NCBI GenBank assembly: GCA_027450005.1
Contig: DAIDKO010000121.1
Coordinates: 1-45,567, forward strand
Direction: 5' to 3'
DNA: 45,567 nt
From: Rhodanobacter sp.
GTDB taxonomy: Bacteria > Pseudomonadota > Gammaproteobacteria > Xanthomonadales > Rhodanobacteraceae
The translations under genes and the position numbers were made by a program. Position 1 is the stretch's first letter; every line of letters begins with the position of its first letter. The notes beneath the pieces were generated by a model. It ran no database searches. It saw nothing but the letters and a program-made list of their open reading frames with translations, and was not told the DNA's origin. This document shows, piece by piece, positions 1 through 45,567 of this stretch.

Positions 1-56
1 CAGCCGCGCCGATGGTAGTGTGCACTTGCATGCAAGAGTAGGTCACCGCCAGGGGC
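1..56 (+). rRNA. rrf: 5S ribosomal RNA, 3' end only
   Basis: The first bases match the 3' third of bacterial 5S rRNA: the GCCGATGGTAGTGTG block, a short variable hairpin, then GAGAGTAGG-like AAGAGTAGGTC and the closing-stem 3' strand CCGCCAGGGG. The 5' part lies outside the window. The exact 3' end is uncertain by a few bases because the pairing 5' strand is not visible. It is followed directly by a terminator, as expected for the last gene of an rRNA operon read rightwards. Confidence 0.88.
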
Positions 57-65
57 TTTATCCCC

Positions 66-103
66 AAACACCCTCACCGCCCGCGGTGGGGGTGTTTGCT
101 TTT
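66..103 (+). terminator. rRNA operon rho-independent terminator
   Basis: An inverted repeat with arms AAACACCC (66-73) and GGGTGTTT (90-97), continued inward by CACCG/CGGTG, is followed by GCTTTT. It sits about 10 bp after the 5S 3' end and is a normal rrn terminator. Confidence 0.8.
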
Positions 104-200
104 ACGCAAGCCCAAATCACGGGCCGGCTTGCGCTCTGGCACGCCTTGCTGGCGATTATCATCCCCAAACCAGCGCTTTCATTCGACGCGGAGTACGCCC

Positions 201-884
201 TTGTTCGTGCATGTCGAGACACGCCGACGCCGGCAATGGCAGTGGGCGACCTTGCTGATCGTCAGCATGTGTGCCCTGTGCTTTGTCTGGCTTACCCTCA
301 TGCCGCCGCCGCAGCGCCTTCGAGTGCTGCTGGAGTGGGGGACCGTGCCGGCGAATATTTTCGACGCGCATCAACCATTATGGCCACAGCTGACCGATCC
401 CTCGTTGCTGCGCCTCTTCACTGCGTTGTTCATCCACGTGACCTGGCTGCACCTGCTGAGCAATCTGCTGTTCCTGATGATCTTCGGGCTGCCCGGTGAG
501 CGCGCCTTGGGATCGCTGCGTTTTTTGTCGTTGTTCGTGTTTGGCGGAATCGTTGCGAACCTGATTGGCGCCTTGTCATTGGCCGGCGTGCGATTGCCGA
601 TCATCGGTTGCAGTGGCGCGGTGTCGGCGGTGGTCGGCACTTACGTGGCGCTGTTTCCTCGAGTGCGCCTCGGGCTGGTGCTTCCACTGGGCCTCTACCT
701 GGAATTCGTGCGCGTACCGGCCTTTCTGCTAATCGGCATCTGGGTGCTCCTGCAACTGCTGTTCAGTTATGCGGGACCCAGCTACGGCGCCTATGTCTGG
801 TGGGCCCACATCGGCGGATTCCTGTTCGGCCTGGTATTCGCGATGCTGTCACGTGACGCGATCACACGGCGCTTGCGCCACTAG
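201..884 (+). CDS. rhomboid-family intramembrane serine protease
   Basis: Predicted polytopic inner-membrane protein of about 227 residues, GlpG-like, which would cleave transmembrane segments of substrate proteins. The catalytic serine is visible in GCSGA (Ser138), the histidine in WAHIGG (His203), and the HxxxN oxyanion motif of helix 2 in HLLSN (His84, Asn88), so the enzyme looks active. About six hydrophobic segments can be picked out. The open frame extends back to a TTG at 96, inside the rRNA terminator, which is implausible. I place the start at TTG 201 because GGAG (190-193) lies 7 bp upstream; GTG 207 is an alternative. It stands alone between the rRNA operon and a convergent gene that ends within it by 4 bp. 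Substrate unknown. Confidence 0.82.
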   Translation: MFVHVETRRRRQWQWATLLIVSMCALCFVWLTLMPPPQRLRVLLEWGTVPANIFDAHQPLWPQLTDPSLLRLFTALFIHVTWLHLLSNLLFLMIFGLPGERALGSLRFLSLFVFGGIVANLIGALSLAGVRLPIIGCSGAVSAVVGTYVALFPRVRLGLVLPLGLYLEFVRVPAFLLIGIWVLLQLLFSYAGPSYGAYVWWAHIGGFLFGLVFAMLSRDAITRRLRH

Positions 885-1606
885 CGTGAGAGGGAAAGCC
901 CGTGATGCCGGGCGAACCGCTGCAGCAAGCTGCGAGCGACCGGTGTGGCGCCGACCTGGCGGAAGCAAAGTCGGGGATCAGAGCCTTCGCGGCACATGTC
1001 CGCGCGCTTGCGGCGGATGTAGGCGCGCATGACATCGGCGCTGAACTCGGGGTGGAATTGCGAGCTCAGCGCATTCGATGCGTAGCGCAACAGCTGATGC
1101 GGGTCGCGTGCCGAGCGGGCAAGCACGGTCGCTCCGGCCGGAGCCTCCAATACGCTCTGTTCGTGCGTGGTGTGGGCGCGGAAGCTTGCCGGCAGGGCGC
1201 GAGCCAGCGAATCACGCGCCGCCGTATCCAGGACCTCGATGGCCTGCGTGCCAATTTCGCGACCGCCCGGCAGATAGTCGACTCGCCCGCCCAGGGCATG
1301 CGACATCAATTGGTGACCAAAGCAGACGCCAAAAAGTGGCAGTTCGATGTCCATCGCATCGCGGATCCAGCCCGCCGTGCGCTCGCTCCACGGGGCCCGC
1401 TCGGTGACCATGGCTGCAGAACCAGTGATCAAAGCGCCTGCCACTGCGGCCGGTGCGGGCAGTGCGTCGCCGGATTGGACATCGACCACATGCAGGCGTT
1501 GCAGCGGAAGCGAGGCGCCAAGCCGGAACCAATGCGGAAAGTCGCCGTGGCGCGCGCGTATGGAGTCCGGCGCGCGGCCGGTACGGATGATCAGGACAGG
1601 CTTCAT
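881..1606 (-). CDS. class I glutamine amidotransferase-like protein
   Basis: A 241-residue stand-alone GATase domain of the type often annotated 'glutamine amidotransferase' or GMP-synthase-like. The triad is intact: Cys95 in the nucleophile elbow FGVCFGHQL, and His185 and Glu187 in FHPEF. It should release ammonia from glutamine, or act as a gamma-glutamyl hydrolase; the acceptor is not evident because no synthetase domain is attached. The start ATG at 1606 overlaps the stop of the upstream secretion-type ATPase by 4 bases (ATGA), which implies translational coupling. The open frame extends further upstream inside that ATPase, but the extension is a shadow. Its stop overlaps the end of the convergent rhomboid gene. 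Confidence 0.85.
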   Translation of the reverse strand: MKPVLIIRTGRAPDSIRARHGDFPHWFRLGASLPLQRLHVVDVQSGDALPAPAAVAGALITGSAAMVTERAPWSERTAGWIRDAMDIELPLFGVCFGHQLMSHALGGRVDYLPGGREIGTQAIEVLDTAARDSLARALPASFRAHTTHEQSVLEAPAGATVLARSARDPHQLLRYASNALSSQFHPEFSADVMRAYIRRKRADMCREGSDPRLCFRQVGATPVARSLLQRFARHHGLSLSR

Positions 1607-3438
1607 GCAGGGTTCGGGGGCAGGGGATTGTCGGGCAGCTCGATCGGCGGCAGGACGGCCAGTACTTCTTGCACGGTCGTAAGTCCACGAGCTACCTGCT
1701 CGGCAGCGGAGATGCGCAACGGGCGCATGCCTTCGACAAGTGCGGTCTGGCCGAAATTCCCCAGTTCCAGCTGGGCGGAAACCAGCGCGCGAAGGCGAGG
1801 CGAAATCGGCATCATCTCGTAGATACCTGTGCGGCCCATGAAGCCGGTGTTGCGACATTCGAGACAGCCGACCGGTGCGAACACCTTTTCAGGCACAGGC
1901 AAGGCCCAGCCGTGGGTCAGGGCACCCCATTCGTGCGGATCCTGCGAGGCCTCGCGCTTGCAGTAAGGGCAGAGAGTACGCACGAGGCGTTGCGCCACGA
2001 CGCCGGTAAGCGTCGACTGGATCAGGTAATGGGGCACGCCGAGATCCAGCAGCCGGGTCACCGCGCTAGGCGCGTCGTTTGTGTGCAGCGTAGACAGTAC
2101 CAGGTGGCCGGTCAGCGACGCCTGTACCGCCATTTGCGCAGTTTCCAGGTCGCGGATCTCGCCGACCATGATGATGTCCGGGTCCTGCCGCAGCAGGGTA
2201 CGTACGCCGGCGGCGAAATCCAGGTCGATCGAGGGCTGCACCTGCATCTGGTTGAATTCGGGAGAGACCATTTCAATGGGGTCTTCCACTGTGCACACGT
2301 TCATCGCCGGGGTCGCGAGGTGCTTGAGTGTGGAATACAGCGTAGTGGTCTTGCCCGAGCCGGTGGGGCCGGTGACCAGCACGATGCCATGCGGCCGCTC
2401 GACCATATGCCGCCACTGCGACGTTTCACCTGGGGAGAAGCCGAGCTGTGCGAAGTCCTTGACCACAAGGTCGGGATCGAAGATGCGCAGGACCATCTTC
2501 TCGCCAAAGGCGGTTGGCATGCTTGAAACGCGCAGTTCCACCTCGCGGCCGGTTGACGAGCGGGTCTTGACGCGGCCGTCCTGCGGACGACGTTTCTCGG
2601 CCACATCCATCCGAGCAAGGATCTTGATGCGCGCGGTCACCGCCGTCATCACCGGCGGCGGCAACTCGAATACCTTGTGCATCACGCCGTCGATGCGGAA
2701 GCGCATCTGGCCTGCCTCTCGTCGCGGTTCCAGGTGTATGTCGGAAGCACGCTGTTCGAAGGCGTATTGCAGCAGCCAGTCGACGATGTGCACCACGTGG
2801 CGGTCATCAGCGCCAACCTCGCCGCTCTTGCCCAGTTCGACGAGTTGCTCGAAGTTGAGGATGGCCGAGGCGTCGTAACCGCCGTTCGCCTTCGCGTCCT
2901 GCGCCAACTGGATCGAGCGCTGTACGCCGTAGAACTCCTGCAGGTAGCGGTTGATGTCGAGCGGGCTGGACACGACGCGATGCACATCCCGGCGCAGCAT
3001 CTGCGAGAGGTCTTTGGCCCAGGCTTCATCGAACGGCTCGGCGGTGGCGAAGGTTACTTCACCTAGCGCCATCGCCACTGGCAGGATACGATGGCGCTGT
3101 GCGTAGGCGTGGCTCACCACTTGGGTCACGGCGGCGACGTTGACCTTCATCGGATCGATCTTGAGATATGCCAGGCCGGCATGCCCTGCCAGCCATTCAA
3201 CGAGGCTCTCAAGGCTCAGAGGCCGCCCAGGCTCGCGCTGGTTCGGCAGCTTGGCATTGGCGATCAGCACCAAGGGATGCAACTCCACCGTGCTGCGACC
3301 GGAGCGCGAACCCATGCGCACCTGCTTGGCGTCCTCGGCGCTTACGTAGCCGTCCACGACCAAGGCGGCGAGCAGTTCGTCCAGCTCCAGCCGACCGCGC
3401 CGGCCAAGCAGGGTAGCGATTTGCGGTGATGCGGCCAT
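1603..3438 (-). CDS. PilB/GspE-family secretion or pilus assembly ATPase
   Basis: A 611-residue hexameric ATPase of the type II secretion/type IV pilus superfamily, cytoplasmic at the inner membrane. Residues 1-170 form an N-terminal regulatory (MshE-N/T2SSE-N-like) region. The core carries Walker A GPTGSGKTTT (357-366), the aspartate box EDPIE (about 385-389), Walker B DPDIIMVGEIRD (419-430), the histidine box STLHTND (about 449), and a tetracysteine zinc site CPYC (490-493) with CLEC (525-528). ATG 3438 is preceded by GGGGGAG at 8 bp. No gsp or pil structural genes are adjacent, so it is an orphan ATPase; it may serve a pseudopilus encoded elsewhere. It is expressed divergently from glyQ and coupled to the amidotransferase downstream. 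Confidence 0.9.
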   Translation of the reverse strand: MAASPQIATLLGRRGRLELDELLAALVVDGYVSAEDAKQVRMGSRSGRSTVELHPLVLIANAKLPNQREPGRPLSLESLVEWLAGHAGLAYLKIDPMKVNVAAVTQVVSHAYAQRHRILPVAMALGEVTFATAEPFDEAWAKDLSQMLRRDVHRVVSSPLDINRYLQEFYGVQRSIQLAQDAKANGGYDASAILNFEQLVELGKSGEVGADDRHVVHIVDWLLQYAFEQRASDIHLEPRREAGQMRFRIDGVMHKVFELPPPVMTAVTARIKILARMDVAEKRRPQDGRVKTRSSTGREVELRVSSMPTAFGEKMVLRIFDPDLVVKDFAQLGFSPGETSQWRHMVERPHGIVLVTGPTGSGKTTTLYSTLKHLATPAMNVCTVEDPIEMVSPEFNQMQVQPSIDLDFAAGVRTLLRQDPDIIMVGEIRDLETAQMAVQASLTGHLVLSTLHTNDAPSAVTRLLDLGVPHYLIQSTLTGVVAQRLVRTLCPYCKREASQDPHEWGALTHGWALPVPEKVFAPVGCLECRNTGFMGRTGIYEMMPISPRLRALVSAQLELGNFGQTALVEGMRPLRISAAEQVARGLTTVQEVLAVLPPIELPDNPLPPNPA

Positions 3439-3500
3439 CCGGACAACTCCCCCGTGGCATGGCGCAACGGCAGAAAACCAGTGCGCAAGCGTGCTGCGGC

Positions 3501-3506
3501 TATACT
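3501..3506 (+). promoter_or_regulatory. likely -10 box of the glyQS promoter
   Basis: TATACT lies 31 bp before the glyQ start codon in the divergent region. No good -35 hexamer is seen at 16-18 bp spacing, so the assignment rests on the -10 alone. Confidence 0.45.
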
Positions 3507-3536
3507 AACGCGCTTTACTGAAGTCCACGGAAAGCC

Positions 3537-4448
3537 ATGTCCGCGCGCACCTTCCAAGATGTGATCCAGACCCTCAACCGCTACTGGGCGGCGCAGGGTT
3601 GCGTCTTGTTGCAGCCACTCGACATCGAGGTCGGCGCCGGCACATTCCACCCGGCCACCTTCCTGCGTTCGCTGGGTCCCGAGCCATGGTCAGCGGCTTA
3701 CGTGCAGCCTTCGCGACGGCCCACCGATGGCCGTTATGGCGAGAATCCGAACCGGCTACAGCATTACTACCAGTACCAAGTGGTAATGAAGCCGAACCCG
3801 GAGAACATCCTCGATCTGTACATCGGCTCGCTGAAGGAGCTCGGTCTCGATCCGCTGGTGCACGACCTGCGATTCGTCGAGGACAACTGGGAATCGCCCA
3901 CGCTTGGCGCCTGGGGTCTGGGCTGGGAAGTCTGGCTCAACGGCATGGAGGTCACCCAATTCACCTATTTCCAGCAGGCCGGCGGGCTGGAATGCCGCCC
4001 CGTGACCGGTGAAATCACCTACGGCCTCGAGCGCCTGGCGATGTACCTGCAGAATGTTGACAACGTGTACGACTTGGTGTGGACCGAAGGCCCGCACGGC
4101 AAGGTGACCTACGGCGACGTGTTCCATCAGAACGAAGTGGAGCAAAGCACCTATAACTTCGAGTACGCCAACGTGCCTGAGCTGTTCCGCTGGTTCGACG
4201 TGTGCGAGGCCACCGCCAACCAGCTGGTCGCCGCGAACCTGCCGCTGCCGGCGTACGACCAGGTGATGAAGGCCAGCCACACCTTCAACCTGCTCGACGC
4301 GCGCCGAGCGATCAGCGTGACGGAGCGACAGCGCTACATCTTGCGCGTGCGTACGCTGGCGCGGAGCGTTGCCGAAACCTACGTGGCGCAGCGCGAAAAA
4401 CTCGGCTTCCCGGGCCTGAAGAAGAGCACAAGGGAGCAGGCCGCATGA
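3537..4448 (+). CDS. glyQ: glycyl-tRNA synthetase alpha subunit
   Basis: 303 residues, the same length as the E. coli protein. This is the class II catalytic core of the bacterial alpha2-beta2 glycyl-tRNA synthetase, which forms glycyl-adenylate and charges tRNA-Gly. The family signature [19 protein letters not shown] is present around residue 60. ATG 3537 has GGAAAG four bases upstream. The stop overlaps the glyS start by four bases (ATGA), so the two subunits are coupled. Confidence 0.97.
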
Positions 4449-6598
4449 GCACTTCCAAGTCGCTGCTGATCGAACTGGGCACCGAGGAATTGCCGCCCAA
4501 GGCGCTGGACGAATTGTCCACCGCCTTCGCCCGCGGCATCTGCGACGGGCTGGCCAAGCGCGGCATCGAGGCTGCGCTGGATAAGGCCAAGGCCTATTGC
4601 TCGCCGCGGCGTTTGGCCGTCCATATTCCGCATGTGAGCCCGATGCAGCCGGAACAGGTAGTCGAGCGCCGCGGGCCGGCCGTCAATGCCGCGCTCGACG
4701 CGCAGGGGCGGCCATCTAAGGCCCTCACGGGTTTTGCGCAGTCCTGCGGCGTGGCTGTGGAGCAGCTGGAGAAGCTCGAAACGGACAAGGGCGCCTGGTT
4801 CGTCTTCCGCGCGGTGAAGCCGGGCCAGTCGCTTGTGTCGCTGCTGCCCGAGATCGTGGAGGATGCGCTCAAGTCCCTGCCGATCCCGCGTCCGATGCGC
4901 TGGTCCGACCACGACTATGCCTTCGTGCGGCCAGCGCACTGGTTGGTGATGTTGCATGGCGCGGAGATCATCGACGGCACGGCACTCGGCCTGGCCGCCG
5001 GGCGCAAATCGCGCGGGCATCGATTCATGCATCCGCATCCGGTGCACGTGTCCGATGCCGACGGCTGGCTCGATGCCATGCGCGGCGCCAAGGTGCTGGC
5101 CGATCCCGCAGAGCGCCGCCAGCGCGTGCAGGAAGAAGTCGCACGCGTGGCCAAGGAAACCGGCGGTACGCCCCGCCTCGACGATGCGCTGCTCGACGAG
5201 ATCGCCAACCTCAGCGAGTGGCCGGTGGCGATCGCCTGCGGCTTCGAGCGCAGTTTCCTCGCCGTGCCGCAGGAGGCGTTGGTCACCACCATGGAGACCA
5301 ACCAGAAGTTTGTGCCGGTGTTCGACGCCGATGGCAAGCTCACCGAGCACTTCATCGGCCTGGCCAACATCGAGTCGAAGCAACCCGCCGAGATCCGCAA
5401 GGGCTACGAGCGCGTGATCCGCCCTCGCTTCGCCGATGCCAAGTTCTTCTGGGATGAGGATCTGAAGACGCCGCTGGCCAGCTATCAGGAGCAGCTCAAG
5501 AGCGTCACCTACCAGCAGGCGCTTGGCAGCCTCTGGGACAAAAGCGTGCGCGTGGCCGAACTGGCACGGGTGATCGCCGCGCGCGTCGGCGTCGATGCTG
5601 GCGCTGCCACACGCGCGGCGAGCTTGAGTAAGTGCGATCTTCTCACCCGCATGGTTGGCGAGTTTCCCGAGCTGCAGGGCGTGATGGGCCGCTACTACGC
5701 CGGCCACGATGGTGAGCCTGCCGAGGTGGCGGCAGCGCTGGACAGCTACTACCAGCCACGCTTTGCCCGCGACGGCATTGCCGCCGACAAGGTGGGCCAG
5801 GTGCTAGCGGTGGCCGAACGCCTCGATACGCTTGCAGGCATCTTCGCCGTGGGCATGAAGCCCAGCGGCAACAAGGATCCGTTCGCTCTGCGCCGCGCCG
5901 CGCTAGGCCTGGCACGCACCCTGATCGAAGGCGGGTTGGAAATTGATTTGCGTGCCGCGTTCGCCGAGGCATTGGATCTGCTGCCCGAAGCCGCCCTCGC
6001 AGCTGGCGCCAAGCCTGGCAAGGATGGCAAGCCGGCAGCGATCGAAGCGGGCGACAGGCGCAGGGCGCTGGTCGGCGAACTGGTCGATTTCGTGCTGGAC
6101 CGCCTGCGCGGCTATTACGCGGAACAGGGCTGCCCGACCGAGGCCTACGAGGCCGTGCTCGCGGTGCAGCCGGCTAACTTGCCCGACTTCGGCCGCCGCC
6201 TGCTTGCCGTGGTCGAATTCGGCCGGTTACCTGAGGCGGCCAGTCTCGCCGCCGCAAACAAACGTGTGGCGAACATCCTGCGCAAGCAGGCTGAGGAAAG
6301 CGGGGAGCCGGTGTCGGCCCATCCGGTCGACCCTGCGCATTTCGAGAGTGATGCCGAACATGCACTGGCCGACGCGCTAGTTGCAGTTGGCAGGGAGACC
6401 TTCGTGCCGTTGCGGCACGGCGACTACACCACCGTATTGAAGCGGCTTGCCCAGTTGCAGGAACCGGTGGACGCGTTTTTCGAGCGGGTGCTGGTAAACG
6501 CCGAGGATCCGGTGGTGCGCCGCAACCGTCTCGCCTTGCTGGAGCAGCTCAAGGCTGCGTTCGGTGCGGTGGCTGACATCGCGCTGCTGCGCGACTGA
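4445..6598 (+). CDS. glyS: glycyl-tRNA synthetase beta subunit
   Basis: 717 residues, slightly longer than E. coli GlyS (689). It opens with the typical [15 protein letters not shown] and contains the KFFWDEDL block and an HD-like central domain. The C-terminal third is the DALR-type anticodon-binding domain. With GlyQ it forms the heterotetramer that recognises tRNA-Gly. I chose ATG 4445, inside the glyQ stop codon, because the protein begins there; a much longer open frame running back into glyQ is spurious. A modest insertion near residues 520-540 ([14 protein letters not shown]) explains part of the extra length. Confidence 0.97.
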
Positions 6599-6660
6599 TC
6601 CTTGCGATCAGCCTCGCCGGAAAAATCGGACGGCCAGCCGGAGCTCATGGCTGAGCCGCT

Positions 6661-6699
6661 CAAACAAGATGCGGAGCCCGGGGCGCCGCGTCTTGTTTG
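6661..6699. terminator. inverted repeat between convergent genes, probable bidirectional terminator
   Basis: Arms CAAACAAGATGCGG (6661-6674) and CCGCGTCTTGTTTG (6686-6699) form a 14-bp stem with one G-T pair and an 11-base loop. It sits between glyS and the convergent XRE gene. The 3' flank lacks a clean T run, so termination is inferred mainly from its position. Confidence 0.5.
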
Positions 6700-6718
6700 A
6701 ATCCCGCGCTGGGCAGAT

Positions 6719-7294
6719 TCAGGCAATCCGCGTCTTGGACTGGCGGATGCGCTCGGAAAGCTGGCGGTTGAACTTGAGCATCGCAGCGGCATCCACACTC
6801 GTACCGTCCTTGCCCAGGATCTCGTAGAGGTGGCTGAGCATGTCGGAATTGTCGGCCAGCGTCATGGGGCTGCCGGCCAGTTCCAGCTCCGATTGCAGGA
6901 TCTGCATTGCAGTGTTCAGACGATTGGGATCGACGGCAGCAGCTTCATTCTGGATGGCTGACTGCTGGGGGTTGGAGAGACGGCTGCGCGGTCGGTGCGC
7001 CATGGTTTCGGCGCTGTGTTGCGCGTCGTCCCCGCCGGTGACGTTCCCGTCGACCTGCAAGGCTCCTTCGCCTGCGACCAGCCACACTAGGGAGATGCCC
7101 AGCGTACGCGCCATGGTGACGCAGCGCGCACGCGAAGGATCAGTGTTGCCATCGCGCCAACTGCGCACCACGCCCTCGGAGAAGCCGCACATGCGAGCAA
7201 TCTCGGTGGCGCTACCGACGCGTTGGATCAGCAGCTTGATGCGGTCGGCGAAGCTCGACTGGAACGGGTCGTGGGGCTGTTTGTGCGTGCTCAT
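6719..7294 (-). CDS. XRE-family helix-turn-helix regulator
   Basis: 191 residues. The N-terminal 75 residues form a lambda-repressor-like domain, with helices around SATEIARMCGFSEGVVRSW and the following TMARTLGISLVWLVAGEG, which closely resembles phage CI/C2-type repressors. Unlike those, it has no S24/LexA autoprotease domain. The C-terminal half (about 100-191) is a low-complexity linker followed by a predicted helical region rich in Leu and Gln, possibly for oligomerisation. A clear TATAAT lies upstream on the minus strand. No phage genes surround it, so it could be a domesticated regulator. Target genes are unknown; the divergent lipoprotein gene at 7683 is the nearest candidate. Confidence 0.82.
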   Translation of the reverse strand: MSTHKQPHDPFQSSFADRIKLLIQRVGSATEIARMCGFSEGVVRSWRDGNTDPSRARCVTMARTLGISLVWLVAGEGALQVDGNVTGGDDAQHSAETMAHRPRSRLSNPQQSAIQNEAAAVDPNRLNTAMQILQSELELAGSPMTLADNSDMLSHLYEILGKDGTSVDAAAMLKFNRQLSERIRQSKTRIA

Positions 7295-7335
7295 ACGGGG
7301 GGCCGTCTGCAGGACAAGGGGGGATGAATCGCAAG

Positions 7336-7341
7336 ATTATA
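7336..7341 (-). promoter_or_regulatory. -10 box for the XRE regulator
   Basis: A perfect TATAAT on the minus strand lies about 42 bp before ATG 7294. The -35 is weak (CTTACT-like around 7358-7363). It overlaps no coding sequence. Confidence 0.5.
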
Positions 7342-7530
7342 CGGTACCGCGCCTCAAAGTAAGGTGCCGCGGACGTCCGCACTGTGGGGAGGGATGTCTA
7401 GAGCCGCCTTCTGCTGGATCGGTCGAGTGCGGCGCCAAGTAGTCCATGAGGTCGTTGCGGGAAAGCTTGCGTGGCTAGGGTAAACGGCGCAAAAAATTTT
7501 AAGCCGACATGGGCTTGCTGGTATTTGGCA

Positions 7531-7556
7531 TTCGTTCACGCAATTAGCGTGACGAA
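7531..7556. promoter_or_regulatory. palindrome, candidate operator upstream of lipoprotein gene
   Basis: Arms TTCGTTCACGC (7531-7541) and GCGTGACGAA (7547-7556) pair almost perfectly, with one extra T, around AATTA. TTGACT (7562-7567) follows within 6 bp and TATGCT (7591-7596) lies further down, but their 23-bp spacing is too wide for one sigma-70 promoter, so one of them is probably incidental. The position suits a regulator-binding site. Confidence 0.35.
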
Positions 7557-7682
7557 ACGGCTTGACTTTCCCGGAACTGGTCAATTCAGCTATGCTCGCC
7601 GTTTCCCCCGCGACGAAACCTTGGGCGCATCGCCATCGGTTTCCGTGTTCTACCCCAAACTCAAGTTGACGAGGCTTAATCC

Positions 7683-8543
7683 ATGCGCAAGATGGTTCTG
7701 TCGGTGATGTCATTGGCCGTACTGGCCACCCTGGCCGGTTGTAGCTCGTCGGCGCCGTCGCAGGATGGCACCGCCAGCGCCAGCTCGGCGGCCGCCACCA
7801 CTCCAAGCTCGGTCAGCGGCACCATCACCGTGCGCGGCGCAATCCAGCCGTCGCCGAACGCGCAACTGGTCATCAACCTGGTCGACGTGTCGCCGTCCGC
7901 GGCTGGTTCGGCGCCGGTGGCCAGCAAGACCGTGACCTCGGGCGCGACCTTCCCCTATTCGTTCCAGCTTAATTTCAAGCCCGACGAGATCAAGCCAGCC
8001 GACTTGTACGTGGTCAAAGCCATCCTCACGGACGGCGCGCGCCATTACAGCATGCCGATCCAGGCGCCGGTGCTCACCGGCGGCAACAAGAACCAAGCCA
8101 ATATCGAGCTGGTGGCCGAGCAGACTCCGGCGGAGAAAGATCTGGCCGACTTCAATGCGCTGATCAAGCAGATCGGCGGTATGAAGGTCAGCAGCGGCAC
8201 CAAGCTGGATCCCAAAGCCTCGCGCGGCTGGCAGGTGTTCCGCCAGAACGGTGAGATAAAGGTGATCCGCGAACTCGTGGATTACGGTGACAAGGGGTTC
8301 ACCAGTACTGATTTCGCCTACAAGAACGGTTCGCCGTGGGTGGCCGTGCAGCAAAAAAAGGCCAACAAGGATGCGGCACCCAGCACCGTGCTGCGTGCCA
8401 GCTGGACCGAGAACGGCATGTTGGTGCTGCACGAGCAGCAGTCCGGCCACAACACCAGCGATCTCAGCTCGGACGAAGCGGGCAGCCTGCGTCAGCAGGC
8501 CCTGACCATTTTCAACCTCGCCGGTGGCAACAAGAAAAAGTAA
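7683..8543 (+). CDS. lipoprotein with YbaY/YscW-like domain
   Basis: 286 residues. A lipobox LAGC (cysteine at residue 20) after a hydrophobic stretch marks it as a lipoprotein. After a Ser/Ala/Thr-rich linker, residues 44-140 (from SGTITVRG to the ARHYSM strand) look like the YbaY/YscW-type beta-sandwich (Pfam PF09619) found in secretion pilotins and in uncharacterised envelope proteins. The C-terminal half is not recognised; it contains a Trp/Lys-rich stretch and ends in GGNKKK. GAGG lies 8 bp before ATG 7683. It is monocistronic, bounded by a strong terminator. Function unknown; the family link suggests envelope assembly or stabilisation of a partner. Confidence 0.78.
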   Translation: MRKMVLSVMSLAVLATLAGCSSSAPSQDGTASASSAAATTPSSVSGTITVRGAIQPSPNAQLVINLVDVSPSAAGSAPVASKTVTSGATFPYSFQLNFKPDEIKPADLYVVKAILTDGARHYSMPIQAPVLTGGNKNQANIELVAEQTPAEKDLADFNALIKQIGGMKVSSGTKLDPKASRGWQVFRQNGEIKVIRELVDYGDKGFTSTDFAYKNGSPWVAVQQKKANKDAAPSTVLRASWTENGMLVLHEQQSGHNTSDLSSDEAGSLRQQALTIFNLAGGNKKK

Positions 8544-8566
8544 GTCCCGGAGGTATTGATGTGACC

Positions 8567-8599
8567 CACAAAAAGGCCGGCACTGCCGGCCTTTTTGTG
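8567..8599. terminator. bidirectional rho-independent terminator
   Basis: A perfect 15-bp stem, with arms CACAAAAAGGCCGGC (8567-8581) and GCCGGCCTTTTTGTG (8585-8599) and a 3-base loop, lies between the convergent lipoprotein and esterase genes. A-tracts and T-tracts on both sides make it symmetric, so it can serve both genes. Confidence 0.88.
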
Positions 8600-8662
8600 C
8601 GCGTTGACCCGGCTTGCAATCGCTCCGGTCGTTACTGAATGGCCATCCCTGGCCACCCTCGT

Positions 8663-10504
8663 TCAGAAGGCGTACTTCAGGCCTAGGTTGACGCTGTTGT
8701 ACTTCTGGCTGCTATCGCCGAAGCGACCACTGTAGCCAAACCAGCCGCTGAAGCGCGGATTGAACTGCGCGGACACGCCCAGGTTGGCGCTGCCCCAGGT
8801 CTTGTCTGGCACGTAGCCGGGCAGCGCGAAGCTGCCGTTCATGCTGTTGAGGCCGGCAGTCACACTGCGCGCCTGGGCCTTGCTGTCATGGTTCCAGGCG
8901 ATCTCGGCGTAAGGCGACAGCATGGTATTTCCCGCCTGCCAATGCCCTTGCACGCGCCAGCCCAAGGTACCGATCAGCGCATTGCGCTGCTGGCGGCCGA
9001 ACCACATCGCGGTGCTGTCGTTGCCGTCTTCGCTATAGCCGTTGATCTTGACGGTTTGCCATTCCAGGTTGGCAAACGGACCAGTGCGCAGGCTACCCGC
9101 GTCGAACCACCATCCACCGGTCAGGCCACCCCCGAGGTGCGAACCATCAGCCTTGCCGCTTTCATTGCGCGAGGCGGCACCGATCTGGATACGGCGATTG
9201 ATGTCGCTGAAGTTGGACTGGCCAAAGTCTGCGTAGCCACCCACGTAGCCACCCCCCTGGTGGTAGGTGACGTATCCCAGGCCGCTGATGTCCTGCAGTT
9301 TGTAGCCGCCACCGCCGACGGTATCGGCATTGCTCTGTCCCACGCCCAGCGCGATGCCGGCGGAGATGTTGTCGCTGGCGCGAACGTCCACGCCCAGCGT
9401 TAGGTTGACGTCGTTGCTGCTGGCCTCGGGCGAGTTGCTCTGTGCGTCGAAGCGCTGGTGCGCATAGTCGACGTTGACGAAGGTACGGGTGCTACTGCCG
9501 TTGCCATCGGCAAGCATTTCGTTGCGGATCGCGCGGGTCTGCGCGGCGCTGGCCGCCAGCGGCGCCTCGCCCAGTAGCGAAATCTGGCCAGGAGCGGCGA
9601 TTTCGGCCAGCACCACACCGGCCAACATCCGGTGCGCTGCCGTGGTCGGATGCACCCCATCGGCGAACAGATAGGTCTGGTCGGTGCCCGGCGCGTAAGT
9701 CACCGGTGCGCCGGAACCCTGCGGTCCGCACTGCACCGAACTGCCGCTGCCACCCGTACAGGCGGGCGCGGTCACGTTAGTGAAGCCGTAGGCCGAGGGA
9801 TTGGCGATCACTTCGTTGATCAGTCCGTAGGTATTTACCGGAATGACGTTGAGGCCGCCATTACTGAGCTGCGCGAGGCCGGAGCTGAGCGTGCTGTTGA
9901 ACAGCACCGAGAGCTGGGTGGCACCGGCCGAGGCGGCCGCGCCACCGGCTCTGGCTTCCGGCGTCGCACCGATGTTGGGCAGGTTGTAGACCACCACGTA
10001 GCGTGCGCCACTGCCCTGCATCTGGCCCATCAGACCCAGCTCGGTCTTGGCGGCGTTGACCGTCCCGGCAGCCAGAACATTGGTGTCCGTGGTGGTGGAA
10101 GTCAGGTAGAAGATGTCGTTGGCTCCGCCCCACACCTGGTAGAGCGCATTCGCATCGGCATGGCCACCGTTTGCTGCCAGGTACATCTGGAACTGCTGCG
10201 GCAGGGTCGGCACCGGTGCGACGCCCTGCACCACTCCAGCACCACCGAACGCATAGTCGGTGCCGCCGAGCAGCGAAGCCTGGATCGGGTCGCCCAAGCC
10301 GGCGGCGACTAGTTCCGCCGCGGTCTGGCCTGGGTTGGTGGTAAAGCGCATCGGCGTCGGCGAGCCTAGCGAAAGCGAAAGGTTGCCGGCATCGCTCAAG
10401 CTGTCGCCGAACACGACGACCTTGCTGAAATCGGTTGCGCTGGCGGCCGTGCTGAGCAACAGGGCGGCGACGATGGCGCCGGCCAGATGACGGGTACGAA
10501 GCAT
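8663..10504 (-). CDS. GDSL esterase/lipase autotransporter (EstA-like)
   Basis: A 613-residue type V secreted esterase. A signal peptide (about 1-23, ending AASA) is followed by the passenger. The passenger has GDSL block I FGDSLSDAGN (Ser35), block III GGAND (Asn129) and block V DGVHP (Asp282, His285), so the SGNH triad is complete. Residues from about 340 form the 12-strand autotransporter beta-barrel and end in Phe after NLGLKYA, the usual BAM signal. It should hydrolyse short- or medium-chain esters while displayed on the outer membrane, as for Pseudomonas EstA. I place the start at ATG 10504, where AGGAG lies 8 bp upstream and a signal peptide begins at once; an 18-residue extension is possible but lacks support. 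Confidence 0.93.
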   Translation of the reverse strand: MLRTRHLAGAIVAALLLSTAASATDFSKVVVFGDSLSDAGNLSLSLGSPTPMRFTTNPGQTAAELVAAGLGDPIQASLLGGTDYAFGGAGVVQGVAPVPTLPQQFQMYLAANGGHADANALYQVWGGANDIFYLTSTTTDTNVLAAGTVNAAKTELGLMGQMQGSGARYVVVYNLPNIGATPEARAGGAAASAGATQLSVLFNSTLSSGLAQLSNGGLNVIPVNTYGLINEVIANPSAYGFTNVTAPACTGGSGSSVQCGPQGSGAPVTYAPGTDQTYLFADGVHPTTAAHRMLAGVVLAEIAAPGQISLLGEAPLAASAAQTRAIRNEMLADGNGSSTRTFVNVDYAHQRFDAQSNSPEASSNDVNLTLGVDVRASDNISAGIALGVGQSNADTVGGGGYKLQDISGLGYVTYHQGGGYVGGYADFGQSNFSDINRRIQIGAASRNESGKADGSHLGGGLTGGWWFDAGSLRTGPFANLEWQTVKINGYSEDGNDSTAMWFGRQQRNALIGTLGWRVQGHWQAGNTMLSPYAEIAWNHDSKAQARSVTAGLNSMNGSFALPGYVPDKTWGSANLGVSAQFNPRFSGWFGYSGRFGDSSQKYNSVNLGLKYAF

Positions 10505-10575
10505 GCGAACACTCCTGGGCCGGGATGGCCTTGTTAGCTTGGCGTTACGGTACGGCATCCCATACGGAACCGCAT

Positions 10576-10596
10576 GCTGCAGCGCACCGCTGCAGC
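10576..10596. repeat. hairpin in the esterase-tex gap
   Basis: Arms GCTGCAGCG (10576-10584) and CGCTGCAGC (10588-10596) form a perfect 9-bp stem with a CAC loop. Read with tex (minus strand) it lacks a T tract, so it is a weak terminator at best. Confidence 0.4.
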
Positions 10597-10618
10597 TTTG
10601 GTTCGGCAGCGAGCCCCG

Positions 10619-12952
10619 TCAGCGCTTGATCGCTCGGGTCAGTGCGTCGGCGAAGGCGCTGTTGGCTGGGGCGGAGGCATGCTTGGGAGCTGGGCGGGGG
10701 CGCTGGCCACGCTGGTCCCGCGCGCCGCTGGGGCGAGCATCGCCGCCACTCGGCTTGCCGCGTGTCTGGCCTGGCTCGTCGTCCAGCCGCATGGAGAGGC
10801 CGATGCGCTGGCGCGGCAGGTCCACCTCCATCACCTTGACCTTGACAATGTCGCCGGCCTTCACCGCGTCGCGCGGGTCCTTGACGAAGGTGTGTGACAG
10901 CGCCGAGACGTGGACCAGGCCGTCCTGGTGCACGCCGATGTCGACGAACGCGCCGAACGCGGCGACATTGGTTACGCGGCCTTCGAGGATCATGCCGGGG
11001 CGCAGGTCCTTCACGTCTTCCACACCCTCGGCGAAACTCGGCGCGACGAACTCGGGGCGGGGGTCGCGGCCGGGCTTCTCCAGCTCCTTGAGGATGTCGC
11101 GCACGGTCGGCACGCCAAACCGCTCGTCGGTGAACTGCTCGGCTCTCAGGCCACGAAGGAAGCCGGTGTCGCCGATGATATTGCGTACTTCGCGACCGCA
11201 TTGGGCGATGATCCGTTCGACGACGGGATAGGCTTCCGGGTGCACTGCGCTGGCGTCCAGCGGGTTGTCGCCGTTGGGCACGCGCAGGAAGCCGGCACAC
11301 TGCTCGTACGCCTTGTCGCCGAGGCGCGGCACCTTCAGCAGGGCCTTCCGGTTGGCGAACGGGCCGTTCGCGTCGCGGTGTTTGATCACGTTCTCGGCCA
11401 CCGATGCGGTTAGGCCGGCCACACGCGAGAGCAGGGCGGCCGAAGCGGTGTTCACGTCCACGCCGACCGCGTTCACGCAGTCCTCCACGCGGGCGTCCAG
11501 CGCCCGCGCCAGCTTTACCTGGTTCACGTCGTGCTGGTACTGGCCAACGCCGATCGCCTTGGGCTCGATCTTCACCAGCTCGGCCAGCGGATCCTGTAAG
11601 CGGCGCGCGATGGAGATGGCGCCGCGCAGGCTCACGTCGAGGTCGGGGAACTCGCGCGCTGCGGTTTCGGACGCCGAGTACACCGAGGCACCCGCCTCGC
11701 TCACCACCACTTTCGACAGCTTGTGTTCCGGATGACTCTTGGCCAGCCCCTTGATCAGCTCGCCGGCTAGCCTGTCGGTCTCGCGCGAGGCGGTGCCATT
11801 GCCGATGGCGATCAGATCCACGCCATGCCTCTGGCACAGGCGCGCGAGGGCGGCCAGCGACTCGCTCCACTGCCGGCGCGGTTCGTGCGGATAGACGGTG
11901 TCGGTGGCCAGCAGCTTGCCGGTGGGGTCGACCACCGCCACCTTCACGCCGGTGCGAATGCCTGGGTCAAGGCCCATCACCGTCTTCGCGCCGGCGGGCG
12001 CGGCCAGCATCAGGTCCTTGAGGTTGTCGCCGAACACGCGGATCGCCTCGTCTTCGGCGCCTTCGCGCACGCGGCCGAACAAGTCCAGCGTAAGGTGCAG
12101 GTGTAGCTTTACCCGCCAGGTTAGGCGCACCGTTTCACGCAGCCACGCGTCGGCGGCGCGGCCGCGGTCGACGATGCCGGCATGCGCAGCCACGCGACCT
12201 TCGCCTTCGGTGTGGCCCTGCTCGGGATCCAGCGCGGGCGACAGCTCCAGTTCGATCACGCCTTCGTTGCGCGCGCGCATCAGCGCCAGCAGGCGGTGCG
12301 ATGGGATCTTGCCGATCGGCTCGACGTGGTCGAAGTAGTCGCGGAACTTGGCGCCTTCGCTTTCCTTGCCCTCGATCACCTTGGCGCGGATCTGGCCCTT
12401 GTCCCACAGCCAGTCGCGCAGCTCGCCGACCAGCGCGGCGTCCTCAGCGATGGCTTCCGTCAAGATCGCGCGCGCGCCATCGAGCGCGGCGCGCACGTCG
12501 GCCACGCCCTTGTCCGCGTCGACGAAATCGGCGGCGAAGCTTTCCGGGTCGCGCGTGGGATCCTCGCGCAGGCCCAGCGCCAGCGGTTCCAGGCCAGCTT
12601 CGCGGGCGATCTGCGCCTTGGTGCGCCGCTTGGGCTTGTACGGCAGATAGAGGTCTTCCAGCCGCGCCTTGGTGTCGGCGGCGAGGATGTCACCCTTCAG
12701 CGCGTCGGTGAGCTTGCCCTGTTCCTCGATGCTGGCCAGCACCGCCGCGCGACGCTCTTCCAGTTCGCGCAGGTAGCGCAGGCGCTCCTCGAGCAGGCGC
12801 AACTGGGTGTCGTCAAGGCCTCCGGTGGCTTCCTTGCGGTAGCGCGCGATGAACGGCACGGTGGCGCCGCCGTCGAGCAGTTCGACCGCCGCGCGGACCT
12901 GTTCGGGCTTGGCGGCGATGTCCTGGGCAATGCGTTGTTCGATGCTCAGCAT
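10619..12952 (-). CDS. tex: Tex-family S1 RNA-binding transcription accessory protein
   Basis: 777 residues, the usual Tex length. It has an N-terminal helical domain with the conserved [12 protein letters not shown], a YqgF/RNase H-like fold (about 320-450, starting [11 protein letters not shown]), helix-hairpin-helix repeats (about 495-560) and a C-terminal S1 domain (651-722, [20 protein letters not shown]). The last 55 residues are basic, Pro/Gly-rich and disordered. Tex binds nucleic acid and interacts with RNA polymerase; in several pathogens it affects toxin expression. The start is ATG 12952, giving MLSIEQRIA; a longer open frame upstream is unlikely because it crosses the probable promoter. 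Confidence 0.95.
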
Positions 12953-12989
12953 GGGATGAAGCAGATCCTTCGTGTGGAGCGAGCCGGTG

Positions 12990-12995
12990 ATAATA
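12990..12995 (-). promoter_or_regulatory. possible tex -10 box
   Basis: TATTAT on the minus strand lies about 38 bp before the tex start, just downstream of the RDD-gene terminator. No clear -35 was found. Confidence 0.35.
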
Positions 12996-13065
12996 GCAAG
13001 CAGGCCCTGCCAGCTTGCCTCGGCAAATCGCACGGAGTCGCACTGCGCCTGCACTGTCGGTTGCC

Positions 13066-13100
13066 AAAGAAAACGGCGCCGGGGCGGAACCCGGCGCCGT
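13066..13100 (-). terminator. rho-independent terminator after the RDD gene
   Basis: A perfect 11-bp GC stem (ACGGCGCCGGG at 13073-13083 with CCCGGCGCCGT at 13090-13100) is followed on the minus strand by TTTCTTT. It lies 18 bp beyond the RDD stop and isolates that gene from tex. Confidence 0.82.
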
Positions 13101-13117
13101 GCCTGCGGAGCGGCGAA

Positions 13118-13897
13118 TCAGGCGTTGAACGAATCGCTGCCGCCGGCGGACTTCGCAGGCGTGCTGAATTCGCTGGCGCGGCCGTTCAGCACCAGGGTAC
13201 CGGCGATCAGGTCGTGCAGCCCCTGCTTGCGCTGGGTGAAAGCCACCATGATGTAGCCGATGCAAAGGATGATCTGACTCAACAGCATGGCTGGATAGCG
13301 GATGAGCGCGCGCGCCAGCGTGAGCCGTCGGCCTTGCATGTCGGTGACTCGGATGCCCAGCGCCAGCTTGCCGACCGTGGCTTGCCAGGGAGAGCTTTCG
13401 CACAGCGCGTAATACCACCAAGCTACTACGAAGCCGGCAAGGAAGGCAGGCCATATCGTGGTGTAGAACTGGACCTGCGCTGCCAGCATGGCGTGGGGAT
13501 CGCCTGCGGCGCTCAGCGAAGCCTGCTGCAGCATTTTTTTCGCCGCGCTGAGGCCGAAGGCTGACTCGATCAGCATGGTCGGAATCCACAGCACAATGAT
13601 GTCAAGGATGTAAGCCGCCACGCGCTTCCAGAAGCCCGCGTAGTCCTCCAGTGCGGCGGTGGTGGTCTGCGGCAGGGGCTGCATGGGCGCGGAGGGTGCC
13701 GAGTAGGAATTGTCCGCGGCGGGCTGGGCATCACGCGTCACGTCGGGGAACAGCACCGACAACGGTTGCCAGTCAGCGAGGCCTTCGCGCCACGCGAGGT
13801 CGCTGCTACTAACCTGACCGCTGCGCAGCCATGCCCGCACATCCTCTTCCTTGTATGGGCCATGGCGTTCGCCGTTGCGGCCGATCCAGATTTCCAT
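13118..13897 (-). CDS. GYF_2 plus RDD-domain membrane protein
   Basis: 259 residues. Residues 1-50 form a GYF_2-type domain (WIGRNGERHGPY, then ADWQPL), a small bacterial module for protein binding. After a Pro/Gln linker, residues 80-240 form an RDD domain with the defining arginine in FWKRVAAYILDIIV and the pair of aspartates in the first helix, plus further transmembrane segments and the GLHDLIAGT motif near the end. RDD proteins are inner-membrane proteins, some implicated in ion or compatible-solute transport; the function here is not known. ATG 13897 has GGGGAG 8 bp upstream; a GTG 9 bases earlier overlaps that site. Confidence 0.82.
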   Translation of the reverse strand: MEIWIGRNGERHGPYKEEDVRAWLRSGQVSSSDLAWREGLADWQPLSVLFPDVTRDAQPAADNSYSAPSAPMQPLPQTTTAALEDYAGFWKRVAAYILDIIVLWIPTMLIESAFGLSAAKKMLQQASLSAAGDPHAMLAAQVQFYTTIWPAFLAGFVVAWWYYALCESSPWQATVGKLALGIRVTDMQGRRLTLARALIRYPAMLLSQIILCIGYIMVAFTQRKQGLHDLIAGTLVLNGRASEFSTPAKSAGGSDSFNA

Positions 13898-13981
13898 TGC
13901 ATGCACTCCCCGTGTGGTGAATGCGGCGATGATGCCATGGCAGCAGGGCTGCCGGGGGCCCGGAAAGGGTAAGGAGGGACC

Positions 13982-15856
<1,875 letters not shown>

Positions 15857-16025
15857 TGTTGCCATGGTGCCGAATCGGGATGCGTATGGTAGCGCGCTAA
15901 CCTTCATGAAGTTTGGCACGCAAGCTGCTTGAATTAACTCGCACTTTCATGGGCACCGGCTGCGCGACAACGCGCGCCGGGATCGGGCGGACAGGGGCTT
16001 GATCGCGCGTCACGGAAGGAAGCGG

Positions 16026-16056
16026 GACGGCGCCCTTCGGGGCGCCGTCGTTTTTT
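16026..16056 (+). terminator. strong plus-strand intrinsic terminator with TTCG loop
   Basis: GACGGCGCCC (16026-16035), TTCG, GGGCGCCGTC (16040-16049), then G and six T. It is textbook in form, but no plus-strand protein gene lies upstream of it: mnmG points away. It therefore implies a short, untranslated plus-strand transcript starting after about 15860. Confidence 0.75.
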
Positions 16057-16117
16057 GCGTGACGGAGAATCCTGGACATCGCATCGGCCGCGTGGCCCGA
16101 GCATCCCCAAGGTATTG

Positions 16118-16149
16118 AAAAGCGAAACCCCGCAGGGATGCGGGGTTTC
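16118..16149 (-). terminator. minus-strand intrinsic terminator
   Basis: GAAACCCCGCA (16124-16134), a 4-base loop and TGCGGGGTTTC (16139-16149) form a perfect 11-bp stem. On the minus strand GCTTTTC follows; on the plus strand the flank is ACCTT, so the minus orientation fits better. Confidence 0.65.
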
Positions 16150-16245
16150 ACCTTAGAGATCTGGCGCCCGGTGGTCTCAGGAACAGGGGGAATCCGGGAT
16201 GACCGTGTTGCCGGGCGCCAGAAACCTTGAAACTTTAATGTTGCC
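16118..16245 (-). ncRNA. candidate small RNA
   Basis: A 12-bp perfect inverted repeat, TCTGGCGCCCGG (16160-16171) with CCGGGCGCCAGA (16211-16222), encloses a 39-base loop and is followed 10 bases later on the minus strand by the terminator at 16118-16149. Together they look like a structured, terminated transcript of about 100-130 bases. I do not recognise it as 6S, SRP, tmRNA or RNase P. The 5' end is a guess; no strong promoter was found. Confidence 0.35.
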
Positions 16246-16380
16246 TATCCGCTTTATCCCTGCCACAGCATGCTTCGATCTTGGCCGCGAACTAGTGAAC
16301 CCGCGGTGACTGGAATGCAAATTTCTGCCGAAGCATGGCAGGTGTTGACGTACCACGTCAGTTTCAAATGGACGCGCAAA

Positions 16381-16403
16381 ATCACTGCGTGATCAGCATC
16401 ACA
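16381..16403. promoter_or_regulatory. possible CRP/Clp-type site before the 61-residue gene
   Basis: CGTGATCAGCATCACA (16388-16403) fits the CRP/Clp pattern GTGA-N6-TCAC, with TCACA at the right half. It overlaps a second palindrome, ATCAC-TGC-GTGAT (16381-16393), so three half-sites alternate. It lies about 53 bp upstream of ATG 16456. Confidence 0.4.
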
Positions 16404-16455
16404 CTTTGGCATGGCCGATGCATTATCTCCGACAACAAATCACCGGAGAGCCGTC

Positions 16456-16641
16456 ATGGGCATGAACATCGATTTCGAGAAGTTCTTTCCGCATCACGAT
16501 CTGCTGATCGAAATTGGCCGTATCGAGATGGCGATGGAAACCCTGCATGAGCGCGCCGAGAACGAGCGAGCCATGCTGCAGCCGCGCTTGGAATCGCGCA
16601 TGGTGCGCCTGCGTTCCGCGCTGAAGAGCCTGCCGGTATGA
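16456..16641 (+). CDS. small hypothetical protein, 61 residues
   Basis: A charged, probably all-helical cytoplasmic protein with heptad-like spacing of Leu, Ile and Met (from about 10 to 55) and many Glu/Arg residues; no signal peptide or membrane segment. ATG 16456 has GGAG 7 bp upstream; MGMN leaves an alternative ATG two codons later. It has its own candidate CRP-like site upstream and terminator downstream, and its composition resembles its neighbours, so I consider it a real gene. I do not recognise the family. Confidence 0.65.
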   Translation: MGMNIDFEKFFPHHDLLIEIGRIEMAMETLHERAENERAMLQPRLESRMVRLRSALKSLPV

Positions 16642-16733
16642 GCGGCGATATCTGAGGCGCACCCTGGGCTCGATGGCTTTGACTTGGTCAAGACGCCAGA
16701 GCCATCGCGCACAAGGCGCGCCATAGCACGACT

Positions 16734-16765
16734 AAGCGGCGGCCCCTGGTCGCCGCTTCGCTTTT
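16734..16765 (+). terminator. terminator of the 61-residue gene
   Basis: AAGCGGCG (16734-16741) pairs with CGCCGCTT (16751-16758), followed by CGCTTTT. It reaches the stop codon of the convergent pepN gene. Confidence 0.6.
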
Positions 16766-19416
16766 CAGCCCTTCAGCATGTTGCCCGCGATTTCGGCGAG
16801 GTTGCGCGACAGCTTGTCGTGGGCCGCCAAAGACGCCAGCGTGGCATAGGCCGCTTCGCGACGCCGTGGCTCCAGTCGCTGCCAGCCGTTGAACGCGGTA
16901 GCGAGGCGGGCGGCGATCTGCGGGTTGAGCGTGTCCAGCGTGAGCAGTCGCTGCGCGTACAGCCGGTAACCGGCACCGTCGGCCCGGTGGAAGCCGGTGG
17001 GATTGCCATTGGCCCAGGTACCCAGCAAGGCGCGGGCTCGATTCGGGTTCTTCAGGGTGAAGGCGGGATCGGCTTCCAGCGACTGCACACGGGCGAGCGC
17101 ACCGTCGCCCGGCAACTGCGCCTGCAGCGCGAACCACTTGTCCAGCGCCAGCGGATCGCTTGCGTAGCGTTCCCGATAGTGCGCCAGCGGTTCGGCGCTG
17201 CGGGTCGCGTCGTGGCGCGCCAGCAGGGCGAGCGCGGCAAGCCGGTCGGTCATGCTGGGTGCGCCACGATACTGCGCGGCGGCGTGATCGCAGGCGGTGG
17301 TGGGGGCCAGCAGGGCCAGCAGTTGCAGCACGCGTTGCTTGAGGCTGCGATTGGCCTGGCTGGCGGCGTCGATGGCCGCCGTGGCCTGGGTTGAGAGCGC
17401 GCGATAACGTGCGTCCAGCTTGTCGGTGCCGATGCGTGCGGCCAGGCGCTGCTGCAATTGCTGGCGCAAGGCGTGAATGCGCACCGGATCGACCACCGAC
17501 TCGCGTTCCGCCAGCTCAACTTCGCCAGGCGGATTGAGCAGGCCGGCGAGCAAAGCAGGATCGAGCCGCGGATCGTCAAACAGGGCGGCCAACGCGCCGC
17601 ACCACGCATCGGCGGCATCGGTCTTGGCGCCGTCGCGTAAGGCATCGCAGGCGCGCTGCGCGAGTTGCTGGCCGGCTTCCCACCGGTTGAAGCCGTCCGG
17701 GTCGTGGGTCAGCAGCAGCGCCAGCTCGGCCGGCGCGTAATCGCACTCCAGGATCGCTGGCGCGGAGAAGCCGCGCAGCAGCGAGGGTATTGGGCGGTGC
17801 TCCACGTTGCGGAACACGAAGCGCTGCTCGGCGTCGGCCAGCACCACCACGATCTCGGTATCGCCCGCCCGGCGGCTCCCGTCCAGATGCAGGGGCTGTA
17901 TGCGCCCGTCGGCACCGAACAGCGCCAGCTTCACCGGGATCGGCAAGGGCTGCTTGTGCGGTTGCTGCGGGCTGGGCGGCGTGTGCTGCGACAAGGTGAG
18001 CGTGTACTCGCGGAGCGTGGCGTCGTAGGCGCCATGTGCTTTCAACCGCGGCGTGCCGGACTGGCCGTACCAAGCGAGGTAGGGCGAAAGGTCTATGCCA
18101 TTGGCATCGCCCAGCGCGGCGAGAAAATCCTCGAGGGTGGCGGCGCGGCCGTCGTTGCGGGCAAAGTAGAGGTCGCTGCCGCGCCGAAAACCCTCCGCGC
18201 CCAGCGCCCCGGCCAGCATGCGCACCAGCTCCGCGCCCTTTTCGTACACCGTGGCGGTGTAGAAATTGTTGATCTCGCGGTACTCAGCAGGCCGCACCGG
18301 ATGCGCCAGCGGGCCAGCGTCCTCGGGAAACTGCGCGCGGCGCAGCAGCGACACGTCTTCGATGCGCTTCAGCGGCGCCGAGTTCATGTCAGCCGAGAAG
18401 CATTGTTCGCGATAGACGGTGAAGCCTTCCTTGAGGCTCAGCTGGAACCAGTCGCGGCAGGTGACACGGTTGCCGCTCCAGTTGTGGAAGTACTCATGCG
18501 CGACCACCGCCTCCACGCGGCGGTATTCGTCGTCGGTGCTGGAGTCGGCGTCGGCCAGCAGGCACTTCGTGTTGAAGATGTTGAGGCCCTTGTTCTCCAT
18601 CGCGCCCATGTTGAAGTCGTGGGTGGCGACGACGTGGAACACGCCAAGGTCGTAGTTGCGGCCGTAGGTCTGCTCATCCCAGCGCATCGAACGCACCAGT
18701 GCGTCCATCGCGTAGTGGCAGCGGGCGATGGCGTCGGCCTCGGCCCAGATCTTCAGCTGCACGTCGCGGCCATCGGCTGTGTGGTAGTCGCGTTCGATCT
18801 TTTCCAGGCGGCCGGCGACTAGGGCGAACAGGTAGGCGGGCTTGGGATGCGGATCGACGAAGCGCGCCCAGTGTCGGCCATCGGGCAGTTCGCCTGCGCC
18901 GTCGGGATTGCCGCCGGCCAGCAGTACCGGGAAGCGCGTGCGATTGGCGCGCAGCGTCACGGTATAGATGGACTGCACGTCGGGGCGGTCCGCGAAATAC
19001 GTGATGTGGCGAAAACCCTGCGCCTCGCATTGGGTTAGTAGGAAGCCGGTCTCGCGCAGGCCGGACAGGTACAGGCCTTCCAGCGCAGTGTTCGCGGCGG
19101 GGTGCACGCGCACGCGCGTTTCCAGCACGCTGCCGTCGCGGACGCCATCCACTTCGATGCCGCCTGCGGTGACGCGGTAGGCGTCAGCCGCCAGCGTCTG
19201 GCCGTCCAGCGCGATAGAAAGTAGCTCGAGGTTTTCGCCGTCGAGTCGCAGTGGCTCGTTTTGCGCGGGATCGCGGCGCAAAAGCAGCTTTGCACTGACT
19301 TCGGCGGCATCGATGTCCAGCTCGAAATCCAGCTCCACCCGCTCCACCCGCCACGCGGGTGCGCGGTAGTCGGCAAGGCGGATCGGCAGATTGGCGGCGT
19401 CGGGTCGAGCGTTCAT
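16765..19416 (-). CDS. pepN: aminopeptidase N (M1 family)
   Basis: 883 residues, close to E. coli PepN (870). A cytoplasmic zinc aminopeptidase that removes N-terminal residues from peptides. GAMEN is at 271-275. The zinc site is HEYFH (His307, catalytic Glu308, His311) with Glu330 18 residues on in LKEGF, and the catalytic Tyr region is further on (TATVYEKGAELVRML). The C-terminal half is the helical DUF3458-type region of PepN enzymes. The start ATG 19416 follows family N-termini; a 21-residue extension to 19479 is unlikely since it would overlap the divergent gene's promoter region. No strong Shine-Dalgarno. Confidence 0.96.
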   Translation of the reverse strand: MNARPDAANLPIRLADYRAPAWRVERVELDFELDIDAAEVSAKLLLRRDPAQNEPLRLDGENLELLSIALDGQTLAADAYRVTAGGIEVDGVRDGSVLETRVRVHPAANTALEGLYLSGLRETGFLLTQCEAQGFRHITYFADRPDVQSIYTVTLRANRTRFPVLLAGGNPDGAGELPDGRHWARFVDPHPKPAYLFALVAGRLEKIERDYHTADGRDVQLKIWAEADAIARCHYAMDALVRSMRWDEQTYGRNYDLGVFHVVATHDFNMGAMENKGLNIFNTKCLLADADSSTDDEYRRVEAVVAHEYFHNWSGNRVTCRDWFQLSLKEGFTVYREQCFSADMNSAPLKRIEDVSLLRRAQFPEDAGPLAHPVRPAEYREINNFYTATVYEKGAELVRMLAGALGAEGFRRGSDLYFARNDGRAATLEDFLAALGDANGIDLSPYLAWYGQSGTPRLKAHGAYDATLREYTLTLSQHTPPSPQQPHKQPLPIPVKLALFGADGRIQPLHLDGSRRAGDTEIVVVLADAEQRFVFRNVEHRPIPSLLRGFSAPAILECDYAPAELALLLTHDPDGFNRWEAGQQLAQRACDALRDGAKTDAADAWCGALAALFDDPRLDPALLAGLLNPPGEVELAERESVVDPVRIHALRQQLQQRLAARIGTDKLDARYRALSTQATAAIDAASQANRSLKQRVLQLLALLAPTTACDHAAAQYRGAPSMTDRLAALALLARHDATRSAEPLAHYRERYASDPLALDKWFALQAQLPGDGALARVQSLEADPAFTLKNPNRARALLGTWANGNPTGFHRADGAGYRLYAQRLLTLDTLNPQIAARLATAFNGWQRLEPRRREAAYATLASLAAHDKLSRNLAEIAGNMLKG

Positions 19417-19491
19417 GCGAGGACAATCGGGGCGGGGATGGATCAGGCTAACATGCGGCATCCTGCTCCTCACCTTCAATGGAGTTCATCG

Positions 19492-20490
19492 ATGCCGCGA
19501 TTTCTTGCCGCCGAGGCCATGCTGGGCACCCAGCCCGTGGTTCAGCTGGAGGACGCGGAGGGCGGTCGCCGGGCGCGCATCGCGCGGCTTGGCGCGGTAC
19601 TGCTGAATTTCGAGGCAGACGAGGGCGGCGCCTGGTTCGACTATGCCGACGGCTACCGCGACGATGCGGAGATCGTCACGCGTTCCGGCTCGCGCTTCGC
19701 GATCATGGTGCCGTTCGGCGGTCGCATCGCCGATGCGCGCTACAGCTTCGGCGGCCAGCCGCAGGACCTGCAACCCGGCGTGGTGGGTGGCGCGCGCGCC
19801 AGCCGCCATGGCTTCGTGCGTGGGGCCACGTTCGAGCTCGCCGCGCTCGCCGCTGACGCGGAGCGGGCGCGGGTCACGCTGACCACCGACGCGATTCGCC
19901 CGCAGCCGGGCTATCCGCATGCCATCGACCTGGCCGTGACTTTCACGCTCGACGCCACCGGTCTGACGCTGGACGTCGCGATGCGCAACGTGGGCGATAG
20001 CGCGGCGCCATGCTTCTTCGGCTGGCATCCATATTTCCGCCTGGCTGACGCGCTGGTGGACGGCTGGGAGCTGCAGATTCCCGCCGAAAGGCTGATCCGC
20101 ACCGACGCCGACCTGATCGCCCTCCTCGGCGCGGCGGCCTACGTGGCGCTGGACGACGCGCCCGCGATGGACTTCCGCGAACCGCGCGCGATCGCCGACC
20201 TGATCATCGACCAGAGCTACGACGTCTTGCAGCCGGACACCGACGGGCGCCTCCGCACGCGCCTGCGCGATCCGGCCAGCGGGCGTGCGCTGGCGGTTTG
20301 GCAGGAGCGTGGCCTGATACATGCCTTCACCGCCGACACGATCAGCCGCGACCGCCGTCGCGCGGTGGCGCTGGAACCGATGGAGTGCATGGCGAACGCG
20401 TTCAACCGGCCCGAGTGCGCGGAGGCGATTCGATTGGAGCCGGGCGCGGAGCGGCGCTATCGCTGCGGCGTGGAGATCGTCGTGCCATGA
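19492..20490 (+). CDS. aldose 1-epimerase (mutarotase) family protein
   Basis: 332 residues. Beta-sandwich mutarotase that interconverts alpha and beta anomers of aldoses. Family landmarks are SRHGFVRG (His106), GWHPYFRL (His179, the general acid) and ALEPMECMANAFN (Glu295, the general base). The architecture matches GalM/YeaD-like enzymes; whether free sugar or hexose-6-phosphate is used cannot be decided. ATG 19492 has GGAG 7 bp upstream. Its stop overlaps the next gene's start by four bases (ATGA), an odd pairing of a sugar enzyme with an amino-acid dehydratase. Confidence 0.88.
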   Translation: MPRFLAAEAMLGTQPVVQLEDAEGGRRARIARLGAVLLNFEADEGGAWFDYADGYRDDAEIVTRSGSRFAIMVPFGGRIADARYSFGGQPQDLQPGVVGGARASRHGFVRGATFELAALAADAERARVTLTTDAIRPQPGYPHAIDLAVTFTLDATGLTLDVAMRNVGDSAAPCFFGWHPYFRLADALVDGWELQIPAERLIRTDADLIALLGAAAYVALDDAPAMDFREPRAIADLIIDQSYDVLQPDTDGRLRTRLRDPASGRALAVWQERGLIHAFTADTISRDRRRAVALEPMECMANAFNRPECAEAIRLEPGAERRYRCGVEIVVP

Positions 20491-21434
20491 ACGCGCTGCC
20501 CGATATCGACGCCATCCGCGACGCCGCCGCCCGCATCGCGCCACACGCGTTGGTTACGCCGGTGCTGCGCAGCGCGGCGCTGGATGCGCTTGCCGGGGCG
20601 GAGCTGTACTTCAAGTGCGAGAACCTGCAGCGCGGTGGCGCGTTTAAGTTCCGCGGCGCCTGCAACGCGGTGTGGTCGCTGGCGGATGGAGAAGCCACGC
20701 GCGGCGTGGTGACGCACTCTTCCGGCAACCACGGCAACGCGCTGGCGATGGCGGCCGCCACGCGCGGTATCGCCGCACACGTGGTGGTGCCCGAAGGCGC
20801 GGTGCAGGCCAAGCTCGAGGCGATCGCCCGCGCCGGCGGCACCCTGCACCGCTGCGCGCCCACGCAGGCCGCGCGGGAGGCGATGTGCGCAGAACTGCAG
20901 ACGCAGACCGGCGCCGCGCTGGTGCATCCCTACACCGATGCACGGGTGATGGCGGGCCAGGGCACCCTCGTGCTGGAACTGCTGCGGCAGGCGCCGCAAC
21001 TCGATGCGCTGATCACGCCGATCGGCGGCGGTGGCCTGGCCGCGGGCGTGGCGATTGCCGCGCATGCACTCAAGCCGGCGTTCGCACTGTTCGGCGCCGA
21101 GCCCGCCGGCGCCGACGATGCGGCGCGCTCGCTCGCGGCTGGCGTGCGTGTCGCGAGCCTGTCGCCGGACACCGTGTGCGATGGCCTGCGTGCCTTGGTG
21201 GGCGTACCGAATTTCGACGCGTTGCGTGCGCACCGCGTGGACGTGATCACGGTGAGCGACATGGAAACGGTCGCTGCGATGCGCCTGCTGTGGAGCGAGC
21301 TGAAACAGGTGGTGGAGGTGTCCAGCGCCACCGTGCTGGCGGCGATCCTGAAACAGCCGCTACGTTTCGCCGGCCGGCGCGTTGGCGTGGTGCTCACCGG
21401 CGGCAACGTCGATCTCGACGCTTTGCCGTGGTGA
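20487..21434 (+). CDS. PLP-dependent threonine/serine dehydratase (or serine racemase-like)
   Basis: 315 residues, fold type II PLP enzyme. The Schiff-base lysine is Lys54 in GGAFKFRGA, the substrate loop is SSGNHGNA (about 80) and the phosphate-binding loop is GGGGLAAG. No C-terminal ACT domain, so it is of the short, catabolic type and not the isoleucine-feedback IlvA. It should convert threonine or serine to the 2-oxo acid and ammonia; serine racemases share these motifs and cannot be excluded. Translationally coupled to the epimerase upstream; it ends 9 bp before a convergent gene. Confidence 0.88.
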   Translation: MNALPDIDAIRDAAARIAPHALVTPVLRSAALDALAGAELYFKCENLQRGGAFKFRGACNAVWSLADGEATRGVVTHSSGNHGNALAMAAATRGIAAHVVVPEGAVQAKLEAIARAGGTLHRCAPTQAAREAMCAELQTQTGAALVHPYTDARVMAGQGTLVLELLRQAPQLDALITPIGGGGLAAGVAIAAHALKPAFALFGAEPAGADDAARSLAAGVRVASLSPDTVCDGLRALVGVPNFDALRAHRVDVITVSDMETVAAMRLLWSELKQVVEVSSATVLAAILKQPLRFAGRRVGVVLTGGNVDLDALPW

Positions 21435-21443
21435 GTGCCGGCA

Positions 21444-22571
21444 TCACGCGGTGGCGGTTTCTTCCTCGAGCGTTGCCGCCACCAGGTCGACCGGAGCCGC
21501 AGCGGGCGCGCCGGGCTGGTGGTGCGCCAGTGCGTGCAGGTCGAGCTGGCTGACCGGGATCGGGCGGTAGCTCACCGGATCGAACGCCACCTCGCCGGGC
21601 TTCCAGCCGTCCAGCCGGCGGACCACGGCGAGGAAGCGCTTGGTCGAGGCCCAGTGCAGGCCGAGCAGGCCGTAGTTGTTATCCGCGTCCACCACCGGGT
21701 CGCCCACGCCGGTGGGGCGCACCGGTTCGCCATACAGCGCGGTGCCAAAGACCACGTCCCAGATCGAGAACACCTGGCCGTAGTTGCAGTTGTGCAGCCC
21801 AGGGCGCTCTGGGTCGACCAGCATGTGGTGCAGGCGGTGGAACTTCGGATCCACGAACAGCTTCTCGAACAGCCGCCCGAAGCCAAGCCGGGTGTTGGTG
21901 TGCGACAGGTTTTGTACCAGTTCGCCCAGCAGCATCAGCCAGGCGAATTCGTCGGGATCCACGCCCATCACCAGGCCCACCACGGCGAGGATCATCGACT
22001 GGATGAAACCATCGATCAGGTTGCCGCGGTCGTTGGTCCAGCAGCTCATCTGCCGCGTGCTGTGGTGCATGCTGTGCAGCGACCACCACCACGGAAGCGC
22101 ATGCTGGGTGCGATGCATCCAGTAGTACACGAAGTCGTAAACCACGTAGTACACGCCGAACAGTGCGTAGTGATGGCCGTTGAACCAGGGCACCAGCGTG
22201 GTCAGCGCCAGCGGCGAGCCGGTGCTGGACGTGGAAGCCGCGGCATCGGCGCCGCCCAGCAGGTTGCTGAAGGGCATCAGGACCAGGTAGGTAAACAGCG
22301 GGAAGATGCCCACCAGCATCATCACCGTGTAGTTGCGGTCCACCAAGGTGAGCTTGCGGTCGGTCCATTTCTCGGCGGGGAAGAAGGTCTCCAGCGGCCG
22401 GAACAGCAAGCCGATAATGGAGATCTGCAACACGGCGATCAGCAGCGAGGCGGCAATATCGCGTGGATCGCCGGACAGCTTGCCCAGGTGCAGCAAGCCG
22501 AGTGTCGGCGCCACGGCATGGCTGCTCAGCCAGTCGACCAGGTGTGACCACAATTCGGGTAGCGAGAACAT
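21444..22571 (-). CDS. sterol desaturase / fatty acid hydroxylase family membrane protein
   Basis: 375 residues with at least four membrane segments and the three histidine boxes of the di-iron hydroxylase family: HRTQH (153-157), HSMHH (166-170) and HRLHH (245-249). Such enzymes hydroxylate or desaturate lipids using O2; the substrate here is unknown (fatty acid, carotenoid or hopanoid are options). I place the start at ATG 22571; an in-frame TTG at 22589 adds six residues. The C-terminal 60 residues are not part of the core domain and end acidic. Same strand as the downstream-facing EamA gene, 87 bp apart. Confidence 0.9.
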   Translation of the reverse strand: MFSLPELWSHLVDWLSSHAVAPTLGLLHLGKLSGDPRDIAASLLIAVLQISIIGLLFRPLETFFPAEKWTDRKLTLVDRNYTVMMLVGIFPLFTYLVLMPFSNLLGGADAAASTSSTGSPLALTTLVPWFNGHHYALFGVYYVVYDFVYYWMHRTQHALPWWWSLHSMHHSTRQMSCWTNDRGNLIDGFIQSMILAVVGLVMGVDPDEFAWLMLLGELVQNLSHTNTRLGFGRLFEKLFVDPKFHRLHHMLVDPERPGLHNCNYGQVFSIWDVVFGTALYGEPVRPTGVGDPVVDADNNYGLLGLHWASTKRFLAVVRRLDGWKPGEVAFDPVSYRPIPVSQLDLHALAHHQPGAPAAAPVDLVAATLEEETATA

Positions 22572-22658
22572 CAGGCAGATCCGCGGCAACGGCAGCGAGC
22601 ATGATACCGCCGCGGTTTCGGCGTCGTGCTGAATGTCGTCGCGCGAAATTGCGCGCGG

Positions 22659-23540
22659 TTAGCGCCGCAGTCGCACGCCGCTCACCGCACACAGGCCGAG
22701 CAGCACGAAGCCGATGCCGACCCATTCCATCGGGCTGGGCCGCTCGTGCAGGATCACCCACGCTAGAAGCACGCCCACGATGGGCACGCCGAGGCTGCCC
22801 ACGCTGGCCAGCGTGGTGGGCAGCTGACGCAACACGATCGACCACAGCCACCACGCGAGGCTGGAGGCCATCAGCACGCTGTACGCCAGGCCGGCGATGA
22901 AAGCCCCGCTCCATGCGATGTGCCGTTGCGGCACCACCAGCGCCACGATGCCTAGCGCCAAGCCACCGGCCAGCATCTGCCAAGCCGTAAGGCTGAGCGG
23001 GGACACTGCGCGCAGGCGGAACAGCCGTTTGCTCAGCACCGTGCCCGCGGCCCAGACGCCGCCGCCGGCGATGGCCAGCAGCGTGCTGGTCGCGTTGCCC
23101 AACCCACGCCACGGCTCAATGATGCAGACCAGTCCGAGCACGGCCAGCGCCAGACCCAGCCAATGCCTGCCCGTGGGCCGGTCGCCTAGGATCAGCCATG
23201 CCAACAGGACGGCCCAGAACGGCATGGTGTACGCCAGCAGCGCCACATGGCCTGCGCCACCGCTGACCAGCGCCCATTGCTCCAGTCCCTGGAACGCTGC
23301 GGTCTGGCACAGGCCGATCAACACGGTGGACAGCAACGGCGGCGGCCTCAATGGCTGGCGCGCCGCCGCCAGCGCCGCGAACAGCACTGCCGCACCCAGC
23401 AGGTAGCGAAGCGCTGCGAAATCGAACGGCCCGGCGTAGGCCAGTACCTGCTTCATCACCACCCAGCTGTAGGCCCACAGCAGGATGGTGGCGAGCAGCG
23501 CCAGCAGGGCGCCGCGTTGGCTGGCGGTTCGGTCGGGCAT
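22659..23540 (-). CDS. EamA/DMT-family transporter
   Basis: 293 residues with about ten hydrophobic segments in two EamA repeats (repeat one includes LLWAYSWVVMKQ, repeat two GGGVWAAGTVLSKR). Members of this drug/metabolite transporter family export amino acids, nucleosides or other small molecules; the substrate cannot be predicted. ATG 23540 gives the expected N-terminus; the 76-codon extension upstream is Arg-rich shadow sequence overlapping the divergent tag promoter. No clear Shine-Dalgarno. Confidence 0.9.
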   Translation of the reverse strand: MPDRTASQRGALLALLATILLWAYSWVVMKQVLAYAGPFDFAALRYLLGAAVLFAALAAARQPLRPPPLLSTVLIGLCQTAAFQGLEQWALVSGGAGHVALLAYTMPFWAVLLAWLILGDRPTGRHWLGLALAVLGLVCIIEPWRGLGNATSTLLAIAGGGVWAAGTVLSKRLFRLRAVSPLSLTAWQMLAGGLALGIVALVVPQRHIAWSGAFIAGLAYSVLMASSLAWWLWSIVLRQLPTTLASVGSLGVPIVGVLLAWVILHERPSPMEWVGIGFVLLGLCAVSGVRLRR

Positions 23541-23629
23541 GGGCGCTGTCAGGCGGCAAAGGCACCAGTGTATTGCCTCTGTGCGCCGGCCGGCGTTCAC
23601 TGTGCGGACCATCCTGCCGGAGCCGCCGC

Positions 23630-24190
23630 ATGCAACGTTGCCACTGGGCCAGCGCCGACGACGCGCTGATGTGCGCCTACCACGACACCGAATGGGGCGT
23701 GCCTGTGCACGACGACACCCTGCTGTTCGAATTCCTGTGCTTGGAGGGCGCGCAGGCGGGTCTGTCATGGCGCACCGTGCTGGCCAAGCGCGACAACTAC
23801 CGACGGGCCTTCCACGGTTTCGACATCACCCGCGTCGCCGCGATGAAGGATCGCGAGCTGGAGCGGCTACTGTTCGACCCCGGCATCATCCGCAACCGGC
23901 TCAAGGTAACCGCGGCGCGCGACAACGCTGTCGCCGCACTGGAAGTGGCCCGCGAGTTTGGCAGTCTGGACGGCTATCTGTGGTCATTCGTCGACGGCAA
24001 GCCGCTATGCAACCGTTGGAACGACAAGGGCGAGGTGCCCTCCAGCACGCCGCTTTCGGACCGCATGAGCAAAGAGCTGAAGAAGCGCGGCTTCCGTTTC
24101 GTTGGCACCACCATCTGCTATTCGCTGATGCAGGCCACTGGCATGGTCAACGATCACGTCATCGGTTGTTTCCGGCACCGGCAACTGTGA
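23630..24190 (+). CDS. tag: DNA-3-methyladenine glycosylase I
   Basis: 186 residues (E. coli Tag is 187). Excises 3-methyladenine from alkylated DNA. It begins with the diagnostic MQRCHW; zinc ligands Cys4, His18, His176 and Cys180 are all present, as are Glu39 and Trp47 of the base-binding pocket in LEGAQAGLSW. Divergent from the EamA gene with an 89-bp gap. Complete and typical. Confidence 0.96.
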   Translation: MQRCHWASADDALMCAYHDTEWGVPVHDDTLLFEFLCLEGAQAGLSWRTVLAKRDNYRRAFHGFDITRVAAMKDRELERLLFDPGIIRNRLKVTAARDNAVAALEVAREFGSLDGYLWSFVDGKPLCNRWNDKGEVPSSTPLSDRMSKELKKRGFRFVGTTICYSLMQATGMVNDHVIGCFRHRQL

Positions 24191-24428
24191 ACGCGATCCG
24201 CTTCACGAAAGTTCCAACAATGTGAACGCAGCGCACATTTTTTCTGGAATATCGGCTGAATCCGACGCGGGTCAAGGCTTGCGCTCTACTGGTGGGCGCG
24301 CAGACTTGGCGGCGCGCAGACGAAGCGTTGCCGCTTCAACGACTTCGAGTACGGGAGTAGCCGACAAGACAGGATGCTCGCGGTGCGCATGCCATCAGGG
24401 GGCAACCATCAGTTCCGGGAGACTTCCA

Positions 24429-25181
24429 ATGAAATCAAGTCATTTTGCGCTTGCGCTGCTGGCAGCCAGCGCAGGCTTGGCATTCGCCGCCACGCAGGCG
24501 TTGGCACAAACGACAGGCAGCAGCAGTTCCGCGACAGCCACAAGCCAGGAGTCGAACCGCCTGGCTGGCGAGTTTGCAACGCTTGCCGGCTCCGACGCCA
24601 ACGCACAGGCGCTGGTTGTCGGCCTGCGCGATGGCAGTTCGATCACACTCACCGAAACCGTCGACGGCAGCAACGGCGCAGCCGAGACCACGACGACCAG
24701 CACCTTCACTCCGGATACCGGCAAGCTGGGCTACGGGAACGTGAAGGTTGCGCTCTCGCTGGCCGAGGCCAGCCTGGCCAAGGCGGGCATTACCTATCCC
24801 ACTGCGGCCGAACTCCAGGCCGCCTTGAACGGCGGGACCCTGGTGCTGGCCGATGGCACTTCGGTTGACCTGAAGGGTGTGCTGGCATTGCGAGCCTCCG
24901 GCAAAGGCTGGGGCCAGATCGCCAACAGCATGGGCTTCAAGCTGGGCGATGTGATGCGTTCGCCGAAGGTCGCGGGTCACGCCGCTGCCGGGGCGCATGC
25001 GAACGTCACGGTCGCAAAAGTCGAATTCGGCAAGGACCACATGATCAGCCATCCGGACGTGGGTAGCCACATGGGTCGCCCAGACTTCGCCAACAAGCCG
25101 GATTTTGCAGGCAAGCCAAGCTTGCCGGAGCGCCCGCAGATTCCAGATCATCCGACGCACATAGGTCGTCCGGGCGGTTGA
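24429..25181 (+). CDS. secreted protein of unknown function
   Basis: 250 residues. A classical signal peptide (about 1-26, ending ALA) is followed by a Ser/Thr-rich region and a predicted globular part at about 40-175. A GKGWGQIANSMGFKLGDVM segment (about 157-175) has a helix-turn-helix-like look and recurs, from memory, in uncharacterised exported proteins of beta- and gammaproteobacteria. The C-terminal 45 residues are His/Pro-rich with DF-x-x-KP repeats (DFANKP, DFAGKP) and Met/His pairs that could bind metal. GGGAG lies 7 bp before ATG 24429. The gene is followed by a 29-bp palindrome and then an outer-membrane protein gene, so the two may form a unit. Confidence 0.7.
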   Translation: MKSSHFALALLAASAGLAFAATQALAQTTGSSSSATATSQESNRLAGEFATLAGSDANAQALVVGLRDGSSITLTETVDGSNGAAETTTTSTFTPDTGKLGYGNVKVALSLAEASLAKAGITYPTAAELQAALNGGTLVLADGTSVDLKGVLALRASGKGWGQIANSMGFKLGDVMRSPKVAGHAAAGAHANVTVAKVEFGKDHMISHPDVGSHMGRPDFANKPDFAGKPSLPERPQIPDHPTHIGRPGG

Positions 25182-25200
25182 GCCACTGGGTTTCCGTGCC

Positions 25201-25229
25201 GCGGATCCGGCGCCGGGCGCCGGATCCGC
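25201..25229 (+). repeat. 29-bp perfect palindrome between two exported-protein genes
   Basis: Arms GCGGATCCGGCGCC (25201-25214) and GGCGCCGGATCCGC (25216-25229) are separated by a single G. As RNA it forms a very stable hairpin 20 bp after one stop codon and 32 bp before the next start. It lacks a T run (TTCGTCGT follows), so it may be a partial terminator or an RNA-stability element that lets the two genes be expressed unequally. Confidence 0.7.
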
Positions 25230-25261
25230 TTCGTCGTCTACCCCTCAGGAAGATCCTTCAC

Positions 25262-26113
25262 ATGCGCAACCAACATTACTTGGCCGCAGTTGGCGGCCTG
25301 CTGCTGATCGGCGTGCCGGCGGCCCATGCCACCACTACCGACAACAGCCAGTTCAGCCTCTCTGCAGGCGCCGACTACAGCAGTGGCAAGTACGGTGCCA
25401 GCAGCACCACCGACATATGGTCGGTGCCGTTCACGGCCGAGTACCAGTCCAGCGACTGGACCTTCAAGCTGATCGTGCCCTACATCAGCGTCAGCGGACC
25501 TGCCAATGTGATTCCCGGCGTAGGCAAAACCAACAATGGCAACCCATATGGCCGCGGCTTGGGTCACCTCGTTGGCGGTTTCCTCAATCCCGTCGGCGCG
25601 GTGAGCAGCGCCACCGTCAGCAGTGGTTCGGCTTCCGGTCTCGGCGACGTTGTCGCTTCGGCCGGCTATCAGGTGTTCACCAGCAGCGACCAGACCTTCG
25701 GCGTCGACCTCACCGGCAGGGTGAAGTTCGGCACGGCCGATGAAAACAAGGGCCTAGGCACCGGCAAGAACGACTACGGTCTCTCGTTGGACGCCTACAA
25801 CGTGATCGGCATTACCACGGTCTTCGGTGGCGTGGGCTGGACCGATTACGGCAGTTCGCAGTACATCAAGCTCAGGAATGGCTTCAATGCAAACATCGGA
25901 GCCCAGTACAAGCTGAGCCAGCGAGACAGCATCGGCGCGTACTACTACTACCGTGAACGCATCGCCGAGGGCGGCGCGCCGCAAAGCGAGTTGTCCGGCT
26001 ACTGGAACCACAAGCTGGGCGAAAGCTGGCGGCTGCAGGCCTATGTGATGGGTGGCTTTGCCAACGGCAGTCCGGACTACGGCGCGGGTGCTTCCCTCAA
26101 GTACGCGTTCTGA
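25262..26113 (+). CDS. outer-membrane beta-barrel protein (MetA-phenol-pathway-like transporter family)
   Basis: 283 residues. A signal peptide (about 1-23, ending AHA) is followed by alternating strands with aromatic girdles (for example TAEYQSSDWTFKLIVPYISV) and a terminal Phe in GASLKYAF, all typical of an outer-membrane barrel. The pattern resembles the 'putative MetA-pathway of phenol degradation' family (PF13557), whose members are simply annotated as transporters. ATG 25262 has AGGAAG 9 bp upstream; the longer frame overlapping the previous gene is rejected. A terminator follows at 26155. Function unknown. Confidence 0.78.
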   Translation: MRNQHYLAAVGGLLLIGVPAAHATTTDNSQFSLSAGADYSSGKYGASSTTDIWSVPFTAEYQSSDWTFKLIVPYISVSGPANVIPGVGKTNNGNPYGRGLGHLVGGFLNPVGAVSSATVSSGSASGLGDVVASAGYQVFTSSDQTFGVDLTGRVKFGTADENKGLGTGKNDYGLSLDAYNVIGITTVFGGVGWTDYGSSQYIKLRNGFNANIGAQYKLSQRDSIGAYYYYRERIAEGGAPQSELSGYWNHKLGESWRLQAYVMGGFANGSPDYGAGASLKYAF

Positions 26114-26154
26114 GCCCGGGTTGGCGCCTCGAATGGCATCGGCGGGCGAAGCGG

Positions 26155-26182
26155 GCGGCCGGAGGGTTCGGCCGCTTGTTTT
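26155..26182 (+). terminator. rho-independent terminator
   Basis: GCGGCCG (26155-26161) pairs with CGGCCGC (26169-26175) and is followed by TTGTTTT. It closes the two-gene secreted/outer-membrane unit. Confidence 0.65.
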
Positions 26183-26291
26183 CATGCGGGATCTTGCGGC
26201 GACAGGCGTCGCTTCGCGGGCGCTCGGTCCGGCGAGCCGGACTGGCAGGTGCGCGCGATAGTGCTCCATGATCACCGAATCCCGCCCCTGC

Positions 26292-26315
26292 TACGATGCG
26301 TGGACGTAACGCATC
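26292..26315 (+). promoter_or_regulatory. LacI-gene promoter with overlapping inverted repeat
   Basis: A TACGAT -10-like box (26292-26297) overlaps an inverted repeat GATGCGT (26295-26301) and ACGCATC (26309-26315) around GGACGTA, 15 bp before the LacI start codon. The arrangement suits autoregulation but the repeat differs from the ATACGTAT element near 43.2 kb. Confidence 0.35.
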
Positions 26316-26329
26316 ATCGAGTCGCGCGG

Positions 26330-27361
26330 ATGAAGGGAAAGGCCACATCGTTCGACATTGCCCATCTCGCCGGGGTCTCGCAGTCCACGGTCTCGCGCGC
26401 GTTGCGCGGCAGTCCGTTGGTGAGCGAGGAGACGCGATTGCGCATCCAGACGGCGGCAGATACGCTGAATTACAAGGTGGACAAGAACGCGTCCAATCTG
26501 CGCCGCCAGCACACTGGTACGTTGGCGTTGTTGCTGTTTGAGGATCCCACCGCGGACGACTCGCACATCAACCCGTTCTTCCTGTCGATGCTTGGCTCGA
26601 TCACCCGCGCCAGCGCGCAGCGGGGCTACGACCTGCTGATCTCGTTCCAGCAGTTCTCGCGTGACTGGCATGCGGATTTTTTCAGCAGCCAGAAGGCCGA
26701 TGGCCTGATCCTGCTCGGCTACGGCGACTACCAGTCGCACTGCGACAAGCTGGAGAAGCTGGTGGCGCAGGGTACGCGCTTCGTGCGCTGGGGCGCCGTG
26801 CTACCCGGCCAGCCCGGCGTTTCCATCGGCTGCGACAATTTCGAGGGCGGGCGGCTGGCCACCGCGCACCTGATTGAACAGGGCTGCCGACACATCGCGT
26901 TCCTCGGCGACGCCACACCGCATTATCCCGAATTCCACGAGCGCTACCGCGGCTACGCGGCGGCGTTGCGCGAGGCCGGCCTCAAGGTGGAGGAAGGCCT
27001 TCAGGCCGATGCCGAGACCACCGAACAGGCAGGTTACGAGGCTGCCGAACTGCTGCTGGAGCGCGGCCAGAAATTCGACGCGGTATTCGGCGCCAGCGAC
27101 CTGATCGCGATTGGCGCGCTGCGTGCCTTGATCGAGCGTGGCGTAGCCGTGCCGGGCGACGTGGCGGTCGCCGGGTTCGACGATATCCCGGTGGCCAGTT
27201 TCATCTATCCCTCGTTGACCACCGTGCGGCAGGATACCGGCCGGGCCGGCGAGGTGCTGGTGGAGCAGCTGGTGCGGATGATCGACGGTGAAAGCGTGGA
27301 AAGCGCCATGCTGCCGGCGCAGTTGAAGGTACGCCGTTCCAGCCTGCGGCCGGAATCCTGA
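26330..27361 (+). CDS. LacI-family transcriptional regulator
   Basis: 343 residues. The N-terminal HTH (about 6-27: TSFDIAHLAGVSQSTVSRAL) and hinge are followed by a periplasmic-binding-protein-like effector domain (from about 65), with the usual VFGASDLIAIGALRAL and AVAGFDDIPVASFI landmarks near the end. It should bind a sugar and control the alpha-glucan genes that begin 3 kb downstream; this is inferred from position and from the LacI-like operators at 43.2-43.4 kb. ATG 26330 starts directly before the HTH; the 27-codon extension upstream crosses the promoter. The Shine-Dalgarno is weak (GAG 8 bp away). Confidence 0.92.
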   Translation: MKGKATSFDIAHLAGVSQSTVSRALRGSPLVSEETRLRIQTAADTLNYKVDKNASNLRRQHTGTLALLLFEDPTADDSHINPFFLSMLGSITRASAQRGYDLLISFQQFSRDWHADFFSSQKADGLILLGYGDYQSHCDKLEKLVAQGTRFVRWGAVLPGQPGVSIGCDNFEGGRLATAHLIEQGCRHIAFLGDATPHYPEFHERYRGYAAALREAGLKVEEGLQADAETTEQAGYEAAELLLERGQKFDAVFGASDLIAIGALRALIERGVAVPGDVAVAGFDDIPVASFIYPSLTTVRQDTGRAGEVLVEQLVRMIDGESVESAMLPAQLKVRRSSLRPES

Positions 27362-27465
27362 TCCGCGCAAAAACTTGCGCTGGCTGGGAGCCTTCTCACG
27401 TTGTAGTGACCGGGGCTCTGGCATAACCTGACCTCCTGCCGCACGCGCAATGGAAAGGTGGGTTC

Positions 27466-30354
27466 ATGGGGCGTAGCGAAAACGAACCGGCAGCCAGACG
27501 TGCCTTCGAGCGCATCACCGAGGCGTACCTGGCGCTGGACACGAACTGGCGCTGCACCTACGTCAACCCTGCGGCGGCCGCCTTCTTCGGCCGCGGCGCC
27601 GACGAATTGCTTGGCACCCAGATCTGGGCGGTGTTCCCGGGCGAAACCCCGGCTGCGTTCCGCGAAGCCTGCGAGCAGGCCATGGCCGGACAGGCGCCGC
27701 GCATCGCGGAGGCTTGGGTTGCGCAGCATGGCCGCTGGTTCGAGAGCAGCGTCTACCCGGCACCCGACGGGCTCACGATCCACTTCAAGGACATCGACCA
27801 GCGCAAGCACGGGCAAGTGCAGCTGCAATCGCAGCAACAACTGATGGAACAGGCCCAGCAGCTGGCACGCGTGGGCAGCTGGAGCTGGGAGGTCGCCAGC
27901 GACCGTGTCGCCTGGTCGGACGAGCTGTACCGCATCTACGGCGTCGATCCCACGCGCCATGCGGCCACCTTCGAAGCCTATCTCGCTCTGGTGCATCCCG
28001 ATGACCGCGCGCGGGTGTGCGATATCGTCGAACAGGCGTTGCGCAGCGGCAGTGCGTTCGAGTTCGAGGAACGCATCCTGCGGCCCGATGGCGAGGCGCG
28101 CGTGCTGTACAGCCGCGGCATGGTGGAGGCCGATGCGCACGGTCGCGCGCTGCGCTTGCTGGGCGCCTGCCAGGACATCACCGAGCGCAAGCGCGACGAG
28201 CGCATGGCGGCCTGCCAGCACGAGATCCTTCTCGGCATCGTCTCGCAACGGCCGTTGGCGGAGATCCTCGTCGACATCGCCTTGATGCACGAGAAGTTGA
28301 TTCCGGGCGCACTGTGCTCGGTGCTGCTGCGCGATGGCCCGCGCCTCCGGCACGGTGCCGCACCCAGCCTGCCCGCGATCTGGAATGAGGCCGTGCATGG
28401 CCTGTCGATAGGAGAGGCCCAAGGCTCTTGTGGCACGGCCGCCTGGAGCGGCAAGCGCGTGGTGGTGGAAGACATCTCTACCCATTCGTACTGGACGGAG
28501 TACCGACAGCTGGCGCGGGAGTGCGGCCTGCACGCCTGCTGGTCTACGCCCATCCCGGGCAGCCACAGCGAGGTACTCGGCACCTTCGCGGTGTATTACC
28601 GCGAGCCGCGCGGGCCGCGACCGGAGGAAATCGCCTGCATCGACCGCATGCTGCCACTGGCGGGCATCGCCATCGAAAGCGCGCGTCTGCTTGGCCGCCT
28701 GCACGAGCGCGACCGCTTCTTCGAGATGTCGCAGGAGGTGTTCTGCATACTCGATACACGCAGCGGTCGCCTGGTGCAGTTCAACGCATCGCTGCAGCGC
28801 CTGACCGGCTACGCCGCCGACGCGCTGAGGACGCTGGACTACCGCGAACTCCTGCTGCCGCTGCGCGACGGCGAATCGCTGGAGGCGATTCCAGTCGCCG
28901 GGGTCGAGGCCGGCGCCACGCGCGAATTCGTCAACCGCTGCTTGGCCAGGGACGGCAGCGAACGACTGCTGGAGTGGACGGCGTTCGCCGCGCCGGACGG
29001 CCTGCTCTACGCCGTGGCGCGCGACATCACCGAGCGCCAGCAGGCCGAGCAGAAGCTAATCCTCGCGGCCAGCCACGATTCGATCACCGAGCTGCCGCGC
29101 CGGGCTCTGCTTGAGGAAGCCATCGCCGGCATGCTGCACACCCCGTGGAGCGAAGTGTGGGTAGTGGTGCTCGGCCTCGACCGCTTCCAACTGGTCAACG
29201 AGTCGATGGGCCACCTGATCGGCGACGACGTGCTGCGTCGGTTGGCCGGTCGCCTGCGCGGGGCGCTGGACACGCGGTGGCTGCTTGCGCGCGTGGCCGG
29301 CGACAAGTTCGCGGTGGCGCTGAATGGCGTCAACCGCGAGGCCGCGCTGGCGCTGGTCGAACGGTTGCGTGCCGTGGTGGCTCGCCCGATCGAGGGACAG
29401 GATTACCGCCTGCTGCTCACCGCCAGCGCCGGCATCAGTCATTCGCCGGTGCACGGCGACACGCCGGCGGCACTGCTGCGAGGCGCCGAGGCAGCGCTGG
29501 ATCATGCCAAGCGCAGCGGCCGCGATCGCATCGGCGAGTTCAGCTTGGCGCAGCAGCGTGCGCTGGACGAGCGCGTGCAGCTGGGCAGCCGCCTGCCCGT
29601 CGCGCTAAGCCGGGGCGAATTCGAGCTGCACTACCAGCCGCAATACCGCGCGCTCGACCACGCGCTCACCGGCTTCGAGGCGCTGTTGCGCTGGAACAGC
29701 GGCTTGCTGGGCGAGGTTTCGCCGGCGCGCTTCATCCCCGTTGCCGAAGCACTTGGGTTGATGCCGGAAATCGGCAACTGGGTGTTCGAAAGGTCAGTAC
29801 GGCAGCTGCGCGAATGGCTGGATCGCGGCCACCGGGGCTTTACCCTGGCGGTGAACGTGTCGGCCCAGCAGGTGCTGCATCCGCACCTGGTTGACCAGGT
29901 GGCCGAAGCGCTTCAGCGCCACGCGGTGCCCGCTGCCATGCTGGACATCGAGATGACCGAAAGCGCGCTGATGGAGAACGTGGGACGCGTGCGCCGCACG
30001 CTGGCCGGGTTGAAGGCGCTGGGCGTGCAACTGTCGCTGGATGATTTCGGTACCGGCTATTCCAGCCTGGCCTATCTCAAGCAATTCCCGATCGACAAGC
30101 TGAAGATCGACCAGAGCTTCGTGCGCGACCTGCCCGACGACACCGATAGCGGCGCGATCGTGCAGACCATCGTCGAACTGGGCCACCAGCTCGGCATGCA
30201 GGTGTCCGCCGAGGGCGTGGAGACGCCGGCGCAGGTGATGTTTCTCGCCAACCTGGGTTGCGACGAGCTGCAGGGCTACGGCCTGGGCATGCCGCAGCCG
30301 GTGGCGGAAGCCGAGCGCTTCTTCGTGGACGTGCGCGTTTCGTCCTCGGCCTGA
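27466..30354 (+). CDS. PAS-PAS-GAF-PAS-GGDEF-EAL signalling protein, predicted c-di-GMP phosphodiesterase
   Basis: 962 residues, no signal peptide or membrane segment, so a soluble sensor. Order: PAS (about 12-115), PAS with the conserved VHPDDR (about 135-245), GAF (about 255-405), PAS (about 415-528), GGDEF (about 530-690), EAL (about 700-955). The GGDEF signature is AGDKF (611-615), which should abolish cyclase activity. The EAL domain is intact: EALLRW (738-743), NVSAQ (797-801), EMTES (829-833), DDFGTGYSS (859-867) and AEGVET (915-920). I predict hydrolysis of c-di-GMP, perhaps with GTP sensing by the degenerate GGDEF. It sits between the LacI gene and the sugar operon and ends 7 bp from the convergent transporter gene. 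Confidence 0.93.
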   Translation: MGRSENEPAARRAFERITEAYLALDTNWRCTYVNPAAAAFFGRGADELLGTQIWAVFPGETPAAFREACEQAMAGQAPRIAEAWVAQHGRWFESSVYPAPDGLTIHFKDIDQRKHGQVQLQSQQQLMEQAQQLARVGSWSWEVASDRVAWSDELYRIYGVDPTRHAATFEAYLALVHPDDRARVCDIVEQALRSGSAFEFEERILRPDGEARVLYSRGMVEADAHGRALRLLGACQDITERKRDERMAACQHEILLGIVSQRPLAEILVDIALMHEKLIPGALCSVLLRDGPRLRHGAAPSLPAIWNEAVHGLSIGEAQGSCGTAAWSGKRVVVEDISTHSYWTEYRQLARECGLHACWSTPIPGSHSEVLGTFAVYYREPRGPRPEEIACIDRMLPLAGIAIESARLLGRLHERDRFFEMSQEVFCILDTRSGRLVQFNASLQRLTGYAADALRTLDYRELLLPLRDGESLEAIPVAGVEAGATREFVNRCLARDGSERLLEWTAFAAPDGLLYAVARDITERQQAEQKLILAASHDSITELPRRALLEEAIAGMLHTPWSEVWVVVLGLDRFQLVNESMGHLIGDDVLRRLAGRLRGALDTRWLLARVAGDKFAVALNGVNREAALALVERLRAVVARPIEGQDYRLLLTASAGISHSPVHGDTPAALLRGAEAALDHAKRSGRDRIGEFSLAQQRALDERVQLGSRLPVALSRGEFELHYQPQYRALDHALTGFEALLRWNSGLLGEVSPARFIPVAEALGLMPEIGNWVFERSVRQLREWLDRGHRGFTLAVNVSAQQVLHPHLVDQVAEALQRHAVPAAMLDIEMTESALMENVGRVRRTLAGLKALGVQLSLDDFGTGYSSLAYLKQFPIDKLKIDQSFVRDLPDDTDSGAIVQTIVELGHQLGMQVSAEGVETPAQVMFLANLGCDELQGYGLGMPQPVAEAERFFVDVRVSSSA

Positions 30355-30361
30355 GCGGGCG

Positions 30362-31825
30362 TCACGCGGCGGGTTCGTGCACGCGCAGCGTGCACAGACC
30401 GGCGATCAGCAGGCTGATTCCGCCCAGCCCCAGGGCCCAGATCGGCTGGTCGTGGAAGAACCACTTCAGCAGTACGCCCAGCACGCTGGCGGCGAGCAGC
30501 TGCGGGATCACAATGAAGAAATTGAAGATGCCCATGTAGATGCCCATCTTCACCGCGGGCAGGTTGTCCGACAGCATCGCGTAGGGCAGCGACAGGATCG
30601 AGGCCCAGGCGAAGCCCACGCCGACCATCGAGGCGATCAGCCAGTGCGAGTCGCGGATGAAGAGGAAGGACAGCAGGCCCAGCCCGCCCAGCCACAGGTT
30701 GACCAGGTGGCTGATACGTAGGCCGCAGGCACGCACCAGCAGCGGGATCACGATGGCGGCAAGCACGCCCACGCCGTTGTAGGTGCCCATCAGCACACCG
30801 GCCCAGTTCGCGCCCGCGTTGTAGGCAGCCGAGGTGGTGTCGGTGCTGCCGTAGAAGTGGCCGGCGACGGCGGGCGTGGTGTTGATCCACATCGCGAACA
30901 TCGCGAACCACGAGAAGAACTGCACCCAGTTCAGCCGGCGCATCTGCGGCGGCATCGCGTGCAGGTCGCCCATGATCTGGCGCAGCATGCCGCTGGTGGC
31001 CGTGCCGCTCAGCCACACGAACAGCGCACCGGCGACAGCCAGTCCGCCGGCCAGCAGGTAGAGCTCCTGCGCGAGACGGAAATGCAGGATCAGTGCCAGT
31101 AGCGCCGCGCCGAGCAGCAGGAGCAGTGCGCCCACCTTCCAGGCGCTGCGTACGTCCGTATTCTCCGCCGCCGAAGGGTTATCGGCAAAGGCTTGAAGTT
31201 GTTCGGGCGGGTATTCGCGCGTGGTGGTGATCGTCCACAGCATCGCGCCCAGCAGTACCGCCGCGCCGGCATAGAACGCATACAGCACCGAATGCGGCAC
31301 GACGCCGGCTGGCGCGGTGTTGGCCACGCCGAAGCGGGTGAGCAGCCAGGGCAGGAACGAAGCCACCACCGCGCCCACGCCGATGAACACGCTCTGCATC
31401 GCGTAGCCCAGCGGGCGCTGCTTTGGCGGCAGCTGGTCGCCCACGAAGGCTCGGAATGGTTCCATCGACACGTTGAACGAGGCGTCCATGACCCACAGCA
31501 GGCCCGCCGCAACCCACAGCGTGGGCGAGTTCGGCATCGCCAGCAGGGCCAGCGTGGCCAGCACGGCGCCGGCGAAGAAGTAGGGCCGGCGGCGACCGAA
31601 ACGGTTCCAGGTGCGGTCGGAGCAGTAGCCGATCAGTGGCTGCACGATCAGCCCGGTGAACGGCGCGGCGATCCACAGGACCGGGATCTGGTCCACGTTC
31701 GCGCCCAGCGTTTGGAAGATGCGGCTTACGTTGGCGTTCTGCAGCGCAAAGCCGAACTGGATGCCGAGGAAGCCGAAGCACATGTTCCAGATCTGCCAGA
31801 ACGACAGCTCGGGCTTGCGCGTCAT
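30362..31825 (-). CDS. SLC45-like MFS sugar transporter
   Basis: 487 residues with twelve hydrophobic segments. The loop between helices 2 and 3 reads GYCSDRTWNRFGRRRPYF, the signature of the glycoside/SLC45-type MFS carriers; the first helix FGFLGIQFGFALQNANVSRIF is also typical. Members in Xanthomonas and Caulobacter import sucrose or maltose with protons. Here it is the last gene of the minus-strand glucan operon, its ATG overlapping the six-hairpin glycosidase stop by four bases (ATGA), so it most likely imports maltose or small maltodextrins made in the periplasm. A 51-codon upstream extension is a shadow of the glycosidase gene. Confidence 0.92.
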   Translation of the reverse strand: MTRKPELSFWQIWNMCFGFLGIQFGFALQNANVSRIFQTLGANVDQIPVLWIAAPFTGLIVQPLIGYCSDRTWNRFGRRRPYFFAGAVLATLALLAMPNSPTLWVAAGLLWVMDASFNVSMEPFRAFVGDQLPPKQRPLGYAMQSVFIGVGAVVASFLPWLLTRFGVANTAPAGVVPHSVLYAFYAGAAVLLGAMLWTITTTREYPPEQLQAFADNPSAAENTDVRSAWKVGALLLLLGAALLALILHFRLAQELYLLAGGLAVAGALFVWLSGTATSGMLRQIMGDLHAMPPQMRRLNWVQFFSWFAMFAMWINTTPAVAGHFYGSTDTTSAAYNAGANWAGVLMGTYNGVGVLAAIVIPLLVRACGLRISHLVNLWLGGLGLLSFLFIRDSHWLIASMVGVGFAWASILSLPYAMLSDNLPAVKMGIYMGIFNFFIVIPQLLAASVLGVLLKWFFHDQPIWALGLGGISLLIAGLCTLRVHEPAA

Positions 31826-34011
31826 GGAGCACTCCCCACGGAAGACAGCGGCACGATGCGCAGCGCGCCGACGTCGGCGCTGTTCAGTGGCCCGTCGCTG
31901 CCGCCAACACCGCCGGTGTAGTGCGCGTTGTGCGCGAGGTAGCTCATGTTGAAGCCATCGTCTAGCGCGAAGCTGCAATGCGCGCCGGCGCGGGCGATGA
32001 AACGCGCGGTAGTGGACAGCTCCTCGCCCACGCTGTGCGGCATCACCATCGGTACGCGCTGTTCGGGGCCGCCGTCGCAGCGGATCGCCAGCATCTTAAC
32101 CGCGGCAGTGATGCCGGTATTGATCGGGCCGTGGTCGTTGCTGTAGTTCAGCGCCACTTGGTAGCTGCCGTCGTAGGGTGCAACCCAGGTCCGCGGCCAC
32201 GCACCGCCGACGCTGGCGAACGGGCCTTCGCACTGTTGCGGGCTTTGCAGCGACTCCAGGCCGCCCGCGCCGGTTTGCGTGAGGCTGAAGCACTGCAATG
32301 CATCGATGGCCGGCACCGTAAGCTTGCCTTCGATGGCGCCCACGCGCCGCCCGTTGAGGTAGAGCACGCCGGGTGCCGTGCTGCGCACCAGCCAGTTCGC
32401 GCCATCGCGCTCGACCCGCGGCGCGGCGGGTGCCGACGGCGCGAAGGGGGGCACCGTGCTGCGCAGGCCCAGCGCGGGCACCTTGATCGCCATCAGGTGC
32501 ACGACGGTCTCGTCGCCGCGCTGAGAGGTGTCGCCGGCTACCAGCAGGTTGCCGTTGAGCTTCTTCGGCAGTTTCAGCGTGATGCGCTTGCCTGGAAGCT
32601 GCAGACTGATCGATCGCTCCTTGCCGAAGAGCATCGGCACCAGCGACACCGGCAGTTTGGGCTGGACGCTGCCGTCGTTCTCTAGGCCGAACACGCCTTC
32701 GCCGACTACGGCGAGGTAGGCCGCCACCGACCAAAGCTGGCGCGGCGAATCCACTACCGGGCCGCTGAACTTGCCGTCGTTCACGTGCGGGGCTTCGGTG
32801 GTCAGCTCGTAGTTCTCCATGTTGGAGCCGGCCAGCGCGGCGCCGCGCATCACCGAGGCGATCTCGAAGGCGATGTGTGCGGGATCGTTGAGCTTGCGTG
32901 CCGCGCGCAGCGCGTAGGCGCTCACGAACGGCCAGATCGCACGGTTGTGGTAGATCGGCTGGTCGGTGCGCTCGGGCCAGATCACCGGGCTGCCGGCCGG
33001 CCACACCGGGTAGTTCGCTAGCGCCTGGCGGGCGCGGTCGCCGTCGGCCACGCCGCTCTCGATGGCGAATGCGATGCCGAGCAGGTCGTAGGTGTCGTAC
33101 GGCGCGCCGTCGCCGCCGATGTAGCTCATGTACATGCCGCGGTCGTCGCGCCAGAAATGCGCATTGATCGCCGCCTTCAGCGCATCGGCCTGCGCCTGGT
33201 AGGTGGCCGCGCGGTCGTCGTGGCGTTCGGCCGCCAGGCGCGCGGCAAGCCGCAGCGCCTGGTAGTGCAGCACGTTGGTGGACAGCGAGAACGACTGCGC
33301 GATCGGCACCACGTCGTTCTGCGTCCACGCCGGATAGGTCTGCTCGCGCCAGTCGAGGAACGAGGTCTCGCCGCGGTACAGGCCCATGTGCGCGTCGAAC
33401 GCGTACTCGCGGTCCTGCGCCAGCGTGTTGGTGAGCGCCTGCCAAGTGTCGTTGGCGAACGTGGCGTCGCCCAGCAGGTGGCGCGCACCGAGGAACCACG
33501 CCACGCGGTCGGTGCTCACCGGCCAGCTGCCGCCCGAGCCAGTGTCCTGCATCACGAATGGGCCCTTCGGCGCGCCGGGGACGCGGGTGTCGGAGAGCTT
33601 GAAGAGTAGGCCATTGCGCGAGCGTACGGCGTCATAGCGCCACAGGCCGAGGTCGATCGAGAACGACAGGTCGCGCGTCCACACGTACGGCCACTTCTCG
33701 CCGGTGGCGAAGCAGTGGCAGGGAATGGGCTGGTTGTGGTCGTAAGCACCGTCGCGGATCGCGTCCACGGAGTCTTGCTGCAGGTCGTCCTGCGCCATCG
33801 CGTACAGGCCGTCGAACAGCGTGCTGGCGGTTTGCACCGCATACGGCTGTGCGGGGATCAGGCGCTTGCCGTTCGTCGCCTGCAGCAGGAAACCGCCGCC
33901 GGGCCGCATCTCGATGCTGGCCTGCTGGCCGCGCCATTGTAGGTTGTCGTGCCACAGCGGGCCGTGTGCGCCCGCGGTCAGCGCCAGCATCAGGCTGCCG
34001 AAGATGCTCAT
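31822..34011 (-). CDS. six-hairpin (alpha/alpha)6 glycoside hydrolase
   Basis: 729 residues. The N-terminal part is a beta region and residues 65-480 an (alpha/alpha)6 barrel with WTRDLSFSID (111-120), DWREQTYPAW and YDTYDLLG, motifs of the six-hairpin glycosidase clan that includes debranching enzymes and alpha-glucosidases. The C-terminal 200 residues look like a beta-rich accessory domain. It is annotated in relatives, from memory, only as 'six-hairpin glycosidase-like'; its exact bond is not known, and the context suggests alpha-glucan branch or oligosaccharide trimming. ATG 34011 has GAGGGG 6 bp upstream, but the resulting hydrophobic leader lacks any Lys or Arg before its core, unusual for a signal peptide; see the overlapping ORF at 34008-34091. 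Confidence 0.82.
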   Translation of the reverse strand: MSIFGSLMLALTAGAHGPLWHDNLQWRGQQASIEMRPGGGFLLQATNGKRLIPAQPYAVQTASTLFDGLYAMAQDDLQQDSVDAIRDGAYDHNQPIPCHCFATGEKWPYVWTRDLSFSIDLGLWRYDAVRSRNGLLFKLSDTRVPGAPKGPFVMQDTGSGGSWPVSTDRVAWFLGARHLLGDATFANDTWQALTNTLAQDREYAFDAHMGLYRGETSFLDWREQTYPAWTQNDVVPIAQSFSLSTNVLHYQALRLAARLAAERHDDRAATYQAQADALKAAINAHFWRDDRGMYMSYIGGDGAPYDTYDLLGIAFAIESGVADGDRARQALANYPVWPAGSPVIWPERTDQPIYHNRAIWPFVSAYALRAARKLNDPAHIAFEIASVMRGAALAGSNMENYELTTEAPHVNDGKFSGPVVDSPRQLWSVAAYLAVVGEGVFGLENDGSVQPKLPVSLVPMLFGKERSISLQLPGKRITLKLPKKLNGNLLVAGDTSQRGDETVVHLMAIKVPALGLRSTVPPFAPSAPAAPRVERDGANWLVRSTAPGVLYLNGRRVGAIEGKLTVPAIDALQCFSLTQTGAGGLESLQSPQQCEGPFASVGGAWPRTWVAPYDGSYQVALNYSNDHGPINTGITAAVKMLAIRCDGGPEQRVPMVMPHSVGEELSTTARFIARAGAHCSFALDDGFNMSYLAHNAHYTGGVGGSDGPLNSADVGALRIVPLSSVGSAP

Positions 34012-34091
34012 GCGAGGCCCCTCAACCGGGTGGCGGACGTCGTCGCGCGGCGGGCAGGGCGCACGATGGCATGCGAAAAGGTCTTGCTCAT
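34008..34091 (-). CDS. 27-codon ORF overlapping the six-hairpin glycosidase start
   Basis: ATG 34091 has GAGGGA 8 bp upstream, and the ORF ends with TGA sharing ATGA with the glycosidase start. The peptide is Arg-rich (six Arg plus one Lys) and begins MSKTFSHAIVRPARR. It may be a coupling leader peptide, or the basic end of the glycosidase signal sequence cut off by a one-base frame change or a sequencing error. I cannot tell which. Confidence 0.4.
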   Translation of the reverse strand: MSKTFSHAIVRPARRATTSATRLRGLA

Positions 34092-34405
34092 GGCGGTTTT
34101 CCCTCGATCCGATCGGCGGGCAGCGACCTCATGCGCTTGCCCGCCGCCTGCGTAGCAGCGGCCCCCCCTGGCCGGACCGCCGCTTGTCCATCCCTGCGGC
34201 CGGGTCCGGGGCCAGTGTACGCAGATGTATCCGTGCATGTGTTGGAAACCCTTCCGCCACGAGCCGGAAGGGGATGATTCATTGCGCCAGGATTGCGCCG
34301 TAGCGCGATGGCTGCCGCGGATGTTGCCTGCAGCGGAGATGCGGCCATGCTCCGCAGCGATACGCCGGACGAAGCCCGTGCTCAGGCACGCGACACCATC
34401 TCTCA
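34092..34405. other. 314-bp gap inside the glucan cluster
   Basis: Between the GH31 gene and the glycosidase unit. It holds a terminator-like hairpin (34244-34272) near the GH31 end; the rest has no convincing frame or clear promoter, though a new start of transcription would be expected here. Confidence 0.5.
34244..34272 (-). terminator. terminator-like hairpin downstream of the GH31 gene
   Basis: CCCTTCCG (34249-34256) pairs with CGGAAGGG (34265-34272) around an 8-base loop; on the minus strand TTTCC follows. It is moderately convincing and would split the glucan genes into two transcription units. Confidence 0.5.
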
Positions 34406-36787
34406 TCAATGCGCGGCGACGCCGTGCAGGGTCAGCGTGCGGGGCGCGCCCGCGTCGAGCTTGAGCACGGTCAGCGGGCCATAGCGGTCGCTGCCGGTGA
34501 TCCAGCCTTCGCCACCGGCGGCGGCCAGCTCGGCTGACGTCGCGTAGTGCTGCAGCGTAGCCTGGCCGACGGTTATGCTGGCGGCCGCGATGCCGTGCAC
34601 GCGCACCAGCCAATGGCGCAGGGCGGGGCGGTAGCTGCCCTGCGGCGCCGCGGCGCTGAAGCTCACGGTATCGCCGCTGCGCTGCGTGGCGAGCCGCTGC
34701 AGGTAATAGTCGCCGTGTTGGTAGGCGTAGGTCTCGCCGTCGTCGTCGTAGTAATCGAAGTGGCTGGCCGCGGCGGCGGGGAACACGTCCACGGCCACGG
34801 TGGCGACCGGGTGTTCGTCGACGTAGTCCATCACCGGCTGGGTAGGAATGATCGCGCCGGCGCGGATGAACAGCGGGATGTCGCGCCAGCTCTTGGCGTC
34901 CGTCGCCACTGTGATGGTCTTGCCGCCCGGGTAGACCTTGCCGGTGGCCCAGTCGGTCCAGCTGCCGGCGGGCAGGTAGATGCGCTTCGTGGTCTGGCCC
35001 TGCTTGACCACCGGCGACACCAGCATCCAGTCGCCGAACAGCCACGCGTCCACGTCGTTGCGCGCGTTCGCGTCGTGCGGCCAGGCGAACGCCAGCGGCT
35101 GCACCAAGCCCACGCCCTGCACGCTGGCGCGGTGCTGGTAGCTGTAGATGTAGGGCAGCAGTGCGTAACGCAGGCGGATCGCCTGCGTGGCCGCGGCTTC
35201 GGCCACCGCTCCGTAGCGCCACGGCTGGCGCTTTTCGTTGAACTCGCCGTGCACGCGGAAGATCGGCGTGAACGCACCGAACTCGATCCAGCGCGCGTAG
35301 TTCTCGTCGGAGGGATGGCCGTGGAAGCCGCCGCCGTCCATGCCCCACTGCATCTCGCCCACGTCGATGGCGCTGAGCATGCGCTGGCGCTGGCCCGCCA
35401 TGCTGGCGAAGCCGGTGGGGATGTCGCCCGACCACAGGCCGTAGGCGTAGCGTTGCGCGCCCAGCCAGAAGTCGCGGTTGATCGACCACACGCGCAGCTT
35501 GGAATGCGCGCGCTGGCCGTCGTAGGTGGCGCGCTGCATGTTGAGGAACTGGGTGTTGCTCTTGGTGGTATCGGCCTCGTCGTTCCAGAACCCGACGATG
35601 CCGGTGTCGAAGCTATGCTGCAGGTGCGGGTTGAACCACCACGCGCGAGCGGCAGGCTTGTCGAAGTCGATGTCCTTCACCGGTAGGTGCGAGAAGTAGT
35701 CGGGGCTGGCCTTCTCGCCGGGCAGCCACAGGTCGTGCGCGGTGGCGTAGCGGCCTTCCACCGTGTCCACGTGCACGCGAGGCTTCATGATGCCGGTCAT
35801 GTGCACGCCCAGCGCGTCCATGTCGGCCTTCAGCTTGCCGGTGGGGCCATCGGGGAATTTCTTGGCGTTCCAGCGGTACTCGCCCCAGTCCTTACCCCAG
35901 TCCTTCCAGTCGAAGTCGAAGGTGAAGGCATCGAGCGGGATGTGCTTGGCGCGGTAGGTGGCGACGATACCGCGGAATTCCTTTTCGTCGATGCCCCACT
36001 GGCTGTTGATGAAGCCGTTGGCCCACTTCGGGAACATCTGCGCGTGGCCGCTGAGGTCGGCCAGTTCGCCGAACAGCTCGGTAGGCGTGCCGGCGAGGAT
36101 GTAGTAGTCGGCATCGGGCCGCGCGAACTTGTCGACGGTGATGCGGCGCTGCGCGAGGTCGAAGTCTGCGCCGTCGCAGTCCACCAGCACGCCATAGCCG
36201 GAGGTGCTCCACACGAAGGGCGCGCCGGGATGGCCTTGCTCACCGGCCTTGGCCACCTGCGCACCGGTACGCAGCAGGCCGGCACGGGTGTCCTTGTCGA
36301 AGGCGTCGTACCCGCCGATGCCGTACAGCGGCTCGCCGGCGGCGTGGTCGAGCACAATGCGACCCTGTGCCAGCGCGGCGAGACCGGTCTGCCGCAGCAG
36401 CGGGTGGCCGTGCGCGTCGCTCACCTCGAGCGTGCCGCTGGCGCGGTGCCAGATCGCCACCAGGCGATCCGAGCGCAGCGTCACTGTGTCGCCTGTGCGC
36501 TGCACCTGCGGTTGGAACGGCGACGCGTCGGTGGGGTGCGGGTCCATCACAAGGCTGGTGGGCGTGGCGCCGCTCTCCGGCAGGTAATGCACGTGCAGCA
36601 CGCCGGGCGCCGGCATCTGCAACGTGAGCGTGCCGCTGTCCAGGGCGAACTGCACGCCGACGCGGCCGTCGTGCCTTGCCTGCGCAGCCGTGGCGCCCGG
36701 CGTGGCGAACGCGGCGGCGGAGACGGCGTTGAGGCCGCCGCCCAGCAGGGCGGCCAGTGCGAAGGCAAGCGGTTTCGATGTCGTCAT
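34406..36787 (-). CDS. GH31 alpha-glucosidase or 4-alpha-glucosyltransferase, exported
   Basis: 793 residues. A signal peptide (about 1-25) is followed by the GH31 N-terminal beta domain, the TIM barrel (about 250-560) and C-terminal beta domains including a DUF5110-like part with FDYYDDDGETYAY. The predicted nucleophile is Asp403 in GFWNDEAD, and the acid/base is Asp455 in LWSGDIPTGF. The nucleophile context differs from the common WxDMNE of classical alpha-glucosidases, so a transglycosylating GH31 (like Cellvibrio Agd31B, from memory) is a real alternative. GGAG lies 7 bp before ATG 36787 in an AT-rich patch. Expected in the periplasm or on the surface, acting on maltodextrins. It follows the GH13 amylase by 102 bp. 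Confidence 0.92.
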   Translation of the reverse strand: MTTSKPLAFALAALLGGGLNAVSAAAFATPGATAAQARHDGRVGVQFALDSGTLTLQMPAPGVLHVHYLPESGATPTSLVMDPHPTDASPFQPQVQRTGDTVTLRSDRLVAIWHRASGTLEVSDAHGHPLLRQTGLAALAQGRIVLDHAAGEPLYGIGGYDAFDKDTRAGLLRTGAQVAKAGEQGHPGAPFVWSTSGYGVLVDCDGADFDLAQRRITVDKFARPDADYYILAGTPTELFGELADLSGHAQMFPKWANGFINSQWGIDEKEFRGIVATYRAKHIPLDAFTFDFDWKDWGKDWGEYRWNAKKFPDGPTGKLKADMDALGVHMTGIMKPRVHVDTVEGRYATAHDLWLPGEKASPDYFSHLPVKDIDFDKPAARAWWFNPHLQHSFDTGIVGFWNDEADTTKSNTQFLNMQRATYDGQRAHSKLRVWSINRDFWLGAQRYAYGLWSGDIPTGFASMAGQRQRMLSAIDVGEMQWGMDGGGFHGHPSDENYARWIEFGAFTPIFRVHGEFNEKRQPWRYGAVAEAAATQAIRLRYALLPYIYSYQHRASVQGVGLVQPLAFAWPHDANARNDVDAWLFGDWMLVSPVVKQGQTTKRIYLPAGSWTDWATGKVYPGGKTITVATDAKSWRDIPLFIRAGAIIPTQPVMDYVDEHPVATVAVDVFPAAAASHFDYYDDDGETYAYQHGDYYLQRLATQRSGDTVSFSAAAPQGSYRPALRHWLVRVHGIAAASITVGQATLQHYATSAELAAAGGEGWITGSDRYGPLTVLKLDAGAPRTLTLHGVAAH

Positions 36788-36824
36788 TGTGCGGCTCCAT
36801 ATGAATTCAATTGGATCGGGTTGG

Positions 36825-36852
36825 CAGCGAGGCTGCAGCGGCAGCTTCGCTG
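36825..36852 (-). repeat. intercistronic hairpin, amylase to GH31
   Basis: CAGCGAGGCTGC (36825-36836) and GCAGCTTCGCTG (36841-36852) form a 12-bp stem with one mismatch and a 4-base loop. No T tract follows on the minus strand, so it is more likely an mRNA-stability element than a terminator. Confidence 0.4.
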
Positions 36853-36889
36853 TCCATCCGCGGTGGGGGGTACCGCCGGCATGTCGCCG

Positions 36890-38464
36890 CTAGTCAGACC
36901 CCAGGATCGCGCTGCCGTAAGCCGGTAACGACAGTCGATTGTCGAGGATGCGGGTGCCGGGCAGGCTGTGCTTCAGCAGATGGTTGAAGCGTTGCGAGGG
37001 CAAGCTCACCGTCTGCGGCCGGTCGAAGAGGTTGTGCAGCACCAGCACGTCGCCGTGCGCGTCGTCCAGCTCCCACGCGGCCACGTGCAGGTTAGCGTCG
37101 CGCCAGTTGCGCAAGGTGCCGTCGCGCAGTGCGGGGATGCCGCGCCGCCAGCCGATCAGCATCCGGTACCAGTTGAGCAGCGAATGCGGATCGGCCTGCT
37201 CGGCCTGCACCGATACGGCGCTGCCGTCACCCGCGCTCCAGCCTTCCCAGGTCGTCTCGCCCGGGCCCTTGCCGGTGCGGTACCAGCGCATCGGCTCGCG
37301 CAGGTGCGGGTCGGGCTTCTCGCCGCGCATGCCGAGTTCCTCACCGTAGTAGATGAAGGGATGACCGGGCAGGGTCAGCAGCATCGCGGCGGCGGTGCGC
37401 ATGTGCTCCGGATTGCCGCCGAGCTGGCTCATCACGCGTTCTTGGTCGTGGTTCGACAGAAACGGCGCGTCGTCAAAGCGGCCGTGCGCAGTGGCGCGGT
37501 AGGCGTCGTATTGGCGCTGCAGCGTGGCGCCGATGTCGCGGTCACGCTCCTGTTCGGCACTGTCGATGAGGCGGGTGGCCAGCGGGAAGTTGAACACTGC
37601 GTCCAGCGAGGCCATCCACGGCACCAGGTTGTCGGGGTTGTGCCGTGCCACCTCGCCGACCAGCCATGCGTGCGGGTTCGATGCGTCGATGCCCTGGTGG
37701 AATTCGTGCCACCAGGCCAGATTCTTCTTGAGCACGAGCGGACTGTCGCCGTCGGTCTCGCTGTTGTCGTAGATGTGCTGCGCCGCGTCGAGACGGAAGC
37801 CGTCCACACCCTTGTCCAGCCAGAACCGGCCCACCTTGACCATCTCAGCGCGCACGGCAGGGTTGTCGTAGTTCAGGTCAGGCATCTGAGCGGTGAACAC
37901 GCCAAGGTAATGCTGCCTTGAAGCCGCCTGACCGCCGCCTGCCGCATGCCAGAGCGGGCCGCCGGTGGCGCTGATCTGCTTGAGATCGGTGGCCGGCGTG
38001 GCCCAGCTGTACCAGTCGTGGTAGGGACTGCGCGGGTCCTGCGCAGCCTTGAACCAGGGCGACTGGTCGCTGGTGTGGTTGATCACCAGGTCGAGCACCA
38101 CCTTGATGCCGCGCTGGTGCGCTTCATGCACGAGCCGCTGGAAGTCGGCCATGTTGCCGTACTGCGGGTTGATCGCCTCGTAGTTGGTGATGTCGTAGCC
38201 GTGGTAGCTCGGCGAGGGGTTGATCGGCATCAGCCAGATGCCGTCCACGCCCAGCGACTTCAGGTAATCGAGCTTGGCGGTGACGCCGTTGAGATCGCCC
38301 ACGCCGTCGCCGTTGGTGTCGTACCAGCTGCGCACGAAGATTTCGTAATAGGTGTCGGAAGGCGCCCGGGACGTGGCGGCGGTAGGCGGTGCAGCTGCGG
38401 CCGGCGCGACAGGTGACAGCAGTGCGGCGAAGAGCAGGAGTGCGAGGCGGAGCGGGGTTTTCAC
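36890..38464 (-). CDS. exported GH13 alpha-amylase
   Basis: 524 residues starting at GTG 38464, with AGGAG five bases upstream. A signal peptide (about 1-25, ending PAAAA) precedes the GH13 barrel: region I DLVINHTS (about 125-132), region II GFRLDAAQH with nucleophile Asp226, region III LVGEVA with acid/base Glu271, and region IV FLSNHDQ with Asp340. The C-terminal beta domain is short. Sequence style (YYEIFVRSWYDTNGDGVGDL) is that of periplasmic alpha-amylases and maltogenic enzymes. It should cleave alpha-1,4 bonds in dextrins brought in by the TonB receptor. The halogenase-like gene ends 20 bp upstream, indicating co-transcription. The longer frame to 38515 is rejected. Confidence 0.94.
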   Translation of the reverse strand: MKTPLRLALLLFAALLSPVAPAAAAPPTAATSRAPSDTYYEIFVRSWYDTNGDGVGDLNGVTAKLDYLKSLGVDGIWLMPINPSPSYHGYDITNYEAINPQYGNMADFQRLVHEAHQRGIKVVLDLVINHTSDQSPWFKAAQDPRSPYHDWYSWATPATDLKQISATGGPLWHAAGGGQAASRQHYLGVFTAQMPDLNYDNPAVRAEMVKVGRFWLDKGVDGFRLDAAQHIYDNSETDGDSPLVLKKNLAWWHEFHQGIDASNPHAWLVGEVARHNPDNLVPWMASLDAVFNFPLATRLIDSAEQERDRDIGATLQRQYDAYRATAHGRFDDAPFLSNHDQERVMSQLGGNPEHMRTAAAMLLTLPGHPFIYYGEELGMRGEKPDPHLREPMRWYRTGKGPGETTWEGWSAGDGSAVSVQAEQADPHSLLNWYRMLIGWRRGIPALRDGTLRNWRDANLHVAAWELDDAHGDVLVLHNLFDRPQTVSLPSQRFNHLLKHSLPGTRILDNRLSLPAYGSAILGSD

Positions 38465-38484
38465 GGAATCTCCTGCGGTGCGGG

Positions 38485-40011
38485 TCAGGCTTCGACGGGT
38501 GACGGCACGCCGCAATGGCGCGCCACGAACTCATGGTGCGGCGGCAGCAGGTTCACGGCGCGACCGACCAGGGTGCGGACATCGGCAAGGAAGCGGTCGA
38601 GTTGCTGGTCGTCCAGTTCGTCGGCCAAGGGGTGGTAGCGCGCCGGCTCGATGTGCTGCCCCAGCAATACCTGCAGCCAGCCGGTTTCGGTGAACAGTTC
38701 GTCGCCCTCGCGGAAGATCATCCCGGTGTGCCGGAACAGCTCGATGCGACGCGCCAGTTCCGGCGGTATCTCCATGGTGCCGCATTGCCGCCAGAACGGA
38801 GTGTCGGTGCGCTCGGTGGCTTTGTAGTGCAGGATCAGGAAGTCACGCACGCGCTCGTATTCGAAGCGGGTTTGGCGGTTGAATTCCTCCGCCAACCTCG
38901 GGTCGCAGTGGCGGTCGGGGAACATCGCCAGCAGGCGGTTCACGCCCGACTGCACCAAGTGGATGCTGGTCGATTCCAGCGGCTCCATGAAGCCGGCAGC
39001 GAGGCCCAGCGCGAGGCAGTTGCGGTTCCATGCCAGCTTGCGCATGCCGGTGACGAAGCGCAGCGGGCGAGGATCGCCCAACGGCTCGGTCTCCAGGTTC
39101 GCCAGCAGCTGCGCGGCGGCTTCGTCGTCGCTGATGAAGCGGCTGCAGTACACGTGGCCGTTGCCGGTGCGGTGCTGCAGCGGGATGCGCCATTGCCAGC
39201 CCGCGGTTCGCGCGCTGGCCTGGGTGTAGGGGCGCATCGGGCCGCCCGGCGCGCTACCCACCGCCAGTGCGCGGTCGCAGGGCAGCCAGTGTTGCCAGTT
39301 CTCGTAGCCGGTCTTCAGCGCGCCCTCGATCAGCAGGCCGTGGAAGCCGGAACAGTCGATGAAGAAGTCCCCCTCGACCGTTGCGCCATTGTCCAACAGC
39401 AAGGACGTGATGCGACCGTCGTCGGCGTGCAGGTGCACGTCGACCACCTTGCCCTCGATACGCTGCACGATGCCGGGCTTGATGTGTTTGCGCAGGTACT
39501 GGCCATACAGCGAGGCGTCGAAATGGTAGGCGTAGCGGATGCCGCCCAATGGGCTGTTCGGCACCGCGTCCATTCGCGCGAAACGGTTCTGGGCGGCGGC
39601 GGCCGAATTCACCGAATGGGCCCACAGGCTCTGCGCGCCGTGCCGGCCGCGGCTGCGCAGCCAGTGCTGGTGGAACGGCGTCAGCCCCACGGGTACGCCG
39701 AAGTCGCCGAAGGCGTGCAGGTAGGAGTCGCCCAGCCGGCCGAAGCCGTTGAGCTGTACGCCGAGTTTGAAGGTGCCATGCACGGCACGCAGCATGTCGT
39801 CCTCGTCGATGCCGAGGAAGCGGTTGACGTGCAGGATCTGCGGGATGGTCGCCTCGCCCACGCCCACGGTACCGATCTCGGCCGATTCCACCAGCCGGAT
39901 CTGCAATTGGGAGCCGAGCGCGCGGGCCAGCAGGGCAGCGGTCAGCCAGCCGGCGGTGCCGCCGCCGACGATGACTAGCTGACGGATGCGTGTGTCGCCG
40001 ATGTCGCCCAT
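38485..40011 (-). CDS. tryptophan-halogenase-family flavoprotein
   Basis: 508 residues. FAD site GGGTAGW (16-22), the GVGEATIP motif (50-57), catalytic-type Lys82 in FKLGV, the halogenase signature WQWRIP (272-277) and Glu346 in EPLEST are all present, so the residues needed for flavin-dependent halogenation are kept. Relatives next to TonB receptors in Xanthomonas and Brevundimonas have, from memory, shown halogenation of indole-type compounds in vitro, but no tryptophan-derived product is suggested here: all neighbours act on glucans. No signal peptide. ATG 40011 has AGGAG 7 bp upstream; a 10-residue extension is possible. Role in the locus unknown. Confidence 0.9.
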   Translation of the reverse strand: MGDIGDTRIRQLVIVGGGTAGWLTAALLARALGSQLQIRLVESAEIGTVGVGEATIPQILHVNRFLGIDEDDMLRAVHGTFKLGVQLNGFGRLGDSYLHAFGDFGVPVGLTPFHQHWLRSRGRHGAQSLWAHSVNSAAAAQNRFARMDAVPNSPLGGIRYAYHFDASLYGQYLRKHIKPGIVQRIEGKVVDVHLHADDGRITSLLLDNGATVEGDFFIDCSGFHGLLIEGALKTGYENWQHWLPCDRALAVGSAPGGPMRPYTQASARTAGWQWRIPLQHRTGNGHVYCSRFISDDEAAAQLLANLETEPLGDPRPLRFVTGMRKLAWNRNCLALGLAAGFMEPLESTSIHLVQSGVNRLLAMFPDRHCDPRLAEEFNRQTRFEYERVRDFLILHYKATERTDTPFWRQCGTMEIPPELARRIELFRHTGMIFREGDELFTETGWLQVLLGQHIEPARYHPLADELDDQQLDRFLADVRTLVGRAVNLLPPHHEFVARHCGVPSPVEA

Positions 40012-40050
40012 GCGCTGGCTCCTGTGTTGCCCGCCACGCACGGCGGGATT

Positions 40051-40090
40051 GGAGAGAAAAATGCCCCGCCGGAATCCGCACGGCGGGGCA
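40051..40090 (-). terminator. strong rho-independent terminator between TonB receptor and halogenase genes
   Basis: TGCCCCGCCG (40062-40071) and CGGCGGGGCA (40081-40090) form a perfect 10-bp stem; on the minus strand TTTTTCTCT follows. It lies 27 bp past the receptor stop. A second small hairpin, CCCGCC/GGCGGG (40030-40047), is next to it. Partial read-through would give high receptor and lower enzyme expression. Confidence 0.85.
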
Positions 40091-40116
40091 CACGGGGAGT
40101 CAAGCTTGTCAGAACA

Positions 40117-43032
40117 TCACTGGAACTTGTAAGAAACACCCAGCGAGTAAGTGCGACCGTAGCGTTCCCAAGTCTGCACCTGGCGTGGATCGTTGTTCTG
40201 GAACGTGGTGAAGATCTTGTTCGAGAGGTTCGAGCCAGTCGCGATCAGAGTCAGTCCCTTCCACGACCCTTGCTCGAACGTGTAGCTCACCTGCGCGTCG
40301 TAGGTGCTGCCGCCCTGCAGCGTCTGCTCGACACGCGTCGCGCTGATGCCCGACACCTCGCCCAAGAAGCTGGAACGATAGTTGTCGCTCACGCGCGCCT
40401 CGAACCCGTTGTGCTGATAGTAGAACGTGCCGCTGGCGACCCACTTCGACAGGCCCGGCACGGTAATCGGTGTCGGGTTACCGCCGTACACCAGGGAGCT
40501 CTTGGTGCGGGTGCCGGAGAGGACCGTGCCGAAGCCGTCGAGTACCGGGGTGATCAGGTTGAACGGCAGGTTCAAGGTCACCTGGGCGCCCTTGACGTAA
40601 CCGTGGCCGTCGTTGTTCGGGCCGGAGACATAGCCCTGGGTGGTTCCGAGCTGGCTCAGCTGCGTCGGGCTCAGGTTGAACGGCAGGAACGAGGCGAAGT
40701 CATACGGGAAGGCCGCATTCGGGTCGATGTAGTCGCGAAGGCTGATGAAGTAGCCAGACACCGAGAAGTAGCCGCCGCCGCCGCTGCAAAGTTGCGAGTT
40801 CTTCTGGTCTGCGGCGTTGCACTTGTAGTTGCTGCCACCCGCGAAGTAGTGCTCGTAGCTGACGTTGTAGTTGTTGGCCATGGTCGGCTTCAGCTTGGCG
40901 TTGCCGCCGGACGCGCTGAAGTAGGCCTGGTTCGGATCGGTGGACTGCAGGTGCGTGACGTTACCGTTCACCGAGAGGCTGGGATTCATCTGGTCCATGC
41001 GCGGACGGGCCAGGGTGCGGGCCGCGCTCACGCGGATGTCGTCGTTGTCGGTGAGGCCGAAGATAAGGTTAGCACTCGGCAAGTAACGGGTGTAACTGGT
41101 GCTGCCACTGATCGGTAGCAGCGAGAACGTGCCCGTGACGGCACTGCCCGGAGCCACGCGTTCGCCGGTGGCACGCTGCGCGGTGTGCTGCATCTGCACA
41201 CCGAAGTTGCCGCGCAGGCTGACGGGGCCAAGATTGGTGTCGATGTTGAACTGGAAGAACGGAGTGAAGACGTTCTCATGCGTCTTCCAGTTCGGCGGCG
41301 TACCGGTATTGGAGCCGAAGGTCGGCACGTTGACCAAGCTGCCATTGGCGATCAGGTCGAACGGGTTGTAGCAGAGCTGCGGGCCGATGCCCATCCAAGA
41401 CAGCGGGTCGCAAACGCCGGCACCTTGGATCGGGGCAGTCGTGACGGCGCTGCCGCCGCTGAGTGTGCCACCGCCCAAGGTCAGGAAGGCTTGGTCGATA
41501 TGGTAGGTCTTGTCGCGGCGGCTGTTGCTAACGCCGAACACCAAGCTCGAAAATGGCCCGCTAGCAAAGCTGCGCTCCACCGAGAGACGCACGTTGGCCA
41601 GATAGTCGACGGTGCGCGGTGCATTGATGAAGCCAGCCTGCACCAAGTTGGCGCCAGCGCCCCAGCCCTGCGGGTCAGTCAATACCACGCCTTGGGTGTA
41701 GTTCAGCGAGGGGCTGAGTTGGAGCATGTGGTTGCTGAGTTCGTTGAAGGCGACCGTGTCGAGTGCGCCGCCGCTCGAGCCATAGCCGGTGCCGGAATAG
41801 CTCTCCAGATTGACGTCATGGCGGGTAGCGCGCGAGTAGTTCGCGTCGGCGTCCACGGACCAATTTTCGTTGATGGTGAACTTGTTGTCCCAGTTGAAGT
41901 TGTAGACGCGAGCGCTACTGCTGTTGTAATCGTTGCGTATCACCGGCTTGACGTTGGCGTAGGTGCCGCTCTGCACGAAGCCGCCACCGCTGACATGGGG
42001 ATCGGCAACCACCGTGACGCCGGGCTGCAGCTGAGCAGCGCTCCAGTACAGCGGGAACTCCATACCCTTCGCCTGCTGCACGTCCTTGAAGTTGTCATAC
42101 GTCATGTCGACCGTGCCGGTATAGAACTCGCTAGGCTGCCACTGCACGGTGGCCAGCAGGCCATTGCGCCTGAGGCTGTCCGTGATGCCGTAGTTCTTGG
42201 AGCCGCCGATCACTGCGTTGCCGTTTGAGGTGGGGTAGCCCCATGGTGCCTGGTGCTGGATCTGTGAGGGGTTGTCCTCCAGGTCCACACCCAAGGTCAC
42301 ACCGACGGTGTGGTCAGCGAATTGGTCCACCCAGACGCCGTTGACGTTGTGACCCGTATCGCTCACGCCGGGGCCGGTCGCCAGCTGGGACATGTCGTTC
42401 CAGATGTACTTGGCGTTTACCGCGGCCTCTGGGCCGGACTTGTCCAGCGGGCGGATCGTGTGCATGTCCACGGTACCAGCCAAGCCTTGGCCGATCAGGT
42501 CAGCCTCGGGGCTCATGTGCACAACCACGTTGTCGAACCAGCTCGATGGATACTGGTCGAATGCCACGTCTCGGTTGTTGTTCGTGCTGACCTGTTGGCC
42601 GCCATTGACCAGCGCGGTGGAGAAATCCGGGCCGAGGCCGTGTATGGAGAGCACCTGTGGACGGCCGTCCACGGTCTGGACTGCGAGCCCGGGCAGGCGG
42701 CCCAGCGCATCGGCAATGGAGACGCCGGGCAACTTGCCGACCTGTTCGGCGGAAACCGCTTCAACGATCGTGCTGGCGTTGCGCTTCAGTGCGGTCGAGT
42801 TCTCGATACTGCTGATGAAGCCATTCACCTGCACGGCTTGCATCTGCTTGGCTTCCGTTCGCTTCCCCTTCTTACCGGAGGCGTCGGCCTTGGTCGTCGC
42901 TGTATCGGATTTCGCCGCTGCCTGTGTGTCCTGCGGTTGCGTGGTGGGCACGGTCGCCGCGCTGGCCGCGGCGCTGGCGCCAAGGCACGCGGATGCGATC
43001 GCCATGGCCAGCAGCTTGTGCTTCATCAACAT
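40117..43032 (-). CDS. TonB-dependent receptor, predicted maltodextrin uptake
   Basis: 971 residues. A signal peptide (about 1-27), a Lys/Ala/Thr-rich spacer and a TonB-box-like MQAVQVNGF (about 65-72) precede the plug (about 75-200, with VSIADALGRLPGLAVQ), and a 22-strand barrel ends in Phe-Gln (VSYKFQ). The size and long N-terminal spacer match the sugar-scavenging receptors of Xanthomonas and Caulobacter (MalA type). It would carry oligosaccharides too large for porins across the outer membrane, powered by TonB-ExbBD. GGGGAG lies 7 bp before ATG 43032. Substrate is inferred from the amylase and glucosidase genes. Confidence 0.93.
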   Translation of the reverse strand: MLMKHKLLAMAIASACLGASAAASAATVPTTQPQDTQAAAKSDTATTKADASGKKGKRTEAKQMQAVQVNGFISSIENSTALKRNASTIVEAVSAEQVGKLPGVSIADALGRLPGLAVQTVDGRPQVLSIHGLGPDFSTALVNGGQQVSTNNNRDVAFDQYPSSWFDNVVVHMSPEADLIGQGLAGTVDMHTIRPLDKSGPEAAVNAKYIWNDMSQLATGPGVSDTGHNVNGVWVDQFADHTVGVTLGVDLEDNPSQIQHQAPWGYPTSNGNAVIGGSKNYGITDSLRRNGLLATVQWQPSEFYTGTVDMTYDNFKDVQQAKGMEFPLYWSAAQLQPGVTVVADPHVSGGGFVQSGTYANVKPVIRNDYNSSSARVYNFNWDNKFTINENWSVDADANYSRATRHDVNLESYSGTGYGSSGGALDTVAFNELSNHMLQLSPSLNYTQGVVLTDPQGWGAGANLVQAGFINAPRTVDYLANVRLSVERSFASGPFSSLVFGVSNSRRDKTYHIDQAFLTLGGGTLSGGSAVTTAPIQGAGVCDPLSWMGIGPQLCYNPFDLIANGSLVNVPTFGSNTGTPPNWKTHENVFTPFFQFNIDTNLGPVSLRGNFGVQMQHTAQRATGERVAPGSAVTGTFSLLPISGSTSYTRYLPSANLIFGLTDNDDIRVSAARTLARPRMDQMNPSLSVNGNVTHLQSTDPNQAYFSASGGNAKLKPTMANNYNVSYEHYFAGGSNYKCNAADQKNSQLCSGGGGYFSVSGYFISLRDYIDPNAAFPYDFASFLPFNLSPTQLSQLGTTQGYVSGPNNDGHGYVKGAQVTLNLPFNLITPVLDGFGTVLSGTRTKSSLVYGGNPTPITVPGLSKWVASGTFYYQHNGFEARVSDNYRSSFLGEVSGISATRVEQTLQGGSTYDAQVSYTFEQGSWKGLTLIATGSNLSNKIFTTFQNNDPRQVQTWERYGRTYSLGVSYKFQ

Positions 43033-43145
43033 GTTTTGTCTCCCCTCAAGATGGTGTTGTGGTTGTCGCGCGAACCGTCTGGCGAGTCCGTAGCCGACGA
43101 CCGTGGGCGGCAGGCTCCCGCCTGCACGCCTCGTCGCGTGGGTCC

Positions 43146-43175
43146 ATGTTAGGGCTGCAACTTAGGCGCGAACAA
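43146..43175 (-). promoter_or_regulatory. likely TonB-receptor promoter
   Basis: On the minus strand TTGTTC (43175-43170) and TAACAT (43151-43146) are 18 bp apart. The operator copy at 43179-43193 sits immediately upstream of the -35. The predicted leader is about 105 bases. Confidence 0.45.
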
Positions 43176-43178
43176 TTC

Positions 43179-43193
43179 CTGCATACGTATTCA
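43179..43193. promoter_or_regulatory. candidate LacI-type operator, copy 1
   Basis: CTGCATACGTATTCA is a near-palindrome centred on ACGT, as is usual for LacI-family operators with a central CG. It lies just upstream of the receptor -35. Its exact reverse complement occurs at 43361-43375. Confidence 0.65.
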
Positions 43194-43360
43194 TGGCGTG
43201 ACGAAGCGGCACTTGATGCATTGCAGCATTTCTGTCCGGCGAATTCGTATCGCGTTGCGCAAACCCTTGCTATTAAGCCATTTAAGCGTGTCGTTGCAAT
43301 TCCGTGAAAATCGTTTGGACGTCCATTTGATTTGCACGCATGACGCAACCGCAGCATCCG

Positions 43361-43375
43361 TGAATACGTATGCAG
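43361..43375. promoter_or_regulatory. candidate LacI-type operator, copy 2
   Basis: TGAATACGTATGCAG is the exact inverted copy of the element at 43179-43193, with centres 182 bp apart. It lies about 87-100 bp before the GH13_23 start codon, so it probably controls that gene, alone or by looping with copy 1. Confidence 0.65.
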
Positions 43376-43461
43376 CACAGTGGGGGGTGTGCATGGGCTG
43401 CCACTAAGCTGCTCGCCATTCGATGGACCGGGCGGCTCGCCCGCGCATGGGGCACAGCTCA

Positions 43462-45078
43462 ATGACCAACACTCCCTGGTGGCGCGGCGCCGTCATCTAC
43501 CAGATCTATCCGCGCAGCTTCCTCGACACCGATGGCGATGGCGTGGGCGATCTGCCCGGTATCATCCAGCGGCTGGACTACGTGGCCGGCTTGGGTGTGG
43601 ATGCGATCTGGGTCGCACCGTTCTTCAAGTCACCGATGGCGGATTTCGGCTACGACATCGCCGACTCTTGCGACGTTGACCCGCTATTCGGCAAGCTCGC
43701 CGATTTCGACCGGCTGCTGCGCGAAGCGCATGCGCGCGGGCTGAAGGTGATGATCGACCAGGTGCTCAGCCATACCTCCGACGAGCACGCCTGGTTCAAG
43801 GAAAGCAAGCAGAGCCGCGACAACGCTAGGGCCGACTGGTACGTGTGGGCCGACGCGAACGAGGACGGCACGCCGCCCAACAACTGGCTCTCGATCTTCG
43901 GCGGCGGCGCGTGGCAGTGGGAGCCGCGGCGCGGCCAGTACTACCTGCACAACTTCCTAGCCAGCCAGCCCGACCTGAACTTCCACAACCCGGACGTACG
44001 CGCCGCGGTACTGGACAACCTGCGCTTCTGGCTGGATCGCGGCGTGGACGGCTTCCGCCTCGACTCGATAAACTTCTGCTTCCACGACGCTCAGCTGCGC
44101 GACAACCCGGCAAAGCCTAAGGCGATGCGCACCGGTCGCGGCTTCAGCGCCGACAATCCCTACGCGTTCCAGTACCACATCTACAACAACACGCAACCCG
44201 AGAACCTCGCGTTCCTGCAGGACCTGCGTGCTTTGATGGATCGCTACCCCGGCATCGTCACGCTGGGCGAAATCTCCTCCGAGGATTCGCTGGCGACGAT
44301 GGCTGAGTACACCAGCGGCCACCGCCTGCACATGGGCTACAGCTTCGAGCTGCTCACCAAAGACTTCAGCGCTGCGCACATCCGCGACACCGTGCGTACG
44401 CTGGAGGCGAAGTTGACCGAAGGCTGGCCATGCTGGGCGATCTCCAACCACGACGTGGAGCGCGTGGTCAGCCGCTGGGGCGGAGGAGACGCCTCCGCCG
44501 CGATGGCGAACCAGCTCACCGCGATGGTCTGCTCGCTGCGTGGCTCCGTGTGCGTGTACCAGGGAGAGGAGCTCGGCCTGACCGAGGCCCAGCTACCCTA
44601 TGAGTCGCTGCGCGATCCCTACGGCATCGCGTTCTGGCCGGAGTTCAAGGGTCGCGACGGTTGCCGCACGCCTATGCCGTGGAGCGACGCCGAACACGCC
44701 GGTTTCAGCAGCGCCGTGCCGTGGCTGCCGGTGCCGCCCGAGCATCGCGCGCTGAACGCGGCGAAGCAGCAGGCGGATCCCGCTTCCGCGCTAAACGGCT
44801 ACCGCCGCTTCATGCACTGGCGCCGGGGACTGCCCGCGCTGCGCCACGGCAGCATCCGCTTTCTCGACACGCCGGAACCGGTGCTGGCGTTCGTTCGCGA
44901 GCTTGGCGAGGAGCGCGTGCTGGCGGCGTTCAATCTCTGCGCCGAGGCGGCGGAATGCGATCTGCCGCCGATTGGCGAACTGCAGGCGCTGCAATGCCAT
45001 GGCCTCGCCTCCGGTACGCTGGATGGCGGTCGCTTGTGCATGCCTGCCCACGGCAGCCTGTTTGCGCGCGTGGTCTGA
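43462..45078 (+). CDS. GH13_23 alpha-glucosidase / glucosyl-transfer enzyme (XgtA-like)
   Basis: 538 residues, no signal peptide, so cytoplasmic. Length and sequence closely follow the Xanthomonas XgtA/AglA-type enzymes as I remember them. Catalytic residues are Asp201 (GFRLDSINF), Glu270 (TLGEISSED) and Asp331 (AISNHD), which are at the same numbers as I recall for XgtA. Such enzymes hydrolyse maltose and short alpha-glucosides and can transfer glucose to other acceptors. It would split maltose entering through the MFS carrier. I chose ATG 43462 (MTNTPWWRG) on family N-termini; ATG 43447 is an alternative, and neither has a strong Shine-Dalgarno. Stop is 8 bp from the convergent glycosyltransferase gene. 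Confidence 0.93.
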   Translation: MTNTPWWRGAVIYQIYPRSFLDTDGDGVGDLPGIIQRLDYVAGLGVDAIWVAPFFKSPMADFGYDIADSCDVDPLFGKLADFDRLLREAHARGLKVMIDQVLSHTSDEHAWFKESKQSRDNARADWYVWADANEDGTPPNNWLSIFGGGAWQWEPRRGQYYLHNFLASQPDLNFHNPDVRAAVLDNLRFWLDRGVDGFRLDSINFCFHDAQLRDNPAKPKAMRTGRGFSADNPYAFQYHIYNNTQPENLAFLQDLRALMDRYPGIVTLGEISSEDSLATMAEYTSGHRLHMGYSFELLTKDFSAAHIRDTVRTLEAKLTEGWPCWAISNHDVERVVSRWGGGDASAAMANQLTAMVCSLRGSVCVYQGEELGLTEAQLPYESLRDPYGIAFWPEFKGRDGCRTPMPWSDAEHAGFSSAVPWLPVPPEHRALNAAKQQADPASALNGYRRFMHWRRGLPALRHGSIRFLDTPEPVLAFVRELGEERVLAAFNLCAEAAECDLPPIGELQALQCHGLASGTLDGGRLCMPAHGSLFARVV

Positions 45079-45086
45079 TCCGCCTA

Positions 45087-45567
45087 TCACACGACGACCA
45101 GCGGCGCGCCGTGCGCGCGCCGGTAGCTCTGCAACACGTGCCCGTAGTGCAGTACGCGGGCGATGGTGTAGAGCGTGATGCGGGTGACGTCGAATACCGG
45201 CCGCAGGTGGCTGGGTCGCGCGTTCGGCGGGTAGCGCGAGGCGATCGGCACCGACAAGACGCCCATGCCCAGCTCGCGCGAGGCGGCGATGAGGATGGCC
45301 GCCTCGAACACGAAATCCTGTGCGGGCAGGTCGACCAGGTCGAGCGCGGCGCGCGGATACCAGCGCTGTCCGCTCTGCGTGTCCGCCACCGGTTGGCCGC
45401 AACCCCAGGAAATACCCCAATCCGCCACCGCGTTGGCGCGCCTGCGACCCTTCGGCTGCTGAGCCTTGTCCAGCAGGCGCGCACCGATCACCAGCTCGCC
45501 CGGATAGGCCGCGGCGGCGGCCAAGATGCGTGGAATGTCGGCGGCCAGGTGCTGGCCGTCGCCGTCC
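45087..45567 (-). CDS. family 2 glycosyltransferase, C-terminal part, truncated by the window edge
   Basis: About 160 codons are visible and the frame is open to the right edge. The first visible residues are DGDGQH, the GT2 nucleotide-sugar and metal-binding motif of polyprenyl-phosphate glycosyltransferases, followed by a TQSGQRWYP-like block (typical SG-R of the acceptor site) and FVFEAAIL. The end is amphipathic, without clear membrane helices. It may be a dolichol/undecaprenyl-phosphate glycosyltransferase of envelope polysaccharide synthesis. An ATG at 45524 lies after the catalytic motif and is not the start. Confidence 0.85.
   Translation of the reverse strand, partial: DGDGQHLAADIPRILAAAAAYPGELVIGARLLDKAQQPKGRRRANAVADWGISWGCGQPVADTQSGQRWYPRAALDLVDLPAQDFVFEAAILIAASRELGMGVLSVPIASRYPPNARPSHLRPVFDVTRITLYTIARVLHYGHVLQSYRRAHGAPLVVV

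Follow-up and report, generated by a model that had tools for sequence, protein, structure and literature searches.

A flavin-dependent halogenase homolog as an accessory gene of TonB receptor-linked alpha-glucan loci in Rhodanobacter and relatives

Why does a gene for a flavin-dependent halogenase homolog lie between a TonB-dependent receptor and an amylase? The question is raised by a 45,567-nucleotide stretch of Rhodanobacter sp. DNA, referred to here as the window. The original prediction was a catalytically intact tryptophan halogenase homolog inside a glucan utilization operon. This reading is partly supported, because an intact gene is indeed present in an alpha-glucan locus with a TonB-dependent receptor (TBDT). 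However, we had to correct the operon, the constant partner of the halogenase, and the name of the enzyme, and the gene is an accessory one. The features of the locus are as follows.

26330 to 27361, plus strand: probable LacI-family regulator, two genes past the carrier (custom profile, not Pfam)
30362 to 31825, minus strand: MFS sugar carrier, GPH sucrose symporter-like (match below the cutoff)
31822 to 34011, minus strand: six-hairpin glycosidase (weak Pfam matches only, to Bac_rhamnosid6H and GDE_C)
34406 to 36787, minus strand: GH31-family enzyme of the alpha-glucosidase/alpha-xylosidase type
36890 to 38464, minus strand: GH13 alpha-amylase-family enzyme with a SusG-type C-terminal domain and a hydrophobic, signal-like N terminus
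38485 to 40011, minus strand: flavin-dependent halogenase homolog (HAL), 508 aa from an ATG, no signal peptide seen
40057 to 40088, minus strand: conserved intrinsic terminator in the spacer that runs from the TBDT stop codon to the start of HAL, with an 8-bp G+C-rich stem and a 9-nt loop, followed by CATTTTT
40117 to 43032, minus strand: TBDT, 971 aa (TIGR01782, 452.6 bits)
43423 to 45078, plus strand: divergently transcribed GH13 enzyme, in a position shared by most orthologous loci

Pfam and TIGR profile matches bear out the neighbors that had been proposed for HAL, namely the TonB receptor, amylase, GH31 enzyme, glycosidase, and sugar carrier. The locus thus has the makeup of a CUT locus, with a TBDT, CAZymes, and an inner-membrane carrier, and with a regulator recognized by the custom profile only. 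The eight proteins scanned between 27466 and 45078 are sugar-related, receptor, halogenase, or signaling proteins, and no NRPS, PKS, or RiPP precursor was found among them. The gap of about 395 nt between the GH31 and six-hairpin genes (34012 to 34405) is where an additional GH13 gene, encoding about 675 aa, sits in most orthologous loci. A CGTase remnant in this gap was rejected, because matches were at chance level only. A sigma-70 promoter scan returned 0 hits, against 1.4 expected by chance, and this outcome is uninformative.

The HAL gene is intact. Its product matches Pfam Trp_halogenase (PF04820) with 613 bits over profile positions 2 to 457 of 458, and an alternative GTG start at 40041 would give a protein of 518 aa. 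The sequence features of PF04820 are all present: the GxGxxG FAD motif, the WxWxIP motif, and the catalytic Lys and Glu. Lys82, Glu346, and the WxWxIP residues (W272-Q273-W274-R275-I276-P277) are found at the predicted numbering. An alignment of 16 sequences shows no variation at K82, W272, W274, P277, or E346, and next to none at I276. We then counted residues in 193 distinct proteins, which came from loci L035 to L194 plus the window, with the phylum sample described below left out. In the relatives with at least 40% identity, K82, W272, W274, E346, S347, and T348 are kept in 160 of 160, I276 in 158, and P277 in 157. Catalytic residues are therefore not lost in close orthologs. Among the 33 relatives below 40% identity, the catalytic Lys is found in 23 and the catalytic Glu in 23.

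HAL is under purifying selection, with dN/dS values of 0.12 to 0.22 in five pairs. In four of these pairs its dN/dS was the lowest of five genes or within 0.002 of the lowest; in the fifth, two glycosidases were below HAL. Judged by eye, the GH13 and GH31 enzymes have signal-like segments at their N termini; no signal peptide was seen in HAL. A crude test over 244 halogenases found a median of 12 residues ahead of the FAD motif and a signal-like hydrophobic stretch in 0 of 244. By this test, HAL seems to be cytoplasmic.

Among solved chains, 9luq scores highest against HAL (546 bits), followed by Xcc4156 (6y1w; 502 bits) and BrvH (6frl; 472 bits); the rest score at most 273 bits. BrvH and Xcc4156 are thus the closest solved relatives end to end, with 9luq alone scoring higher. 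Free-tryptophan halogenases bind the backbone of tryptophan with a C-terminal segment. The local matches end at HAL residue 418 for PrnA, 441 for RebH, and 480 for PyrH, and these ends describe whole matches, not single residues. The 6y1w structure is that of Xcc4156 (PMC7336383). Xcc4156 and BrvH have open pockets and accept indoles but not free tryptophan, and Xcc4156 brominates its model substrates exclusively (PMC7336383). A peptide substrate has been proposed for both enzymes, whose native substrates are described as unknown (PMC7336383). A second halogenase gene lies upstream of brvH (PMC5945002). Tryptophan halogenase is thus a family name here; among characterized enzymes, the nearest have open pockets and use indoles, not free tryptophan. 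An open pocket with short substrate loops is predicted for HAL from this similarity.

Some halogenase genes of this family occur in tandem arrays of three or four, mostly beside TBDTs. In 17 of 17 arrays (L081, L085, L149, L156, L157, L171, L174, L175, L183, L186, L189, L192, L202, L205, L208, L210, and L247), the second copy has lost one or more of its catalytic residues (Lys, Trp, or Glu), which copies 1, 3, and 4 keep. An 18th array, L158, was left out of this count because it ends at a contig edge. A branch with an SH-aLRT support of 100 sets the second copies apart, in a tree that carries a warning of long branches. This pattern suggests that the arrays may encode an ancient heteromeric complex, one subunit of which is dead.

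Could HAL be a flavin protein that does not halogenate, acting instead as a simple monooxygenase or as a sensor of flavin or redox state? The retention of degenerate copies in the arrays implies that some family members work without halogenation. The distribution of a partner reductase points the same way, as 15 of the 35 genomes with a halogenase match have no PF01613 flavin reductase and 20 have one. The window genome is among the 15, in an assembly that is 87.7% complete. PF01613 is present in 8 and absent from 18 of the 26 genomes without a halogenase match. However, the catalytic Lys and Glu and both Trp residues are kept in all 160 examined relatives at 40% identity or more, and the other copies in the arrays keep them as well. 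We regard a nonhalogenating role in this setting as unlikely.

To survey the neighborhood of HAL, we used three sets of sequences. The relatives set contained 61 genomes including that of the window, 35 of them with a match at E ≤ 1e-30, and 80 regions were taken; the matches excluded were seven distant copies (33 to 39% identity) and a fragment at 51%. The named set was the best 80 of at least 595 matching stretches, 592 of those being relatives. The phylum sample contained 299 genomes, of which 33 matched at E ≤ 1e-100, and at most five candidates were scored per genome, so that rich genomes are undercounted; the matches taken from it were those in genomes new to the survey. A halogenase block was defined by at least 380 bits against the window protein, and two duplicate blocks were removed. 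Genes were labeled by profiles made from seed proteins, most of them verified against Pfam, and the counts cover the labeled families only.

We found a TBDT directly adjacent to the halogenase in 183 of 222 distinct blocks from the three sets, the named set being the best 80 of at least 595. Random placement in the same loci gave 41.6; since the loci were picked around these genes, this figure is higher than true chance. Chance adjacency was therefore rejected. The TBDT was within two genes in 192 blocks and immediately upstream on the same strand in 153. Taken alone, the phylum sample had an adjacent TBDT in 64 of 73 blocks (15.0 expected), the relatives in 49 of 66 (8.5 expected), and the named loci, the best 80 of at least 595 stretches, in 72 of 85 (18.5 expected). 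A CAZyme of a labeled type was at most four genes away in 158 of the 222 blocks. There was no adjacent TBDT in 39 blocks, and neither a TBDT nor a labeled sugar gene within four genes in 13. For distant halogenases (below 380 bits), a TBDT was adjacent in 6 of 25.

The linkage spans several classes and involves no fewer than two families of receptor. Its predicted recurrence in Xanthomonadales and Caulobacterales was seen, and it occurs in Sphingomonadales, Alteromonadales, and Burkholderiales too. Whatever the glycan type, it is the receptor that stays constant beside the halogenase, rather than any one CAZyme or the glucan enzymes. Similarity among halogenases and similarity among their TBDTs were only modestly correlated overall (188 pairs; Spearman coefficient of 0.25, with a maximum of 0.10 in permutations). 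Coevolution beyond shared inheritance was set aside as an explanation, because this overall correlation is inseparable from inheritance. The window genome has four PF04820 copies and 14 PF00593 matches, and only 2 of the 14 (on C121 and C75) are beside a halogenase; the enzyme therefore serves few receptors. The C75 locus (L059) contains genes for LacI, a TBDT, a halogenase, a PF10091 enzyme, an SBP, and two ABC permeases, and its receptor is of another family, OMP_b-brl_4. A Caulobacter vibrioides genome (L148) has a LacI-TBDT-HAL-GH3-GH30 locus.

We next asked how the neighborhoods are distributed on a FastTree phylogeny of 265 proteins with a midpoint root. Locus type changed 61 times on the tree, versus at least 124 times in 100 shuffles, and the presence or absence of an alpha-glucan context changed 22 times, versus at least 74. 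Neighborhoods are therefore not random on the phylogeny, and we rejected that reading. TBDT adjacency per se is scarcely clustered (26 changes versus at least 29). The window HAL belongs to a clade of 40 proteins with a support of 95, and 39 of the 40 are in alpha-glucan loci. The clade spans gamma- and alphaproteobacteria, including Rhodanobacter, other Xanthomonadales, Sphingopyxis, Maricaulis, Henriciella, and relatives. The gammaproteobacterial loci mostly have GH31 plus six-hairpin enzymes, and the alphaproteobacterial ones often have GH97. By manual count, 35 of the 40 have a TBDT directly upstream, and 38 of the 40 have one no more than two genes away.

The division of clades by glycan type would also follow if every glycan came with companion compounds of its own. 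In such a scenario, the enzyme would tailor or detoxify small molecules: a free aromatic met together with plant glycans, such as a plant phenolic or indole, would be halogenated or hydroxylated, and the link to the glycan locus would be co-regulation only. The use of free indole and indole derivatives by the studied relatives (PMC7336383) agrees with this scenario. However, the constant partner is the receptor and not any particular catabolic enzyme. Moreover, starch-type glucans are not known to carry aromatic substituents. We consider a small-molecule role possible but doubtful.

HAL is separated from its receptor gene by more than a spacer. The terminator was seen in 21 of 22 mal-type loci, where dinucleotide shuffles predict 1.34. 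Across all loci, it was present in 77 of the 137 gaps that lead from a TBDT to a halogenase gene, with 4.1 expected. In the mal-type loci, its stem is preserved through paired changes, with G-U type variants in a few of them. The automatic scan, whose loop limit is 8, did not list the element. The fold of the whole TBDT-HAL spacer barely beats shuffles (z of -1.9). The conserved element suggests that HAL and the glycosidases are probably expressed by read-through at a level below that of the receptor, or separately. Therefore, although the gene neighbors are as proposed, one continuous operon is not established, as the terminator splits the TBDT from HAL.

The gene is naturally absent from some orthologous loci. 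Orthologous mal receptors with 59 to 91% identity were found in 20 of 60 other genomes, and one more had 50% identity. A halogenase is beside the receptor in 17 of the 22 mal-receptor loci, the window included. In four genomes (G003, G004, G005, and G029), the GH13 match starts 165 to 168 nt past the receptor match and is followed by GH31, and a halogenase would not fit into this spacing. A genome-wide match to the halogenase at E ≤ 1e-30 is lacking in G003, G005, and G029, and G004 has two such matches elsewhere. In G036, the receptor and the halogenase are in separate places. The halogenase is therefore an accessory of the locus, because 4 of 22 orthologous loci are without it. As these four keep the TBDT, GH13, and GH31, uptake does not need HAL everywhere. 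The absences are compatible with gain and loss alike.

Such clean absences would also fit a hitchhiker, placed by chance or inherited in a block without any functional link to the locus. However, the adjacency far above random placement, its spread over several classes and at least two receptor families, and purifying selection all speak against this, and we hold it to be highly improbable.

The receptor as constant partner raises a further possibility, that the enzyme modifies residues of the cognate receptor or of a linked peptide before export. Sister loci contain TBDT-(HAL)-SapC-Cupin_8-HAL-DUF6445 modules, in which FIH-like Cupin_8 and 2OG oxygenase-like DUF6445 proteins may act in the same manner. 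One Cupin_8 neighbor matches FIH and JMJD5. In DUF6445 (L164:4831-5520 and relatives), H110-x-D112 and H202 are invariant in 9 sequences. Its structure model has a pLDDT of 91.9, and nearly all of the 50 PDB matches listed are Fe(II)/2OG oxygenases, with modest TM-scores near 0.5. SapC had no match to PDB sequences at E ≤ 1, and its structure model was set aside (mean pLDDT of 39, from a two-row alignment). With this composition, peptide or receptor modification is thinkable, and the peptide substrate suggested for BrvH and Xcc4156 (PMC7336383) would fit. However, SapC, Cupin_8, and DUF6445 are absent from the window locus, and the four orthologous loci retain the TBDT without a halogenase. 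With only 3 unlinked homologous TBDTs to set against 156 linked ones, the contrast was too small to single out a shared target residue. We also know of no TBDT that is modified in this way. For the window, such a modification appears improbable to us. A broader version is more speculative still: a hitherto unrecognized proteobacterial toolbox of cytoplasmic, oxygen-dependent enzymes (open-pocket halogenases, in some cases with degenerate partners, plus Cupin_8, DUF6445, and SapC) might modify certain TonB receptors for nutrients, or a peptide linked to them, and the window would be its simplest, one-enzyme alpha-glucan version.

We suggest, with a probability of about 0.5, that HAL is an intact, cytoplasmic, open-pocket halogenase of the BrvH/Xcc4156 type. 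In this reading, it is an optional, selectively kept accessory of TonB-driven alpha-glucan (maltodextrin or starch) uptake, and its target would be an aromatic group of the receptor pathway. The sequence data show the intact gene and its catalytic residues, purifying selection, the receptor linkage, the clade-specific glycan context, and optionality; halogenation in vivo, the cytoplasmic location, and the target are predictions. In this mechanism, free FADH2 from a general cell reductase and O2 would react on the enzyme, and a halide (bromide in the studied relatives) would be oxidized to hypohalous acid. The acid would move to Lys82 and, assisted by Glu346, would be delivered to an electron-rich aromatic ring in the exposed pocket. 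Because the glucan has no aromatic ring and is itself presumably cut in the periplasm, we consider the likeliest target to be a side chain on a peptide or protein linked to the receptor, or else an aromatic molecule that the cell handles while expressing the receptor.

BrvH/Xcc-type halogenases have so far been studied on model substrates. The clade-by-glycan pattern, the constant receptor, and the loci lacking the gene narrow their native role to the question of which aromatic group changes upon expression of a given TonB receptor. If protein modification is true, the control of nutrient receptors would gain a new level. In a full-text literature search, we recognized no paper describing the TBDT-halogenase linkage; most subscription journals are outside the scope of such a search, and this is weak evidence of absence. 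Halogenase and TonB receptor terms are both present, in other contexts, in the available text of PMC11337851, PMC3377617, and PMC7333567, and the available text of PMC8269204, PMC7142613, and PMC3400609 has nothing on the linkage. A colony morphology screen lists one transposon hit in a "tryptophan halogenase" of Sphingomonas (PMC11340318).

Among known systems, the window locus resembles the Xanthomonas campestris XCC2469 maltodextrin CUT locus and the MalA system of Caulobacter, which have a TBDT, alpha-glucan enzymes, a sugar transporter, and a regulator (PMC1790865). Unlike the XCC2469 account, whose main text does not contain the word "halogenase," the window has one between the receptor and the amylase. 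HAL shares with PrnA, RebH, PyrH, and Thal the fold family, the FAD motif, the Lys and Glu residues, and WxWxIP. However, it matches them with only about 235 to 273 bits, and no natural product cluster is seen among the eight proteins scanned. HAL is like BrvH and Xcc4156 in its end-to-end similarity and in having the same kind of catalytic residues. Set against the published descriptions of these enzymes, HAL is distinguished by its alpha-glucan TBDT locus and by its place in a clade of such loci.
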